From assembly GCF_014696315.1 (NCBI RefSeq), contig NZ_JACJPX010000048.1:1-63714 (forward strand): DNA of 63,714 bases, written 5' to 3'. The translations under genes and the position numbers were made by a program. This DNA comes from Calothrix membranacea FACHB-236 (GTDB lineage: Bacteria > Cyanobacteriota > Cyanobacteriia > Cyanobacteriales > Nostocaceae). How positions within the stretch are numbered: position 1 is the first letter of the stretch; the number at the start of each line of letters is the position of its first letter. This document shows positions 1 through 63,714 of this stretch, piece after piece. The notes beneath the pieces were generated by a model. The model saw only the letters and a list, made by a program, of their open reading frames with translations. It ran no database searches and was not told the origin of the DNA.

Positions 1-179
1 GCCCAGAACAAAATCCCATCGAGGATATTTGGTTACAAGCCAAAACATGGGTTCGACGTTTTTGCGCCTTGATTCCTTCGTTCTCACATTTGAAATGGAT
101 GTTTGAGTGGTTTATTCAACACACTACCTTTGATTTTCCAACTCTTCAGATGTACGGAGCTTTTTCAAAAATCAAATAG
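1..179 (+). CDS. IS630-type transposase, C-terminal end (partial)
   Basis: The frame beginning at base 3 is open to a TAG at 177-179 and encodes about 58 residues. It starts with PEQNPIEDIW, which matches the last catalytic block of IS630/Tc1-like DDE transposases (P-x-x-NPIE-D-x-W, where E is the third acidic residue), followed by the usual basic and aromatic C-terminal tail. The upstream part lies outside the window. The stop sits only a few bases from the DUF262 fragment on the opposite strand, so the right end of the element is probably near 180-190. The other end and its inverted repeat cannot be seen, so the element cannot be named. The motif is clear and the family call is fairly safe. 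Confidence 0.75.
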   Translation, partial: PEQNPIEDIWLQAKTWVRRFCALIPSFSHLKWMFEWFIQHTTFDFPTLQMYGAFSKIK

Positions 180-184
180 GAGTC

Positions 185-508
185 CTATATCTGTTCAGAC
201 ATTTGTTTATCATGTTTCTTAAGATGATTTCGTAATGCTGCTAAGAGAATACTAAGGGTCGTCAGACGTTGTTGTCCGTCTATTACAACATATGGGGTGA
301 TGCCGTCAGCTGTTCCTAATTCTGCCTGTGTAACTATAGGGCCAAGAAAATAAGAACCTTGGACTTCATCATTGTACAGACTCATCAAATCATCCCAAAG
401 AGTCCTCCAATTTTCCTCTTTCCAAGAATATGGTCTTTGAAACAGAGGTATTTGGAATTGTTTACCACCTTCTAGTAAGTTGCGGAGCGTTGTTTCTGAA
501 GCTTTCAT
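185..508 (-). pseudogene. DUF262 (GmrSD N-terminal-like) protein, truncated
   Basis: The 107 codons begin with an ATG at 508 and stop at 185. The product has the DUF262 signature: FQIPLFQRPYSW near residues 18-29 and VIDGQQRLTTL near residues 73-83, the ParB-like nucleotide-handling motif (DGQQR) of GmrS-type modification-dependent nucleases. DUF262 proteins normally run to about 550-700 residues, with a DUF1524 HNH nuclease half after this domain. Here the frame ends just after the motif, exactly where the IS630-type transposase begins on the other strand. The simplest reading is that insertion removed the rest of the gene. A free-standing short DUF262 protein is possible but unlikely. It may be a remnant of a type IV restriction or phage-defence gene. 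Confidence 0.75.
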
Positions 509-588
509 GGTAAATATTAGTATAATTTGATCTACGTTAACAAGAATAATGTTAATTTTACTAAAAAAGTAATATCTAAAGACATATA

Positions 589-616
589 AGAAAAGCCCGT
601 TGTCACGGACTTTTCT
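589..616 (-). terminator. Hairpin downstream of acnB
   Basis: Arms 589-599 and 606-616 pair over 11 bases with a single mismatch around a six-base loop. The hairpin lies 45 bases past the acnB stop on the transcribed strand and is followed by an AT-rich stretch. It is a plausible terminator, although the trailing T run is imperfect. Confidence 0.5.
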
Positions 617-660
617 CTAAAAATCTTAGTTACAATCTAAAATTGTATAATCAATTATTA

Positions 661-3321
661 CTACCTTGTCGCAGTAGGCATACCCAAAATTTCCTCAATC
701 TTGGGCATTTGTTCTAGCGGAATTACTCGACCTTCATCCTCAAAACCGATGATTTGATCGAAGTTCAAATATCGATACAAATTGTCAGCGAAAGGATTAA
801 TCTTCTTCGCCACAATATCCAAGTATTCTTGTACTGTGGGGATGCGTCCTAACAACGCACAAACTGCGGCTAATTCTGCGGAACCTAAATACACTCTTGC
901 ACCTTTACCCATACGATTATTAAAGTTGCGGGTAGAGGTAGAAAATACAGTTGTGCCATCAGCAACTCGCGCTTGGTTACCCATACATAAACTGCATCCT
1001 GGCATTTCTGTTCTTGCACCAGCCGCACCAAACACGCTATATACACCTTCTTCTTTTAATTGGTGTTCATCCATGCGGGTTGGAGGTGCTATCCACAGGC
1101 GTGTTTTTACTTCACCTGCACCTTCCAAAACTTTCGCTGTTGCCCGATAATGACCGATATTTGTCATACAAGAACCAACGAATACTTCTTGTACTGGATC
1201 GTTAGCAACTTCCGATAATAATTTCACATTATCGGGGTCATTAGGAGCAGCAACAATTGGTTCTTTTATTTCGTTCAAATCAATTTCAATTATTTCGGCA
1301 TACTCTGCATCTGCATCAGCTTCAAGTAATACGGGATTGGCTAACCATTCTTCCATTTTGGCGATACGACGGAGCAGAGTACGCTCATCATGGTAGCCTC
1401 TGGCTATCATGTTCTTTAACAGCGAGATGTTAGAACGCAGATATTCAGCAATTGTTTCTGGACTTAGCTTAATTGTGCAACCTGCACAGGAACGTTCTGC
1501 TGATGCATCTGTTAATTCAAAGGCTTGTTCAACTTTTAAATCGGGTAAGCCTTCCATTTCTAAAATCCGCCCAGAGAAGATATTTTTCTTGTTCTCTTTC
1601 TCTACTGTGAGCAATCCTTTTTGAATAGCGACGTAGGGAATGGCGTTAACAATATCTCTGAGGGTAATTCCTGGTTGTAATTCTCCTTTGAATCTTACCA
1701 AAACTGATTCTGGCATATCCAAAGGCATGACACCCAAAGCGGCGGCAAAGGCTACTAACCCGGAACCTGCGGGGAAGGAAATACCTAAGGGGAAGCGGGT
1801 GTGAGAGTCGCCACCAGTTCCGACGGTGTCGGGTAGCAGCATCCGGTTTAACCAAGAGTGGATGATACCATCACCAGGACGTAAAGCAACACCGCCGCGT
1901 TGGGCGAAAAAGTCTGGCAAATCGTGATGGGTTTTGATATCGACTGGTTTGGGATAAGCTGCAGTGTGACAGAAACTCTGCATTACCAAATCAGCACTGA
2001 AACCCAGACAGGCGAGTTCTTTTAATTCATCGCGGGTCATTGGGCCTGTGGTATCTTGGGAACCAACAGTTGTCATGATGGGTTCGCAAGATGTACCGGG
2101 GCGCACACCAGGTAATCCGCAAGCTTTCCCTACCATTTTCTGGGCGAGGGTGTAGCCTTTACCTGTATCTTCCGGTGCTTGGGGACGGATAAATAGGTTG
2201 CTGGGTTCTAAACCTAGTGCTTGGCGAGTTTTGTCGGTGAGGGTACGCCCAATTAACAAAGGAATGCGTCCACCTGCACGAACTTCATCAAAGATGGTAT
2301 CTGGTTTGAGGGTGAAGGTAGTAATAACTTCGCCGGCTTCGTTGGTGATTTCGCCTTTGTAGGGATGGATGGTAATCACGTCACCTGTTTCTAACTGGGT
2401 GACATCGCACTGAATTGGCAAAGCGCCAGCATCTTCAGCTGTATTAAAGAAGATAGGCGCGATCGCACCACCTAAAATATATCCCCCAGCGCGCTTATTG
2501 GGAACAAAGGGGATATCATTGCCCATGTGCCACAATACAGAGTTAATGGCAGATTTCCGAGATGAACCTGTACCCACTACATCACCAACATAGGCGACAG
2601 GATGTCCTTTTTTCTTTAATTCGGCAATGGTTTTTAAGCTTCCCGGTTGCCGTGACTCTAGCATCACTAAGGCGTGTAAGGGAATATCAGGGCGAGTGGT
2701 AGCACTTTGGGCGGGGGATAAGTCGTCGGTGTTGGTTTCCCCAGGGACTTTGAAGACTGTAACGGTAATTGTCTCTGGGAGTTGGGGACGAACAGTAAAC
2801 CACTCAGCTTCCGCCCAAGAGTCTATGACGCGCTTGGCAAAGGGATTAGTTTTAGATAACTCTAAAACATCATGGAAAGCATCATATACCAACAGAATTT
2901 TACTGAGGGCGTTGGCGGCATAGGCGGCGATGGGTTCCTTTCCTTGTCCCCCCATCACCAAGGGGGTTTCGGAAGAGTCGGAGACAGAGACAGTAGGAGT
3001 TTGCAGCAATTCAATTAAAGATTGCACATTGTAGCCACCTACCATTGTTCCCAGTAATTCTACTGCTTGGATGGGTGAAATTAAGGGGCTTTTGGTTTCA
3101 CCTTTAGCAATGGCAGTTAAAAACCCTGCTTTAACGTAAGCTGCAGCATCAACTCCAGGGGGTACGCGATCGCGCAATAAATGCAATAATGTATCTTCTT
3201 CACCTTTGGGCGGATTCTTCAGTAATTCGCACAACTGGGAAGTTTGTTTGGCATCTAGCGGTAAGGGGGGAATTCCTAATTCAGCTCTTTCTACGACGTG
3301 TTGACGATATGATTCCAACAT
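661..3321 (-). CDS. acnB: Bifunctional aconitate hydratase 2 / 2-methylisocitrate dehydratase
   Basis: This is AcnB, the [4Fe-4S] enzyme that interconverts citrate and isocitrate via cis-aconitate in the cytoplasm, and the aconitase typical of cyanobacteria. The N-terminus ([14 protein letters not shown], then [15 protein letters not shown]) aligns with the AcnB helical domain. The swivel domain has TDDLSPA. The cluster ligands appear as [12 protein letters not shown] and [10 protein letters not shown] near the C-terminus, and [16 protein letters not shown] is present. The length of 886 residues is normal. The chosen start is the ATG at 3321: it is preceded by GGAG at a good distance and matches the family start, whereas the longer frame would begin with TTG at 3345. 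The gene stands alone, with a hairpin downstream at 589-616. Confidence 0.97.
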
Positions 3322-3608
3322 TCTACACTCCAAGATATTAGCCAAAAATGGTTTTAGTGTTTATAATCACTGCCTATATTTCAGGAGAATTCAAGCTTAC
3401 AAGTCTTCATCGATGGTATCAACTGGTAATGAGTCTCCCTACTGGAAGTTTTTGGTCTGGCCAGGACTTATAATTATCACTGTATAGCTACTTCTGCCAA
3501 TAAATCTATTTGAAAATAATTTTTGGGTTGGCATTTCTCGACTTGGTTGTGTGCCTATTCATCAGATAAAATATTTCCTTTGTTAGTTAAATTACACTCT
3601 TTTTGTAT

Positions 3609-3926
3609 ATGTCCAAAACATACACCGTTGAAATCATCCATCAAGGTGAGAGCCACACTTTACAAGTCCCTGAAAATGAAACTATTTTAGCAGTTGCCGA
3701 TCAAGCTGGTTTAGAATTACCTAGTTCTTGTCATGCAGGTGTTTGTACAACTTGCGCGGGTAAAATTATCTCCGGATCTGTCGATCAAACTGATGGTATG
3801 GGCGTTAGTCCAGAATTACAAAAACAAGGCTATGTGTTGCTTTGTGTAGCTAAACCTCTTTCGGATATAAAAGTGGAAACTGAAAAAGAAGATACACTTT
3901 ATCAGTTGCAATTTGGCAAAGTTTAA
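3609..3926 (+). CDS. 2Fe-2S ferredoxin, plant type
   Basis: A 105-residue soluble electron carrier. The four cluster ligands are clear: Cys41, Cys46 and Cys49 in CHAGVCTTC, and Cys79 in LLCVAKP, giving the CX4CX2C...C pattern of plant-type ferredoxins. The photosynthetic PetF loop normally reads ARAGACSTCAGK. This one reads HAGVCTTCAGK and has a C-terminal extension (KEDTLYQLQFG), so it is more likely one of the alternative low-abundance ferredoxins than PetF. The ATG at 3609 (MSKTYTVEII) fits the family better than the TTG two codons upstream. A 15-bp perfect inverted repeat follows the stop. The redox partner cannot be told from the context. Confidence 0.9.
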   Translation: MSKTYTVEIIHQGESHTLQVPENETILAVADQAGLELPSSCHAGVCTTCAGKIISGSVDQTDGMGVSPELQKQGYVLLCVAKPLSDIKVETEKEDTLYQLQFGKV

Positions 3927-3927
3927 T

Positions 3928-3998
3928 TAAAGGATGAAGTATCAAGGCTAAAGGATGAAAAATTGACTGAAATTTCTCTTTTAATACTTCATCCTTTA
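3928..3998. terminator. 15-bp perfect inverted repeat after the ferredoxin gene
   Basis: Arms 3928-3942 and 3984-3998 are exact reverse complements of 15 bases, separated by 41 bases, and begin two bases past the ferredoxin stop. The arm also contains the AAAGGATGAA word that recurs in the loop at 3949-3959 and near 49811-49842, so it belongs to a dispersed repeat. It may act as a terminator or a processing stem. Confidence 0.5.
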
Positions 3999-4047
3999 TG
4001 CTGATATCGGCTATTCTAGAAAGCACTAATCAACAGGATAGGCTACA

Positions 4048-4221
4048 ATGACTACGCATTTTATTACCGCAGAAATTGACCTCCAAGAAACTCCTACAGA
4101 ATTAGAGCAAGCAATTGCCGCAGAATTAGAAAAACAGGGTGAACCTTTACGTTGGGCTATTACATCTGTAGATACAGAACAAGAAAAAGCTACTGTAGAA
4201 GCTGTTGTTACCCAAGCTTAG
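4048..4221 (+). CDS. Conserved small cyanobacterial protein, 57 residues
   Basis: This open frame runs from ATG 4048 to TAG 4219-4221 and encodes MTTHFITAEIDL...VVTQA, 57 residues. The protein is acidic with alternating strand and helix propensity (FITAEIDL, then ELEQAIAAELEKQGEPLRWAI, then KATVEAVV), which suggests a small beta-alpha-beta fold. There are no cysteines, signal peptide or membrane segment. Codon usage (GAA, TTA, GCA and ACT rich) is like the neighbours, and an AGGATAGG purine-rich box precedes the ATG. It lies between ferredoxin and DUF3326 on the same strand. I recognise the type as a widespread unnamed cyanobacterial small protein but know no function. Confidence 0.7.
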   Translation: MTTHFITAEIDLQETPTELEQAIAAELEKQGEPLRWAITSVDTEQEKATVEAVVTQA

Positions 4222-4363
4222 TCCTGAGTCCTGAGTTCTGAGATAGGGAAGTGGTAGAAGAGTACAGCAACTGTCTGGTAAATTAGGAATCAAAACTTCA
4301 TACACTTTCCTTATTCTCACTCAGCACGGGCTAAACGCCCCGCTACCGCTAACAGCACTTTTT

Positions 4364-5431
4364 ATGCAACGTCCATATACTGCTATTTTAATTGTACCTA
4401 CTGGTGTTGGAGCTGCAATCGGAGGTTATGCCGGGGATGCGTTACCAGTAGCAAGAGTTATATCACAGGTGTGCGATCGCCTCATTACTCACCCCAATGT
4501 CCTTAATGGGGCAAGTTTGTACTGGAATTTACCTAATACTTTCTATGTGGAAGGTTACGGGTTGGACAAATTTGCTGCGGGACAATGGGGTTTGCGCCCT
4601 GTACATAGAAATAAAATAGGTTTGCTTTTAGACCAGGGGATAGAGCCGGAATTAAGGCTGCGACACTTGCAAGCAGCAGATGCAGCCAGAGCTACCCTCG
4701 GATTAAGCCTGACAGATTATGTTGTCACAGATACGCCATTAAATATAGAATTACGCACATCACCATCGGGGATTAGTTGGGGGACAATTGGTAACCCCGA
4801 TAGTTTATTAAGAGCAGCAGAAGTATTAATTAAACAAGCTGGTGCAGATGCGATCGCAGTAGTAGCCCGTTTTCCTGATGATATGGAAGCAGAAGCAGTT
4901 GAAAACTATCGCCAAGGTAAAGGCGTAGATACCTTAGCAGGCGCAGAAGCAGTCATCAGCCATTTAATTGTGCGTACTTTTCAAATTCCCTGCGCCCATG
5001 CTCCAGCTTTAGCCTCATTCCCCCCAGATGCGAATTTATCTCCCCGTTCCGCCGCCGAAGAATTAGGCTATACTTTTTTACCGTGCGTACTTGTGGGTTT
5101 AAGTCGCGCACCACAATTTATCATAGAGAAAGGAACAATCAAATATCTACCAGAAGATATTTGGGCAGAGCAAATTGATGCTGCAATAATACCAGCAACT
5201 GCTTGTGGTAGTAGCGCAATTTTGAGCTTAAATCAGAAGCGATGCCAAATTATCACAGTTGCAGAAAATCAAACTCAAATCCAAGTTCCTCCAGAACCCT
5301 TAGGAATCAAGTCCATACAGGTAAACTCATATTTAGAAGCAGTAGGTGTTTTAGCAGCACACAAAGCAGGTGTCGATCCCGCTGCTCTCCGTCCGCAAAT
5401 AAATTCTCTACAGCAACTTGTTATTAGTTAA
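4364..5431 (+). CDS. DUF3326 domain-containing protein
   Basis: A 355-residue protein of the DUF3326 family, found mainly in cyanobacteria and plastid-bearing lineages. The family hallmarks are the N-terminus PYTAILIVPTGVGAAIGGYAGDALPVAR, the central ADAIAVVARFPDD segment and the late ATACGSSAIL segment. No catalytic activity is established. The gene follows the 57-residue gene and precedes the CPBP protease in the same direction, but the gaps of 94-140 bases are filled with short tandem repeats, so a shared transcript is uncertain. No transmembrane or secretion signal is obvious. The ATG start is the only good one and begins the conserved region directly. Confidence 0.85.
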   Translation: MQRPYTAILIVPTGVGAAIGGYAGDALPVARVISQVCDRLITHPNVLNGASLYWNLPNTFYVEGYGLDKFAAGQWGLRPVHRNKIGLLLDQGIEPELRLRHLQAADAARATLGLSLTDYVVTDTPLNIELRTSPSGISWGTIGNPDSLLRAAEVLIKQAGADAIAVVARFPDDMEAEAVENYRQGKGVDTLAGAEAVISHLIVRTFQIPCAHAPALASFPPDANLSPRSAAEELGYTFLPCVLVGLSRAPQFIIEKGTIKYLPEDIWAEQIDAAIIPATACGSSAILSLNQKRCQIITVAENQTQIQVPPEPLGIKSIQVNSYLEAVGVLAAHKAGVDPAALRPQINSLQQLVIS

Positions 5432-5432
5432 G

Positions 5433-5515
5433 AGTCAAAAGTCAAAAGTCAAAATTAATAAATAATTTCTTCTATAATCCCCATCTAGTCCCCAGTCCCC
5501 AGTCCCCAATTCCCC
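5433..5515. repeat. Short tandem repeats (AGTCAAA and AGTCCCC units)
   Basis: Two heptanucleotide runs fill the DUF3326-CPBP gap: AGTCAAA repeated near 5433-5453 and AGTCCCC/AATCCCC repeated near 5487-5515. These are the short tandemly repeated repetitive sequences typical of heterocystous cyanobacteria. Confidence 0.8.
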
Positions 5516-5524
5516 TAAATACCC

Positions 5525-6106
5525 GTGGTTGAACAACAAAAACAAGAACCAGAAATTCCTTACCTGACACGCATCCAAGTATTGGGAGCGATGGGAGCGA
5601 CTGCAATTATTTTGTGGATAGTCGCTAAATTGTGGTTGCGCTTTGGTGGCTTTTCCCTGTTTCCTTGGCGTTGGAATGAAAGTGATTTACTTTTGGGGGT
5701 GGGATTAGGATTAATTATCACTATTGTCAGTGGTTTAACTTATCGCTTTGTGCCAGCCTACCGTAAAAGCGCAGATTATTATCTGGACTTGGTGCTAAAG
5801 CCTTTAATTTTACCGGATATTATTTGGCTGGGATTGCTACCAGGATTAAGTGAAGAATTATTATTTCGGGGTGTGATGATTCCCGCCTTAGGTGCGGATC
5901 ATGTCGCTGTGATTGTATCCAGTCTTTGCTTTGGGGTATTGCATCTGAGTGGCTCTCAACAATGGCCTTATGTGATTTGGGCAACTATTGTTGGGTTAAT
6001 GCTAGGCTATGGTGCGCTATTGAGTGGCAACTTGCTAGTGCCAATTATTGCCCATGTGATGACGAATTTGATTTCTAGTTATTTGTGGAAGTTGCGAAAA
6101 GGCTAG
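5525..6106 (+). CDS. CPBP family intramembrane glutamic endopeptidase
   Basis: A 193-residue membrane protein with about five or six hydrophobic segments. It carries the three conserved motifs of the CPBP (Abi, Rce1-like) family: EELLFRG (EExxxR) near residues 110-116, FGVLH (FxxxH) near residues 138-142 and HVMTN (HxxxN/D) near residues 176-180. These residues form the active site in the membrane. Cyanobacteria carry many paralogues, mostly of unknown substrate; some are linked to bacteriocin immunity or protein maturation. The start is GTG at 5525 without a convincing ribosome binding site, so the N-terminus is provisional. A 12-bp perfect inverted repeat separates it from the convergent purN. 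Confidence 0.9.
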   Translation: MVEQQKQEPEIPYLTRIQVLGAMGATAIILWIVAKLWLRFGGFSLFPWRWNESDLLLGVGLGLIITIVSGLTYRFVPAYRKSADYYLDLVLKPLILPDIIWLGLLPGLSEELLFRGVMIPALGADHVAVIVSSLCFGVLHLSGSQQWPYVIWATIVGLMLGYGALLSGNLLVPIIAHVMTNLISSYLWKLRKG

Positions 6107-6148
6107 AAACGCTGTGAGGAATTCAAAAGTCAAAATTACTCGAATTTT

Positions 6149-6208
6149 AGGGGCACAGCACTGAAAGATTTTGATTGAAACAAATATCTTAATTGATGCT
6201 GTGCCCCT
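6149..6208. terminator. Inverted repeat between convergent CPBP and purN genes
   Basis: Arms 6149-6160 and 6197-6208 are exact 12-base reverse complements (AGGGGCACAGCA) with a 36-base loop. The position between two convergent genes suggests bidirectional termination, although the loop is long for an intrinsic terminator, so it may be a dispersed repeat instead. Confidence 0.45.
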
Positions 6209-6226
6209 TGCGATCGCACAATTATT

Positions 6227-6904
6227 TCACGATGATACAGCCACACACTGCGATCGCCTGTGTGCGGCTAGGGCGATCGCCTGTGGTAAAATTCGATGTT
6301 CCTCTACTTGAATCCTGGCGTGGAGCGTTTCTGCGGTGTCATCTGCTAACACTGGTACTGCTGCTTGGATGATGATGGGGCCGCTGTCTACTTCCAAACA
6401 TACTAAATGCACCGTACAACCAGTAATTTTTACCCCAGCCGCTAAAGCTTGTTCTACTGCATGAATACCTTTGAAACTTGGTAGCAAGCTGGGATGAATG
6501 TTAATAATTCTGTCAGGAAAAGCATCAATTAATATTGGTGTTAAAAGTCGCATCCACCCTGCTAAAATTACCCAATCTACATCGTACTGCTGTAAAGTCT
6601 GTACAGTTTGCCCATCAAACTTGGCTCGATTTTTGCAATCGCGGTGATTCAACAATACCGCCTCCACACCCCAATTCGCCGCCCGCACAGCAGCCTTAGC
6701 ATCAGGGTTGTTGTAAATTAAAACTTGAATTTGGGCGTTTAGCTGTCCGGATGCAATAGCTTGGGCTACCGCCTCAAAATTGCTGCCATTTCCAGAGGCG
6801 AGAATACCTAATTTTAAGGGGGTGTTGGTTCTTAAGACTTCAGTAGGAATGTTGGGCGAAATTAAACTAGTCGTAGCAGTATCGATTGTAGAATTATTAC
6901 TCAT
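6227..6904 (-). CDS. purN: Phosphoribosylglycinamide formyltransferase
   Basis: PurN transfers a formyl group from 10-formyltetrahydrofolate to GAR in step three of de novo purine synthesis. The diagnostic parts are LGILASGNGSNFEA (phosphate-binding loop) near residues 32-45, ILAGWMRLLTP, the catalytic INIHPSLLPSFKG with its Asn and His, and EVDSGPII with the catalytic Asp. The protein has 225 residues, slightly longer than usual because of a 30-residue Ser/Thr-rich N-terminal extension. Its ATG overlaps the TGA of the upstream secreted-protein gene (ATGA, four bases), so the two are probably translationally coupled. This is an odd pairing for a purine gene. Confidence 0.95.
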   Translation of the reverse strand: MSNNSTIDTATTSLISPNIPTEVLRTNTPLKLGILASGNGSNFEAVAQAIASGQLNAQIQVLIYNNPDAKAAVRAANWGVEAVLLNHRDCKNRAKFDGQTVQTLQQYDVDWVILAGWMRLLTPILIDAFPDRIINIHPSLLPSFKGIHAVEQALAAGVKITGCTVHLVCLEVDSGPIIIQAAVPVLADDTAETLHARIQVEEHRILPQAIALAAHRRSQCVAVSS

Positions 6905-7485
6905 AATTGCGGGTTAATAAACTTAGTATTCTCCGGTAGCTTAGTGGTATCAGAAACTTTGGTGAATAAGGTTGCTGTCGGAGAGAAAGCTGTCGGTCGT
7001 GGTTTACCAGGGTCGGTATTATCTAATTGCAGTCGTAATTGACCATCAGCAGTAAATTCAAAAATTGTCAGGACTGGTTGTTTTTCTTTAGAGACTATGA
7101 TGGTCAAATGCATTGGTTGTGCTGTCGGGTTGATCTGATACTGAAATTCCACAACTACAGGAGTTTTTGTATCAGGCGACAGAACATATAATTTACCATC
7201 TGGAGAGAACATAAAAGTTAGCGTCACAGGTGATGAAGGGTCTTTAGTTTGCCATTCACCGATTAATTTTTGAGCAATGGGGTTTGTAGACTGTTCTGTA
7301 GGCGCTGGATTAGGGATGGGTGTTGGTATCGCCTGATTTGTCGGTGCTGGGTTAGGAATTGGAACTTTTGCAGGTTCAGCCAGCACAACTGTATTGAGTG
7401 TCATCGATAATGCTATAAGTACGCTAGAGGTCAGCTTTGTGCTGGCGATCGCAAATTTGCCAAAGTAGGGGAAAATGTGAGGCAT
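6901..7485 (-). CDS. Secreted protein of unknown function with Pro-rich linker
   Basis: A 194-residue product with a likely signal peptide: a hydrophobic stretch near residues 19-36, then the VLAEP cleavage region. A repetitive proline linker (PIPNPAPTNQ, PTPIPNPAPTEQ) follows near residues 40-68. The rest is a compact domain with GEWQTKD, then TLTFMFSPDGKLYVL and FEFTADGQLRLQL, which reads like a small beta-barrel or lipocalin-like fold with two related beta hairpins. I do not recognise a named family. It shares a four-base overlap with purN downstream. The start ATG at 7485 is followed by a plausible n-region. Confidence 0.7.
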   Translation of the reverse strand: MPHIFPYFGKFAIASTKLTSSVLIALSMTLNTVVLAEPAKVPIPNPAPTNQAIPTPIPNPAPTEQSTNPIAQKLIGEWQTKDPSSPVTLTFMFSPDGKLYVLSPDTKTPVVVEFQYQINPTAQPMHLTIIVSKEKQPVLTIFEFTADGQLRLQLDNTDPGKPRPTAFSPTATLFTKVSDTTKLPENTKFINPQL

Positions 7486-7571
7486 TCGTTTGAGCCAAAT
7501 AGAATTGACAGGATCTTAGCAGTACCTCTGCGTCGAATCACACCCTACCGCATTCAACAGCCAAAACCGCT

Positions 7572-8459
7572 ATGAAAACATCCCGTTCCTCTCAGATGCA
7601 GCTGCTAGATAATGATACAGTTGCCGCCTGGGTTTTTCTTACACCCGCACTGATTTTACTAGGTCTGTTTATCATTTGGCCGATCGCCTATTTGTTTTAT
7701 CTCAGTTTTACAGCCGGTAGTTTTACTTCCAAAGGCACTTATCTCGTCGGCTTAAAGAATTATTGGCGGTTGCTATTCAATTCTGATTTTTGGCAAGTTT
7801 TGCTGAATACCGCTTATTTTACTATTGCCACAGTGATTCCCAGTTTAGTGATTCCCCTAGGCTTAGCAGTACTATTAAACCGTTCTTTGGCTTTGCGAGG
7901 CCTCATCCGCAGTGCCTATTTTCTACCTTCAATTATTTCTTTAGTGGCTGCTGGGTTAGGATTTCGTTGGCTATTTCAAACCACTGGCCCTGTTAACGGA
8001 TTTTTAAATATATTTGGCATTCCATCAATTCCTTGGTTAGGGGATACATTTTGGGCTATGCCAGTACTTATTTTATTGAGTATTTGGAAACAACTCGGCT
8101 TTAATATGGTGGTATTTTTAGCGGGGTTACAAGCCATTCCCCCCAGTCGTTACGAAGCTGCGGAATTGGATGGCGCAGATGGCTGGCAACAATTTTGGCA
8201 TATCACCCTCCCCGGATTGCGACCAACTTTAATATTTGCGATTGTTACCACAGCTATTTTTACCTTGCGGAGTTTTGAGCAAGTTTACGTGATTACAGGC
8301 GGCGGCCCGCTAAATTCGACAAATTTGTTAGTTTATTACATTTACCAAGAAGCTTTTGGTCAATTTGATTTTGGTTATGCAGCCGCAGCCGCGACAGTAT
8401 TACTAGCAATAACTCTAGTCTTGGTGTATTTGCAATTGCGAACTTGGGGAGAAGAGTAG
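7572..8459 (+). CDS. Sugar-type ABC transporter permease (MalF/UgpA-like)
   Basis: A 295-residue inner-membrane protein with about six hydrophobic helices. It has the EAA loop that contacts the ATPase subunit, EAAELDGADGWQQFWHITLPGLRP, near residues 196-219, typical of carbohydrate-uptake (CUT1) permeases of the MalF/UgpA/LacF branch. No second permease, binding protein or ATPase gene is nearby, so the rest of the transporter must be encoded elsewhere; such scattered sugar ABC genes are common in cyanobacteria. The substrate cannot be predicted. The ATG at 7572 gives a short cytoplasmic N-terminus before the first helix (AWVFLTPALILLGLFIIWP). Confidence 0.9.
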   Translation: MKTSRSSQMQLLDNDTVAAWVFLTPALILLGLFIIWPIAYLFYLSFTAGSFTSKGTYLVGLKNYWRLLFNSDFWQVLLNTAYFTIATVIPSLVIPLGLAVLLNRSLALRGLIRSAYFLPSIISLVAAGLGFRWLFQTTGPVNGFLNIFGIPSIPWLGDTFWAMPVLILLSIWKQLGFNMVVFLAGLQAIPPSRYEAAELDGADGWQQFWHITLPGLRPTLIFAIVTTAIFTLRSFEQVYVITGGGPLNSTNLLVYYIYQEAFGQFDFGYAAAAATVLLAITLVLVYLQLRTWGEE

Positions 8460-8460
8460 G

Positions 8461-8558
8461 TATTGGTAATGGGTAATGGGTAATTGGTAATTGGTAATAG
8501 AGATTTCCCCTTGTCCCCTTGTCCCCAGTCCCCAATCCCCAATGCCCTATGCCCCATA
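8461..8558. repeat. Short tandem repeats after the permease gene
   Basis: Heptanucleotide runs of the GGTAATT/GGTAATG type (8463-8500) and CCCCTTGT/CCCCAAT type (8508-8558). These are non-coding; the open frames crossing them in both directions are repeat artefacts. Confidence 0.75.
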
Positions 8559-8651
8559 GAAAACACAAGTCGATACAGCTGACAATCTGTCCCAGGATGT
8601 GTATCCTAGTTGAGGATTATTAACTAACTGCAATATTTAACGCATCTTGAT

Positions 8652-8891
8652 ATGGATAGAAAAACTAAACGCCTTTTAATGCTGGTTGTTTTCTGTAGTT
8701 TAAGTGGTGTAATTTTAGGAGGTACTACCAGCTGGGCAGAAAGTAGTATGTGTTTGGAAGCCAAGACAGTTACTAGTGACTGCTTAACCCAAGATCCTAT
8801 ACAAAAAACTATACAAGGAATGAGTACTGGTTTAGTAGCCGGTGCGGGAGCAGCTTTTGGTGTAGCTTGGCAGTTACGTCAACAAGACTAA
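8652..8891 (+). CDS. Small exported or membrane protein, 79 residues
   Basis: A 79-residue product with an N-terminal hydrophobic segment (LLMLVVFCSLSGVILGG, residues 8-24), a TSWAES region resembling a signal-peptidase site near residues 25-30, two cysteines flanking a short loop (MCLEAKTVTSDC) and a Gly/Ala-rich hydrophobic C-terminal segment (GLVAGAGAAFGVAW). The two Cys could form a disulfide once exported. No named family is recognised. It precedes a long imperfect inverted repeat and is convergent with the GDYXXLXY gene. Composition is normal, so I think it is a real gene. Confidence 0.6.
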   Translation: MDRKTKRLLMLVVFCSLSGVILGGTTSWAESSMCLEAKTVTSDCLTQDPIQKTIQGMSTGLVAGAGAAFGVAWQLRQQD

Positions 8892-8894
8892 AAA

Positions 8895-9028
8895 ATTCGT
8901 AATTGATAGTTCGTAATTCGTAGTTATAAGCTAGTGCTTGAGCGTAGAAGTTTTTGCTTGCAACTCAGGGCTAAAGTTCTGGCTAAAAAACTAATTCCAC
9001 AAATTACGAACTACGAACTACGAATTAC
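8895..9028. repeat. Inverted AATTCGTAGTT repeat clusters between convergent genes
   Basis: Tandem copies of AATTCGTAGTT-like words at 8895-8927 face their reverse complements at 9001-9028 across about 73 bases. The two clusters could fold into a long stem between the convergent 79-residue gene and the GDYXXLXY gene and may end transcription from both sides. Confidence 0.6.
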
Positions 9029-9031
9029 TAA

Positions 9032-9790
9032 TTATTCAAAACGATAGTTGCGATCGCGCACCCATAAACTGATGGGTACAGCATTACCTTGAGGATCAAC
9101 TTTAACTTTGACTACTATTGGTCGTCGTCTCCCCTCACGAGAGTCTAAAGCACGGGAAATATCTCTACTAATCCGTTCCCGTTGTTCTTCTGGGATGTAA
9201 TATGTCTCTACGCCATAATTGACAACGCCATCCCGATATACGCCTTTTAAGGCGACCTGATCATTTGGTAAATTTGTGGGTCGTCTTCCGCTTACGCGGA
9301 TTGGCCTCCAAGCAGATGGAACACCACGACCAGAAAATTCTCTCTCTTCCAAAGTTACATACAAATTGGTTCCTTCCGCCAATTGTCTGTTTCTACCTCT
9401 ATTTTGCCGTAGCAACTCCTGCCACCCTGGCAGTCTTCTCAAAGTTGCAATCCGGGAGATGTTATAGTCTAAATTGATGGCGAAGTTTTGCCGCACATCA
9501 TCAGGATCTACAGACGCACTTTGCAAAATTACTGTTTTTCCTGCAACGTCTGTGTAAACAGCTTGGGTGGGTACTGCCATAATCAACCCTGTTTGAATTA
9601 ACAGGGGAACCAGTAGCCGCCAAAAAGGTAAGGGCTGGTTTGCTTTTTGTTCAGTAGCAATTAAATAATCCCGAAAAGTCAGCTTTCCAGAAAATTCAGC
9701 TTCGGGAGACCAGCTTTGATTAGATTTATTCGATGATTTATTTGATTCAGAACCGCTGGATTTATTGGATTCAGAGGCATTACTTTTCAT
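9032..9790 (-). CDS. GDYXXLXY domain-containing membrane protein
   Basis: A 252-residue protein. The N-terminal 40 residues are Ser/Asn/Lys rich and low in complexity (repeats of SESNKSS). One hydrophobic helix (FWRLLVPLLIQTGLIMAVP, near residues 56-74) follows, and then an extracytoplasmic domain. That domain contains FAINLDYNISRI, the local form of the GDYxxLxY signature, and the later GVYRDGVVNYGVETYYIPE segment of the family. GDYXXLXY proteins are often encoded beside DUF2157 membrane proteins, and the next gene upstream on this strand is DUF2157, which supports both calls. The function is unknown. The gap of 309 bases to DUF2157 makes one transcript possible but unproven. Confidence 0.8.
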   Translation of the reverse strand: MKSNASESNKSSGSESNKSSNKSNQSWSPEAEFSGKLTFRDYLIATEQKANQPLPFWRLLVPLLIQTGLIMAVPTQAVYTDVAGKTVILQSASVDPDDVRQNFAINLDYNISRIATLRRLPGWQELLRQNRGRNRQLAEGTNLYVTLEEREFSGRGVPSAWRPIRVSGRRPTNLPNDQVALKGVYRDGVVNYGVETYYIPEEQRERISRDISRALDSREGRRRPIVVKVKVDPQGNAVPISLWVRDRNYRFE

Positions 9791-10099
9791 GGGCGTAGTC
9801 CTGAAAGGGGAGAGAAATAAGCAGGATTAGGACTTACGCAGAGACAGGCTAAGGAACTTCAGTCTAAAAAAATATTCCATTGCTATGTCAGCAGAGGAAT
9901 TAGAAGAAGCAGAGGAGAAAGAATTTGTTCCGCTGAAAGTGGGATAATTTATTTTCCGGAAATCCCTAAATAATCAACTATTAGGAATACACAGAGATAA
10001 TATTCTATCGAATTCTTCGTAATTACGAATTACGAAATGTAAATAGGCTTGTACCTCTTACCAATGACAAATGAAAAAGAACAAAGGACAAAAGACAAC
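9791..10099. other. Intergenic region with a 9-bp hairpin
   Basis: The gap between GDYXXLXY and DUF2157. Arms 10016-10024 and 10028-10036 form a perfect 9-base stem on a 3-base loop built from the TTCGTAATT dispersed repeat. The word TTAGGACTTACGCA at 9828-9841 resembles ends of dispersed cyanobacterial mobile elements, but no second end is visible. No gene is supported here. Confidence 0.5.
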
Positions 10100-11536
10100 T
10101 TACGAATTGCTTTTTTTACTTTTTCTTTCAGATTGGCGACGTTCAAACCATAGTCCGGCGCTAATTAGTACAGAACCGCACATTACAAAAACCAGCGACT
10201 TGACTAGCAAGTCTGTATTGTACTCCCACACGCGACTGAGGACTTGTAAAGTTAACAATAGCATACCGCCCCAAAAGGAGGATCTATCGTTGAGTTTCAA
10301 TCCTTCTTGAATTAGTTTCCAAGCTAAGATGACTAACAGAACGTTGAAGGTAAAAATTCCCAGTTCGCTAATACGAGTAATACCTTGATGCCAAAAAGGT
10401 ACTAAAGCCGTAATGCCAATAAATATCCCAATCAGGATCAGGTTGAAAACCATTTCTCGACGGGCAGGATTGTTGCGTTGACGCAGCAGAAATAACCATT
10501 GTAATACTGCCAAGCCACTGAGAATTCCTATATCGATGATGGGAAGAGTTCTGAGGATGTTGCTGTTAGTAGTTGGCGGTATATAACCATTTTCGGGAAA
10601 TTGCCATTGCCAACGGAAGGACAAGATATAAAATGCAAAACCAAAACCGAATAAAGCCAGACTACGGGCTAGAGGTTGAAACAAGCGATAATTGACTGTG
10701 GGAAATAGTAAATCATCGTAACTCCACAATAAAGCTGGTGGGAGTGCAAAGGCAAAGGATGCCACCCACGGCGCAATATCAGTGTAAGTTAGTACTTGTA
10801 AAGGATTGAGGTTGAATTGCAAGGAACTTGCAAACGCAAAAACTGCTAATCCAAAAATCCAGCGCGATCGGCAAAAATAGGCTAAGGGTACAAAGAATAG
10901 CCATGAGATCAAGGGCATATGGCGCACAATTAATCTTGCCCAAGTCCATTCGCCCTGAGTGTACCACCAGTCTCCGAGTCCACTCCAATAGCCAATTAAG
11001 ACAAGGACAATGCCCAGAATACCCAAGGAATTTATGGATAGACTGTAAGCCATGACTACAACCCCAAATCCCCAAGCAATAAACAGTTCCGCAGTGGAAC
11101 CAGCAATATTGAAGACTTGGGCCATCAAGAGGATATTTGCGCCTAAAATAAAAGCGCCTAATATCAGTAAAGCCTCTCCCAATAGACGTTTGCTGCGGTC
11201 AGGTTTTTTGCCTTCAGCTTTCCGAAGTGCAGGTTCTCGCCAAGTGTAAAAACCAGTGATAGTAACAGATAGAAACAAACTGATCATCAAGATAAACTTG
11301 ACATCACGTGACCATTCTTGCCAGTTGGCGGCAATAAAAATAATCACACCTAAGACTAACAAGATACCGCCGACTGCGATCGCAATCATCCGCGAGCGAT
11401 CGCGCGTTGCTGCTTCTATGTTATTAAATTGATAACGGTCTGCTAGCTGTTGGTATTGTGAAGCACTAATTATGCCTTCGTCTCGCCATAGTTGTGCTTC
11501 TTTGCGTATTTTTCGCTGAAAATTATCTAATATCAT
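10100..11536 (-). CDS. DUF2157 domain-containing membrane protein
   Basis: A 478-residue integral membrane protein. The soluble N-terminal DUF2157 segment (residues 1-60) includes EAQLWRDEGIISASQYQQLADRY, and about twelve or more hydrophobic helices follow. The family is of unknown function and is usually linked to GDYXXLXY, as here. The correct start is the ATG at 11536, preceded by AAGAGGG. The frame stays open upstream only because it runs through GGGGATT-type tandem repeats, which would add a meaningless 54-residue Pro-rich tail. A basic C-terminus (FERRQSERKSKKSNS) probably remains in the cytoplasm. Confidence 0.85.
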   Translation of the reverse strand: MILDNFQRKIRKEAQLWRDEGIISASQYQQLADRYQFNNIEAATRDRSRMIAIAVGGILLVLGVIIFIAANWQEWSRDVKFILMISLFLSVTITGFYTWREPALRKAEGKKPDRSKRLLGEALLILGAFILGANILLMAQVFNIAGSTAELFIAWGFGVVVMAYSLSINSLGILGIVLVLIGYWSGLGDWWYTQGEWTWARLIVRHMPLISWLFFVPLAYFCRSRWIFGLAVFAFASSLQFNLNPLQVLTYTDIAPWVASFAFALPPALLWSYDDLLFPTVNYRLFQPLARSLALFGFGFAFYILSFRWQWQFPENGYIPPTTNSNILRTLPIIDIGILSGLAVLQWLFLLRQRNNPARREMVFNLILIGIFIGITALVPFWHQGITRISELGIFTFNVLLVILAWKLIQEGLKLNDRSSFWGGMLLLTLQVLSRVWEYNTDLLVKSLVFVMCGSVLISAGLWFERRQSERKSKKSNS

Positions 11537-11550
11537 GACCCTCTTTGGTG

Positions 11551-11603
11551 TAGTTTGGGGGCTGGGGATTGGGGACTGGGGATTGGGGACTGGGGACTGG
11601 GAA
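11551..11603. repeat. GGGGATT/GGGGACT tandem repeats
   Basis: About six or seven copies of a GGGGATT/GGGGACT heptanucleotide lie just upstream of the DUF2157 start. Similar runs recur near 40571 and 62976. Confidence 0.8.
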
Positions 11604-11771
11604 GATAAGGGAATATGGGGAAAGGGGAAATAATCAATTACAAACACCAAACACCAAATGCCAAATGCCCCATGCCCAATCCCCCATGCCCATTTCAAAT
11701 GACATGATGTTTTTCAGTATGCAGCTAAACCTTAGCTGGGCATTGTTCTTTCATAACAGTTTGATTTTGCG

Positions 11772-12731
11772 ATGGAAAAACCTTCAAATCTATTAATTAA
11801 ACTTGCAAAGCGTTTGTTTGCAAACGTTGATATTCAAGAAAAATTTATTGAGGCGCTAATTAATCCCCAACCTTTTCATCCTTGCATTCTGTGGTGCCAA
11901 GAAAGACCAAATATTTCACATTTTTCTGTAGAAATACCAGCCAGTTGGCAACCTGAATTTGTAGATAGATTACCTTTAGGAGAAAAGCCAGGTAAACATC
12001 CTCTACATGACCAAGGCGATTTTTATTGTCTGGATTTTTCTTCTGTATTTGCCGCTGCACCTTTATTAGCAATACCATCATCGGTAAAGCTGATTTTTGA
12101 TATGTGTGCTGCACCAGGGGGCAAGAGTATCTTTGCGTGGAAAGCTTTACAACCTGAGTTACTAATTAGTAATGAGGTAATTGGTAAACGTTTAGGAATG
12201 TTAATTTCTAATTTGAAACGTTGCCAGATTAAACCCAGCTTTGTAGTTAATCGTGATTCTAGTATTTTCGCGGAAACTATACCATTATCTAGTAACTTGG
12301 TATTAGTCGATGCTCCTTGTTCTGGGCAATCTTTACTTGCTAAAGGTGAAAAAGCCGCAGGATGTTTTCACCCAACTAATATTAATAAATGTGCTAATCG
12401 GCAAAAACGCATTATAGCTAATTCTGCTAAATTGGTAGCACCTCAAGGTTATTTAGCTTATATGACTTGTACTTATTCTCCTGAAGAAAATGAGGAAGTA
12501 TGTGAATGGTTTTTACAGCGGTTTCCCCAATTTGAGGCAATTGCAGTGAATAATTTACAAAATTACCAATCCCATTTAACTGATATGCCTTGTTATCGGC
12601 TATTTCCCCAAGATAGGTTAGGGGCAGGAGCATTTACAGTACTGTTCAAAAATACAGAAATGGGTGAGCCAAAGGAAGTAGATGAAGAGATTTTTAATCA
12701 GCTTGGTTGTAGAGAAATTTTGCCTAAATAA
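11772..12731 (+). CDS. RsmB/NSUN-family RNA (cytosine-5) methyltransferase
   Basis: A 319-residue SAM-dependent methyltransferase acting on C5 of cytosine in RNA. The motifs are complete: the SAM-binding loop DMCAAPGGKS at residues 110-119, DAPCSG with Cys183 (motif IV, product release) and TCTYSPEEN with the nucleophile Cys233 (motif VI). The N-terminal region is short compared with RsmB (no NusB-like domain) and there is no PUA domain, so it resembles the compact RsmF/NSUN forms. The target could be 16S rRNA or tRNA and cannot be decided here. The ATG at 11772 gives the full fold. It is followed by a long AT-rich non-coding gap. Confidence 0.88.
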   Translation: MEKPSNLLIKLAKRLFANVDIQEKFIEALINPQPFHPCILWCQERPNISHFSVEIPASWQPEFVDRLPLGEKPGKHPLHDQGDFYCLDFSSVFAAAPLLAIPSSVKLIFDMCAAPGGKSIFAWKALQPELLISNEVIGKRLGMLISNLKRCQIKPSFVVNRDSSIFAETIPLSSNLVLVDAPCSGQSLLAKGEKAAGCFHPTNINKCANRQKRIIANSAKLVAPQGYLAYMTCTYSPEENEEVCEWFLQRFPQFEAIAVNNLQNYQSHLTDMPCYRLFPQDRLGAGAFTVLFKNTEMGEPKEVDEEIFNQLGCREILPK

Positions 12732-13414
12732 TAATTAAAGATTATCAATTTAAATAACGCAAAATTTGATTTTATGCTTAGTGCTTAATATCATTTAATT
12801 TTCATAATGATACAAATACATGGTATGAGCATATATCTCAATACGCTTGGGTTAAGCTCATTAGCGATTGATTTGCCACTTATTAAAAAAGCCAGCAGCA
12901 TTGGGGGATTCTCCCCCAAACCCCCGATTGGGTGACGGTTGCGTCCCCCAAACCCCCTCCAAAATTATGGATACATACTTTTCCTATCAGAGAGGCTACG
13001 CATAGCTTGCTTCCCAGCAGGGGTTCAGCTTTGTTGTACTAGCTATGTAATTCATTTATCTCAGAAACACTGTATAGCGCTGGCATCAATCCTAAATATT
13101 TATTTATGCCAATTTATTTAATTAAAAATGTAGTGACCATAACATTTGTCTGGAAGATACTACATTATCTTTTTTAAAGATTCAAATAATTTTTATCTTT
13201 TCAGGGTCAGCTATCACTTCGTTAAGCTACCTAATGCATCTAAAAAAGCTACATCTATCCTAGTATATAAGCTTGGAGGTGATTACTTGTATTTACTATA
13301 AAGCAGGTGCAAAATTTCTCTAAGTTCATCAAGCCTTAATAGTATCCTCGTATTTCTGCTAGGAAGAATAAGGTAGAGTAGAGGTCTTATAACTCTATAC
13401 ATTAAGTAATTTCC
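12732..13414. other. Long intergenic region with dispersed-repeat hairpin
   Basis: No convincing gene is present. A stem of 8 bp (12901-12908 with 12912-12919, loop of 3) starts a C-rich dispersed repeat (12901-12960) built from CCCCCAAACCCCC words. A fragment near 12985-13025 resembles the dispersed GCTACGCATAGCTTGCTTCCC repeat of Nostocales. The rest is AT-rich, and the promoter of the CAP-domain gene must lie near its right end. Confidence 0.55.
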
Positions 13415-13963
13415 ATGTTCCGACAAACTGCTTTTGGCATAGCTTTAAGTACGCTTGTCCTTGCCAGTGGATTAACAACTACTCCTATTGCAGGTCACAG
13501 TTCTCCACAAAAAAGCCCTCATAATAAACCGTTATCGATCGCTTCAAATCAGGTTGCTGCATCAAATACTGTTTTTAAAACTACATCTCTAGAAAAATCA
13601 GTTTTTGACCAAATTAATCGATATCGTGTTTCTAAGGGTTTATCAAAGTTGACCCTAAATGCAAATATCACTCGGCAGGCAAGAATTCATAGTCAAAATA
13701 TGGCTAATGGTAAAGTTCCTTTTAGCCATCAAGGTTTTGAGAGGCGAGTCACTGTTCTGCCCATTATTTACAAAAGTGCAGGAGAAAATGTTGCTTTTAA
13801 CCAAGGATATAGCGATCCGGCCTCACAAGCTGTCATTGGTTGGAAGAACAGTCCAGGGCATCTCAAAAACATCAAAGGAAAGTATAATCTCACAGGGATT
13901 GGCGTTGCTGCTAATAAAAAAGGCGAAGTCTATCTCACACAGATTTTCTTGCAAACTAATTAG
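13415..13963 (+). CDS. CAP (SCP/PR-1) domain secreted protein
   Basis: A 182-residue exported protein. Residues 1-28 form a signal peptide (FGIALSTLVLASGLTTTPIAG). A Ser/Asn-rich spacer leads to a CAP domain from about residue 66: EKSVFDQINRYRVSKGLSKLTLN, then ARIHSQNMANG and FSHQG, then AGENVAFNQG, VIGWKNSPGHLKNI and the final GIGVAANKKGEVYLTQIF. The His of FSHQ, the Glu of GEN and the His of GHLKN match the cavity residues of bacterial CAP proteins (YkwD type). Bacterial members are extracytoplasmic, and their substrate or ligand is mostly unknown. The single-gene transcription unit is preceded by an AT-rich region. Confidence 0.9.
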   Translation: MFRQTAFGIALSTLVLASGLTTTPIAGHSSPQKSPHNKPLSIASNQVAASNTVFKTTSLEKSVFDQINRYRVSKGLSKLTLNANITRQARIHSQNMANGKVPFSHQGFERRVTVLPIIYKSAGENVAFNQGYSDPASQAVIGWKNSPGHLKNIKGKYNLTGIGVAANKKGEVYLTQIFLQTN

Positions 13964-14140
13964 TGCTGAGTACTAGGTTAAATTTTGTACTAATTAGAAA
14001 TTTTTGCCAATCTGCACTAGTACATCAGAAAAGATGGCTACTTAAGGATGGCTAGAAATTCTGCTTTTTTTGCACAATAATAATGTAGTGTCTCATAGAA
14101 CTCGCTTCTGTTAGACACTGCAATTATTCTTGAGTGATTC

Positions 14141-14770
14141 ATGACATTACAAGATTTTCAGGTGAGCGATCGCGACCTTAGCGAAACTGCTCTATCTCAG
14201 TATTTAAAATCAGAGGCGATCGCTGTTGATACGGAAACAATGGGATTACTACCACAGCGCGATCGCCTTTGTCTTGTCCAGCTGTGTAACCTAGAGGGCC
14301 AAGTAACTGCAGTTCGCATCGCCAAAGGGCAAACTGAAGCACCAAATTTACAAAAACTGTTAGAAGCAGCTAATATCCAGAAGGTATTTCACTTTGCGCG
14401 TTTCGATATTGCTACTTTACGTTACAACTTAGGCATTAACGTTCAGCCTGTTTTTTGCACAAAAATAGCTAGTAAATTAGCTCGTACTTACACCAATCGT
14501 CACGGGCTAAAAGATGTAGTGCAGGAATTAGAAAAAGTCGAACTTGATAAAAGCGCTCAAAGTTCTGATTGGGGTAACGCTGTTAATTTATCTGTAGAAC
14601 AGCTGAATTATGCTGCTAATGATGTGCGCTATTTACTCAGTGTTAAAAACAAATTAATTGCGATGCTTAAAAGAGAAGAACGTTGGCAAATTGCTCAAGA
14701 ATGTTTTCAAGTTCTACCAACAATTGTTTCCTTAGATTTATTGCAGTATAAAGATATATTTGAACACTAG
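14141..14770 (+). CDS. rnd: Ribonuclease D (short, exonuclease domain only)
   Basis: A 209-residue 3'-5' exoribonuclease of the DEDDy type. The catalytic residues are visible: Asp30 and Glu32 in DTETMGL, Asp89 in FHFARFDIATL, and Tyr157 with Asp161 in YAANDVRYLL. E. coli RNase D has about 375 residues with two HRDC domains; here these are absent, as in many cyanobacterial and alphaproteobacterial RNase D-like proteins. The role is likely trimming of tRNA and other stable-RNA 3' ends. The ATG at 14141 starts directly at the conserved fold, and the gene appears monocistronic. Confidence 0.9.
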   Translation: MTLQDFQVSDRDLSETALSQYLKSEAIAVDTETMGLLPQRDRLCLVQLCNLEGQVTAVRIAKGQTEAPNLQKLLEAANIQKVFHFARFDIATLRYNLGINVQPVFCTKIASKLARTYTNRHGLKDVVQELEKVELDKSAQSSDWGNAVNLSVEQLNYAANDVRYLLSVKNKLIAMLKREERWQIAQECFQVLPTIVSLDLLQYKDIFEH

Positions 14771-14953
14771 TAAGTAGTAGAGCGGTGCAATTAAAGATAG
14801 CTGGTAAGGGCTGTCATTAGTTATTTGTCATTGGTCATTCGTAAGGGTTTTAAGCCTATACCCTAGCTGAAGCTGCTCTATGTCTACAAAATCAATGAAA
14901 CGCCTACTCCGTCTTAATTTTGAATTTTGAATTCTGTCTTACGGTACTAGTTG

Positions 14954-15424
14954 CTAGACTTCATACATTTTTTGATGTTCAGCTAAAAGCTGGAGATACT
15001 TCTCATTGGTCTTTGCTTGTATCCATTTGGTTTTAAATATTGCTGCTGATTCTGCTTTAACTGGGTCTACATCATAAGGTAGAATCTCTTTTTTTTCACC
15101 TGCTGCTGGCGAACTAGATTTATATTTCCTACCAGTTTTATGATTAGCATAACGGCGCGATCGCGTATAACCCATTTGTAAAAACTTGCGTGCCATATCT
15201 GCACCAATAAAATCATTATTTTCTAAATAATCTAAAAAAATCTCATAAATCTTTTCACTTGAATCTTTAGCGATATCTGGAGTTTTAAATCGCCAGTAAG
15301 GTAGAATTTCCGATTTGTATGGCTCTACTAAAAGTACACCCTGCTCACCTTTACCAACACGATAGAGTTCCGGATGTTGGCGAAAATTAATATTGGCAAA
15401 GTCTAAAGAATAATCGAAAGGCAT
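14954..15424 (-). CDS. DUF4385 domain-containing protein
   Basis: A 156-residue soluble protein that spans a complete DUF4385 domain: FDYSLDFANINFRQHPELYRVGKGEQGVL, then LLVEPYKSEILPYWRFKTPDIA, then DFIGADMARKFLQMGYTRSRRYANHKTG and the C-terminal AESAAIFKTKWIQAKTNEKYLQL. The function is unknown. It is rich in Tyr, Arg and Lys and has no export signal. The family also occurs in phages and eukaryotes. It diverges from the VOC protein gene, sharing a roughly 75-base promoter region. Confidence 0.85.
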   Translation of the reverse strand: MPFDYSLDFANINFRQHPELYRVGKGEQGVLLVEPYKSEILPYWRFKTPDIAKDSSEKIYEIFLDYLENNDFIGADMARKFLQMGYTRSRRYANHKTGRKYKSSSPAAGEKKEILPYDVDPVKAESAAIFKTKWIQAKTNEKYLQLLAEHQKMYEV

Positions 15425-15500
15425 GGTAAGTTTTTAAGATAAATAATAAACTTTGAACAAAAAGTTTATCTTCTATCTTTGTAGGGAAGTTGATTCTGCC

Positions 15501-15968
15501 ATGCTATCTAGCTCTTGTGCTGCGAACAGTGTCTTAGCTGCTGGTGTTCTACGTAAGGTACATCACATTGCTCTCAACGTTCAAGATATGCAAGCATCCC
15601 GACATTTTTATGGCAATATTTTAGGTTTACATGAACTTACAGGTGATGAAGTTCCCGCAACCTTGGTTGAACTTGTCGCTGCTGGTAAGGTAGCTAACTT
15701 CATTACTCCTGATGGCACAATTCTAGATTTATTTGGAGAACCGGATTTATCACCACCAGATCCCAATCCTGAGAAGTCTTTCACCAGAGCATACCACCTA
15801 GCGTTTGACATCGATCCGCAATTATTCGATCAAGCGGCAGCAGTAATTAGAGACAATCAAATTGCGATCGCTCATGGGCCGGTTACCCGCCCCACTGGTA
15901 GAGGTGTATACTTCTATGACCCTGATGGTTTTATGATTGAGATTCGTTGCGATCCAGTTGCAGATTAA
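15501..15968 (+). CDS. VOC family (glyoxalase/dioxygenase-like) protein
   Basis: A 155-residue metalloprotein-like fold made of two beta-alpha-beta-beta-beta modules. The first begins RKVHHIALNVQDMQASRHFYGNILGL and the second AYHLAFDIDPQLFDQAAAVI, ending in RGVYFYDPDGFMIEIRCDP. Candidate metal ligands are the His in HHIALNV, the His in YHLAFDI and the Glu in MIEIRC. VOC members include glyoxalase I, fosfomycin resistance enzymes and ring-cleavage dioxygenases, and the reaction cannot be assigned. The ATG at 15501 has an upstream GGGAAG and starts next to the fold. A longer frame from a TTG at 15453 is less likely. Confidence 0.85.
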   Translation: MLSSSCAANSVLAAGVLRKVHHIALNVQDMQASRHFYGNILGLHELTGDEVPATLVELVAAGKVANFITPDGTILDLFGEPDLSPPDPNPEKSFTRAYHLAFDIDPQLFDQAAAVIRDNQIAIAHGPVTRPTGRGVYFYDPDGFMIEIRCDPVAD

Positions 15969-16617
15969 GAAACTCTCACAGTCTGGCTGCAAGTATATAG
16001 ATATATTCGCCTTTAGCGTTTCCTAGGGAATACAGCAACTAACTGTATCACCTAGAAGAATTGCTTGTGTTTGATTAATGAATCAGTTTTATAGAGCAAT
16101 CGGATTTTGGTGCCAGTATTGTATTGAGGTAAAGACTTTCAGCATTTTTCTGTTGCGATGCATCTTTATCGCAAATTGATATAAAGCAATTTTTTATATT
16201 TCATCATTTAATACTTTATATATTTATTGTTGGGTTTGATAAATATACGAACCAGCTGTTGAGGTGATAATTCCGGATTTTTGTACAAAAATCCGTAATT
16301 TTTCTCTTATGTAAAGAATGACTCTACAAGTATATTTATTGGTAGTTGCACAAGCTGATTTCTCAAACAAGATATCTAAAGAATAAGTGTATTGGCAATA
16401 CATAAATACTTCAATTAACAACTTAAATATTTAATTGCTTAATAAAAAAGTTGTTAATGAGGTTTAAATATTTAGCATCAAGATGGTTTGTGATTACAGC
16501 GTTCTGCAAGATAAAAAGTCAACTCCACCAAATTTAGTAATTAGAAAATTGGTGAGCTAAGAGTTCAGTGCATCTCCCTTGTTCACAAGTCTAACCCCTC
16601 ATCACATCAATAAGAAT
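15969..16617. other. Intergenic region with large palindrome
   Basis: AT-rich and apparently non-coding. It contains the palindrome at 16269-16300, described separately, and a 7-bp stem TTGCGAT/ATCGCAA at 16151-16172. A 65-codon open frame on the minus strand across 16224-16421 contains the palindrome and has no ribosome binding site, so I do not accept it. Confidence 0.5.
16269..16300. repeat. 32-bp near-perfect palindrome
   Basis: Bases 16274-16295 form a perfect 22-bp palindrome centred on TGTACA. It is extended by AATT on both sides after one mismatch. With no loop of its own it could be a cruciform or a dimeric protein-binding site; as RNA it folds into a tight hairpin and may act as a terminator for the VOC gene 300 bases upstream. 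Confidence 0.7.
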
Positions 16618-16956
16618 ATGCACCAATACTGTCAAAATATCATTGCACTGGCTGTAGTTTCAATTTCTGCTTTGACTGTGATGCCATGCCAAGCACAAAC
16701 TGCACCAGAATCAAATAACAACGATACTAATAAGATTAGCCCCATATCTACAGAACCATCTATTGGCATCAATCCAACTGCGCCATCTCAAGGTAATAAT
16801 TCCAGTTCTTCCACAAATAACCAACTCAATATTTTATCTGAAAACCTGAGTGATCCTTCTACTAATGCTACTGTCACTACACCAGAGACAGCTAAACCTA
16901 GTACAAGGATTCCTATTGGCAGCAGAATTTTTGCTGTACCTACAATGGAACAATAA
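16618..16956 (+). CDS. Secreted Ser/Thr/Asn-rich protein of unknown function
   Basis: Starting at ATG 16618, the product has 112 residues. A signal peptide (IIALAVVSISALTVMPCQAQ) ends near residue 27. The remainder is low-complexity Ser/Thr/Asn/Pro-rich sequence ending in TRIPIGSRIFAVPTMEQ, with no predicted fold. The cysteine in MPCQAQ sits just before the predicted cleavage site but does not make a convincing lipobox. The longer frame begins with a TTG at 16579 and would place 13 polar residues before the signal, so the ATG is preferred. I do not recognise a family. Confidence 0.55.
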   Translation: MHQYCQNIIALAVVSISALTVMPCQAQTAPESNNNDTNKISPISTEPSIGINPTAPSQGNNSSSSTNNQLNILSENLSDPSTNATVTTPETAKPSTRIPIGSRIFAVPTMEQ

Positions 16957-16979
16957 TTAAATTGTGAATCAGCAATAGT

Positions 16980-18215
16980 TCAAATTTCATAATTTCCATC
17001 ACTAGCACAACAAACTTTTTCATAGCTTTCACCGGCAATATCCCAGGTAAATTCTGTTTCTATCAGTTCTCTGCCATTAATAGATAATTCGGCTCTCAAT
17101 TGTGAATTATCAAATAGTTGAGTAATGGCGTTCACATACTCCGCTGGTGTATTTGCTCTTAAGGCTCGTAGAGGTGTACCAGAACCATCTACCGCTAACC
17201 CTTCTAAACCGCGATCGCTTGCAACTATCGGTACACCAGCAGCCATTGCTTCTAGAGTTTTATTTTTAATTCCAAAACCCGTCCGCATTGGTACAATGCA
17301 GACGGTTGATTTATGTAAATATTCGGACATTGAAGGTACACGTCCGGTTACAGTAATTCCCGGTAGTTTTTTTAGTGCTAAAACCTCTGGGGTTGGATGA
17401 CTACCAACAATATCCAAAGTTATATCAGGATAATTTTTTTGGATTTCTGGCAATACTTCTTGGCTAAAGAAGCATACCGCATCAATATTTGCCAAATTAT
17501 CCATTGCACCAATAAAAATTAAGCGATTTCCTCCCGAATCATTAATTCTGTAGGGAAATGACACTAAATCAACGCCATTAGGAATAACTGTAATTTCACT
17601 ATTAGGGTTAAATTCTTGTAATTGAATTTTATCTTCTTCCGTTGTCACCACAATTTCAGAGAACTTAGAGCAGTAGCTTTGTTCGTAACGGCGTAAAAGT
17701 GGCAAATTAATTTTATCTCTCAACTTATTTTCGGAAATACCAGTTGCCAGCTGGTTATAGCAGCTACCGTATACAGAACTATGAATATTGACTACAGTTT
17801 TTAGCTGTTTTTGGAAGTGCGATCGCACATAAATTTCATTCACACTATGTTCGCAGGTAATGACATCACATTTTCCCGCCTCTACAAAGTTGTCAATCCA
17901 CTCTTGCATTTCAGTTGAGTAGCGGTTGATCACACTTGGTGGTGTTCCCTGTTGCAAAAATGAGCTGAAGCGCTGAATTTTCTGTAATATTCCTGCGGAG
18001 GTTCCTGATTCTGGGGGACGTTCAAAAACCACTAGACGATCCATACAATCTTGTAAGGCTATTATTTCCGCTTCTGTGACAGTAGCATCGCGTTGAGTTA
18101 CCAGCGTAATACTATGACGTTGACTTAAATACTTAAGTAAATTAAACGTCCTCACCTGGGTTCCCCCCCGTGTTGGTGGATAGGGAAAGGTAGAAGATAG
18201 CATTAAGATATTCAT
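16980..18215 (-). CDS. Glycosyltransferase family 4-type protein
   Basis: A 411-residue GT-B fold enzyme that probably uses a nucleotide-sugar donor. The N-terminal domain opens with MNILMLSSTFPYPPTRGGTQVRTFNLLKYLSQRH, the acceptor-side glycine loop of GT4-like enzymes. The C-terminal half has LIFIGAMDNLANIDAVCFF, then IVGSHPTPEV, VTGRVPSMSEYLHKSTVCIVPMRTGFGIKNKTLEAMAAGVPIVASD. The Lys and Glu of GFGIKNKTLEAMAAG match the donor-phosphate-binding EX7E region. Many such proteins work in exopolysaccharide or glycolipid synthesis. The ATG at 18215 is favoured over a GTG at 18236. It diverges from a family 2 glycosyltransferase, suggesting a small surface-polysaccharide locus. Confidence 0.88.
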   Translation of the reverse strand: MNILMLSSTFPYPPTRGGTQVRTFNLLKYLSQRHSITLVTQRDATVTEAEIIALQDCMDRLVVFERPPESGTSAGILQKIQRFSSFLQQGTPPSVINRYSTEMQEWIDNFVEAGKCDVITCEHSVNEIYVRSHFQKQLKTVVNIHSSVYGSCYNQLATGISENKLRDKINLPLLRRYEQSYCSKFSEIVVTTEEDKIQLQEFNPNSEITVIPNGVDLVSFPYRINDSGGNRLIFIGAMDNLANIDAVCFFSQEVLPEIQKNYPDITLDIVGSHPTPEVLALKKLPGITVTGRVPSMSEYLHKSTVCIVPMRTGFGIKNKTLEAMAAGVPIVASDRGLEGLAVDGSGTPLRALRANTPAEYVNAITQLFDNSQLRAELSINGRELIETEFTWDIAGESYEKVCCASDGNYEI

Positions 18216-18236
18216 AGAATTGATATCTGTAATCAC

Positions 18237-18665
18237 ACTAAGAAATGAAAATATATATATACAATGACTTCAGTTAAGGCTGATTGTCATCATGAAAATC
18301 CCTTATATATTTTTTGTAAACTTTTAGTAAATTAAAGCTAGTAAAAAGTTCATTACTGATTGGCTAGCAATTTGATGAATTTCCTGTATATTGCTGTTTT
18401 AATTGTTGTATTTACGGAAAATTATATGCCAATATATCCAGCAAAGCTACCAATTAATTACATTTACTGAAGCAAATATGTTTATAATTCTTGATTGATA
18501 AATTATTGAATGAGTCTGACTAAGTATTTTTCCTGAATAAAGATGATTTTCAGATAAAATATGACAATTGAGGGTTAAGTTAACATTGAAATTGGGAAAC
18601 CTAGTCAATAGACTAATTTCTAATTGTGTAACAGCTTTAGTTAAACAATATTTATTATTATCATT
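18237..18665. other. AT-rich divergent intergenic region
   Basis: About 430 bases separate the two divergent glycosyltransferase genes. They are strongly AT-rich and hold no open frame I believe in, so both promoters are presumably here. No clear operator or hairpin was found. Confidence 0.4.
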
Positions 18666-19607
18666 GTGGCTAAAATTAGTGTTTGTATCCCTACTTATAA
18701 TAGAGTTAATCTCTTACCCTATGCCATTGAGAGCGTCATCAAGCAGAGTTACCAGGACTTTGAATTAATTGTTTGTGATGATGGCTCACGTGATGGTACA
18801 CCTGAGTTGATGTCACAATATACAGATAACCGTATTAAATACATTCGTCATCAACAAAACATTGGTAAAAGTAATAATATGCGCTCTGGCTTTAATGCAG
18901 CTAGTGGCGACTATTTTATCAAATTTGATGACGACGATCGGTTAACACCTGATTTTCTAGCACGTACTGTTGCCATTTTTGAACAAAATCCTAACATTGA
19001 TTTTGTTGGTACCGATCACTGGATTATCGATATTAATAATACCCGCAATGATGAGATGACTGAAGAAAATTCTCGTCGCTGGGGTAGAAAGAAATTATCA
19101 GCGGGTGTTGTCGATAATTTACTAGACGTAGTTTTTATTTACCAAAGTTTTCAAGTTGGTGCAACATTATTTCGTCGCCAAACATTGCAAGAATTGGGTT
19201 TTATGCTTCCCAATATCCAAAATTGCGAAGATAATGATTTATTTGTGCGGTTAGCTTTGTCTGGTAAAAAAGGCTATTATTTACCAGAATTGTTAATGGA
19301 ATATCGCTACCATGCAGAACAGCAAGGCATTAATCGGGCAATTCCTTATTTATTTGATAAGATTAAATACCTGCAAAATTATAAATTTGATTCAGAAAAA
19401 TTAGAGTCGATTAGAAAAAATCGTCTTGCGGAAGCGCAGTTAATATTAGGTTTGCGTCTAATTGAAAAAGGCGAAATCCAATCTGGTAGAGAGTTAGTTT
19501 TAGCTGGTAAGTCTTTTTCTAATACTAAAGCCTGGACTGGTTTAGGTTTATCTTTTTTACCTGGTGGATTGCGGAATAAGGCTTTTAATGCTTTGAGGAG
19601 AGTATAA
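18666..19607 (+). CDS. Glycosyltransferase family 2 protein
   Basis: A 313-residue GT-A fold enzyme. The N-terminus ISVCIPTYNRVNLLPYAIESVIKQSYQDFELIVCDDGSRDGT is the typical GT2 nucleotide-sugar site, with the Asp pair in CDDGS. The metal-binding DXD equivalent is FDDDDR near residues 89-94. The C-terminal third is helical with basic patches. There are no transmembrane helices. The acceptor is unknown; with the divergent GT4 gene it fits exopolysaccharide or glycan assembly. The start is GTG at 18666, giving MAKISVCIPTYN. It is convergent with the ParB-like gene 88 bases downstream. Confidence 0.9.
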   Translation: MAKISVCIPTYNRVNLLPYAIESVIKQSYQDFELIVCDDGSRDGTPELMSQYTDNRIKYIRHQQNIGKSNNMRSGFNAASGDYFIKFDDDDRLTPDFLARTVAIFEQNPNIDFVGTDHWIIDINNTRNDEMTEENSRRWGRKKLSAGVVDNLLDVVFIYQSFQVGATLFRRQTLQELGFMLPNIQNCEDNDLFVRLALSGKKGYYLPELLMEYRYHAEQQGINRAIPYLFDKIKYLQNYKFDSEKLESIRKNRLAEAQLILGLRLIEKGEIQSGRELVLAGKSFSNTKAWTGLGLSFLPGGLRNKAFNALRRV

Positions 19608-19694
19608 GAATCAGTCTTTTGTGCATAGACGCGAAGTTAGGAAGAAATACACACGCATTTTATACTGTTTCTCCCTATTAACTAACAAATTTCA

Positions 19695-20423
19695 CTACTT
19701 CTGTGACCACAGATCAACTATCTCAAGCATTTTTTCAGTGCTTATTGCTTTATTCATTTTTTTACCATGTGGAACTCTAACTCTTTCCACTACATCATTT
19801 AATGACTTAAACTGTCCTTTGCTACGCTCATTTTCTACTGATTCTGCAATCTGTTCAGCTTTTTTTGGTGCAAAACCAGCATTACGTAACTTGTGAGCAA
19901 TCTCTACTTTTCCTAGCTTTTTAAACACTTCTAATGGCTCATGTATATTTGCTATTTGCTTCTTAAGAGTTTTGATTTCATTTTCTAGCTTGACATTAGC
20001 TGTAGCTTGTTCTAAGACTTGATTAGTGATTTTTTCAAACCGTGACTCTAAATTTATTAAGAATTTTTCAAAATCATTTGAGTTGAAGTTTGACTTTTCT
20101 GAAATATTAATATTTTTCTGCCTAAAAATTTGTACTTGATTAATTAAACCTTCTTCATTTTCAGGCTCAATAATAAATACTCCAATCATCTCTCCTTTAC
20201 GAGGATCAATTTCTCTAGCTCTAGCGGCAGCATAATACTCAAAGTCTCCATCTATTACCTCGTATGATTGTAAACTAATCCTACGAACAACTATGGGATT
20301 AATAACGCCTTCCGAATCTAAAATTAATTGAGCAGCTTTTTCTATTTCATCATCTGCGAAAGTCGAACGCAGTTTGTTTGATGTAATTTTTTTGACGGCA
20401 ACGAGCGATGTAGATAACTTCAT
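19695..20423 (-). CDS. ParB-like nuclease-domain protein with coiled coil and HhH-like tail
   Basis: A 242-residue protein. Residues 1-85 resemble the ParB N-terminal domain: VKKITSNKLRSTF, GVINPIVVRR and VIDGDFEYYAAARAREI, where GDFEYYAAA stands in for the usual GERRxxAA nucleotide-binding box. Residues 115-155 are Glu/Lys-rich and probably coiled coil. Residues 165-205 (GKVEIAHKLRNAGFAPKKAEQIAESV, then FKSLNDVVERV) look like a helix-hairpin-helix DNA-binding element rather than the KorB-type HTH of true ParB. The start overlaps the stop of the nuclease-ParA gene by one base (TAATG), so translation is coupled. The altered box suggests the CTP-binding chemistry may differ or be lost. Confidence 0.75.
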   Translation of the reverse strand: MKLSTSLVAVKKITSNKLRSTFADDEIEKAAQLILDSEGVINPIVVRRISLQSYEVIDGDFEYYAAARAREIDPRKGEMIGVFIIEPENEEGLINQVQIFRQKNINISEKSNFNSNDFEKFLINLESRFEKITNQVLEQATANVKLENEIKTLKKQIANIHEPLEVFKKLGKVEIAHKLRNAGFAPKKAEQIAESVENERSKGQFKSLNDVVERVRVPHGKKMNKAISTEKMLEIVDLWSQK

Positions 20424-21814
20424 TAATCTAGCCCTATTTTCTTTAAAACTTCTATTGCTAATAACTCAAATTCGTGTGCTGATAGGGATTCTGGTTTAAA
20501 ATCTAATACTGATATAGGATCAGCTATTTCTATTTCTCCCACAATCTGAATCCTTTCAGCGCACTTTGCCAAATCCTCTCTTTCATAAATAACAGCATCC
20601 ATTACATTAATCCCATATCGGCTAGAAATCTTCTCTATCCTATTTTTTAATGTAGATTGTACAAACCTAGCATTTGTTGATATTTTACAAGGGAGAACTC
20701 CTATAATTTCAATTTGAGGCTTTCTTATTTGTTTTCTATATGCATTAATACTTTTGATAAATTCTTTAACATTTGTTAGACCTTGATTGGCAAAAGGTTT
20801 TAAATCTGAGGGAATAATTAAGTAATCTGCTGCTATCAAGGCAATTTTTGCATATAGGTTTAAAGAAGGTGGCGTATCAATAAGTACAACATCATATTTG
20901 TCCTTAACTTCCTCTAATTTTTCAAGGAGTATGAGTCGGCTATAATCGAGGGCATTTAGTTCTGTTTCTTGCCTAATTAAATCAATATGTGCAGGAATTA
21001 CATAAATTTCAGGATTACTAAAATTAGATTTTCTAGCTACTTCTGAAATAGAGTAAAAATCTTCCGATTGCAATACATGAAAAATATTAGAGTCTTTAAT
21101 ATCATCAAACTCTTCATCATCAAATTTAACTAAGCCAGTAGCAAATGTAGTGTTTGCTTGGCTATCTAGATCAATAACTAGTACTTTCTTACCTTTTTTT
21201 CTCATGGCAGCAGCTAAGTTAACTACAGTTGTAGTCTTACCAACACCACCTTTATTGTGATAAACGGCAATTATTTTCATAAAATGCTCCTTGTGGGTTT
21301 CATTGATTAGATTATTTTCAATTTTTTGAATCTGTAAATTATCGATAGCGTATTTTTCTTGTAACCTATTCCTACCAATTAAATTTTGAATTTCTTTGAG
21401 TTTCGTTTCTACTTCTTTGCCACTACAGCAAAAAACTAGTCTAATATCATATTGAAATTTTTCATAAATTCTAATGTCTTTACCATTTGTTAATAATCCA
21501 TAACGCACATTTAGGCTTGTCAAATAATGCCTAAGTCTGGGAACGTGATTATTTAAATTTTGTTTAGGATGCTTCGCCTCCATCACTACACTTAGCGGCG
21601 AGTTTGCATCTAAAACAAAGGGAATAACTTGTGCAGCAAATGCTAAGAAATCTAAGCGGATGCTACCAAGGACGACTTCTTGATGCCAGGTGTCAGGAGT
21701 ATACCCTAGCTCTGGTAGCAAATATTGAACTATGAGTTTACTTTCAACTTCGCTTTCGTTACGGCACAGTTCAGGATTAAAAGGCAATCTCTTGCTCCCT
21801 GGAGAAAACTGCAA
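20423..21814 (-). CDS. PD-(D/E)XK nuclease-like domain fused to ParA ATPase
   Basis: A 463-residue two-domain protein. Residues 15-125 resemble the N-terminal nuclease domain of type I restriction HsdR subunits: Glu20, Glu22 and Glu24 in NESEVESK, Asp55 in RLDF and Glu79-Ala-Lys81 in VVMEAKHP, which together give the D...ExK active site. Residues 179-460 are a complete ParA/Soj ATPase with the deviant Walker A KGGVGKTT (188-195), VIDLDSQANTT, and VVLIDTPPSLN as Walker B. The first codon is TTG at 21814; another TTG at 21787 has a better GGGAG box. The internal ATG at 21280 (Met179) has a strong Shine-Dalgarno, so free ParA may also be made. The stop overlaps the ParB-like start. ParA partner plus nuclease suggests DNA segregation or defence. 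Confidence 0.8.
   Translation of the reverse strand: MQFSPGSKRLPFNPELCRNESEVESKLIVQYLLPELGYTPDTWHQEVVLGSIRLDFLAFAAQVIPFVLDANSPLSVVMEAKHPKQNLNNHVPRLRHYLTSLNVRYGLLTNGKDIRIYEKFQYDIRLVFCCSGKEVETKLKEIQNLIGRNRLQEKYAIDNLQIQKIENNLINETHKEHFMKIIAVYHNKGGVGKTTTVVNLAAAMRKKGKKVLVIDLDSQANTTFATGLVKFDDEEFDDIKDSNIFHVLQSEDFYSISEVARKSNFSNPEIYVIPAHIDLIRQETELNALDYSRLILLEKLEEVKDKYDVVLIDTPPSLNLYAKIALIAADYLIIPSDLKPFANQGLTNVKEFIKSINAYRKQIRKPQIEIIGVLPCKISTNARFVQSTLKNRIEKISSRYGINVMDAVIYEREDLAKCAERIQIVGEIEIADPISVLDFKPESLSAHEFELLAIEVLKKIGLD
21287..21292 (-). promoter_or_regulatory. Internal Shine-Dalgarno for free ParA (Met179, ATG at 21280)
   Basis: On the minus strand AAGGAG is followed by six bases (CATTTT) and then ATG at 21280, inside the frame of the nuclease-ParA gene at the exact start of the ParA domain (MKIIAVYHNKGGVGKTT). 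It is a far better start signal than those at the gene's 5' end and suggests two nested products. Confidence 0.6.
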
Positions 21815-22286
21815 TCATGGGAAAGAAGCTCATACCTGTTCGATTATTACATCAACTAAGTAGTATTTAGTAAAGAACGTACTGGATTAAATGTAAAAAA
21901 TAATAACATTTTTAGTAGTTATACTGAAACTTCTGGACATTATCGAAAGTTCGCAGTATCTACATTTGACCAAACCTATAGGTATAAAAATAAAAGTTTT
22001 TACTGAGGCTGCAACAGAAAATTAGACTGTGAAGAAGCTTGTTAGCCAAAATCAAAGTATTTTGTCGTCCTATGAATGACGAATGTGAACTATAAATATT
22101 GATTTATCCTTACTAAGGTTTAGCAACTTATGTCAGGTTGCTATATAATTCTGACTGCCTCAATTGCGGCAATGTCACTGGAATAACTTTGTGTATTCCA
22201 GAAATATTAAATTTAGCGAAAATTTCCATATATCAGGAGAGGTGTACGCTACCTAGATGGGGATGCGTCATCAGAGGACTTAACCA
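21815..22286. other. Divergent intergenic region between the ParA-type genes
   Basis: An AT-rich gap with no supported gene. It must contain the promoters of both the nuclease-ParA operon (leftward) and the stand-alone ParA gene (rightward). I saw no convincing parS-like palindrome, though a centromere site could be present without being recognisable by eye. Confidence 0.4.
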
Positions 22287-23171
22287 ATGGGATATGTAAT
22301 TGCAACTGCAAATATGAAAGGTGGTGTCGGTAAAACCACCATTACGGTTAATTTAGCTACTTGTTTAGCTAAGTATCATGGCAAGCGGGTATTGGTTCTA
22401 GATTTAGATAGCCAAATTAGTGCCACACTCAGTTTGATGTCGCCTTTGGAATTTGCCAAGCGGCGGAAAAATCGAAAGACATTTCGATATCTAATAGACC
22501 AAGTTATCGCTCCCGAACCGGATGCTAAGTTGACGATTCAAGATATCGTTCATGCCAATGTTTGTAAGTTACCTGGATTAGATTTATTACCAGGAGATAT
22601 CGATTTATACGATGAATTTGTTGTTTCAGAAATGCTGCATCAACAATCAGTAGCGTTGGGTGAGCAGGATTTTGAAATGGTTTGGAATCGGTTTGAAAGG
22701 GTGTTAATTAATAACATCCTCAAACCAGTTCGGCAGGAGTATGATTTTATAATTTTGGACTGTGCCCCTGGCTATAATCTTTTAACTCGTAGTGCTTTGG
22801 CTTGTAGTGATTTCTATATTTTACCTGCTAAACCAGAACCATTATCTGTAGTAGGTATTCAATTGTTAGAAAGACGCATTGGACAATTAAAAGATAGTCA
22901 CGAACATGAAGCGAAAATCGATATAAAAATGCTGGGTATTGTATTCAGTATGTCGAGTTCAAATCTTTTAACTAGCAGATATTACAAACAAGTAATGCAT
23001 CGCGTTGTGGAAGATTTTGGTGTAGAAAAAATTTGTAAAAATCAAATCCCAATTGATGTGAATGTGGCTAAGGCTGTTGATAGTTTTATGCCAGCTGTTT
23101 TAATGAGTCCGCAATCTCCTGGTTCTAAGGCATTTCTGCAGTTAACTCAGGAGTTGTTGCAGAAGTTATAG
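22287..23171 (+). CDS. Stand-alone ParA family ATPase
   Basis: A 294-residue ParA/MinD-like ATPase. The Walker A is KGGVGKTT (residues 12-19) after MGYVIATANM, Walker A' is VLVLDLDSQISAT, and Walker B is DFIILDCAPGYN. It lacks the N-terminal HTH of plasmid SopA-type ParA, so it is a small (type Ib or chromosomal Soj-like) form. A ribosome binding site is not obvious. There is no ParB next to it in the same direction; the ParB-like gene lies across the divergent region. Possible roles are chromosome, plasmid or carboxysome-like cargo positioning, and the sequence does not decide. An 11-bp inverted repeat separates it from convergent ileS. Confidence 0.88.
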   Translation: MGYVIATANMKGGVGKTTITVNLATCLAKYHGKRVLVLDLDSQISATLSLMSPLEFAKRRKNRKTFRYLIDQVIAPEPDAKLTIQDIVHANVCKLPGLDLLPGDIDLYDEFVVSEMLHQQSVALGEQDFEMVWNRFERVLINNILKPVRQEYDFIILDCAPGYNLLTRSALACSDFYILPAKPEPLSVVGIQLLERRIGQLKDSHEHEAKIDIKMLGIVFSMSSSNLLTSRYYKQVMHRVVEDFGVEKICKNQIPIDVNVAKAVDSFMPAVLMSPQSPGSKAFLQLTQELLQKL

Positions 23172-23209
23172 TCAGTGCTGAGTAATGAGTGCTGAGTGCT
23201 GAGTGAGGA

Positions 23210-23251
23210 GTGAGGAGTGAGGAGTAGTTATATTTATTCTTCACTCCTCAC
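23210..23251. terminator. Inverted repeat between convergent parA-like gene and ileS
   Basis: Arms 23210-23220 (GTGAGGAGTGA) and 23241-23251 are exact 11-base reverse complements with a 20-base loop. The left arm is part of a GAGTGAG tandem repeat (23171-23225). It is well placed to end transcription from both sides. Confidence 0.5.
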
Positions 23252-23260
23252 AGCTCATTT

Positions 23261-26143
23261 TTAAAATGTACCAGCTAGGGCGGAAACACAACGTTCGCAG
23301 AGTAGGGGATGTTCTTTTGATTCTCCGACGTGGGTGGAGTAGTTCCAACAGCGATCGCATTTTTCGCCGTCTGCATTCACTACTGCAATTGTCCAGTCTT
23401 CGGTTTGCGCTGTATATTTCAATCCTTGCAGTTTCTCGGCGGAATCTAATAATTCCACTTGCGAAGTCAGCAATAAGTAGCGCAGTTTGTCGATACCGTT
23501 ACCTTTAGTAGAGTCAAAAGCTTTGATTGCATCGCCTAACTGTTGGTGGGGGATGTGAATTAAAGCTTTCGCTTCCAGGGAAGAACCAATGAGTTTTTCT
23601 ATTCTCGCTAGTTCTAACACCTTGTTAACATCGGTGCGGAGTTGGCGCAATGCTTGCCAAAATTCGCCTAATTCTGGGTTTAGCCATGCTGCTTCTACTT
23701 GTACCCAACCAGCTTCAAATACTGATTTATAAGGTGTTTTGTAGGGGAGATGTTGCCAAATATCTTCCGCCGTGTGACATAACACAGGTGCGATCGCTCG
23801 TGCTAAATTCTCTAAAGCTATCTTTAGTACTGTTTGACAACTGCGACGGCGGAAAGCGTTAGAGGCGCTGATGTACAGTCTATCTTTGGCAACATCTAAA
23901 TAAAAGTTGGATAAATCCACAACGCAGAAGTTCTGCACTGTTTGGAAGAAGCGGAAGAATTGGAAACTGTCGAAGGCTTCCGTGACTTCACCAAACACTT
24001 CCGTCATGCGATGCAGCATATAGCGATCAAGTTCTGGTAATTCCTCAAACGGGACTGTATCTGTCTCCGGATTAAAATCGTGCAAATTCCCTAACAAAAA
24101 CCGCGCTGTATTCCGGATTTTTTGCCGTACATCAGCTAGTTGCTTGATGATATTTTTCCCAATCCGTTGGTCAGAAGTATAATCTACTGATGACACCCAC
24201 AACCGCAGAATGTCAGCACCATAAGCGGGTTCTTCTTTTTGATTTTTCCCACCTTGAATGATCGCTGCTGGGTCAATCACGTTTCCTAGTGATTTACTCA
24301 TTTTAAATCCTTGTTCATCCAAGGTAAAACCATGAGTCAACACAGTTTTGTAAGGTGCAATGCCGTTAACCGCTACGCTGGTAAGCAAACTTGACTGGAA
24401 CCAGCCACGATGCTGATCGGAACCTTCCAAATATATATCAGCTGGGTAACATAACTCAGGACGAAGTTTAAGAACTGCGGCCCAAGATGAACCAGAATCA
24501 AACCAGACATCCATTGTGTCTGTACCTCTGCGGTAGGAACGGCCATTACTGCGGTATGGTTCGGGTAACAATTCCTCTACTGACAATTCCCACCAAGCAT
24601 CGGAACCTTTTTCGGCGATAATTGCTTGAACGTGGTTGATGGTTTCCTCATTCAGCAGTGGTTCGCCAGTTTCTTCATCGTAGAAAACCGGAATTGGTAC
24701 ACCCCAGGAACGCTGACGGGAAATACACCAATCAGAACGTTCCGCTACCATTGGCGTGATGCGATTTTCACCTTGGGCGGGAATCCATTTTACCGAAGCG
24801 ATCGCTTTTAATGCTTCTTCTCTAAATCCTTCTACGGAAGCAAACCATTGTTCGGTAGCGCGGAAAATTGTCGGTTTCTTTGTCCGCCAGTCGTAGGGAT
24901 ATTTGTGTGCATAGGCTTCTTCTTTCAATAAAGAACCAGCAGCCGTTAACGCATCAATTACCGCCTGATTTCCATCACCCAACACATTCAACCCCGCAAA
25001 TTGTCCGGCTTCTGGGGTAAAGTTGCCGTTATCATCCACTGGCGCAAGGATGGGTAAACCATAGCGCTGACCGACAATGTAGTCTTCTTGACCATGACCG
25101 GGGGCAGTGTGAACTAACCCTGTACCAGACTCAGTGGTAATGTAATCGCCACCGACAACCACCGGACTTTCGCGGTCAAATAAGGGATGACGGTAGGTGA
25201 TATGTTCTAAATCTTTCCCCTTGAATGTGGCTTTTACGGTAAGCTCAATTCCCAAAGTAGTAGATAAGCGTTCTGCCAAATCAGCCGCAACTATGAGATA
25301 TTTAAATCCCGTCTGCGTTTCTGCATCTTTGCGTGACACTTCCACCACAGCATAGTTAAGGTCTGCATTCACCGCCACAGCCAAGTTACCTGGAATTGTC
25401 CAAGGTGTGGTTGTCCAGATAGCGACAGCCAAATCTGGGAGATATTCACCTAGTTGTGATTTAGTAGTTTCCGCAAGACTCGTAACGGGAAAAGCAGCAT
25501 AGATACTCCGAGAAGTGTGACCTTCTGGATATTCCAACTCAGCTTCAGCCAAAGCTGTTTTAGAACTGGGACTCCAGTGAACAGGCTTTAAACCGCGATA
25601 GATATATCCTTTTAAGAACATCTGCCCGAATACGCCAATTTGAGCTGCTTCATATTCTGGCTTTAGGGTCAAATAAGGATCATCCCAATCACCCCAAACA
25701 CCATAACGTTTAAAACTTTGGCGTTGGTCATCTACTGTTGCTAAAGCAAATTCCTTCGCTTTCTGCCGCAGTTGTAAAGGTGTGAGACTCTGCCGTTCTG
25801 CCGATTTCATATTCTGCAAAACTTTTAGTTCAATTGGCAAGCCGTGGCAGTCCCAACCAGGCACATAACGAACCTTACGCCCCCGTAGCAGTTGGTAGCG
25901 GTTAATAATATCTTTGAGAATTTTATTTAAGGCATGACCAATATGAAGCGAGCCATTTGCGTAGGGTGGCCCATCATGTAGTATAAATAATTCGCCAGGG
26001 TTATTTTGCGACAGGCGATCGTAAATGTTATTTTCTTCCCAAAATTTTTGAATCTCCGGCTCACGCTTCAGTGCGTTCGCTCGCATATCAAAACTAGTCT
26101 TGGGTAGGTTTACAGTATCTTTGTAGCTTCCAGTTTCTGTCAC
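23261..26143 (-). CDS. ileS: Isoleucyl-tRNA synthetase
   Basis: A 960-residue class I aminoacyl-tRNA synthetase that charges tRNA-Ile in the cytoplasm. It has the HIGH-type motif in PPYANGSLHIGHALNK (residues 59-74) and the KMSKS loop in GFKMSKSLGN near residue 615. The editing domain lies between them (including TTPWTIPGN and GLVHTAPGHG). Two CxxC pairs close to the C-terminus (CDRCWN and CERCVS) form the zinc-binding element of bacterial type IleRS. The length is normal. It has its own transcription unit and no T-box leader, as expected in cyanobacteria. The start ATG at 26143 is unambiguous in position relative to the family. Confidence 0.98.
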   Translation of the reverse strand: MTETGSYKDTVNLPKTSFDMRANALKREPEIQKFWEENNIYDRLSQNNPGELFILHDGPPYANGSLHIGHALNKILKDIINRYQLLRGRKVRYVPGWDCHGLPIELKVLQNMKSAERQSLTPLQLRQKAKEFALATVDDQRQSFKRYGVWGDWDDPYLTLKPEYEAAQIGVFGQMFLKGYIYRGLKPVHWSPSSKTALAEAELEYPEGHTSRSIYAAFPVTSLAETTKSQLGEYLPDLAVAIWTTTPWTIPGNLAVAVNADLNYAVVEVSRKDAETQTGFKYLIVAADLAERLSTTLGIELTVKATFKGKDLEHITYRHPLFDRESPVVVGGDYITTESGTGLVHTAPGHGQEDYIVGQRYGLPILAPVDDNGNFTPEAGQFAGLNVLGDGNQAVIDALTAAGSLLKEEAYAHKYPYDWRTKKPTIFRATEQWFASVEGFREEALKAIASVKWIPAQGENRITPMVAERSDWCISRQRSWGVPIPVFYDEETGEPLLNEETINHVQAIIAEKGSDAWWELSVEELLPEPYRSNGRSYRRGTDTMDVWFDSGSSWAAVLKLRPELCYPADIYLEGSDQHRGWFQSSLLTSVAVNGIAPYKTVLTHGFTLDEQGFKMSKSLGNVIDPAAIIQGGKNQKEEPAYGADILRLWVSSVDYTSDQRIGKNIIKQLADVRQKIRNTARFLLGNLHDFNPETDTVPFEELPELDRYMLHRMTEVFGEVTEAFDSFQFFRFFQTVQNFCVVDLSNFYLDVAKDRLYISASNAFRRRSCQTVLKIALENLARAIAPVLCHTAEDIWQHLPYKTPYKSVFEAGWVQVEAAWLNPELGEFWQALRQLRTDVNKVLELARIEKLIGSSLEAKALIHIPHQQLGDAIKAFDSTKGNGIDKLRYLLLTSQVELLDSAEKLQGLKYTAQTEDWTIAVVNADGEKCDRCWNYSTHVGESKEHPLLCERCVSALAGTF

Positions 26144-26293
26144 AGTCTCATGCCTAAGATTTATTTGTGCAGGTTTTATAAATTATAGAAGATGGCATGA
26201 AGACCAAAATTAGCAATTTCCCTATATTGACAGGTGAATGTCTGAAATCAGGTAGTTGCTTGGTAATTGGTAAGAAATTCTGAGGTACTGTTT

Positions 26294-26328
26294 CCTTAAG
26301 AGACGCGACGGCAACACGTTTCTTAAGG
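26294..26328 (-). terminator. Hairpin downstream of the S8 protease gene
   Basis: Arms 26294-26301 and 26321-26328 (CCTTAAGA/TCTTAAGG) pair over 8 bases with a 19-base loop, 11 bases past the protease stop. The region is part of a dispersed AGACGCG-type repeat, so the terminator role is tentative. Confidence 0.4.
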
Positions 26329-26338
26329 AGACGCTTGT

Positions 26339-28579
26339 TTAGACAATAATATCCTGGGAAGGATTAAACATAGAATTAGTATTTAGGTTAGCAAACTGAA
26401 CATTATTAAAGCTCAAAGCGCCTGTAGTGTTGTCATAGCTGAACAGATTCAGGTCAGTCCCAAAGCTAGCGCCGATTTTAATTTTATCTCCTTGTGAACG
26501 TGAGAAGTCTGCGATCGCATCTCTCCCTTCTGATAGAGAATTGAAGACAAAGGTATCGGCTCCAGAACCACCTGTGAGAGTGTCGTTACCCAGTCCGCCT
26601 ATCAAAATATCATTATCATCACCGCCTGTTAACACATCTCTGCCATTACCTCCTATGAGAGTGTCATTGCCAGCACCACCTGTAAGGGTATCGTTGCTAG
26701 AACCACCATTGAGGTTGTCATTACCTGCTTCTCCAATGAGGTTATCATTGCCACCCTCGCCAATGAGGTTGTCATTTCCAGGGCCGCCGTTGATTCTGTC
26801 ATTCCCAGCGCCGCCATTGGCTGTATCATTACCAGCACCACCTGTTATGGTGTCATTACCATTGTCGCTATTGAGAACGTCGTCACCATCGCCGCCGTCA
26901 ATGGAGTCATTGCCATCATTACCATAAATGGTATCGTTGCCTGAAGCACCACTGAGGCTATCATCACCAGCACCGCCATAGATAGTATTATTATCAGCAT
27001 TGCCAGAGATAGTGTCATTGCCGCTACCACCGTAAGCTGTGGTAGTGGGAATTAAGTCGATGTAGTTGAGATTGAAATCATCTGAGAGTACATTGAGGCG
27101 CAGTTCATTAATACCTGCACTCAAACTTACTCCTTGAGCGATCGCATCTGTCCATAATTGATTAGCGCCTGTAGCAGCAAAACTCACAGAACGCTCTATC
27201 TGATTGCCAATTAAAGCCTGAAGTTGCTTTTGAGAGTTACCCTCACTGGCAACTCGGAATACAATGTTATAAAATCCAGCTTTTGCCTCGAAACGATACT
27301 TTAACCATTCCCCGGCTTTCATTCCAGTGACATTAAAGCCACCACCATTATCAGCAGTTCTCTCAATATCTACGTTTAAATCTGAGCGATAAACTCGTCC
27401 TTCATTATTGGGTGTAGTATCAGACGCATCTTGATAATTTTCGGCTTGAATCCGAACTGCTTCTGCAGCAGATGTATCAGCCGCATTATTGGGTAAACTA
27501 TCTGGTTTAGAGCCTGTTTGTGTTAGAAATTTTGTTAATTGAGACAAATCTAAGTATCCACCAGTATTCACCTTGTCTTGCAAAGAAGGGACTTGCTGAA
27601 CGCTGGAGAGTATCGCATGTCTGAGTTCTAATACTGTAAGCTTGGGATTAGCCGCCAAAAGTAAAGCCGCCGCACCAGTCACATAGGGAACAGCCATTGA
27701 GGTGCCACCCCATGTAGCATATGTCTTATCAGGGTAAGTACTATAAATATCTACCCCAGGTGCGGCTATATCTATGCTTCGGAAACCATAGCTGGAACTA
27801 CTAGCTAGTTTGTTATTTTGATCGAGAGATGCAACGGTAATGATATTAGGCAAATCGTAGCTGGCTGGATAGTATGGAGTCACATCATTATCGCGACCAT
27901 TATTACCAGCTGAAGCTATGACTAACACACCTCTATCGTTTGCATACTTCAGAGCCTCAAATTGTGCTGGGTCATCATAGCTGGAGCCTAAACTGAGGTT
28001 GATAATTTTAGCGCCATTGTCTACAGCGTATCTAATACCGTCAGGCACACCCCACAAATACCCCTCTGAATCACTGGCTCGGTAATGCTTTGTGGCCATG
28101 ATGGAGACATTGGGACTGACTCCGATGATACCTAGGTTATTGTTTCCTACAGCACCTAGAATACCTGCTACGTGAGTGCCATGACCGTAACTGGCTTTAG
28201 TGGTGTCATTTTCTTTGGGATCTCCGTCTCCATCGCCAAAATCCCAACCATAAATATCGTCAAGATAGCCGTTGTTATCGTCATCAACGCCAGCTATGCC
28301 ATTTTTTTCTTTGGTATTAGTCCAAATATTAGCAGCTAAGTCAGGATGGGTGTAATCAACACCAGTATCAACAACAGCTACAACTACACTTTTATTACCT
28401 TGAGTATAATCCCAAGCTGCGGGTGCATTAATCTTCTTTAAACCCCAAAGACGGTTAAAAGATGTATCATTTGGTACTCTATCGGGTGTAATTCCCTCAT
28501 TATTTGCTTCTGTCTCTATCTCGCTACTGACGACATCTTCTTTCGTAGTTGAAGAAGCATTATTATCTATATTTTCCAT
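26339..28579 (-). CDS. Secreted subtilisin-like protease with carbohydrate-binding and RTX repeats
   Basis: A 746-residue modular protein. Residues 40-350 are an S8 peptidase with Asp71 (VAVVDTGVD), His136 (GHGTHVAG) and Ser294 (GGTSMAVP) as the triad. Residues 365-510 resemble a CBM6-type carbohydrate-binding module (IQAENYQDASD, AGEWLKYRFEA, LSDDFNLNYIDL). Residues 515-670 hold about 17 RTX nonapeptide repeats of the GGxGxDxLx type (GGAGNDTL, GGNGRDVL) that bind calcium. The C-terminal TFVFNSLSEGRDAIADF tail is typical of RTX proteins exported by type I secretion. There is no signal peptide. A pro-region is short or absent. A role in extracellular matrix or substrate degradation is inferred. 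A GGAGGT box precedes the ATG. Confidence 0.93.
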   Translation of the reverse strand: MENIDNNASSTTKEDVVSSEIETEANNEGITPDRVPNDTSFNRLWGLKKINAPAAWDYTQGNKSVVVAVVDTGVDYTHPDLAANIWTNTKEKNGIAGVDDDNNGYLDDIYGWDFGDGDGDPKENDTTKASYGHGTHVAGILGAVGNNNLGIIGVSPNVSIMATKHYRASDSEGYLWGVPDGIRYAVDNGAKIINLSLGSSYDDPAQFEALKYANDRGVLVIASAGNNGRDNDVTPYYPASYDLPNIITVASLDQNNKLASSSSYGFRSIDIAAPGVDIYSTYPDKTYATWGGTSMAVPYVTGAAALLLAANPKLTVLELRHAILSSVQQVPSLQDKVNTGGYLDLSQLTKFLTQTGSKPDSLPNNAADTSAAEAVRIQAENYQDASDTTPNNEGRVYRSDLNVDIERTADNGGGFNVTGMKAGEWLKYRFEAKAGFYNIVFRVASEGNSQKQLQALIGNQIERSVSFAATGANQLWTDAIAQGVSLSAGINELRLNVLSDDFNLNYIDLIPTTTAYGGSGNDTISGNADNNTIYGGAGDDSLSGASGNDTIYGNDGNDSIDGGDGDDVLNSDNGNDTITGGAGNDTANGGAGNDRINGGPGNDNLIGEGGNDNLIGEAGNDNLNGGSSNDTLTGGAGNDTLIGGNGRDVLTGGDDNDILIGGLGNDTLTGGSGADTFVFNSLSEGRDAIADFSRSQGDKIKIGASFGTDLNLFSYDNTTGALSFNNVQFANLNTNSMFNPSQDIIV

Positions 28580-29650
28580 TTACTGAAAAGCACCTCCAAG
28601 AGAGTCATTAATGACTAGAGAACAACAAATATTTTTTTCTTAAAAAGAAAATTATCGAGAACGATTTACAGAATATAGATGCAAGTAAAAATCCTTTGAG
28701 GAAATTCCTCATCAACTTAAAAATTATTTGCAAGTCACCCTGTTAATAATAAATAAGTTAGTAAATTCACCCTGTATACTCTGATCCCGGCCAAATTATA
28801 TTAGCTGGATTTTTCCAGAGTATTATGAAGTTTCTGTGAAATTATGATATTTAAATACTATGTATTTTGCAATACTTTATTGCAAAGGATATACCTCTGT
28901 AAGGTGAGTTAATAACAGACAAAATAGTAGTATGATCTATAGGCTGTATCAGATGTGGGAAAATAAGATTTTTAGTATAAAATTTTACAAAATCTAATAC
29001 ATAATAAGTAAGATAGCTAAAAAATAGATGTATTTATCCGGCAGCAATAGTTGAAAAAAGACAAATTTTCATAATTGCTTGTAAGATTTTCTCTTCAGTG
29101 CTAGAAGTCAAAATATAACTTACGGCATAAAGCATGGATATTCATGCTTGCTTATAGGCGATCGCCTCTCAATAGCTGAGAGCAAAATGCTAATAAAGTC
29201 AATATATTTAGTCGGCAGAAAGAAAGAACTAAAAAGACAACTCTTGCCTTATAATTTCTAGTCAAATAAATTAGATTCTCTAAAATTAGAACCTTTTAGC
29301 AGAATTTTAACCTTCGCTGAACTAAGCATTAATAATTTTATTGATTAAGTCGCTAGATATTTGCTGTGTAGTTAAAGAGGCAGGGGGCAGGGAGCAGGGA
29401 GCAGGGGGAGATGAGGGAGATGAGGAAGATGAGGAAGATGAGGAAGATGAGGAAGATGAGGGTGATGAGGGAAAAAGTAATTACCCATTACCCATTACTC
29501 ATTACTCATTACTCATTACTCATTACCCCATGCCCAATGCCCAATGCCCCATCCCCCATGCCCATTGCATCTAGAAAATGTCAAAATTGAATGTGTTTTG
29601 TAACCGTCGCTGGACATAGGGCGGATTTGAGATAACTAAACTGGAAACTT
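28580..29650. other. 1.07-kb intergenic region, AT-rich, with tandem repeats
   Basis: No convincing gene. Bases 28580-29340 are AT-rich with one HIP1 site near 29160. Bases 29377-29409 hold GGGAGCA-type repeats, 29410-29472 a 9-base tandem array, and 29478-29570 ATTACCC/ATTACTC and CCCAATG repeats. The open frame across 29341-29574 would give an acidic Asp/Glu tract and a run of repeat words, and is not a gene. Confidence 0.6.
29410..29472. repeat. 9-bp tandem repeat array, seven copies
   Basis: Seven direct copies of GATGAGGAA with minor variants (GATGAGGGA at the ends, GATGAGGGT once). The unit length of 9, unlike the usual heptanucleotides in this window, keeps an open frame, but no gene is supported. 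Confidence 0.85.
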
Positions 29651-30661
29651 ATGGGCAAGCAGCGCGTTCTGTCGGGAGTTCAACCAACCGGAAATTTGCA
29701 TTTAGGCAACTATTTGGGAGCAATTCGTAATTGGGTAGAAGCCCAAAGTGATTACGACAATTACCTTTTCGTCGCTGATTTGCACGCAATCACTGTGCCA
29801 CACGAACCCAAGGAGTTGGCATCTAATACCTATACTCTCGTGGCTCTCTATCTAGCTTGTGGTCTAGATTTAAATCATTCCACTATCTTTGTACAGTCTC
29901 ACGTCTCGGCACACAGCGAACTTACCTGGTTGCTCAACTGCATTACACCTCTCAACTGGCTGCAAGACATGATCCAGTTTAAGGAAAAGGCTGTAAAACA
30001 AGGGGAAAATGTTGGTGTTGGCTTATTGGATTACCCAGTGCTGATGTCTGCTGATATTTTGCTGTACCAAGCAGATTTTGTCCCTGTGGGTGAAGACCAA
30101 AAGCAACATTTAGAATTGACGCGGGATATTGTGAATCGCTTTAATCACTTATTTGCCACACCTGATCAGCCAGTGCTAAAGCTACCAGCACCTTTGATTC
30201 GCAAAGAAGGTGCAAGGGTGATGAGTTTGACCGATGGTACCCGTAAAATGTCCAAGTCCGATCCATCGGAATTAAGCCGAATTAACTTGTTAGATACACC
30301 AGAGCAAATTGCCAATAAAATTAAGCGTTGTAAAACCGATCCAGTTCGGGGCTTAACTTTTGACGATCCAGAGCGTCCAGAGTGTAATAACTTGTTAACT
30401 CTATATATGCTGTTGGCTGGTAAAAATAAACAAGAGGTAGCAGCAGAATGCGAGAATATGGGTTGGGGACAATTTAAGCCCTTGTTAACAGAAACAGCGA
30501 TCGCAGCTCTCAAACCGATTCAAGAGAAATATCAGGCGGTAATGGCAGACAAAGGCTATTTAGAGTCTGTGTTGCGGGATGGTCGCCAAAAAGCCCAAGC
30601 AGTAGCTAACCAAACCCTAGCAGAAGTAAAAGCGGCTTTGGGCTACTCTGTTCCTCTCTAA
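29651..30661 (+). CDS. trpS: Tryptophanyl-tRNA synthetase
   Basis: A 336-residue class I synthetase that charges tRNA-Trp. The HIGH-type motif is in SGVQPTGNLHLGNYLGAIRNW (residues 8-28), the Trp/ATP site region includes DYPVLMSADILLYQADFVPVGEDQKQHLELTRDI, and the KMSKS loop is in DGTRKMSKSDPSE near residue 200. The length is standard for the bacterial form. The ATG at 29651 starts the conserved MGKQRVLSGVQPTG. The MetF-like gene follows 59 bases downstream in the same direction and could be cotranscribed. Confidence 0.97.
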   Translation: MGKQRVLSGVQPTGNLHLGNYLGAIRNWVEAQSDYDNYLFVADLHAITVPHEPKELASNTYTLVALYLACGLDLNHSTIFVQSHVSAHSELTWLLNCITPLNWLQDMIQFKEKAVKQGENVGVGLLDYPVLMSADILLYQADFVPVGEDQKQHLELTRDIVNRFNHLFATPDQPVLKLPAPLIRKEGARVMSLTDGTRKMSKSDPSELSRINLLDTPEQIANKIKRCKTDPVRGLTFDDPERPECNNLLTLYMLLAGKNKQEVAAECENMGWGQFKPLLTETAIAALKPIQEKYQAVMADKGYLESVLRDGRQKAQAVANQTLAEVKAALGYSVPL

Positions 30662-30720
30662 AGATTTCACTTTTAGGTGTAATTTGATTTACCCTGTAAG
30701 AAAATTGAAATCTGAATGTT

Positions 30721-31650
30721 ATGCCTGATACCCAGATTCCGACAGTCTTGAATGCCTTCCGCAGCGCCGCGCAAGCAGGCGAATTTTTAATAACTGCCGA
30801 AGTAGCACCTCCTAAAGGTGGAGATCCAAAACATATGCTTGATATGGCGGCGACCCTTAAGGGGAGGGTTCATGCCGTCAATGTTACCGATGGTAGCCGC
30901 GCAGTATTACGGATGTCTTCGTTAGTGGCATCAGCAATTTTGTTACAGCATGGCATTGAACCAATTTGTCAGATTGCTTGCCGCGATCGCAACCGGATTG
31001 GTTTACAAGCTGATCTGATGGGCGCTCACGCCTTGGGTATCCGTAACATCTTAGCTCTCACGGGTGACCCAGTCAAAGCAGGCGATCACCCCGATGCTAA
31101 GAGTGTATTTGATTTAGAAGCTGTCCGCCTGCTGCAGCTAATTCGCAACCTCAATCAAGGTGCTGACAGTAACGAGCAACCCTTGAGTGATGGCGCACTT
31201 GACTTATTTGTCGGTGCAGCAGTCGATCCACAATGTGCTAGTTGGTCAGGCTTGCAAAGTCGCTTTGAACGCAAATTACAAGCAGGAGCGCAATTTTTTC
31301 AAAGTCAATTAATTACCGACTTTGAGCGCTTAGAGAAATTTATGGACAAAATTGCCACAGGTTGTAATAAACCAATTTTGGCAGGCATTTTTCTGTTGAA
31401 ATCTGCAAAAAATGCCCAGTTTATTAATAGGTGCGTTCCGGGTGTCAATATTCCGCAGCACATAATTGATCGGTTAGCCAAAGCCAAACATCCACTAGAG
31501 GAAGGTGTAAAAATTGCTGCCGAGCAAGTGCAGATAGCACAGCAATTATGCCAAGGTGTACACATGATGGCTGTGAAGCGAGAAGACTTAATTCCGCAGA
31601 TTTTAGATTTAGCAGGAGTTAAGCCAATGAATTTGGTATTAACTAAGTAA
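30721..31650 (+). CDS. Methylenetetrahydrofolate reductase family protein
   Basis: A 309-residue TIM-barrel flavoprotein of the MetF family. Family marks are ITAEVAPPKGGD near residues 20-31, VNVTDGSRAVLRMS, QIACRDRNRIGLQADLMGAHALGIRNILALTGDPVKAGDH, and the late GVNIPQHIIDRLAKA. In canonical MetF the substrate-binding Glu lies in the first strand (EFFPP); here it reads TAEVAPPKG, the arrangement seen in the MetF-like branch common in cyanobacteria and acetogens. It probably reduces methylene-THF to methyl-THF for methionine synthesis, but the electron donor could differ. It sits 59 bases after trpS and is followed by an 11-bp inverted repeat. Confidence 0.85.
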   Translation: MPDTQIPTVLNAFRSAAQAGEFLITAEVAPPKGGDPKHMLDMAATLKGRVHAVNVTDGSRAVLRMSSLVASAILLQHGIEPICQIACRDRNRIGLQADLMGAHALGIRNILALTGDPVKAGDHPDAKSVFDLEAVRLLQLIRNLNQGADSNEQPLSDGALDLFVGAAVDPQCASWSGLQSRFERKLQAGAQFFQSQLITDFERLEKFMDKIATGCNKPILAGIFLLKSAKNAQFINRCVPGVNIPQHIIDRLAKAKHPLEEGVKIAAEQVQIAQQLCQGVHMMAVKREDLIPQILDLAGVKPMNLVLTK

Positions 31651-31657
31651 ACAGCAA

Positions 31658-31708
31658 AGGCGATCGCATTTTTTACCTGATGACAAAGCAGAGAAAGTGC
31701 GATCGCCT
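31658..31708 (+). terminator. HIP1-containing inverted repeat after the MetF-like gene
   Basis: Arms 31658-31668 and 31698-31708 (AGGCGATCGCA/TGCGATCGCCT) are exact 11-base complements around a 29-base loop, eight bases past the stop. Both arms are built on a HIP1 octamer. Confidence 0.5.
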
Positions 31709-31775
31709 CTCTTCTCATTGAATTGCTAAACTAAAAAACAACCCTTACCCCTGCAAAGGTAGTATTCTGACCACA
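31697..31775 (+). other. Decayed copy of the Uma2 gene leader
   Basis: This stretch closely matches 35499-35578, the leader and first codons of the intact Uma2 gene. Both have GTGCGATCGC, GAATTG-TAAACTAAAAAAC, ACCC...CCCTG, CAAAGGTA and TGACC in the same order. Here the ATG of the intact gene is CTG, and the frame meets a TAG after four codons. It looks like the 5' remnant of a second Uma2 gene. Confidence 0.65.
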
Positions 31776-31800
31776 AAATAGGGTTTTCAGCTTCGCAATT

Positions 31801-32094
31801 GCTATTTTGGACACTACATTTGCTGCTTCGGATACTACAATTGCCATTTCGGACACTACAATTGCCATTTCGGATACTACAATTGCTGCTTTTGACACTA
31901 CAATTGCTATTTCGGACACTACAATTGCTGCTTCGGACACTACAATTGCCATTTCGGATACTACAATTGCCATTTCGGATACTACAATTGCTGCTTTTGA
32001 CACTACAATTGCTGCTTTGGATACTACAATTGCTGTTTTTGACACTACATTTGCTGCTTTGGATACTACAATTGCTGTTTTTGATACTACAATT
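31801..32094. repeat. 21-bp tandem repeat array, 14 copies
   Basis: Fourteen contiguous 21-base units of the form GC(T/C)(A/G)(T/C)TT(C/T)(G/T)GA(C/T)ACTACAATT. The distal 11 bases hardly vary, and the proximal 10 vary at few sites. Because 21 is a multiple of 3, one plus and two minus frames stay open throughout. They would encode heptapeptide repeats such as AISDTTI (plus), AIVVSEM or NCSVRNG (minus). None of these frames has an ATG start or a ribosome binding site. Whether it is coding is undecided. Confidence 0.9.
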
Positions 32095-32204
32095 GCCAAA
32101 AACGTTCAAAAACCAGTCTTGAAAAACGGGGGTATACAAGGAAGTTAGCCAAAAAGTAAAAAATTTTTAATATTAGTAAAAAAGGAAAAAGTAAACACTA
32201 ACTA

Positions 32205-32381
32205 ATGGAACCGACCATAGAACAACTCAAAGCATTCTTTGATTTCTGCATTCGCACTAGCAATCTGTTACAGAACATAGAGTTAGTTCGGTACGATAGA
32301 AGAAACAATAGAATAGCTGTTTTAGTAGGCGAAACAATTGAAGTAGAGATTCTTAGTAGTGGAGAGGTATTAATAAGATGA
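32205..32381 (+). CDS. DUF6888-like small protein, 58 residues
   Basis: The frame runs from ATG 32205 to TGA 32379-32381 and encodes MEPTIEQLKAFFDFCIRTSN, then LLQNIELVRYDRRNNRIAVLVGETIEVEILSSGEVLIR. The layout (helical start, then LVRYDRRNNRIAVLVGE, then a beta strand of ILSSGEV) matches what I know of the DUF6888 family, small cyanobacterial proteins encoded beside DUF6887. The TGA overlaps the ATG of the next gene (ATGA), which is the expected pairing. An AAGGAAA box lies upstream. The function is unknown; a toxin-antitoxin-like relation has not been shown. Confidence 0.7.
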   Translation: MEPTIEQLKAFFDFCIRTSNLLQNIELVRYDRRNNRIAVLVGETIEVEILSSGEVLIR

Positions 32382-32551
32382 GTGATTATCTAAATTTGTC
32401 CTATAAAGAATTAAAAGAATATATCAAAACCCATCCACAAGATGAAGAAGCTTTCCAACACTTTCTAACATTGATGAGAGCGAAGCCGGGAGTAGTAGTA
32501 AGCGGTGGTGAACAAATAGAGGCAGAGCTTAGAAAAAGACTAGCCTCGTAA
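32378..32551 (+). CDS. DUF6887-like small protein, 57 residues
   Basis: The frame runs from ATG 32378 to TAA 32549-32551 and encodes MSDYLNLSYKELKEYIKTHP, then QDEEAFQHFLTLMRAKPGVVVSGGEQIEAELRKRLAS. The helical SYKELKEYIKTHPQDEEAFQ core fits the DUF6887 family. The start overlaps the preceding stop by four bases, so the two genes are translationally coupled. The product is soluble, acidic in the middle and basic at the end. The partner relation with the DUF6888-like protein suggests a complex, but no activity is known. Confidence 0.7.
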   Translation: MSDYLNLSYKELKEYIKTHPQDEEAFQHFLTLMRAKPGVVVSGGEQIEAELRKRLAS

Positions 32552-32759
32552 CCAAAAATCATCTAGGAATATCACCAATTTTCCTAGATGATTAATAGGA
32601 ACGTTTCAAAAATATCATGAATTTTAACGCATACTCAACACTATAATAAATCGGTGAAAGGTGCGTAGACGTGCAGAGGTTTGTCCTTAGACATCGCTTC
32701 TCCACTCGATACAACAGCTACAAAATCTTTTGTCATTTAGCTTCTAGAGCTTGAGTAAG

Positions 32760-34229
32760 CTATGTACCTGCATTAAAAATTCTATGTCCTAACCATCCTA
32801 AAGCCAAACCTAGACTAGAAGTGCTAGCTAAAATTAGCAAAATATTAATCTCGCTAAAAGATTCTAGTTCTAATTCATCTTTAGCCCTAGTCACAGCCCT
32901 AGTCACAGCCCAACCCACAGCCCAACCCACAGCACAAACCACAACCCCAGCCACAACCCCAGCCACAACCCTAGCAACAGCCCCAGCCCCAGCCACAGCC
33001 ACAGCCACAGGCACAACCCCAGCCCTAGCCCCAGCCTCAATCCAAGCACCAGCCCCAGCCCAAACCCAAACCACAACCAAAATCACAACCCCAGCCACAA
33101 CACCAACCACAACACCAACCACAACACCAGCATCCGTCACAGCATCCGTCACAGCATCAAGCACAGCATCAAGCATAGCCTGAGGCACAGCCATAACCAT
33201 AACCGTAGCCAGACTCTCACCCCAAGCCCAAGCCCAAGCCCAAGCCCAAACTATATACGGAGCGTTAGACGCTGCTAAAAAGTAGCCTATCAATAGGTAG
33301 CTTAATAATACACCAACCAACCAGCCCGATGCTTCTAAGTTGAGTTCGGGTTTAGGACGAACCACTTTTTGTCTATGAACTGGCTCAACAGGTGGTAGAG
33401 GCGTTACTTTTGGTGCTTCTAGCATTGCCAACCATGCCTGCATCGACTGAGGGCGGTCTTGTGCTTCCAGCGCCATGCCTTTGAGAATTGCCTGATTTAA
33501 TTCGTTGCTAATACTTGGATTAATTTGTTTAGGTGATTTCACAGAAGCATCATCGAGCTTGCGAGCTAGAGAAGTTGTAGGGCGTTGACCTGTCACTGCA
33601 TAATAAAGTGTAGCAGCCAAACAATAAACATCTACTGTTGGCTCTCGACTGCCTCTGCTCATCTGTTCATAGGGTGCAAACCCTTCATTACCCGCAATAC
33701 CCTTTGAACTTAAAGTTTTAGGTAAAAGTTCTTTAGCAATCCCAAAGTCAATTAACACCGCTTTGCCATTTCTCCGCACCATGATATTTCCAGGGTGGGC
33801 ATCTCGGTGTACTAAACCTGCTTGATGCACTACGCTCAAAGCTTCCCCAATCTGGCAAATGTAGGGTAAAATTTCTACTTCTGGTAAAGCCCCCCTACGC
33901 TTCACTGCTTCAAACAAATTTTCTCCCTCAACAAAGTCCATCACTAAACAGTGGGTAGCACCTTCCCGAAACAAATCAATTACTCCCACAATATGAGGAT
34001 GGGGGTCTTTAGATAAACGCGCTAGTGTCCGCCCTTCTTGGATAAATCGCTCTATGTACTTGTCATACTCTGGATCGTGGCTGAGGTATTCATTAGGTGT
34101 TTTAATTACAACTGTCCGGTTTAGTTCAATATGCAAAGCCTTATAGGTAATCCCAAATCCCCCCTGTCCCAGGACTGTCTCAATTACATATTTGCCACCT
34201 TGCAATTGTTGTCCTGCTATCCAGGGCAT
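32760..34229 (-). CDS. Membrane-anchored Ser/Thr protein kinase with expanded Ala/Val/Trp tail
   Basis: A 489-residue Hanks-type kinase. Residues 12-270 form the catalytic domain: the Gly loop GQGGFG (21-26), Lys43, Glu65, HRDAHPGN with catalytic Asp143 and Asn148, and DFG at 161-163. Residues 300-325 form a membrane segment. Residues 325-450 are nearly all Ala, Val, Gly and Trp in short repeats (WAWAWAWG, DAVTDAVTDA, VVVGVVVGVVAGVV, GWAVGWAVTRAVTRA). They are encoded by hexanucleotide runs such as CCAAGC and CCCAAC on the plus strand, with unusual base composition. The tail ends with DELELESFSEI and a last hydrophobic segment. It is paired with a second kinase downstream of the Uma2 leader region; substrates are unknown. 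Confidence 0.9.
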   Translation of the reverse strand: MPWIAGQQLQGGKYVIETVLGQGGFGITYKALHIELNRTVVIKTPNEYLSHDPEYDKYIERFIQEGRTLARLSKDPHPHIVGVIDLFREGATHCLVMDFVEGENLFEAVKRRGALPEVEILPYICQIGEALSVVHQAGLVHRDAHPGNIMVRRNGKAVLIDFGIAKELLPKTLSSKGIAGNEGFAPYEQMSRGSREPTVDVYCLAATLYYAVTGQRPTTSLARKLDDASVKSPKQINPSISNELNQAILKGMALEAQDRPQSMQAWLAMLEAPKVTPLPPVEPVHRQKVVRPKPELNLEASGWLVGVLLSYLLIGYFLAASNAPYIVWAWAWAWAWGESLATVMVMAVPQAMLDAVLDAVTDAVTDAGVVVGVVVGVVAGVVILVVVWVWAGAGAWIEAGARAGVVPVAVAVAGAGAVARVVAGVVAGVVVCAVGWAVGWAVTRAVTRAKDELELESFSEINILLILASTSSLGLALGWLGHRIFNAGT

Positions 34230-34240
34230 GAAAACCTCTA

Positions 34241-34276
34241 AATAATTCGTAATTCGTAATTCGTAATTCGTAGTTA
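34241..34276. repeat. AATTCGT tandem repeats upstream of the kinase gene
   Basis: Four or five copies of the heptanucleotide AATTCGT, ending in AATTCGTAGTT, start 11 bases upstream of the kinase ATG (34229). Confidence 0.75.
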
Positions 34277-34386
34277 AAACAGGTTAAAAAAGCTGGAAAT
34301 GGTTGTTTTATATGACTTAACAGTATTTCACAACAAAAACATTTTGAGTAAATTTTGTACCATACACAATGAAAGTCTAGCTAATT

Positions 34387-35421
34387 CTACGGTGTTTTGC
34401 TAGATGAGGGACTCGGAGACACTGAAGCTGGGCTAGAAGGTGGAGAAGGTTTTAATTTATCCATCACAGCCCCCATTCCTGCAAGTAATGTGCCAATAGC
34501 TGCGATCGCTGCAATCACCACTCCCCAAATCTGAATTTGTTGCTGCAAATTTGAGTTAGTGTTAGATGTTACAGTTGGCTCAGGCTGAGGAGTTTCCCCA
34601 GCCAAACCCAAAGAATCGAGCCATTCGCGCATCGACTGCGATCGCTGTTTAGGGTCTAGCTTCATACCTGTTAAAATTGCTCGGTTAGTGCGATCGCTAA
34701 TCTCAGGATTAAGGTCTTTGGGAGCAACTAAACGAGCATTATCTATCTTACGTTTGAGCGCACTAACTGGTGTTTTTCCAGTAATCAGTACATACAGGCT
34801 TGCTGCTAGAGAATAAATATCGCTATAAGCCCCAGTTGCTATACTTTGAGCGTAAAGCTCAGGTGGTGTAAATCCTTCAGAAGTTTCTTTGGTTCGGTTT
34901 GTGGTTAAGATATGGTCAAAGTCGAGAGCTAAACCAAAATCTATCAGTACTGCTTCTGCTTGTCCATTTCGCACCCGCAAAAATATATTTCCTGGGTGTA
35001 CATCTCGGTGAATCAACCGATTTTCATGTACCACTATCAAAGCTTCGCCAATTTGTTGAATGTAGCGTAGTGCGTCTGTTTCTGCAAGTATTGGTTGGCG
35101 ACGGTCAGCTAAACTGACTCCATCTACATATTCCATTACCAGACACCAATGCTCTTTTTCCTTAAAAGGTTCTGCAACCTGCACAATATGCTCATGGCGA
35201 CAACGGCTTAGTTTTACGGCTTCCTGCCAAAACATTGTTTCCAGTCGTGCGCGATCCTCTTGGCTTAGGGAATTAAGCAAGCTATCGTTTAAAGTTTTAA
35301 TGACTAAGCGATCGCCATTTTTATTTTTTACCAAATAAGTGATGCCAAAGCGTCCCCTTCCCAATTCCCTTTCAATAGTATATTTACCACCTTGCAAATG
35401 ATCACCTGCTACCCAAGCCAT
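34387..35421 (-). CDS. Membrane-anchored Ser/Thr protein kinase
   Basis: A 344-residue Hanks-type kinase from the ATG at 35421, which has GGGAG eight bases upstream; a longer frame would begin at 35457. The catalytic parts are GRGRFG (21-26), Lys42, HRDVHPGN with Asp140 and Asn145, and DFG at 161-163. The Gly loop has Arg in place of the second middle Gly. Residues around 265-280 contain MREWLDSLGL, as seen after many cyanobacterial kinase domains. A single membrane segment (IWGVVIAAIAAIGTLLAGMGAVM) lies near residues 300-322, and a Ser/Pro-rich tail follows. Its start region (MAWVAGDHLQGGKYTIE) resembles that of the neighbouring kinase, so the two are related copies. Confidence 0.92.
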   Translation of the reverse strand: MAWVAGDHLQGGKYTIERELGRGRFGITYLVKNKNGDRLVIKTLNDSLLNSLSQEDRARLETMFWQEAVKLSRCRHEHIVQVAEPFKEKEHWCLVMEYVDGVSLADRRQPILAETDALRYIQQIGEALIVVHENRLIHRDVHPGNIFLRVRNGQAEAVLIDFGLALDFDHILTTNRTKETSEGFTPPELYAQSIATGAYSDIYSLAASLYVLITGKTPVSALKRKIDNARLVAPKDLNPEISDRTNRAILTGMKLDPKQRSQSMREWLDSLGLAGETPQPEPTVTSNTNSNLQQQIQIWGVVIAAIAAIGTLLAGMGAVMDKLKPSPPSSPASVSPSPSSSKTP

Positions 35422-35569
35422 CGTTGCAACTCCCAAAATACATAGATTAATTTTCACACACCAGACTCTTGAAAACTTGAGTTAGTTTCTTCTCAGGAGT
35501 GCGATCGCTCTTTTTCTCGCGAATTGATAAACTAAAAAACAACCCCTAACCCTGTGCAAAGGTAACATT

Positions 35570-36292
35570 ATGACCTCTGCAACCAATTTCACAGACGAAC
35601 TCACTCCTTTCCCCGACCATACGCAGCTACCAGAGTCTGATGGTACTTTCGTGAAGAATTTTCAGGAACATCCCCAAAGCCTTCTACTTACCGACTCCAT
35701 TAAACCGATATTGCAAAAACGCCATCCAGATGGGCAATACTGCATAGGTCAAGATAGCGGCATATATTGGCGGATGACTGACCCCCCAGAAAAAGGCGCA
35801 GAAGCACCGGATTGGTTCTATGTACCGAATGTACCACCCTTACTGGATGGGCAAATTCGTAGGTCTTATGTGTTATGGCGAGAGTTTATCGCTCCATTAA
35901 TTGCTTTGGAGTTTGTTTCTGGTGATGGTAGTGAGGAACGAGACAAAACGCCTTGGAAGGGGAAATTTTGGATTTATGAGCAAGTAATTCATCCGTCTTT
36001 TTACGGCATTTATGAAGTGAATAAAGCCAGTGTTGAGGTTTATGAATTAATTGGCGGACAATATCAGTTAATGTCACCTAATGAACGTGGACATTATGCC
36101 ATTATCCCGTTGGGAGTAGAGTTAGGTATATGGCAAGGAGAATATCAGAATCTAGAATTACCTTGGCTGCGCTGGTGGGATGAGCAAGGGAATTTGTTGT
36201 TGACTGGTGAAGAAAGAGCAGAACAGGAACGCCAACGAGCCGATCGCCTAGCTGCTCAATTGCGTGCTTTGGGTGTTGACCCAGAAGTATAA
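35570..36292 (+). CDS. Uma2 family (DUF820) endonuclease-like protein
   Basis: A 240-residue protein of the Uma2 family, a PD-(D/E)XK nuclease fold greatly expanded in cyanobacteria. The candidate active site is the Asp in EAPDWFYVPNV (near residue 84) and the Glu in ALEFVSGDGSEERDKTPWKGKFWIYE (near residue 121), followed by the typical IYEQVIHPSFYGIYE. The C-terminus is a Glu/Arg/Gln helix (EERAEQERQRADRLAAQL), a common feature of this family. Enzymatic activity is not demonstrated for most members. The ATG at 35570 has AAAGGT upstream. Its leader is duplicated at 31697-31775. Confidence 0.93.
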   Translation: MTSATNFTDELTPFPDHTQLPESDGTFVKNFQEHPQSLLLTDSIKPILQKRHPDGQYCIGQDSGIYWRMTDPPEKGAEAPDWFYVPNVPPLLDGQIRRSYVLWREFIAPLIALEFVSGDGSEERDKTPWKGKFWIYEQVIHPSFYGIYEVNKASVEVYELIGGQYQLMSPNERGHYAIIPLGVELGIWQGEYQNLELPWLRWWDEQGNLLLTGEERAEQERQRADRLAAQLRALGVDPEV

Positions 36293-36359
36293 TCTGGTTA
36301 GTGCGATCGCTTAGTGTGGAAATAGAAACCTAATATTTTTGGTCTTGGACTTATTAGGA

Positions 36360-36764
36360 TTAAATCGAGATAATTTTGATTGTTGTAACTCGATGCATTG
36401 GTTTGGTTGGCTTTTCAGTGGTAATCAGTTCATCGGCTTTGAGCCAGAGGGCCGCAGCTACATGAAGTGCATCCATCGCGGCTAAACCGTAGATACAGGC
36501 AATTTGATAAGCATCTTGTGTAATTTGCTCTAAGTCGGTTGCCCAATGGCTAACAGCACTGAAGAAGGTTTCGTAGAATTCTGTTTCGTCTGGATTTTGG
36601 TTATAAATTGCTTTAGGCAGTAATTCTAACTTAACAAATTGGCTCGACACAAATTCCCGATTTGCATCATTGAGAATGCTATTTGCTCGGATGCTGGTTG
36701 ACTGAATACCTTGAAAAGCAGTGATGAGAACCCCAGAGTCGATGTAGGTTTTCTTACGACTCAC
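36360..36764 (-). CDS. PIN-domain toxin (VapC-like)
   Basis: A 134-residue PIN-domain protein from the GTG at 36764 (VSRKKTYIDSGVLITAF). A longer frame starts at 36800 but would overlap the upstream gene by 47 bases instead of 11. The first acidic residue is the Asp of YIDSG, near residue 9. Further candidates are the Glu in VKLELLPKA near residue 47 and the Asp in AAMDALHVAAAL near residue 97. The family cleaves RNA with Mg2+, in VapC usually tRNA or rRNA. It lies downstream of a small gene with which it overlaps, the usual antitoxin-toxin order. It could equally be a solitary PIN protein with a different partner. Confidence 0.85.
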   Translation of the reverse strand: MSRKKTYIDSGVLITAFQGIQSTSIRANSILNDANREFVSSQFVKLELLPKAIYNQNPDETEFYETFFSAVSHWATDLEQITQDAYQIACIYGLAAMDALHVAAALWLKADELITTEKPTKPMHRVTTIKIISI

Positions 36765-37014
36765 GGTATCCACCCCGACGTTCAGTAAGCTCTTGTTCAA
36801 TTTCTGCTTCGTTGAGTAATTGTATTCCAGAGGCGATCGCTCTAGTACGAATTTCCCATAGTTTTTTTGCTAAGGGCGTTTGGGGAATATATTCGGTAAT
36901 GATTGCTGTTGCATCTGGTTCAGATTTGAGTGCTTCCACAAACTCTAAAACCTTTTGCTGCTTTTCAGGTGTGAGTTCTCGCCAGCCTTCAAGTAATTGT
37001 TCTTCTTTACCCAT
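36754..37014 (-). CDS. Antitoxin-like protein paired with the PIN-domain gene
   Basis: An 86-residue protein from the ATG at 37014, which has GAGGTGG just upstream; the frame can extend four codons to 37026. The N-terminal half (LLEGWRELTPEKQQKVLEFVEAL) resembles the DUF2281-like start of cyanobacterial antitoxins. The C-terminal half (LAKKLWEIRTRAIASGIQLLNEAEIEQELTERRGG) is the usual segment preceding PIN toxins, likely wrapping the toxin. The gene overlaps the toxin start by 11 bases. It probably represses its own promoter, but no operator was identified. Confidence 0.8.
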   Translation of the reverse strand: MGKEEQLLEGWRELTPEKQQKVLEFVEALKSEPDATAIITEYIPQTPLAKKLWEIRTRAIASGIQLLNEAEIEQELTERRGGYRES

Positions 37015-37204
37015 AATCCACCTCATCGTAGAGTAATGGTTTTATTTTTACTCATTTTTTCAATGCCAATACTTTTACAGAATTGATCGCCAATTGTCGC
37101 GTCAGGAAGATGCGATCGCATTATCAAGTTAATAATGTAATTAGCTGTAAGGTTATGGAGTCAAATTCCGCCCAAAGCTAGCTCGATTTTAGCTTTTTAA
37201 GTAC

Positions 37205-37224
37205 AGACGCGATTAATCGCGTCT
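37205..37224. repeat. 20-bp perfect palindrome upstream of the STAND gene
   Basis: AGACGCGATTAATCGCGTCT reads the same on both strands. It ends 26 bases before the ATG of the STAND ATPase gene at 37251. Closely related palindromes are dispersed in many cyanobacterial genomes, so it may be a mobile repeat; in this place it would also fold in the leader RNA. Confidence 0.75.
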
Positions 37225-37250
37225 CTGCAACCCTTGACCTAATTACATTA

Positions 37251-38519
37251 ATGTCACAAAATCCCTTCTTTGTTGGTGGCCCAGTACCACCAGAATACTT
37301 TTTCGGACGCAATGCGGAAGTCAGAACCGCTTTTGATCAAATTTCTCGCCGCGCACACTTGGCTATCTATGGTAGTCCTGGAATGGGTAAGTCTTCGCTA
37401 TTGCGGTATATTGCTTCACCGAAAATTTGGCAGACGCGGGGAAGAGATACATCAAAGGCGTTGATTGTTTCTATTAACTGTACGGGTATAAGTCCTTTTA
37501 CCGCCTCTGGTTTTTGGCGAGAAATCCTCAGCTTGCTACAAGATGCAACGGAAGATGATGAATCTCTGCAAGCTGATATTAAACAGTTATTGCAAGAAGA
37601 AAAGGTAGAAAAGGGAGACTTGCGTCGAATGCTGCGGAAAATTGGGCAGCGTGACAAGTTCTTGTTGCTACTGTTAGATGATTATGATGCAGCACTCCAC
37701 CCCAATGAGCAATACACTGAAACCCAAATGCTCACTTTCTTAAGTGAGTTCCGGGATTTGGCAGTTCACAGCAATGAAGGCAAATACCTCTCAACTATTG
37801 TTACTACTTTTCGCCGCCTTAATGAACTGGGGCCGACTATCAAACCGGGTGGTTCGCCGTGGTATAATCATTATCTCTTCCGGTTATTAAGACCATTACC
37901 TGCTACTGAAGTTAATAATCAGCTAGCCATACCCATTCCTGGAACTTTGCGAGCAGGAGTTTTAGAAATTATCGATGGACACCCAGCGCTACTGCAAAAT
38001 GCCGGTTATTTATTGTATGACACCCTATTAGCTGGAAAGACCCCTGATATTCACTCCTTTGCTCAGGATTTTGAAAGCGCTACCGAGCAATATTTCCGCG
38101 ATACTTGGAGATTTTCTACTGAAGAGGAGCAGATTCTGTTAATGCTAATTGCCTTGGTGCGTTTGCAAGGTCGCTTAAACAGAAGTACTCGCTATGCTTT
38201 AGGTGACATTGATTTAGTGTTTAGCCAACGCAGTCGGGAACTAGTTGATTTAGAGGAACGAGGAGTAATTCAGCGCACATTAGATGAAGGAAAAACTATC
38301 TATACTTTTAATTCATCAATGATGGAATGGTGGGTAATCCAAGAAATTTACAACACGAATGAGGCGCAACTGGAAGGAAGAGAGAAAGTTTTTCTCAATT
38401 TGATGAGTCGGGAACAAGCAGGTACAGTCAAGAAAGCTATTCGTTGGGTATGGCAGCATCGAGATATCGTCCAGTCTTTAGTTTGGATTGTTCGCAAACT
38501 AGCAGGCGATCCTACTTGA
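37251..38519 (+). CDS. STAND-type AAA+ ATPase (first of a tandem pair)
   Basis: A 422-residue P-loop ATPase. PPEYFFGRNAEVRTAFDQI (residues 13-31) is the entry motif of STAND/Orc-like ATPases. Walker A is GSPGMGKSS (41-49), Walker B LLLLLDDYD (138-146), and a sensor-like TIVTTFRRLN follows. Residues 285-375 resemble a winged helix (EEEQILLMLIALVRLQGRLNRSTRYALGDIDLVF). The last 45 residues (AGTVKKAIRWVWQHRDIVQSLVWIVRKLAG) form a short amphipathic, Trp-rich helix pair that could be an effector or membrane-acting element. No sensor repeats are present in this protein; the next gene carries TPRs. The two lie 21-72 bases apart in one direction and probably form one operon. Confidence 0.85.
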   Translation: MSQNPFFVGGPVPPEYFFGRNAEVRTAFDQISRRAHLAIYGSPGMGKSSLLRYIASPKIWQTRGRDTSKALIVSINCTGISPFTASGFWREILSLLQDATEDDESLQADIKQLLQEEKVEKGDLRRMLRKIGQRDKFLLLLLDDYDAALHPNEQYTETQMLTFLSEFRDLAVHSNEGKYLSTIVTTFRRLNELGPTIKPGGSPWYNHYLFRLLRPLPATEVNNQLAIPIPGTLRAGVLEIIDGHPALLQNAGYLLYDTLLAGKTPDIHSFAQDFESATEQYFRDTWRFSTEEEQILLMLIALVRLQGRLNRSTRYALGDIDLVFSQRSRELVDLEERGVIQRTLDEGKTIYTFNSSMMEWWVIQEIYNTNEAQLEGREKVFLNLMSREQAGTVKKAIRWVWQHRDIVQSLVWIVRKLAGDPT

Positions 38520-38591
38520 GAAGTAATTATCACGTGCCGTATGCTTAAAGTACAAGCTAGATCTACTTCCTCTGGGGAGGAGTTGGCGAGA

Positions 38592-40568
38592 ATGGTGTCT
38601 TCAACCAATTGGGAAGATAATCCGTATGTTATTGGTCGTCCAATTTATGAACCAGAGTTATTTTTTGGGCGTGAAGACCTATTCAATTTTATTTATGACA
38701 ATCTGAATAAAGGCGCACAAGTAATTTTACTCCACGGTCAGCGGCGGATTGGTAAATCGTCTGTGCTGTCCCAAATTCCTCACTTTATCGATTTAGAAAA
38801 CTTTTTCTTTATACCTTTGTCCCTAGAAGGTAAAAGTCAGAAGTGCTTAAGTGAGGTTTTATATGAACTAGCAAGAGAGATTATTGATTATTTAGATGAT
38901 TATCGCCATCCATATCGCCGCAAACTTGCTTTACCAACAAAAAAACAACTGCAAAAAGATGCAGGCATATTTTTCAATGAATTCCTGCCCCAAGTTTATC
39001 AAGTCATCAATGGTAAAAACTTGGTACTTTTGCTCGATGAGTTTGATGTTTTAGGTGATTCTGGTCAAGATTCCTCTGTTGCTGACTTTTTTCCCTGTCT
39101 CCAATCGGTTGTTTATTCCCAAAAAGAACTTTTTATCATTCCAGTTATTGGGAGACAATTGGATGATTTACCAAATTTACTGAGTTTATTTAGGCAAGCA
39201 CCAAATCGAGAAATAGGTTTATTAGATAGACAAAGTGCAGAAGAGTTAATTACCAAACCTGCACAGAATATTCTTAAATATGAGCCTGATGCTATAGATG
39301 CAATTTTAGAATTATCAGCAGGGCATCCCTATTTTACGCAAGTAATTTGCTTTGCGCTTTTCTCTCAAGCTAGGGAGGAACAACGCTGGCAAGTAACTCG
39401 CAGTGATGTACAAAATATTGTTGAGGAAGCCATTGAAATTGGTGAAGCTGGTTTAGCTTGGTTCCGAGATGGTTTACCGATTACTGAGCGAGTAATTTTC
39501 TCGGCGGTAGCAGAAGTTCAACAACAAACACCCACTGTAGCTAAGGGAGAACCGCTAAAACTGCTGGTGCAATGTGGTGTAGTTTTAACTGAGCCTTTTC
39601 ACATAGCAGAAGAGCGATTATTGCAATGGGATTTCCTTCAGAATGTCGCACCGATAATCTCTCTACCATTACGTTGGAATAACTATAAAGTAACAGTTGA
39701 GTTAGTCCGGAAATGGCTAGTTAAAAGATATCCGTTAAGGCGAGAAATCTGGGAATTAGAAAAGCTGGATTCGCAAGCTCATCGCATTTATCAACAAGCA
39801 GCCAAGTTATCTCAAAATAGCGATTTACAAAATGCAGCCAATCTCTACGAGCAAGTATTGCAGGCTAATCCTAACCATTTTGATGCACTGTTTAGACTTG
39901 CTGAAATTTGCATAGATATTAGAGATTTTGACCAAGCTGTAGAACTTTATGCTAGAGCTTATAAAGTCGATCCGATTAGGACTCAGGATGGATTTATTCA
40001 AGCTTTACTGAGTTACGGACAAGAACTAATGGAGCAAGGGAGATTTGAAGCAGCGAAAGAACAATTTAAACAAGCATTAGTACTGCAACCTCAAAATTCT
40101 GTAATTCAGGCTGTTTTAGTTGCTGCTCAACAGCGAAGAAGAATTGTCAAAACTGATGAAATGGTGGTGATTACTAGCGGTAACTACATTGAAAAATTGA
40201 GCGAATCAATGATAAGTGAAGTTACTATTAATGAAGCGAATAACCTTGTTAATAGTAGTATTACCCAACTTGAAAATTTAGACTCTCCAGAAGCAGCAAA
40301 ATTAGCTAACCTGCTGAAACAGTTGCAATCAGAAATTGAAGCGAATAGAGAATTACAACCTGAAGATAAAGCGGAAGCATTAGAGCAGGTAATGGCTTTA
40401 GCTGAAGCTGGGAAAAATCCTGAAGAAGGACATATACACAGGTTAGCCAGAACTGCGTTTAAGATTTTGATTGGTACCCTGGCTAGTTTACCCAATTCTG
40501 CAAGATTAGTGAAAATTGGGCATAAGTTGTTACCTGCGATCTCGCAATTGTTGGATTTGAATCTTTGA
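38592..40568 (+). CDS. STAND-type ATPase with TPR sensor and hydrophobic C-terminal element
   Basis: A 658-residue protein from the ATG at 38592, which has GGGGAGGAG upstream; an ATG at 38541 would add 17 residues but lacks a ribosome binding site. Counting from 38592, FFGRED is at 24-29, Walker A GQRRIGKSS at 49-57 and Walker B VLLLDEFD at 145-152. A winged-helix region lies around residues 300-360. TPR-like repeats span about residues 395-515 (AANLYEQVLQANPNHFDALFRLAEI, then FDQAVELYARAYKVDP and FEAAKEQFKQALVLQP). The segment SGNYIEKLSESMIS and the end, ARTAFKILIGTLASLPNSARLVKIGHKLLPAI, resemble effector-linked modules of cyanobacterial conflict proteins and could insert in membranes. This is inference. 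Confidence 0.85.
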   Translation: MVSSTNWEDNPYVIGRPIYEPELFFGREDLFNFIYDNLNKGAQVILLHGQRRIGKSSVLSQIPHFIDLENFFFIPLSLEGKSQKCLSEVLYELAREIIDYLDDYRHPYRRKLALPTKKQLQKDAGIFFNEFLPQVYQVINGKNLVLLLDEFDVLGDSGQDSSVADFFPCLQSVVYSQKELFIIPVIGRQLDDLPNLLSLFRQAPNREIGLLDRQSAEELITKPAQNILKYEPDAIDAILELSAGHPYFTQVICFALFSQAREEQRWQVTRSDVQNIVEEAIEIGEAGLAWFRDGLPITERVIFSAVAEVQQQTPTVAKGEPLKLLVQCGVVLTEPFHIAEERLLQWDFLQNVAPIISLPLRWNNYKVTVELVRKWLVKRYPLRREIWELEKLDSQAHRIYQQAAKLSQNSDLQNAANLYEQVLQANPNHFDALFRLAEICIDIRDFDQAVELYARAYKVDPIRTQDGFIQALLSYGQELMEQGRFEAAKEQFKQALVLQPQNSVIQAVLVAAQQRRRIVKTDEMVVITSGNYIEKLSESMISEVTINEANNLVNSSITQLENLDSPEAAKLANLLKQLQSEIEANRELQPEDKAEALEQVMALAEAGKNPEEGHIHRLARTAFKILIGTLASLPNSARLVKIGHKLLPAISQLLDLNL

Positions 40569-40616
40569 GGAGGGATTGGGGATTGGGGACTGGGGATTAG
40601 GGATTGGGGATTGGGT
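40569..40616. repeat. GGGGATT tandem repeats
   Basis: Seven copies of GGGGATT/GGGGACT/AGGGATT units directly after the second STAND gene. Confidence 0.75.
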
Positions 40617-40634
40617 TATTTCTTTTAATGTTTT

Positions 40635-41414
40635 TTAGGCAAAGAGTGCGGCGAATAGGAATAGGCTGTCTACTAAAATAGTGCTTAAAACTGCGCCACC
40701 AAAGGCGTACCAATGTCTTTGTTTACTAAATAGGGGTATAATGCCTGTTGTTAATAATACTAATGCTAAGGCGATCGCCCATGCTTGTCCCCAAGGTGTT
40801 CTGACTTGGATAACAGCATTTTGTAAAATTGCTGAGACTCCCTCAGGTTCAACTTGCATGATTTGCCGCCAATAGGGGACTAAATCTACTAAATAAAAGT
40901 ACACATCCGTTAAGACTGTACCAAATAAGGAACCTAAGTAAAACCAGTTACCGACTTTGCCCCAATTTCTGAAAAGACACCAACAGGCAAAGGGTAGCCC
41001 AATAGATTCTACAGGTAAATGCCATAATGGTTCCCAGCGGAACCATCCCCAGTAAATTGCGCCTGCTAGCCAACTCCAGCTAAAACCTAAAAGCAAATCG
41101 CCCCAAAGATATGTTGCGGGACGTGACATTAAATTAAAACTCAGCCACACCCATAAGCCTGCGATCGCTAAACTCAAACTAGGAAGCGATCGCACTAATG
41201 GCGCTTCGATAAATACTGGTACGGATACTAAAAATACCGCCGCCGCAAAGACTAACCAAACTTTTGTAGAAGCTGGAGATATTGGTAGATTAGGCGAATT
41301 TGAGAGTGTTGTCTCTAATTCACCTATGCCTTTGTGTCCTTGATGTATGGATTGCAATTCAGTATCTATAGAGCCGGTAGGAGTACCGTATGAGGACAAT
41401 GTATTATTAATCAA
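40635..41414 (-). CDS. DUF3120 domain-containing membrane protein
   Basis: An integral membrane protein of up to 259 residues, with about six or seven helices after residue 50. It matches the cyanobacterial DUF3120 family: VWLVFAAAVFLVSVPVFIEAPLVR, LMSRPATYLWGDLLLGFSWSWLAGAIYWGWFRWEP, GNWFYLGSLFGTVLTDVYFYLVDLVPYWR and the C-terminal GIIPLFSKQRHWYAFGGAVLSTILVDSLF. The function is unknown. The frame starts with TTG at 41414 without a clear ribosome binding site, and the first 50 residues are polar and poorly conserved, so the true start is uncertain. It is convergent with the STAND pair. Confidence 0.85.
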   Translation of the reverse strand: MINNTLSSYGTPTGSIDTELQSIHQGHKGIGELETTLSNSPNLPISPASTKVWLVFAAAVFLVSVPVFIEAPLVRSLPSLSLAIAGLWVWLSFNLMSRPATYLWGDLLLGFSWSWLAGAIYWGWFRWEPLWHLPVESIGLPFACWCLFRNWGKVGNWFYLGSLFGTVLTDVYFYLVDLVPYWRQIMQVEPEGVSAILQNAVIQVRTPWGQAWAIALALVLLTTGIIPLFSKQRHWYAFGGAVLSTILVDSLFLFAALFA

Positions 41415-41892
41415 TGTTTTTAATAATTGTTACTAAACTTTATCTTACTTAAAATACCACACTTCAAAATCCCCCCCAGGGGCATATTTATTTTACATTA
41501 ATTTTGGGCATGGGGCATTGGGAATTGGGTAATTGGTAATTGGTAATTGGTAATTGGTAATTGGTAATTGGTAATTGGTAATTGGTAATTGGTAATTGGT
41601 AATTGGTATTTTCTCCTTGTCCCCTAGTCCCCTAGTCCCCAATCCCCAATCCCCAATCCCCAATCCCACCCCTATTCACACGAACTTTAAAAAATTGTCG
41701 TTAAGGCTTCATCTATTTTTGCGAAACTCTAGCTATTAACCGCTACCCTCTGAGTTGGAGAGTGCTAAATTAATGGCGCGTCTTTGTGGAAATTAATGAT
41801 AATCCACAGGTTTGTTTTGTGATTATCCTGGCAAGTTCCCCAGGTAGTTGTTTGTTTAATTGGTTGTATGATTAGCGATCGCGGGTAAACTA
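41415..41892. other. Repeat-rich intergenic region
   Basis: Non-coding. It holds the AATTGGT array (41531-41607), then CCCCTAGT and CCCCAAT tandem words (about 41617-41667). A GAGTGCTAA word near 41760 was checked as half of a CIRCE heat-shock operator, but the matching half is absent. Confidence 0.6.
41531..41607. repeat. AATTGGT heptanucleotide array, 11 perfect copies
   Basis: Eleven exact direct copies of AATTGGT without a single mismatch, the longest perfect short tandem array of the window. Identity across all units suggests recent slippage. Confidence 0.95.
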
Positions 41893-42855
41893 ATGGCTCT
41901 ATTAAAACGACAACAATTTTTAATGTTGAGTGCGGTATCTGCTGCTTGTTCAGTAGCCGCATTTCCGCTGCAAGTTCTCAGTGCCCAGCCTAACCCAGGA
42001 GGTGAGGGGGTGCAACAAATGAATATTTTGCAAGCGATTATTTTAGGTTTAGTACAAGGACTGACAGAATTCTTACCCATTAGTAGTACAGCCCACTTAA
42101 AAGTTGTACCTGTGGTTTTAGGCTGGGGCGATCCGGGGGTAGCGTTTACGGCGATTATTCAACTAGGTAGCATTGCAGCAGTGCTGTGGTATTTCTGGCC
42201 GGATTTGGCACGAATTATTAAGGGTTCAGCGAGAGCGATCGCCCATAAAGATTACAATGACTATGACTTGCGGTTAGCGTTGGGGATAATTTTGGGAACT
42301 GTGCCCATTGTCTTCTTTGGGCTTTTAATTAAAAAGTTTATCCCCGATTTTGATAATTCTCCCATTAGAAGCTTAAGTGCGATCGCCATTGCTTCTATAG
42401 TAATGTCGTTATTACTGGGATTAGCAGAACAATTAGGTAAGCGTCAACGTAACTTTGAAAAGCTGACAATGAATGATGGCTTATTAATGGGTTTGGCGCA
42501 AGCTTTAGCTTTAATTCCTGGGGTATCTCGTTCTGGTTCTACCCTAACAGGGGGGTTATTTATGGGATTAGAACGGGAAACCGCAGCCAGGTTTTCATTT
42601 TTGCTAGGGATTCCGGCGATTACCCTAGCAGGGTTAGTGGAGTTAAAAGATGTTGTCGGTGCAGGCTTAAGTAGCGATGCGATTATTCCCCTAGTTGCGG
42701 GCGTAATTTCTGCCGCTATATTCTCTTATATTGCGATCGCAGGTTTGCTGCGCTTCCTCAAAACCCAAAGCACCTGGGTATTTATTTGGTATCGATTGGC
42801 ATTTGGTGTAGCTATTTTAGGGGCGATTAGTGCTGGTTTGTTGAAGAATAGTTAA
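41893..42855 (+). CDS. uppP: Undecaprenyl-diphosphatase
   Basis: UppP (BacA) removes a phosphate from undecaprenyl pyrophosphate in the membrane and so recycles the lipid carrier for peptidoglycan and polysaccharide synthesis; overexpression confers bacitracin resistance. It has the two signature motifs, GLTEFLPISSTAH near residues 52-64 and PGVSRSGSTLTGG near residues 209-221, plus about eight hydrophobic helices. The full frame gives 320 residues with a 42-residue signal-like N-terminal extension. A second ATG at 42019 gives the usual 278 residues and has a strong AGGAGGTGAGGGGG region upstream, so the start is open. A perfect 12-bp hairpin lies just after the stop. Confidence 0.95.
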   Translation: MALLKRQQFLMLSAVSAACSVAAFPLQVLSAQPNPGGEGVQQMNILQAIILGLVQGLTEFLPISSTAHLKVVPVVLGWGDPGVAFTAIIQLGSIAAVLWYFWPDLARIIKGSARAIAHKDYNDYDLRLALGIILGTVPIVFFGLLIKKFIPDFDNSPIRSLSAIAIASIVMSLLLGLAEQLGKRQRNFEKLTMNDGLLMGLAQALALIPGVSRSGSTLTGGLFMGLERETAARFSFLLGIPAITLAGLVELKDVVGAGLSSDAIIPLVAGVISAAIFSYIAIAGLLRFLKTQSTWVFIWYRLAFGVAILGAISAGLLKNS

Positions 42856-42862
42856 TAAAAAA

Positions 42863-42889
42863 TCAGTGGTCAGTGCAACTGACCACTGA
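42863..42889. terminator. Bidirectional terminator hairpin between uppP and the RHS-RTX gene
   Basis: A perfect 12-bp stem (42863-42874 with 42878-42889) on a 3-base loop, eight bases past the uppP stop. It is flanked on the left by a run of A (A-rich upstream) and on the right by AATAATTT, and is placed between convergent genes. Confidence 0.75.
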
Positions 42890-42940
42890 ATAATTTAACA
42901 ATATTGACAAAATTGCAACTTTCTAATTTCGATGCCTTGG

Positions 42941-45900
42941 TTAAGCTATGACAACAATGTCACTGTAAGCCAAAGAAGGCTTGGAACTTAGTACAGCAAT
43001 TTGCGTAGCTGCTAAAGCACCTGTACCGTCAATGTCAAACAATAAATCTCCATTAGCCGAGTTATAGATAAACCTATCGGAAGCATCACCCGCAGCTGTG
43101 CCGATCACAAATTGATCGGTAGTAATTGTTCCACCTGCTACTAAACCACCGCCAAAACCAGAAGCAGAGACAGAAATTTTATCGCCTTGATTACTCAAGA
43201 AATCAATAATGATATCAATTCCTTGATTACCATTATTGAAACTAAATCTGTCAGTTCCATTACCACCAATCAAAGTATCATTGCCTAAGCCGCCAATCAA
43301 AATATCATTACCAGCACCACCGTCCAAGCTGTCGTTACCACCGCCACCGTTAATGCTGTCATCGCCAGCACCACCGAGTATGGTGTCGTTACCTATTCCC
43401 CCTTCCAAGCTATCGTTTTTACTCGTACCCGTTACCTGAAGGCGGTTAATCCCACTGAATGAGATATAGTCGAGGTCAGTGTTAGTCGTGGCTTGGTCGC
43501 GATAAGCACTACCAGAGGATTCAGCATTGCTGGAACTGGTGTTCAGGCGCATTGCTTTGCCAACATCATCAATGGAGTAGTCCAAGATGAGTAAGTCATC
43601 GCCTACACCACCGTTGACTGTGTCGCTACCTAAACCAGCATTAATGGTATCGTTTCCTGCACCTGTGTTGAAGCTGTCGTTGCTGCGGTAGGCTATTCCA
43701 TTGACTAGGCTAGGTTGAATAATACTGTCATTACCCGAACCTGTGGTGATGGTGAATTGCTCAAAGTTTTTGGCATTCACACCTGCAACTGTGAGGTTGT
43801 TACTCAAGGCGAGGTTAAGGTTGCTGGTTTGGGTTGAGAGGTTGAGGATGAGGCGGTCATTCCCAGCACCACCGTCCAAGCTATCATTACCACCGCCACC
43901 GTTAATGCTGTCATCGCCAGCACCACCGAGTATGGTGTCGTTACCTATTCCCCCTTCCAAGCTATCGTTTTTACTCGTACCCGTTACCTGAAGGCGGTTA
44001 ATCCCGCTGAATGAAATTGAGTCAATCCAAGTTCCTGTAGTTGATGTACGTCCTGCACTTCCTGAAGATCCTTCTGATCCTGTATAGCTGTTAAGGGCTA
44101 TACCTTTGCCAACATCATCTATAGAATAGTCAAGAACAAGCAAGTCATCTCCTGCACCACCGCTAACTTGATCGTTTAACCCTAAACCAGGATTAATTGT
44201 GTCGTTACCTGCACCACCATTGAAAGTGTCATTACTACGGTAAACTACTCCCCCAACTACCGCAGATTGCAGCAATTGGTCATTACCACTACCTGTAGTA
44301 ATTGTAAAATTCTCAAAATTAGTAGCAGTAACAATTCCTGGGAGAGTAATGCCATTGCTAGGGTTGGTAATCGTTAAATTAACGGTTTGATTGGATAGAT
44401 CAAGATAGAGACTATCAGTACCATTACCACCATCAAGGGTATCAATTCCTAGTCCACCTCTAATGGTGTCATTACCATCATTGCCACTGACGCGATCGTT
44501 ACCAAAACCCCCATCCAGGTTATCATCACCAGCCCCACCGTTAATTACATCATCACCTAAGCCACTGTTAATTCGGTCATTTCCTAACCCGCCATTGATG
44601 ATATCATTACCCGCAGTTCCGCCAACTACATCATCGGCAATAGTCAAAAAGTTAGGTTGGCGTAAAGTATTTAAATAACCTGAAAGTTGACTAGAAGCTA
44701 AAGCTTGGTTGATGCGTTGATTGTAGTCAGTTTTTGATAGTCCAAATCGGTTTTCATAAGCATCTAATCCGCTAATGACTAAACTCCAGTAAATAATAGC
44801 TTGGTCTTGATTAGTAGGTGCATTACTTACTAAACTATTGAGAACTGTATTCAGAGCGCTACTATTTTCTAGACTGTCATTGTCAAGGTTATATGCTGTA
44901 TTCGGAAATAAATGGCGTAATGAACCTTGAACCAACAAGCGTCCGCTAAATTCACGCACTAATTCATTCCAAATTCCTAACAAAACATTAGATGCTTGGG
45001 GCCCTGGATCGGCTGCTGTCGCACCTCCTAAAATTCCCCCACCTACTTGATAGAAGTTGTCGCCAAAGAAAGTTTCTAAAAAGGCTAACTTCCTGCCATC
45101 AACATAAGTACCTCGGCTATTAGTCGCCACACTTTGTACGCCAGCCCAACGATATAATAAAGCTTCAGCTTGGGTAATAAACTGGTTATAGAATTGCTCG
45201 TAGTTGCTAGTATCTAAACTCACGAGATTTCGCATCATGCCTAGCAGAGTTGAGTCTTTGCTCATGGCAATGTAGAGATCTGGTAAGTTACCGTAGCCTC
45301 TGAGAGTTGGTAAAAACAGAGTTTCTGCTTTAAGTTGATAGTCTTTGCTATAGTCACTTGTGACCTGATCTAGAGCGAACCAGACATCAACAATCTGTCT
45401 GGTTGTGCCATTGGCCAGGGTATAGGTACTGGTACTGCTAATGCGATTACCTTCATTAGTCAGATCTACAGCTTGATAATTGAGGTTAATGTTTTTAATT
45501 CCCCAATCATTTAAACTTCTGAGTTCACCAACATCTGAAAAACCATCTTGATTCGTATCCCGCCAAACTCTCAAGTTATTAAATTGAGTATCTTTGGCAT
45601 CAATAATTCCGTCATTATTACTGTCTAGCTGTTTGAGAATAATGAATCCGTCAGTTGTCGCATTACCAAACAGTTCAGTAATATCATTGATTTCTCCATC
45701 ACCATTTTTATCCCACGCAAGAATACCATCATCTGCTTTTACCCATCCAGTTCTTTCAGCAAATCCATCCGCATCAAGGTCGAAAAAAGCGGTTGAGTTT
45801 TGTAGTGAAATAAGTTCGATACCATCATTATCGAGATCAAGGACAAGTGGAGAAATAGCATTTTTAGCTTGTGCCCATAACGTGGAAGCCAAAGCACTAA

Positions 45901-48118
45901 TACCTAAACCTTTCCACAATCCTCTGCCATGTTTGTTAAGACCTGAAAATGTTCTGCGAAATCCCGGCGCTCCTAAACCGTATCTCTTAATACCAGGAAC
46001 TTTCCAAGGAATCCAACCTGTGAGAGCACCATCAAATACTGCACTTCCTAAACCTGCGTTACTGTAATTACTAGTTCCGTAATTTCCAATACCATAGGCA
46101 AGTGCATTACTAGCGGCTCCAGCAGTGATTGCTATGGGAACACCATAAACTAGACTAAGCCCACCCGTAGCTCCTATAACTCCGCCATACAAAGCTCCTC
46201 CTACCAAAGCCCCAGCAGCTCCCCTTAAACTAGAATCTCCTCCTAATGCAGCTGACACGCCATAGGAGGCTAAACCCCATATTCCTCCAATTGCTGCTCC
46301 TGCAAGAGCAAGCGGAAGAAGCGGTGTTTCACCATTTGGATCGATTAAGGATGTAGGATTGTTAGCAGCATAGCCATATAAATTTAATCCACCTTCCTGT
46401 CCAAGCGGATCGGGATTCATAAACCGACCTAATGAAGGCGAATAATACCTCGCCCTCATGTAGTCGAGTCCATTGCCATCATTCATTACCCCCCATTGCC
46501 CTACATATTCAAAGGGGTTAGCTACTCCCTCTGTGGCTGTGAGGGTTTCGCCAAAAGGACGGTAACTGTAACGGTTAACGTAGCTACCATTTGCACCTGT
46601 TAACCCAACTGTGGAACCGATCGCATCAAAATCATAATAATGTGCTGTACCACCCGTACCAAAACGCCCGACTAAGCCTATACCGTGAGTATAATTGGCA
46701 ATTAATCCACCGCTACCGTTATACTCGCCGGTCACATGTCCCCATCCCAAGGGATCGACTAAATATTCTGTGCGCTGTCCATTCTGCACAACAGCAGTAC
46801 GGTTCCCCAAAGCATCATACTCATAAGTAAATGTTCCTTGGGGTGTTGTACCGCTAATTAAACGATTCTCATCATTGTAAACATAAGTCCAAGTCTGAGT
46901 GCCATCGACAACCTTAATTAAATTACCATCTGCATCATAGGTATAGGTCGCACTAGCAACCTGGCTGTATTGATTGAGATTATTTCCTGTATAGTTTGTT
47001 TTTACTCCATTGATAGTGCTACTAATGCGGTTACCCGCACCATCATAGACATAACGCAAATCTTGATCTGTCAAACTTGCATTTGTGTAATCCAAAAAAG
47101 CACGGGTTAACTGTCCTGAAGCATCATATTCATAGGTCGTTTTTCCTTCTGTTGTGGTGACGCTAGTTTTCCGACCTAAATTATCGTAAGTGTAGCGTTG
47201 GTAGGAATTGACTGTGCTATTGGCAGTATAATTTGAGATATCGGTCAGTTGACCGGCAGCATCATAAGTATAGGTAGTGTAAGTGCCATTACCGTTGGTT
47301 TCTCGGCTTAAACGCCCTACTGCATCATAAGTATAAGTAATTAAGCTCCCACCACTGGCATTAGTTAACCCAGTTAAGCGATTCTCACCATCGTAGCTAT
47401 AGTTAACGGTGAATCCACTTTGATCCACCATCTTTGTCCGCCTTCCTGTACTGTCGTAGCTATATTGCAGCCAGCGTCCATTAGGATAGGTAACTTTCGT
47501 GAGGCGATTATCTGTGTCATAGCCGAAGCTAATCGTGCTACTTCCCTTAGTAATGGCACTAATCTTCCCGTTGGCGTTGTAAGTGTAACTTTCAAACGTT
47601 CCATCATCAAAGGTTTTGCGCGTCAATTTCCCCTGAGTGTCGTAGGTATATTGAAAGGTATCGCCGCTGCGTTCTTTTGCCTGAACTACATTACCTGACA
47701 GATCATAATTAAAAGTTTCGGAAGTCCCGTTGGCATGAGTAATTCCGGTCAACTCGCCATAGGTGTTATAGCTATATTGAGTTACTTGTCCCTTATTATC
47801 TGTGACAGTAGTCGGCGCATCCAAATTCCCTGTATAGGTAAAGCTGACTTTCTGATTTAATGGATCGGTTTGATTCAGTAATCGCCCTTGGGCATCATAG
47901 CTAAATTTAAAAATGCTATTTCCTGGTGCGGTGATTTGACTAAGATAGTCATTGGCATCATAACTAAATTGAGTTAAGCGGTTGAGCGGATCTTGTATAC
48001 TTTGAAGCTGACCAGTGCTGGTGAAGCGAATTTGTGTTGTAGAACCAGTTGCATCCTTGATGTTAATTACACCAGGAGAAACGTAATTATAAGCAAATGG
48101 GCGAGTGTTAGTACTCAT
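42941..48118 (-). CDS. Giant RHS/YD-repeat protein fused to RTX calcium-binding repeats
   Basis: A 1,725-residue modular protein. Residues 1-550 are YD/RHS repeats (many TYDAxGxL and YxYDxxGR units) ending in the RHS core motif, MRARYYSPSLGRFMNPDPLG, then NLYGYAANNPTSLIDPNGE (about 552-592). Residues 593-755 are a Gly/Ala-rich hydrophobic region, the slot where a polymorphic toxin domain normally follows. Residues 756-880 hold EF-hand-like loops (LDLDNDGIEL, WDKNGDGEIND, LDSNNDGIIDAKD). Residues 1160-1640 are RTX nonapeptides (GGAGNDTL types), with a C-terminal tail typical of type I secretion. There is no signal peptide. Most likely it is an exported surface or contact-dependent protein. An N-terminal truncation is possible, since RHS proteins often begin with other domains. 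Confidence 0.9.
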   Translation of the reverse strand: MSTNTRPFAYNYVSPGVINIKDATGSTTQIRFTSTGQLQSIQDPLNRLTQFSYDANDYLSQITAPGNSIFKFSYDAQGRLLNQTDPLNQKVSFTYTGNLDAPTTVTDNKGQVTQYSYNTYGELTGITHANGTSETFNYDLSGNVVQAKERSGDTFQYTYDTQGKLTRKTFDDGTFESYTYNANGKISAITKGSSTISFGYDTDNRLTKVTYPNGRWLQYSYDSTGRRTKMVDQSGFTVNYSYDGENRLTGLTNASGGSLITYTYDAVGRLSRETNGNGTYTTYTYDAAGQLTDISNYTANSTVNSYQRYTYDNLGRKTSVTTTEGKTTYEYDASGQLTRAFLDYTNASLTDQDLRYVYDGAGNRISSTINGVKTNYTGNNLNQYSQVASATYTYDADGNLIKVVDGTQTWTYVYNDENRLISGTTPQGTFTYEYDALGNRTAVVQNGQRTEYLVDPLGWGHVTGEYNGSGGLIANYTHGIGLVGRFGTGGTAHYYDFDAIGSTVGLTGANGSYVNRYSYRPFGETLTATEGVANPFEYVGQWGVMNDGNGLDYMRARYYSPSLGRFMNPDPLGQEGGLNLYGYAANNPTSLIDPNGETPLLPLALAGAAIGGIWGLASYGVSAALGGDSSLRGAAGALVGGALYGGVIGATGGLSLVYGVPIAITAGAASNALAYGIGNYGTSNYSNAGLGSAVFDGALTGWIPWKVPGIKRYGLGAPGFRRTFSGLNKHGRGLWKGLGISALASTLWAQAKNAISPLVLDLDNDGIELISLQNSTAFFDLDADGFAERTGWVKADDGILAWDKNGDGEINDITELFGNATTDGFIILKQLDSNNDGIIDAKDTQFNNLRVWRDTNQDGFSDVGELRSLNDWGIKNINLNYQAVDLTNEGNRISSTSTYTLANGTTRQIVDVWFALDQVTSDYSKDYQLKAETLFLPTLRGYGNLPDLYIAMSKDSTLLGMMRNLVSLDTSNYEQFYNQFITQAEALLYRWAGVQSVATNSRGTYVDGRKLAFLETFFGDNFYQVGGGILGGATAADPGPQASNVLLGIWNELVREFSGRLLVQGSLRHLFPNTAYNLDNDSLENSSALNTVLNSLVSNAPTNQDQAIIYWSLVISGLDAYENRFGLSKTDYNQRINQALASSQLSGYLNTLRQPNFLTIADDVVGGTAGNDIINGGLGNDRINSGLGDDVINGGAGDDNLDGGFGNDRVSGNDGNDTIRGGLGIDTLDGGNGTDSLYLDLSNQTVNLTITNPSNGITLPGIVTATNFENFTITTGSGNDQLLQSAVVGGVVYRSNDTFNGGAGNDTINPGLGLNDQVSGGAGDDLLVLDYSIDDVGKGIALNSYTGSEGSSGSAGRTSTTGTWIDSISFSGINRLQVTGTSKNDSLEGGIGNDTILGGAGDDSINGGGGNDSLDGGAGNDRLILNLSTQTSNLNLALSNNLTVAGVNAKNFEQFTITTGSGNDSIIQPSLVNGIAYRSNDSFNTGAGNDTINAGLGSDTVNGGVGDDLLILDYSIDDVGKAMRLNTSSSNAESSGSAYRDQATTNTDLDYISFSGINRLQVTGTSKNDSLEGGIGNDTILGGAGDDSINGGGGNDSLDGGAGNDILIGGLGNDTLIGGNGTDRFSFNNGNQGIDIIIDFLSNQGDKISVSASGFGGGLVAGGTITTDQFVIGTAAGDASDRFIYNSANGDLLFDIDGTGALAATQIAVLSSKPSLAYSDIVVIA

Positions 48119-48476
48119 AAATTCTTGATAGGGGACTTTAGATCTGAAATTTGATACTAATTCCAGTCTCCCTATTTCTACTTAAAGAAGTAATGTGATT
48201 TCGTAAATTTTTTAGGGATTTTTATAAAGAAATTACTGATTCAGGTATAAAAAGACTTTTAGCGATCGCTTATTTCCCAGTAATTAAATCTACGGCACAG
48301 GACTCTAACCTTAAAATCAAGAAAGTGTAAAATTATTAAAAAATTTTATGAATATTCAATAAATTACCGATAAGTTACTAGGTAAATTTTGCACCATGAA
48401 TTACGTAATTTTCCTTAAAAAAAGCATAACCCTAATCATTCAGAGATAATTATTAAACGATCACGGTACTAAGTTT
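48119..48476. other. Divergent intergenic region, AT-rich
   Basis: Separates the RHS-RTX gene from the radical SAM gene and must hold both promoters. It has one HIP1 site near 48262 and no recognised hairpin or operator. No gene is supported. Confidence 0.45.
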
Positions 48477-49805
48477 ATGAGTGCGTTGACTATTCGTCCT
48501 GCCAAAATTAGTAAAGTATTACCAGATTCCATCGCGGCTGAAGTTGGCTTTGAGGTGGGGGATGCGATCGTTGCGATTAACGGTACTTGTCCCCGCGATT
48601 TAATTGATTATCAATTTTTATGTGCTGATGAAGTTCTAGAACTAGAAGTTTTAGATACATCTGGCAAAACTCATTACGTAGAAATTGAAAAAGACTACGA
48701 CGAGGACTTAGGGCTAGAATTTGAAACTGCGCTGTTTGATGCTTTAATTCAGTGCAATAACCGCTGTCCCTTTTGCTTTATTGACCAACAGCCACCAGGT
48801 AAGCGTTCTAGCTTGTATTTTAAAGATGACGATTACCGTCTGAGCTTTTTGTATGGTTCCTATTTAACTCTCACCAATTTACCAGAACGAGAATGGCAGC
48901 GGATTGAACAGATGCGTCTGTCTCCTTTATATGTTTCTGTTCATGCTACAGAACCAGAAGTGAGAATTAGACTGCTGAAAAATCCCCGTGCGGGGCAAAT
49001 CTTACAACAACTCAAGTGGTTTCAAGAAAGACGGCTGCAAATTCACGCCCAAGTAGTGCTTTGCCCTGGTATAAATGATGGCTTTTATTTGGAACAAACA
49101 TTACATGACTTAGCGTCATTTTATACTGGCGAAGTGCCGACAGTGGCATCAGTGGCAGTAGTCCCTGTGGGTTTAACAAGGTTTCGCCCTCAAGAAGACG
49201 AACTCATTCCTGTCACCAGAGAAAAAGCTAAAGAAGTAATTTCCCAAGTGCGATCGCTTGCTTTAGAATTTCGCCAAAAGTTCGGTTCTAGCGTGGTTTG
49301 GTTGGCTGATGAATGGTTTTTAATTGCAGGTGAAGATTTACCTAGTGAAGCTGAATATGAGGAGTATCCCCAAATTGATAATGGCGTTGGTTCGATTCGG
49401 TTATTTCTGAAGCAATTTGCAGCTGCGGCGGCATCTCTTCCTGCTAAAATTTCTCCCCAGAAAAAATTAACTTGGGTAGTTGGTAATGCAGTTGAGCAAG
49501 CATTTCAACCCATCCTCACACAATTAAATACTGTGGAGGGTTTACAGGTAACTATGCGTGCTTTAGCTAGCGACTATTGGGGACAGAATATTAGTGTGAC
49601 TGGTTTATTAACTGGCCATGATTTAATTCTAAACTTAAAAGGGCAAGATTTAGGTGATGGCATTTTGCTGCCAAATCTCATGCTTAAACATGGTGAATTA
49701 ATATTTTTAGATGATATGAGTATTGCAGAAGTCGCTAGCAAATTAGAAACCAAAATCTTTCATATATCAGGGATTGAGCAATTAATCAATACCTGTATTG
49801 GATGA
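48477..49805 (+). CDS. PDZ-radical SAM protein of the cyanobacterial DUF512 family
   Basis: A 442-residue iron-sulfur protein. Residues 8-70 resemble a PDZ-like domain (ISKVLPDSIAAEVGFEVGDAIVAINGT). Next is a radical SAM-type cluster motif with Cys93, Cys97 and Cys100 (CNNRCPFCFIDQ), then VHATEPEVRIRLL and QVVLCPGINDG, and a C-terminal DUF512 region (DEWFLIAGEDLPSEAEYEEYPQIDNGVGSIRLFLKQF). This matches the TIGR03279 type, a conserved oxidoreductase-like protein of oxygenic phototrophs with unknown reaction. It starts at ATG 48477. It is preceded by the RHS-RTX gene in the opposite direction. Confidence 0.92.
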   Translation: MSALTIRPAKISKVLPDSIAAEVGFEVGDAIVAINGTCPRDLIDYQFLCADEVLELEVLDTSGKTHYVEIEKDYDEDLGLEFETALFDALIQCNNRCPFCFIDQQPPGKRSSLYFKDDDYRLSFLYGSYLTLTNLPEREWQRIEQMRLSPLYVSVHATEPEVRIRLLKNPRAGQILQQLKWFQERRLQIHAQVVLCPGINDGFYLEQTLHDLASFYTGEVPTVASVAVVPVGLTRFRPQEDELIPVTREKAKEVISQVRSLALEFRQKFGSSVVWLADEWFLIAGEDLPSEAEYEEYPQIDNGVGSIRLFLKQFAAAAASLPAKISPQKKLTWVVGNAVEQAFQPILTQLNTVEGLQVTMRALASDYWGQNISVTGLLTGHDLILNLKGQDLGDGILLPNLMLKHGELIFLDDMSIAEVASKLETKIFHISGIEQLINTCIG

Positions 49806-49999
49806 AAAAGGAAGGATGAAGTGTAAAGTGTAAAGGATGAAGTAAGAAATCAGTAAATGTCTTGCTGAGTTTGGGCAAGCAAATATTTGAATGCTGAAAA
49901 TTTATGCAAATTCCTTTGAGGATAGGATATTTTTATACTTTATACTTCCTACTTCAGTTAATTATTAAACAAAGAATTAATCTAAGTGAGGAGTGAGGA
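49806..49999. repeat. Gap with dispersed AAGGATGAAGT repeats
   Basis: Copies of AAGGATGAAGT at 49811-49842 face a reverse-complement-like TATACTTCCTACTTCA near 49938-49957. The gap ends in GAGTGAGGAGTGAGGAGTGA, which also supplies the purine-rich start signal of the next gene. Confidence 0.55.
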
Positions 50000-52771
50000 G
50001 TGAAGAATCAGGAAAAGCGTGTTACCACATTACAATTACAACTAAAAAAAGCCGGATTCTTAATTTTTAATCTGCAATTTTTACTATTAAATAGTTTAGG
50101 TATTTTACCAGCAATTGCCGCAGATGAAGAACCTGTATTGAGCATAGTTTATAGTCAAGAAAATAGTAATCAATGGTCAACAATTACTAATCGCTTGCAA
50201 GCGGCTGGGGTAAACTATTGTGTGATACCCCTAGCGGATGTGCGAAGTGCGACAGATTGGGGCGATCGCAAGGTGTTATTTTTGCCCAACGTTGAGACAT
50301 TAACACCAGCACAAACTATCGCTTTAGAAGAATGGATGAGCAAAGGCGGGCGTTTAATTGCTAGCGGCCCTGTAGGAAGTTTGTCAGCGCCAGGAGTGCG
50401 CCAGTTGTTGCGGAGTCTTGTAGGCGGTTTTTGGGGATTTAGCTTGAGTGAAAAGCAAGAGCTACAACCAGCAAAAACCAAGCTACCAGAAGACTGGATT
50501 AACCAAGGGGCGATGTTTGGTAAAGTACATGGTGGCGTAATCTTACCTGATAGCGTCAGTACACCTGCAGCAGTGTGGAATAGTAAAGATAATCAGGCGG
50601 CTGTGGTCACTACTGACCGTTCCACTTTGTTAGGCTGGCGCTGGGGTGTAGATGCAGTTGCAGGTGCGGAGTTAGATAACGCTTGGTTAAAAGCCGCGAT
50701 CGCGCGTTATATGAAATTACCACCCAGTGCTAGCCGGAAAGTTGCAGGCGGTTCACCAACTTGTTCTACTTCCACAATTGCTAAATCTCCAACGCCAGCG
50801 CCACTACCACCAGCGATTACAACTGCAATTCAACCAGTTGTCAAACCGCCAACTGTAACTACGCCAAAACCACCAAATGCGATCGCTACTGCTCCCCAAC
50901 CTAGGCCATTAGTGAATGTGATACGTCCAGGTTCACGGGAGGCGATTGACGAACTAGAAGATACAGTTCGGTTGGATGTAGTACCCAACTCGAATGCACC
51001 AATTAGTAGCGGTGATGCGATCGCTCTCCAGCAGGAGCTAGAAAATCTCATTGGACGCGTCGAAAGTTCCAATCTAGCGGCTTCTAGCAATGGTAACAAT
51101 GAAGATATCGCTAGCAATTCCGAAGGGCTGAAGGTAGATCGCTCCAACTTAATCGCCAGTCGGTCTGGTGTGCAAGTACCAGAAACAGCCGTAGCTATTA
51201 CCCAAGCCAGAGAAATTGCCAAAAACATACCCGTGTTGGTGGCGCAAAAAAATTATGCTTCAGCACGTCAACAGTGGCTCACAGCCAAGGCGAGTTTGTG
51301 GAAGCAGTTTCCTTTAAATCGCAGATTGGCTCAACCAGAAATTCGCTCAGTGTGGTTAGACAGGGGGACAATTGTCCGTGCTGGTAGTGAGCAAGGACTA
51401 GCGCAAATTTTTGACCGCTTGGCACAATCAGGAATTAACACGGTATTTTTTGAAACCGTCAACGCCAGTTATACAATTTATCCTAGCCAAGTCGCGCCCC
51501 AACAAAATCCCTTAGTCCGCGGTTGGGACCCCTTAGCCTCAGCCGTAAAATTAGCCCACGCAAGAAATATGGAATTACACGCTTGGGTTTGGGCTTTTGC
51601 GGCTGGTAATCAACGTCACAATGAAATTATTAACGCCAAGCCAGATTATCCCGGGCCAGTATTGGCGGCTAACCCCGATTGGGCAAACTACGATAATCGT
51701 GGCAACATGATTCCTATCGGTCAAACTAAGCCCTTTTTTGACCCAGCTAATCCCCAATTGCGGCAATATTTACTCAAGCTGTATGAAGAAATTGTCACTC
51801 GCTATCAAGTTGACGGTCTTCAATTAGATTACATCCGTTATCCCTTCCAAGACCCTGCAGCCGGGAGAACTTACGGCTATGGGAAAGCAGCCAGAGAGCA
51901 ATTTCAGCAACTTACCGGGGTAGATCCCACGAAAATTTCCCCCAGCGATCGCGATTTGTGGCAAAAGTGGACAGAATTCCGTACCGCACAAGTTGATAGT
52001 TTTGTCGCCCAAGTTTCCCAACAACTGCGACAAAAGCGCTCTAATTTAACTATCTCCGTAGCTGTATTTCCCTTACCAGAAATAGAACGCATTCACAAGC
52101 TGCAACAGCGCTGGGAAGTTTGGGCTAGGCGCGGAGATATCGATTTAATTGTGCCTATGACTTATGCTTTGGATACCCCTCGCTTCCAACGATTAGCACA
52201 ACCTTGGATTGCTTCTACACAATTAGGTGCAACCTTATTAGTACCCGGAATTCGGCTGCTTTCTTTGCCAACGGTGGGTGCATTCGATCAACTGCAATTG
52301 GTGAGGGATTTACCTGTTAGCGGTTATGCACTTTTTGCTGTCGATAATTTGAACAACGAGTTCCACAAAATCTTTAGTAATACTCAAGGTAAAGCACAAC
52401 CTACAAGCAACGAACCTATTCCCCATCGTCAACCTTTTCAAGCGGCTGCTGTGCGTTATAACGCTTTACAACGAGAATGGAAATTTGTTTTGCAAAGCGA
52501 TCAAATGCGAATGCCAGCAACTACAATTGCTGAGTTTAATAATCAAGCCCAAGTTTTACAAACAGCTTTATCTCAACTTGCAGCCTCACCTTCTGCTAGT
52601 AAGTTCATCACCGCCAAAGCTGCACTCAGTCAATTCCAATCTCAATATCGAACCTGGATGCGTCAAGAAGCAATAGAGAATCCCTATCAAGTCAAAGTCT
52701 GGGAAAATCGTCTCGCCACGATTGAGCGTTTATTGCGTTACGGCGAAAGGCGCTTGCAATCTCGTCCTTAG
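50000..52771 (+). CDS. Family 10 glycosyl hydrolase-like (GHL10/DUF187) exported protein
   Basis: A 923-residue protein with an N-terminal signal or anchor helix (FLIFNLQFLLLNSLGILPAIAA, residues 20-41). Residues 45-235 look like a class I glutamine amidotransferase-type flavodoxin fold (VLFLPNVETLTPAQTIALEEWMSKGGRLIASGP). Residues 245-300 are a Pro/Thr-rich linker. Residues 446-800 are the GHL10 TIM barrel: IRSVWLDRGTIV, GINTVFFETVNAS, LHAWVWAFAAGNQ, the VDGLQLDYIRYPFQ strand with the likely catalytic Asp, and DLIVPMTYALDTPRFQ. The family is thought to act on cell-wall or extracellular glycans. The start is GTG at 50000, with GAGGAG just upstream. Confidence 0.88.
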   Translation: MKNQEKRVTTLQLQLKKAGFLIFNLQFLLLNSLGILPAIAADEEPVLSIVYSQENSNQWSTITNRLQAAGVNYCVIPLADVRSATDWGDRKVLFLPNVETLTPAQTIALEEWMSKGGRLIASGPVGSLSAPGVRQLLRSLVGGFWGFSLSEKQELQPAKTKLPEDWINQGAMFGKVHGGVILPDSVSTPAAVWNSKDNQAAVVTTDRSTLLGWRWGVDAVAGAELDNAWLKAAIARYMKLPPSASRKVAGGSPTCSTSTIAKSPTPAPLPPAITTAIQPVVKPPTVTTPKPPNAIATAPQPRPLVNVIRPGSREAIDELEDTVRLDVVPNSNAPISSGDAIALQQELENLIGRVESSNLAASSNGNNEDIASNSEGLKVDRSNLIASRSGVQVPETAVAITQAREIAKNIPVLVAQKNYASARQQWLTAKASLWKQFPLNRRLAQPEIRSVWLDRGTIVRAGSEQGLAQIFDRLAQSGINTVFFETVNASYTIYPSQVAPQQNPLVRGWDPLASAVKLAHARNMELHAWVWAFAAGNQRHNEIINAKPDYPGPVLAANPDWANYDNRGNMIPIGQTKPFFDPANPQLRQYLLKLYEEIVTRYQVDGLQLDYIRYPFQDPAAGRTYGYGKAAREQFQQLTGVDPTKISPSDRDLWQKWTEFRTAQVDSFVAQVSQQLRQKRSNLTISVAVFPLPEIERIHKLQQRWEVWARRGDIDLIVPMTYALDTPRFQRLAQPWIASTQLGATLLVPGIRLLSLPTVGAFDQLQLVRDLPVSGYALFAVDNLNNEFHKIFSNTQGKAQPTSNEPIPHRQPFQAAAVRYNALQREWKFVLQSDQMRMPATTIAEFNNQAQVLQTALSQLAASPSASKFITAKAALSQFQSQYRTWMRQEAIENPYQVKVWENRLATIERLLRYGERRLQSRP

Positions 52772-53276
52772 AGGCAGGGAGCAGGGGGAGTAAAATTTGT
52801 GTAACCGTATGAATTTATATTCTCCCCTTCATTTTGTGTTTGGAAAAAGGTTAACCTTTATGGAACCCTGTAGAGAAACAAGGCGCAGGATTGAGAGGGA
52901 AAGTAAGATAATTGATGTTTTCGTACTTTTTAAAGTACATACCCTGATTTCTTGGGAAATAACCCATATTTCATGATCTATTACCTGTTACCTATTACCT
53001 ATTGCCTAACCCCCAATCCCTAATAATTCTTAAGACTGTTGTATCTACATAACATAAATTTTCCCGTGTTAATACGCGAGTGCTAATTAACTATTAGAAA
53101 GAAAATATTACAATATCTGGGAATAATCTCATGGAGGGTAACAATCAGTTATCTGAGTTTGAGCTATTGCTTTTAACCCTCACTCAAGCCTACCACTTTA
53201 TCTAAGTGGTAAATTCTGGCTTTTAAAATAAAAACCTACAGTAACTATTTTCTGCTCGGAGTTATCCTCAACATTT
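52772..53276. other. Intergenic region with palindrome and leader hairpin
   Basis: Non-coding. A 14-bp palindrome AAAGGTTAACCTTT lies at 52846-52859. A stable 8-bp stem on a 5-base loop (53191-53198 with 53204-53211) sits 65 bases before the histidine kinase start and could be a leader-RNA structure. A GAGTGCTAA word near 53079 was checked as a CIRCE half and rejected. Confidence 0.5.
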
Positions 53277-56200
53277 ATGCAAACCGTACCTCAACTGATG
53301 TGGCTAAGAGACTTAAAGTCAATGCTTGACTTTCAGCCGTTGACGGTTGGGCCGGAAACATTGGTGTTAGATGCGATCGCTCTCATGGCAAATCAAGGTA
53401 AAAGCCTGTTAGTCGGCTCGACTACCGATATTCTCGGTGGGTTTAGCCAAAAAAATTTAGTGAATTTGGTAGCTTCTGGGGTAGATTTCAAAACCACTAA
53501 GATTTCGGAGGTGATGCAGAGTCCCATCATCAAGCTCAAGCTATCTGAGGTTAAAGATCTACCAACACTGCTTTGTCAATTACGCCAATCTCATTTGGAT
53601 TTACTACCAGTTGTTGATGACGATGATCAACTGCTTGGTACAATCACATTAGATAATATTTGTCAAGCGTTAGAGCAACAGCCCCAGCCAGCCACAGATC
53701 AATGCGATCCCATTAATAAACAATTATGGTTGCTAGAGTCGGTAATAGCTAGTGCTAACGATGCCATTGTGATTACAGAAGTAGGCTCACTGAATGAACC
53801 AGACACGCGAATAGTTTATGCGAACACAGCCTTTACCCGGATGTGCGGCTACAGCTTGGGTGAAATTGTGGGCAAAACACCCCGGATTTTACAGGGTGAG
53901 CAAACTTCTCGCACGGAACTGGCAAAAATCCGCACAGCACTGCAAACAGGATCGGCAATTAAGGCAGACTTACTCAACTATAAAAAAGATGGTACTCCCT
54001 ACTGGGTAGAGATGAACATCTATCCCATTAGAGATGAAGGCGGAACAATCATTTATTTTGCCGCCATCCAGCGAGACATCACTGCACGCAAACGTGATGA
54101 AGCGGCTCTGCAACAAACAGCAGAATTATTTCAACAACTCACAGAAAATATTCCTCAGATATTGTTTGTGCGGGATGCAAAACAGGAAAAACTTTATTAT
54201 GTCAGCCCAGCTTACGCCAACATTTGCGGCAAAAGCAGCGATCGCCTGTATGAAAACCCCCAAGAGTATCTTGATTTAATCCATCCCCAAGACCGCGATC
54301 GCATCATTGCAGCGAGAGAAAATCTTTTATTAGGTGAGTCTTTCAACGGAGAATATCGCATTATTCGCCCTGATGGAGAAGTACGCTGGATTGCCAGCAA
54401 AACTTTCCCCATTAGAAATGAATTCGGAGAAATTTATCGCATTGTAGGCATTGCCGAAGATATCACCACACTCAAGCAAGTTCAAGCAGATTTAAGTCAA
54501 ACAAACGCAGAGCTAGAAAGGCGAGTATTAAAGCGCACTATTGCTTTAGAAGAAATCAACCAACAGCTGATCTGTGAGATTTTAGAGCGCCAAACCATCG
54601 AAGAGCAATTGCGAGAGAGCGAACAGCGTTATCAAACCATTGCCACTATCTCACCTGTAGGCATTTATCGCACAGATGCATCGGGAAATTGCCACTATGT
54701 CAACGAACAGTGGTGCAACATGACGGGAATGACACAAAACCAAGCCGTAGGAAGAGGCTGGATAGCAGCTCTTCACCCTGAAGATAGAGAAAGGGTACAG
54801 ACAGAATGGTTGCAATCCGTAGCCCAAAACCAGCCCTTTCGTTCAGAATATCGGTATCAGCGCCGAGATGGTAGTGAAATCTGGGTTTTTGGTCAAGCAG
54901 TTACCGAACGCAACGAAACAGGGGAAATCATTGCTTATGTAGGGACAGTCACCGACATCAGCGAACAGCAAGCAGCACTGCGCGATCGCCAACTTGCAAT
55001 CCAAGCACTCAGAGAAAGTGAAGAACGCTTCCGCAACTTAGTAGAGACTAGCAGCGATTTAGTTTGGGAACTGGATGAAAATGCACGTTATACCTACGTT
55101 AGCCCGCAAGTTCGCGATATTTTGGGATATGAACCAGAGGAAGTACTGGGTAACAGCCCCCTTGACTTTATGCCCTTACCCCAAAGAACAATGTTGGCAG
55201 AGAGTTTTGCGGCAGTTTTCCTGACACCACAAACGTTTCAATGTCTGGAGAACATCCAGATGCATCAAGATGGCCATTTAGTTGTATTAGAAACTAGTGC
55301 TGTGCCTGTATTTGATACCCAAGGTAAATTTATTGGTTATCGGGGGATAAGTCGTGATGTTACCCAACGCCACCAAGCAGCAGCATCCCTAAGGGAGACG
55401 CAAAAGCAGCTACAAGCAATCTTAGATAATTCTTCAGCAGCTATTTTTGTAGTAGATATTCACAATAGATACCTACTGATCAATAGCCAGTATGAAAAAC
55501 TATTTAATCTTAGACAAGCAGAGGTAGTAGGTAAAAGCATTTATGAAATTTGGGATAATGAGATTGCCGATAACTTTGCAGCCAACAACCGCCAAGTAAT
55601 TAGCAATGGTATCCCCATCGAAGTAGAGGAAGTTGTTCCCCAAGCGGATAGCTTACATACTTACCTATCGAGCATTTTTCCTTTAAAAGATAACAATGGT
55701 AATATCTATGCTGTTTGTGGCATTTCTACAGATATTACCGAACGTAAAATAGTTGAGGAATCATTACTCAGCCTACGCAAAGCCATAGAAAGCACGAGTG
55801 ATGGCGTTACTATTGTTGATATCACAGGTAAAGGTATTTACTTCAATCCAGCATTTCTCAATTTATATGAATATACCCAAGAGGAATTACAAGCACCAGG
55901 CGGGTTAGCCGCGATTTTTCAACAGCCACAAGACCGTGAGGAATTATGTCAGACTCTTCTGCAAGGCAATTCCTGGCATAAAGAATTAACCATGCGATCG
56001 CGCAGTGGTCGCACCTTACAAGTATATCTGCGTGCTGATGCTATTAAAGATGCGACTGGCAAAGTTCTCGGAATAGTCTGCAACCATACTGATATTACCC
56101 AACGTCAGCTAGTAGAAGCAGGTTTACGACTTCGCGATCGTGCGATCGCTGCTAGTAGTAATGGGATTATTATTGCCGATGCCAGTATACCAAACGGCCC

Positions 56201-57620
56201 CATTATCTATGTGAATTCTGCCTTTGAGCGCATGACCGGTTATAGTGCAGCAGAAGTTTTAGGACAAAACTTTAATTTATTCCACAACAATGATAATCAA
56301 GCACAATTAAAACAACTGAATGCCGCCATGCAAGCGGGTACAGACTACACTGTTATTCTGCGTAACTATCGTCAAGATGGCGAACTTTTGTGGACTAAGC
56401 TGAATATTTCTCCTGTTTATGATGTTACAGGGAAACTCACTCACTATATTGGTATTCAAACAGATATCACTGAACGCAAACAAGCAGAAACGGCACTACT
56501 TCTTAGCCAACAACGACTGCAATACTTACTGGCTTCAACCCCAGCTGTAATTTATAGCTGCAAAGTTTCTGGAGATTTTGGTGCAACTTTTATCAGCGAA
56601 AATGTCAAAGCCATGATTGGCTATGAAGCCAGAGAATTCCTCGAAGATTCTAACTTTTGGGCTAGTCGTATCCACCCAGACGATGTATCAGATGTTTTTG
56701 CCAAAGTATCCGAAGTTTTTATTCAGGGATACCATACCTATGAGTACCGTTTTTTACATAAAGATGGTATATATCGTTGGGTTTACGATCAAGTCCATGC
56801 AATCCAAGATGAAGCTGGTAACTTTGTCGAACTTGTGGGTTACTGGGCAGATATTACAGAGCGTAAACAATTAGAACAGGAGCTAATCATTGCACTGGAG
56901 AAAGAAATAGAACTCAACGAACTCAAATCTCGTTTTATCACCATGACTTCCCATGAATTCCGTACACCGTTGAGTACGATCCTTTCTTCCTCAGAGTTAT
57001 TAGAACACTACCGCCACAAATGGACTGAAGAAAAACAACTCATTCACATTCACCGTATCCAAACTTCTGTCCACCGCATGACAGAAATGTTGAATGATAT
57101 TTTGTTTATTGGCAAAGCCGAAGCGGGAATACTAGAATATCACCCAACAGCTTTTGATTTAGTAGGATACTGCCATAATTTAGTTGCAGAAGTTCAACTA
57201 GACCATCACAACCAACACCGAATTTGTTTTCACAGCCAAGTTGAATTCATAGAATGTTACATGGATGAGAAATTACTAAAACATATTCTTAGTAATTTGC
57301 TCACAAATGCCATCATATATTCTCCAGATGATCGCAATGTCAATTTCACTCTGAATTGTCAAAATGGCCAAGCAATATTTGAAATTCAAGACCAAGGAAT
57401 AGGCATTCCAGAAACAGACCTACCGCATCTCTTTGCATCTTTTCATCGAGCTAGTAATGTAGGTAATATCGTCGGTACTGGATTAGGGCTAGCAATTGTG
57501 AAAAAATGTGTTGATATCCATCAGGGTGAAATCTTTGTCACTACTCAACTAGGAGTTGGAACAACGTTCACAGTCACTCTCCCAATTGGTAAGCATCATG
57601 AATTACTAACATCAGAGTAA
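53277..57620 (+). CDS. Multi-PAS sensor histidine kinase with N-terminal CBS domains
   Basis: A 1,447-residue soluble sensor kinase. Two CBS domains occupy residues 10-135 (a possible nucleotide sensor). Eight PAS/PAC units follow at about 151-268, 280-398, 447-564, 579-699, 707-824, 829-944, 951-1067 and 1076-1197, each ending in a DITxRK-like tail. PAS1 has GKTPRILQGEQT, a LOV-like loop without the flavin-binding Cys. The HisKA box has His1226 in TSHEFRTPL. The ATPase has LSNLLTNAIIYS, FEIQDQGIGIPETDL and GTGLGLAIVKKC. There are no membrane helices. The receiver-EAL gene starts 82 bases downstream and is the likely partner. Confidence 0.95.
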   Translation: MQTVPQLMWLRDLKSMLDFQPLTVGPETLVLDAIALMANQGKSLLVGSTTDILGGFSQKNLVNLVASGVDFKTTKISEVMQSPIIKLKLSEVKDLPTLLCQLRQSHLDLLPVVDDDDQLLGTITLDNICQALEQQPQPATDQCDPINKQLWLLESVIASANDAIVITEVGSLNEPDTRIVYANTAFTRMCGYSLGEIVGKTPRILQGEQTSRTELAKIRTALQTGSAIKADLLNYKKDGTPYWVEMNIYPIRDEGGTIIYFAAIQRDITARKRDEAALQQTAELFQQLTENIPQILFVRDAKQEKLYYVSPAYANICGKSSDRLYENPQEYLDLIHPQDRDRIIAARENLLLGESFNGEYRIIRPDGEVRWIASKTFPIRNEFGEIYRIVGIAEDITTLKQVQADLSQTNAELERRVLKRTIALEEINQQLICEILERQTIEEQLRESEQRYQTIATISPVGIYRTDASGNCHYVNEQWCNMTGMTQNQAVGRGWIAALHPEDRERVQTEWLQSVAQNQPFRSEYRYQRRDGSEIWVFGQAVTERNETGEIIAYVGTVTDISEQQAALRDRQLAIQALRESEERFRNLVETSSDLVWELDENARYTYVSPQVRDILGYEPEEVLGNSPLDFMPLPQRTMLAESFAAVFLTPQTFQCLENIQMHQDGHLVVLETSAVPVFDTQGKFIGYRGISRDVTQRHQAAASLRETQKQLQAILDNSSAAIFVVDIHNRYLLINSQYEKLFNLRQAEVVGKSIYEIWDNEIADNFAANNRQVISNGIPIEVEEVVPQADSLHTYLSSIFPLKDNNGNIYAVCGISTDITERKIVEESLLSLRKAIESTSDGVTIVDITGKGIYFNPAFLNLYEYTQEELQAPGGLAAIFQQPQDREELCQTLLQGNSWHKELTMRSRSGRTLQVYLRADAIKDATGKVLGIVCNHTDITQRQLVEAGLRLRDRAIAASSNGIIIADASIPNGPIIYVNSAFERMTGYSAAEVLGQNFNLFHNNDNQAQLKQLNAAMQAGTDYTVILRNYRQDGELLWTKLNISPVYDVTGKLTHYIGIQTDITERKQAETALLLSQQRLQYLLASTPAVIYSCKVSGDFGATFISENVKAMIGYEAREFLEDSNFWASRIHPDDVSDVFAKVSEVFIQGYHTYEYRFLHKDGIYRWVYDQVHAIQDEAGNFVELVGYWADITERKQLEQELIIALEKEIELNELKSRFITMTSHEFRTPLSTILSSSELLEHYRHKWTEEKQLIHIHRIQTSVHRMTEMLNDILFIGKAEAGILEYHPTAFDLVGYCHNLVAEVQLDHHNQHRICFHSQVEFIECYMDEKLLKHILSNLLTNAIIYSPDDRNVNFTLNCQNGQAIFEIQDQGIGIPETDLPHLFASFHRASNVGNIVGTGLGLAIVKKCVDIHQGEIFVTTQLGVGTTFTVTLPIGKHHELLTSE

Positions 57621-57701
57621 ATAGGCATTTAATAGCTGATAAATGACCTATAAAATGTCACAAAAGCTAATTACAGAATCAAATACAAACAGATTTAAAT
57701 T

Positions 57702-58895
57702 ATGACTAAAATTTTAGTAATTGAAGATGAAGAACTAGTACGGGAAAATCTATTAGATTTACTGGATGCAGAAGATTTTGATACCATTGCAGCTGCTAAT
57801 GGCAGAATTGGTATTAACTTAGCTTTCTCAGAAATTCCTGATTTAATTTTGTGTGACATGATGATGCCAGAAGTTGATGGTTATGGCGTATTAACTACAC
57901 TACGTCAAGACCCATTAACGGCAACAATTCCCTTTATTTTCTTGACGGCTAAATCTGCAAAAGCCGACTTTCGTCAGGGTATGGATATGGGCGCAGATGA
58001 CTATCTGACCAAGCCTTTCACCCGCGCTGAATTATTAAGCGCTATTGTTAACCGCCTAGAAAAACAAGCTGCTTTAAAAAAGCACTTATTATCCACACAA
58101 ACTGCAAATATGGCCTTATCGCCCAAGATGCAGTTACTAGAAAGTTACTTACAACAAGTAGTTAAAGCGGAAAAATTTTCGGAATTCGAGTTGTATTATC
58201 AACCAATAGTAGATATCGCTTCCGGAAAAATTATTGCCGCCGAAAGCCTATTGTATTGGGAAAGCCCAGAATTAGGTTTAGTTCCACCTTTAGAGTTCCT
58301 ACAATTAGCCGAATCTACAGGTTTAATTCTGCCAATTGAGCAATGGATTATTACCAACGTCTGCTCTCAAATCAAAAGTTGGCAATATAATCTTGACTTT
58401 TTGCCCTTAAGTATCAATGTCAATGTATCTGGAAGTCAATTTTATCATCCAGATTTTATCTCAACGATATCTGAACTTTTAGCCAGCAAGAAAGTCGCAC
58501 CCCAGCACCTAGAAATCGAACTGAGTGAAAGCACTCTCATGCAAGACACCACTAATGCGATCGCTATTCTAGGGAAATTATTTTCTTTAGGTGTAAAAAT
58601 CAGTCTTGATGATTTTGGTATTGGCTCTTCTTCTTTAGTTAACTTGAAAGAGTTACCTATTAATACCTTAAAAATCGGCCGATATTTTATTCATAATATT
58701 GACTCGAATCTACAGAAATCAGCCTTAACTACAGCCGTAATTGAAATGGCTCATAAGCTAAATATACGGGTAATAGCTGAAGGTGTAGATACAGAAGCCG
58801 AACTAGATTTCTTACGTCAATCTAATTGTGATGCGATGCAAGGATTTCTCTTAAGTCGTCCATTACCAGCAGCTGAATTAGAAAACTTCTTTTAA
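57702..58895 (+). CDS. Response regulator with receiver and EAL domains
   Basis: A 397-residue two-domain regulator. Residues 1-125 form a receiver with the phosphorylatable Asp52 in ILCDMMMPEVDG, the acidic pair near residues 8-11 and the Lys in LTKPFT. Residues 150-397 form an EAL domain of the cyclic-di-GMP phosphodiesterase type. The motif reads AESLLYW in place of EALLRW. INVSGSQF, LEIELSEST, SLDDFGIGSSSLVNLK and VIAEGVDTE are present, so the metal-binding Glu, Asn and Asp pair look intact, but the usual KIDRSF is KIGRYF and the GVE Glu is Asp. Activity is therefore likely but uncertain. It directly follows the histidine kinase. Confidence 0.93.
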   Translation: MTKILVIEDEELVRENLLDLLDAEDFDTIAAANGRIGINLAFSEIPDLILCDMMMPEVDGYGVLTTLRQDPLTATIPFIFLTAKSAKADFRQGMDMGADDYLTKPFTRAELLSAIVNRLEKQAALKKHLLSTQTANMALSPKMQLLESYLQQVVKAEKFSEFELYYQPIVDIASGKIIAAESLLYWESPELGLVPPLEFLQLAESTGLILPIEQWIITNVCSQIKSWQYNLDFLPLSINVNVSGSQFYHPDFISTISELLASKKVAPQHLEIELSESTLMQDTTNAIAILGKLFSLGVKISLDDFGIGSSSLVNLKELPINTLKIGRYFIHNIDSNLQKSALTTAVIEMAHKLNIRVIAEGVDTEAELDFLRQSNCDAMQGFLLSRPLPAAELENFF

Positions 58896-59142
58896 ATACA
58901 AACTGCTGAAAAAATTTAACTCTCATACCTTTAAATTAAATAAAAGCTTCGGCATTGCATAACAAGGAAATATTTTGTTTAGCAATGCCATAAGCTAGTT
59001 GGGTATGTAGAATTGGCTGACTTGAAAACTATTATAAATAGCTTATATTAGTGATTGTGTTGGGGTTCAGGTATAAGTTTTCGTATAAGTTGTATATTTT
59101 GTATACAAACAGCCAATTTCTATATATTTTTTTGGTGAGAGC

Positions 59143-61461
59143 ATGGCAAAAAGATCTCTTCAAGCATCAGATGAAGGTATTAGAAAAGCCAAACAGGCTT
59201 TTAAGCGCAAAGGTTGGACGCAAGAATATCTAGCTGCTACGGTCGGTTTAGAAACTCGTCAGCCAATTTGGAAGTTTTTTACTGGTAAACCTATAGACCG
59301 CCAAGCTTTTAACGAGATTTGTTTAGTTTTGGACTTAAACCCCTTAGAAATCTCGCAAAACTGTACTGAGGATGAATTAACACCTTTAGAACAGCCATTT
59401 CATATCAGTACGAATTTCAACCTAGACATTGACAGTTTAGTAAAAAAGCTCAGATCAGCTCAATATGAAAGAATTCAAGCCCAGTGTGGTACGGTGCATA
59501 TTTTGGATATTGCGCGCCCTATTGGGATAAATGAGTTATATGTTGATGTCAATATCCTAGAAGAAATTAATAGTAAAAGATGGATAGATATTAGTGATTT
59601 ACAAAAGGTTGATAGGGAGAAATTTGAGCGTTTTGGTTTAGGACAAGTCCGTCAGAAACGAGTTAGCGGGCAAGATGTAGTATTACAATACTCTAAGTTG
59701 ATGTTGTTAGGAAAACCAGGCTCCGGCAAAACAACATTTTTACAGTCACTAGCTATAAATTGCAACCAAGGCAACTTTCGTCCTGATTGTTTGCCCATAT
59801 TTATAAATTTAAAAAACTTTGCTGAAGACACAAGAGACCTTCTGCAACCTAGCCTAGTAAAATACATTCATAAATATTTTGCAGTTTTTGAGATCACAGA
59901 ACAGCAAATTATCTCTGTATTATCTCAAGGAAAAGTATTACTTTTATTAGACGCTTTAGATGAAGTTGCAGAACAAGATAGCGAAATAATTATCAAAAAT
60001 ATTCGACAGTTTATTGAGATTTATCATAAAAATATTATAGTTATTACTTGCCGTGTAGCTGCCCAATATTATAGATTTCAAGGATTTACAGAGGTAGAAA
60101 TTGCCGATTTTACTAAATCACAAATTGCTACTTTTGCTAATAAATGGTTTTTAGCTGTTGCCAAAAAAAGTCCCGCTAAAGCGCAGTCCTTGGCGCGTAA
60201 GTTTATCCAAAAATTAGAACTTGCAGAAAATGCCCAAATTTTAGAGTTAGCCTCTACACCAATTTTGTTGAATCTCACTTGTTTATTATTTCAGTTTGTC
60301 GAAGATTTTCCTTCTCAACGTGCTGAACTATATAAACAAGGATTAGATCTACTACTAGTACGCTGGGATGAAGCGAGGGGTATCAAACGCGATCAAGTGT
60401 ACCGGAATTTGTCGCTGCTACAAAAAATTAAGCTGCTGAGTCGTGTTGCAGCAGTTACCTTTGCTCAAGGAGAGTATTTTCTTCCCGAAAAAAAAATGTA
60501 TCAGCTAATTGCTGACTATCTATCTCATCTTCCTCAAGGGACACATGATGCCGATGCTTTAGAATTAGAGAGTGCAGCTGTTGTGAAAGCAATTGAAGCG
60601 CAACATGGATTATTAGTAGAAAGAGCCAGAGGAATTTATTCTTTTTCTCATTTGACGTTTCAAGAATACTTCACAGCTAGAGAAATTTTTGCTAATGCTA
60701 ATACTCAAACACTACAAGAGCTAGTTAACCAAGTCAATGAAGAACGTTGGCGGGAAATATTTTTACTCACTGTAGAAATGTTGCAACCGGCTGATGAATT
60801 ATTGCAGCTAATGAAGCAAAAAATTGATAAGTTGGCAACCGCCAACGAAAAATTAGAAGATTTTCTCAACTGGTTAGTAGAGAAATCCTCTACAGTCAAA
60901 GGATGTTATCATCCTGCTAGTGTGCGTGCTTTTTACTTTACAATTGCGCTGCCACCAGAACATCCTCTAGCCCGTACCCAAAATTTTGCGATATCTTTAG
61001 ATCCTCAAATGGCTGGTAATCTATCTCTTGATTTAGCATTAGATTTGGCTCTAACTCATGCCCTATCTGTAAGTGTGACAATCACTGCTGATATATTTAG
61101 CCAACGCTTATTTGCTTTAAGTTTAGCTCTTGACCTAGAACATTTACTAACAGATGAGCCATCTTTACAAACATCACTAAAATTATTAAAGAATCAACTA
61201 CCATCACCAAAACAAGGTAGAGAAGCATTAAAAATGTGGTGGCAAACTCATGGTGAAGGTTGGATTAGGAAATTGCGAACTTTAATTATTGGTTCCCGCC
61301 AAATTGGTCATGCTTGGCAGTTTAACGCACAGGAATGGCAGGATTTACAACAGTATTGGTATGCCAATCAATTACTACTAGATTGTCTTAATAGCGCTAC
61401 TAATATCACTCCAAATGTACGAGAGTCAATAGAAAATAGTTTGCTTTTGGTTTGTGGTTAA
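59143..61461 (+). CDS. HTH-NACHT STAND ATPase (NLR-like)
   Basis: A 772-residue protein. Residues 1-75 form an N-terminal HTH-like domain (IRKAKQAFKRKGWTQEYLAA, then VGLETRQPIWKFFTGKPIDRQAFNEICLVLDL). A linker leads to a NACHT ATPase with Walker A GKPGSGKTT (190-198) and the Walker B signature LLDALDE (268-274), then ITCRVAAQYY and the winged-helix and helical elements with YSFSHLTFQEYFTAREI near residues 505-521. The C-terminal 200 residues are helical, without obvious leucine-rich or WD repeats. This architecture matches a common cyanobacterial NACHT group; several bacterial NACHT proteins give antiphage defence. The effector is not evident. A GGTGAGAGC region precedes the ATG. Confidence 0.93.
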   Translation: MAKRSLQASDEGIRKAKQAFKRKGWTQEYLAATVGLETRQPIWKFFTGKPIDRQAFNEICLVLDLNPLEISQNCTEDELTPLEQPFHISTNFNLDIDSLVKKLRSAQYERIQAQCGTVHILDIARPIGINELYVDVNILEEINSKRWIDISDLQKVDREKFERFGLGQVRQKRVSGQDVVLQYSKLMLLGKPGSGKTTFLQSLAINCNQGNFRPDCLPIFINLKNFAEDTRDLLQPSLVKYIHKYFAVFEITEQQIISVLSQGKVLLLLDALDEVAEQDSEIIIKNIRQFIEIYHKNIIVITCRVAAQYYRFQGFTEVEIADFTKSQIATFANKWFLAVAKKSPAKAQSLARKFIQKLELAENAQILELASTPILLNLTCLLFQFVEDFPSQRAELYKQGLDLLLVRWDEARGIKRDQVYRNLSLLQKIKLLSRVAAVTFAQGEYFLPEKKMYQLIADYLSHLPQGTHDADALELESAAVVKAIEAQHGLLVERARGIYSFSHLTFQEYFTAREIFANANTQTLQELVNQVNEERWREIFLLTVEMLQPADELLQLMKQKIDKLATANEKLEDFLNWLVEKSSTVKGCYHPASVRAFYFTIALPPEHPLARTQNFAISLDPQMAGNLSLDLALDLALTHALSVSVTITADIFSQRLFALSLALDLEHLLTDEPSLQTSLKLLKNQLPSPKQGREALKMWWQTHGEGWIRKLRTLIIGSRQIGHAWQFNAQEWQDLQQYWYANQLLLDCLNSATNITPNVRESIENSLLLVCG

Positions 61462-61624
61462 TTGGTGTTTGGTGTTTGGTAATTGGTAATGGGAATTTTT
61501 TCCTAGTCCCCAATCCCTCATCCCCAGCCCCCAGATGGATGGGTAATTACGGCACTTTAGTTACACTCAAGAGTGAGTACTTTCCTATCTTCCTGTTGTG
61601 ATTTTGGGAAGAATTTAATTATTT

Positions 61625-62971
61625 ATGCAATTTCTTGAGCGTTTTTTGCCGCTATTATTGTTATTCACCACAGTAACAGCTTGTAACCAAACCAGCGCCT
61701 CTTTAGATGATTCCACACCGCAACCATCTGCATCGGTTGTACAACAGGCACAGAATTCTCCACAGCAGCCGAAAAATGTAGTTCGGACTGAAGCAATTTC
61801 GCCTACACCTATTCGGATTAGCTTGAATAATTTACCAGCACCTTTTGCTACCGAGAGTGCTTCCAAAAGACCTGAGGTTGTGTCAATTCCGCAGAATCCT
61901 TTGCTGCGTGTACCATCAGGATTTACGGTTAATGTTTTTGCTGAAGGTTTAGATGCACCAAGGTGGCTAGCTTTAACTCCCAATGGTGATGTGTTAGTCA
62001 CAGAAACTAGGCAAAATCGGATTCGGCTGTTGCGTGATAGTAATGGCGATGGGGTGGCTGATGTTCGTAAAACTTTTGCCAGTTCCCAAAATGGGCTAAA
62101 TATACCGTTTGGCATGGCTTTTGGCGCTAATTCATTCTTTTTGGGTAATACCGATGCTGTGCTACAGTTTCCCTACAGTAAAGGTCAACAACAACTGAGT
62201 GGTACTGGTAAAAAAATTGCTGACCTTCCTGGTGGTGGCTATAACCAGCACTGGACGCGTAACGTGGTAGTTTCGCCCGATAGTAATAAGCTATATGTTT
62301 CTGTTGGTTCCGAAAGTAATGTAGATGAAGAACCGCTACCACGAGCTTCGGTACAGCAAATGAATTTAGATGGTTCGCGACAGCAGACTTTTGCTTATGG
62401 CTTGCGTAACCCAGTAGGTTTAGATTTCCACCCAGTCACCAAGGAACTTTACACTACTGTGAACGAACGTGATGGTATTGGTGATGACTTAGTCCCAGAC
62501 TACTTTACACGTATCCAGCAGGGAGAATTTTACGGCTGGCCCTATGCTTATCTCACACCTAATAACCTTGACCCACGACAGAAAGCCAATAATCAAAGTA
62601 AACGTCCTGACTTAGCAGCCCGTACACTTACCCCAGATGTGTTATTCCAAGCACATTCAGCAGCTTTGGGTGTACAGTTCTATGATGGTCAGACATTCCC
62701 ACAAAAATATCGTAACGGTGCTTTTGTTGCTTTTCGTGGTTCTTGGAATCGCGATCGCGGTACAGGTTATAAAGTAGTATTTGTGCCATTTAATAATCAG
62801 GGTCGTCCACAGGGTTACTATGAAGACTTTCTCACGGGATTTTTGCTAAATCCTGCTACACCAACCACTTGGGGGCGACCTGTGGGTTTACTAGTGTTAC
62901 CTGATGGCAGTTTATTAGTAACAGAAGAAGCTAATAATCGGATTTATCGGATTCAGTATCAGGGGGGTTAG
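61625..62971 (+). CDS. PQQ-type sugar (sorbosone-like) dehydrogenase lipoprotein
   Basis: A 448-residue exported protein. The N-terminus LLLLFTTVTACNQ has a lipobox with the Cys near residue 20, so it is probably membrane-anchored on the outer face of the plasma membrane or in the outer membrane. A Ser/Pro/Gln-rich linker (residues 22-85) precedes a six-bladed beta-propeller of the soluble glucose/sorbosone dehydrogenase type: LDAPRWLALTPNGDVLVTETRQNRI, DGVADV, LPGGGYNQHWTRNVVVSPD, FAYGLRNPVGLDFHP, EFYGWPYAY and GRPVGLLVLPDGSLLVTEE. The His in YNQHWTRN fits the position of the PQQ-contacting base in this family. Cofactor use in cyanobacteria is uncertain. Confidence 0.9.
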   Translation: MQFLERFLPLLLLFTTVTACNQTSASLDDSTPQPSASVVQQAQNSPQQPKNVVRTEAISPTPIRISLNNLPAPFATESASKRPEVVSIPQNPLLRVPSGFTVNVFAEGLDAPRWLALTPNGDVLVTETRQNRIRLLRDSNGDGVADVRKTFASSQNGLNIPFGMAFGANSFFLGNTDAVLQFPYSKGQQQLSGTGKKIADLPGGGYNQHWTRNVVVSPDSNKLYVSVGSESNVDEEPLPRASVQQMNLDGSRQQTFAYGLRNPVGLDFHPVTKELYTTVNERDGIGDDLVPDYFTRIQQGEFYGWPYAYLTPNNLDPRQKANNQSKRPDLAARTLTPDVLFQAHSAALGVQFYDGQTFPQKYRNGAFVAFRGSWNRDRGTGYKVVFVPFNNQGRPQGYYEDFLTGFLLNPATPTTWGRPVGLLVLPDGSLLVTEEANNRIYRIQYQGG

Positions 62972-63025
62972 GGATTAGGGACTGGGGACAAGGGGACAAG
63001 GGGACAAGGGGACAGAGGGAATATT
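62972..63025. repeat. GGGGACT/GGGGACAA tandem repeats
   Basis: Direct repeats GGGGACAA (three or four copies, about 62993-63017) follow GGGATTA and GGGGACT words after the dehydrogenase gene. Confidence 0.7.
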
Positions 63026-63122
63026 ATGGTCACTAACTTTGAAGGCTTTCTTGAGGGTTAACCTGTTTGCGCTACATTATTGAACAATTAACTGCGATCG
63101 CTATTAGGTTTCAAAATTAGTT

Positions 63123-63533
63123 ATGACTCAAAATGACAGTAATACTCAGTCAAATACTCAGCCTTCTTCCCATTCTGGTTCTAGATATTGGGGCCATGTA
63201 GAACTTGTAGAAGAAGGCGAAAACTATAGAATTAGCCGAGTGGAAATCAAACCTAGGCATGGAATTAAACCACAAATCCATTATCATCGGAATGAACACT
63301 GGGTGGTAGTTTCTGGTGTCGCCAAGGTGACTTGTGGTGAACAAGAACTATTATTGAATCGTAATGAATCTACTTACGTTCCAGCTGCAACACTGCATAA
63401 GGTAGAAAATCCTGGATCTATTCCTCTAGTAATTTTGGAAATTCAAAACGGCGAGTATTTAGGGGAGGATGATACTGAGCGCCCTTTTGACCTAAATTTG
63501 GTGAAACCTGTCAGTGAAATTACTAATTCTTAA
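63123..63533 (+). CDS. Cupin-domain protein, mannose-6-phosphate isomerase type
   Basis: A 136-residue single-domain cupin. A polar Ser/Asn/Gln-rich N-terminus (residues 1-19) precedes RYWGHVELVEEGENYRISRVEIKP, the entry strand of the type II phosphomannose isomerase cupin. The metal motif one is QIHYHRNEHWVVVSG (His, His and Glu ligands), and motif two is TYVPAATLHKVENPG (His). Free-standing proteins of this kind may isomerise mannose and fructose phosphates or only bind a metal; the GDP-mannose pyrophosphorylase half of the bifunctional enzyme is absent. It has its own start ATG at 63123. Confidence 0.88.
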   Translation: MTQNDSNTQSNTQPSSHSGSRYWGHVELVEEGENYRISRVEIKPRHGIKPQIHYHRNEHWVVVSGVAKVTCGEQELLLNRNESTYVPAATLHKVENPGSIPLVILEIQNGEYLGEDDTERPFDLNLVKPVSEITNS

Positions 63534-63626
63534 TTTGTAATTAGGGAATTCAGTTAATATCTAATACCAATTTGAAAAAAGAATGCGACAGATTGTAGGG
63601 GCAAGGCACTGCCCATTGGTGTCAAC

Positions 63627-63714
63627 TTAAGAAGATAAAGCCCAAATTTGTTGGGTGTAAGCGTCAATCTCTCGATGGCGCTTACGCCTGGTTTTGACTA
63701 ATCCAAACAGCTTT
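63627..63714 (-). CDS. Probable transposase, C-terminal end (partial)
   Basis: A frame enters from the right edge on the minus strand and stops with TAA at 63627-63629. It encodes about 29 residues with a basic, helical composition (LFGLVKTRRKRHREIDAYTQ, then QIWALSS). The stop is followed on that strand by GTTGACACCAATGG, which looks like the end of an insertion element next to a dispersed GGGGCAAGGCACTGCCC repeat. I cannot assign a family. It may be another kind of gene, so confidence is low. Confidence 0.35.
   Translation of the reverse strand, partial: KLFGLVKTRRKRHREIDAYTQQIWALSS

Follow-up and report, generated by a model that had tools for sequence, protein, structure and literature searches.

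A nuclease-ParA fusion with a ParB-like partner in cyanobacterial chromosomes: exchangeable cassettes and phage-borne ParB-N domains suggest an unrecognised antiviral defence

ParA and ParB proteins position and share out DNA and cargo. In a contig of Calothrix membranacea FACHB-236 (63,714 nucleotides, the whole of which we refer to as the window) we find an operon that joins such a pair to a DNA-cutting domain: an HsdR-type nuclease domain is fused to a ParA ATPase, and the next gene encodes a ParB-like protein. Comparison of related loci indicates that ParA and the ParB-like protein form a cassette that is swapped as one piece at an unchanging site whilst the nuclease domain stays, and several viral contigs carry stand-alone copies of the ParB-N domain. 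The combination of swapped guidance parts and phage imitation suggests an unrecognised antiviral defence. We give a probability of roughly 0.6 to the reading that this is a chromosomal module directed against phages or other invading DNA, in which a nuclease targeted by ParA and ParB would be engaged in an arms race with phage mimics.

The initial annotation had described a nuclease-ParA fusion overlapping by one base the gene for a ParB-like protein with an HhH-like tail, and the window contains exactly this, with both genes on the minus strand (Table 1). Most relatives of the fusion start at what corresponds to codon 10 of the window ORF, a TTG preceded by GGGAG, which makes a product of 454 aa probable. 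Of the first start-to-stop ORFs at 61 loci, 40 open with TTG. The nuclease domain was matched once in the 8.8 Mb, 164-contig genome, by the fusion itself, and the closest named relatives by fusion protein are Nostoc species (among the best 80 of 252 matches). The ParB-like gene lies 3' of the fusion on the same strand in the window and in all 60 loci read, and in 56 of these 61 its spacing from the fusion is between -22 and +5 bases. The genomic location, which had been expected to vary, does not do so freely: the operon occupies a few conserved chromosomal sites, and it is the cassette that varies in place.

Table 1. Features of the operon and its neighbour in the window.
Feature	Position	Strand	Remarks
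HSDR_N nuclease-ParA ATPase fusion gene	20423..21787	-	Probable TTG start at 21787; ORF opens at TTG 21814
N-terminal HsdR-type PD-(D/E)XK domain (predicted)	21347..21781	-	Pfam match; residue counts over 125 loci
Active-site codons	Asp55 21650-21652, Glu79 21578-21580, Lys81 21572-21574	-	
ParA part with its own internal ATG (Met179)	20423..21280	-	Probable second product, free ParA, 285 aa
AAGGAG ribosome-site match, 5' of internal ParA start	21287..21292	-	Sequence scan
ParB-like partner: ParB-N fold, coiled-coil linker, HhH-like tail	19695..20423	-	
ParB-N domain (portion carried alone by phages)	20115..20423	-	
HhH-like C-terminal domain, residues 160-242 of ParB-like protein	19698..19946	-	
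Counterpart of relatives' exchangeable cassette (linker + ParA + ParB-like)	19695..21340	-	Pairwise DNA profiles; window end inferred
Separate core ParA, divergent neighbour outside the module	22287..23171	+	Present in 23/24 fusion-less Nostocaceae genomes

The N-terminal domain belongs to the Pfam family HSDR_N and is predicted to adopt the PD-(D/E)XK nuclease fold. Removal of 10 duplicates from 135 loci left 125 distinct loci, and Asp55, Glu79 and Lys81 are retained in 124 of these; loss of the D...ExK residues from homologues, which had been named beforehand as a possible refutation, therefore did not occur. The structure model of the fusion is poor over the nuclease domain (pLDDT <50 at residues 42-74), the Foldseek matches listed for it are to ParA only, and a sequence search for a related solved structure of the nuclease domain returned none.

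The ParA part has intact Walker A, A' and B motifs, and its catalytic residues (Lys188, Lys193, Thr194, Asp215, Asp217 and Asp313) are invariant in the 125 loci. At the position of window Met179 all 125 fusions have a start codon (108 ATG, 16 GTG, 1 TTG), against at most 12 of 125 at the flanking positions; elsewhere in 97 loci, Val is encoded by GTG in only 11% of cases. This internal start is preceded by at least 4 bases of Shine-Dalgarno match in 92 of 125 loci, compared with 4.3% of 604 other in-frame Met codons. Fourteen relatives encode a plain ParA that begins at this very position and is followed by a ParB-like gene, and nine of ten fusions of a second subfamily (L229-L238) have ATG there. 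We infer that one gene yields the nuclease-ParA and, more efficiently, free ParA. A parallel is the IncC1/IncC2-KorB system of RK2, in which a single gene gives a long and a short ParA (PMC8481139), although in our case what extends the long form is a nuclease domain whose active site is conserved, the module is chromosomal and the tail of the partner is not KorB-like. One locus (L074, 11065-11943) has a plain ParA upstream of the fusion on the same strand, 81% identical to the adjacent fusion's ParA and with no ParB of its own between the two, perhaps a remnant cassette.

A GERR-type nucleotide box is typical of ParB. The ParB-like protein has GDFE at this place in the window and GHFEYY in most relatives listed, and it has neither the GERR-type box nor the HTH and C-terminal dimerisation domain of partition ParB. 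The ParB_N family was found in all 45 ParB-like proteins examined, and the tail families listed for them are HHH, Rho_N or SAP, with no HTH family among these. Tails alternate between HhH-like and Rho_N/SAP types (e.g. L191, L198), with 50 changes on the ParA tree against a shuffled mean of 88, and form a further module.

Within the order, the nuclease domain occurs in 131 of 291 genomes at E ≤ 1e-3 and in 110 at E ≤ 1e-34, the ParB-like protein in 126; phylum-wide, matches at E ≤ 1e-3 come from 81 of 386 genomes and include divergent subfamilies in which the nuclease domain and ParA often have a ParB-like neighbour (L229-L242). We read 60 of the 110 strong orthologues (L069-L128). The best 80 of 252 genome-contig relatives are all cyanobacterial by title. 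Six of 80 named loci lack an intact fusion ORF of >420 aa, some being cut by contig ends. At several loci (L244, L246, L264, L268) the operon lies in fragments, which, if not due to sequencing errors, suggests that cells can do without it. Three genomes (G118, G253, G173) each hold a fusion together with a plain ParA/ParB-like pair, and the fourteen plain pairs mean that the nuclease is not obligatory for the pair, a departure from what had been predicted, and that ParA and its partner serve some purpose by themselves. The nuclease domain is absent from the viral contigs scanned. Among 72,556 plasmid records (PLSDB) the ParB-like protein had no match at E ≤ 1e-3, which led us to reject a plasmid partition module as the main reading and lends no support to a plasmid-borne selfish module; the nuclease domain matched ten records, none over 80% of the query, all annotated as restriction/methylase or related, one of them a DUF5655 protein.

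Two further arrangements of the pair were seen in passing. In L243 (3774-6974, genome G040) the place of the nuclease next to ParA and the ParB-like protein is taken by a fused AAA_12/AAA_11 (SF1-type) helicase, which has MkoA matches in PADLOC and is split over two ORFs, and a divergent HSDR_N-ParA operon adjoins it. Within one genus, a plain pair lies 64 bases 3' of a gene (L254 8242-8727, L255 4945-5466) whose product, we assume, resembles a NADAR protein.

Genomes without the fusion retain the neighbouring core ParA: it is present in 23 of 24 Nostocaceae genomes lacking an orthologous fusion, where it is 78-91% identical to the window copy; it is mostly divergent from an adjacent fusion. 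Among 20 fusion-less loci read, 14 have an operon of ~285, 700 and 870 aa proteins at the fusion's site, recognised by length and leading residues, with the proteins searched for one locus, L300. There (9-5689) it encodes a 285-aa protein, a 701-aa AAA_16 protein and an 866-aa protein with 3'-5' exonuclease, PD-(D/E)XK and FtsK domains, the FtsK part of which matches SspH (1.9e-65). Relatives of SspH and the HerA-FtsK defence ATPases thus occupy the site in fusion-less genomes, although the proteins are unrelated to those of the fusion operon, and we regard this three-gene operon as a candidate defence system itself. The two systems are not mutually exclusive, as about 10 of 61 fusion loci have relatives of the three-gene operon nearby. 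In genome G191 (L233) a fusion of the second subfamily occupies the site beside the core ParA. No HsdM/HsdS-type partner was found among the conserved neighbours of the fusion.

Over 8128 pairs of loci, identity in ParA correlates with that in ParB-N at 0.88, against 0.33 for nuclease and ParA and 0.42 for ParB-N and tail. Of the 284 pairs of distinct loci that share 90% or more of their nuclease domain, 153 have ParAs below 65% identity, whilst the flanking controls (core ParA, two glycosyltransferases and IleS) do so in 0 of 208 pairs, 188 of which come from one glycosyltransferase. Core ParA and IleS remain above 65% in all of their 289 and 133 control pairs at nuclease identities down to 80%. 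The glycosyltransferase controls become less clean in this lower range: identities under 65% are seen for GT1 in 9 of 24 pairs at nuclease identities of 85-90% and in 43 of 103 at 80-85%, and for GT2 in 2 of 249 and 59 of 297, respectively. Between L196 and L197, DNA identity is 92-100% in the upstream region and over the greater part of the nuclease domain, drops to 32-84% between the linker and the 3' end of ParB, and returns to 95-100% from ~100 bases further. L106/L108 and L069/L131 exhibit the same pattern; L131/L133 have an additional insertion 3' of ParB, L130/L147 a milder drop, and L148/L170 were uninformative downstream. As the upstream DNA stays closely similar between differing cassettes, any cassette-specific DNA site must sit inside the exchanged segment. 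In trees of the 118 of 125 loci with a usable ParB, ParA types, defined by average linkage (single linkage had merged nearly all, 134 and 1), required 9 changes on their own tree and 42 on the nuclease tree, where shuffled labels averaged 57.6 and never went below 49, implying that exchange is heavy yet incomplete. Plain ParAs are interspersed among fused ones, with 9 changes against a shuffled mean of 15.4.

Three types of viral contig (L275, L276 and L283/L284) encode ParB-N domains of 100-102 aa which end at the domain boundary; judged by the host protein, these would be the half of ParB that should touch ParA, minus the DNA-binding tail. No ParA or nuclease match lies within the stretch read in any of them, and the adjoining genes are those of phages: endolysin and thymidylate synthase (L275), tail proteins (L276) and the major head protein (L284). 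Amongst hosts, the nearest neighbour of a ParB-N falls in the same ParA class in 108 of 108 cases, and the phage domains are placed inside or beside host classes: L275 is nearest to class 4 (80%, the next class being given as 43% or as 48% or less), whilst L276 is nearest to class 8 (54% vs. 48%) and L283 to class 9 (59% vs. 50%), both by modest margins. Short ParB-fold proteins of ~100 aa, almost all ParB fold, are described as common in phages generally (PMC12704722), hence it is the class-matched resemblance that counts and not presence alone. In comparison with the proteins as that source presents them, the phage domains here are alike in size but are 51-80% identical (closest matches) to a hypervariable host ParB, in three class-matched versions.

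L266 has a 139-aa version beside a terminase gene which fits no class, and a viral scan with this protein found no relatives; in L265, where an integrase adjoins, the ParB-N is the terminal part of a 251-aa protein, fits class 4 weakly and may belong to another mobile element. Anabaena phage A-4L (L279, NC_024358.1, ~21064-21324) has a more distant ParB-N-like domain (44.6 bits to the host profile; 33% at 1e-3) within a large tail protein, perhaps carried in the virion. One phage ParB-N query weakly matched one Oscillatoria plasmid (1e-3). L277, L278 and L281 were set aside, the match being a short one in a 411-aa protein (two contigs) or to an ordinary 316-aa phage ParB.

We know of no defence or partition system with a nuclease-ParA/ParB architecture, and a search of the open-access literature (preprints excluded) found no description of such a module. 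The intact ParA ATPase is common to the module and ParABS, but here ParA bears a nuclease, the box is GDFE or GHFEYY, an HhH or SAP tail replaces the HTH, and the operon is patchy, lies away from dnaA and has its cassette exchanged in place. With type I restriction-modification, in which HsdS is the exchangeable specificity part, the module shares an HsdR-type N-terminal nuclease domain and the principle of a constant nuclease with exchangeable specificity parts, yet the operon has no methyltransferase, SF2 motor or HsdS, and has ParA and ParB instead. PADLOC gave a weak match of the ParA part alone to PDC-M28B (4e-11, residues 146-276), an identity we rejected since the same model matches the neighbouring core ParA (4e-7) and the similarity is thus generic.

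The defence reading draws on the retained triad, the conserved internal start and patchy presence, on the swapping of ParA and ParB as a unit between constant flanks and nuclease, on the three phage types with stand-alone ParB-N beside phage genes, and on the FtsK-like/exonuclease operon at the same site in fusion-less loci; patchy presence with local replacement is itself a defence-type feature. Against it we count the plain pairs without nuclease, the generic nature of the PADLOC similarity, the modest class margins of L276 and L283 and the classless L266, the commonness of short ParB-fold proteins in phages (PMC12704722), the low-confidence nuclease model, and the position of the window locus outside any recognised defence island. 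The earlier idea of a conflict system that positions and cuts DNA is strengthened by the triad, the co-varying ParA and ParB and the phage ParB-N domains; defence, which these also favour, is put forward as a proposal.

A more specific version, to which we would give even odds, is an immune system in which ParA and ParB aim the nuclease, a built-in free ParA regulates it, and class-matched phage ParB-N decoys drive cassette exchange. On DNA, free ParA would pair with a minority of nuclease-ParA in mixed dimers that depend on ATP; the HhH or SAP tail of the ParB-like protein would bind some target DNA structure, and its ParB-N would gather ParA until two nuclease domains meet and cut, with free ParA diluting the nuclease-ParA on target DNA. 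A tail-less phage ParB-N could then occupy ParA as a decoy and block this gathering, which would select for new ParA/ParB-N pairs and hence for swapping.

Ordinary partition is disfavoured. The best-surviving alternative, though an unlikely one, is a chromosome- or cargo-positioning ParA/ParB of polyploid cyanobacteria, whose HsdR-like domain would be a DNA-handling add-on, for example for resolving or trimming DNA. The operon is chromosomal and single-copy in the window genome, plain pairs exist, and a canonical ParB (>85 bits) is missing from the main chromosome, identified by contig number and size, in 25 of 30 genomes (the exceptions being G113, G289, G235, G200 and G142), so that the fusion pair, though patchy, is often the sole ParA/ParB-like operon there. 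Yet strong orthologues occur in only 110 of 291 genomes, ParA and ParB are replaced in place among close relatives, and the distance to dnaA, taken as a proxy for the origin, is 2.7-46.2% of the replicon (median 21.3, n = 23), with three of 23 within 5%; of the 27 genomes searched, two gave no match, G283 gave three and G144 was a part contig, and these four are not counted. A housekeeping location with plain partition, which had been named as grounds for dropping the conflict idea, is thus not what we see. Nor is there a class-specific upstream site, the upstream DNA of L196 and L197 being 92-99% identical despite differing cassettes. A repeat search for a parS-like site in five intergenic stretches brought no repeat family to prominence. 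Somewhat more doubtful still is plasmid exclusion or incompatibility, with ParA and ParB diversifying to interfere with or avoid plasmid partition and the nuclease destroying captured replicons: the bimodal ParA classes across families do resemble incompatibility types and three genomes combine a fusion with a plain pair, but the ParB-like protein has no close plasmid relatives, plasmid ParAs are at most ~34% identical among the matches listed, and the stand-alone ParB-N domains are on phage contigs, though that of L265 is beside an integrase. That phage ParB-N merely recruits host ParA for phage positioning, with cassette swaps unrelated (e.g. relaxed selection or hitch-hiking), is improbable: ~100-aa ParB-fold proteins are common in phages (PMC12704722) and ParA could in principle position phage DNA, but the phage domains have no C-terminal DNA-binding module to tether cargo, and invariant ParA catalytic residues with same-class nearest ParB-N throughout do not look like relaxed selection.

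If the defence reading is true, a positioning machine is used to aim a nuclease, and the contact surface of ParA and ParB is a battleground between host and phage. It would also account for the many cyanobacterial chromosomes that have a ParA/ParB operon unlike a partition locus, and each ParA/ParB class would offer a testable host-phage pair.
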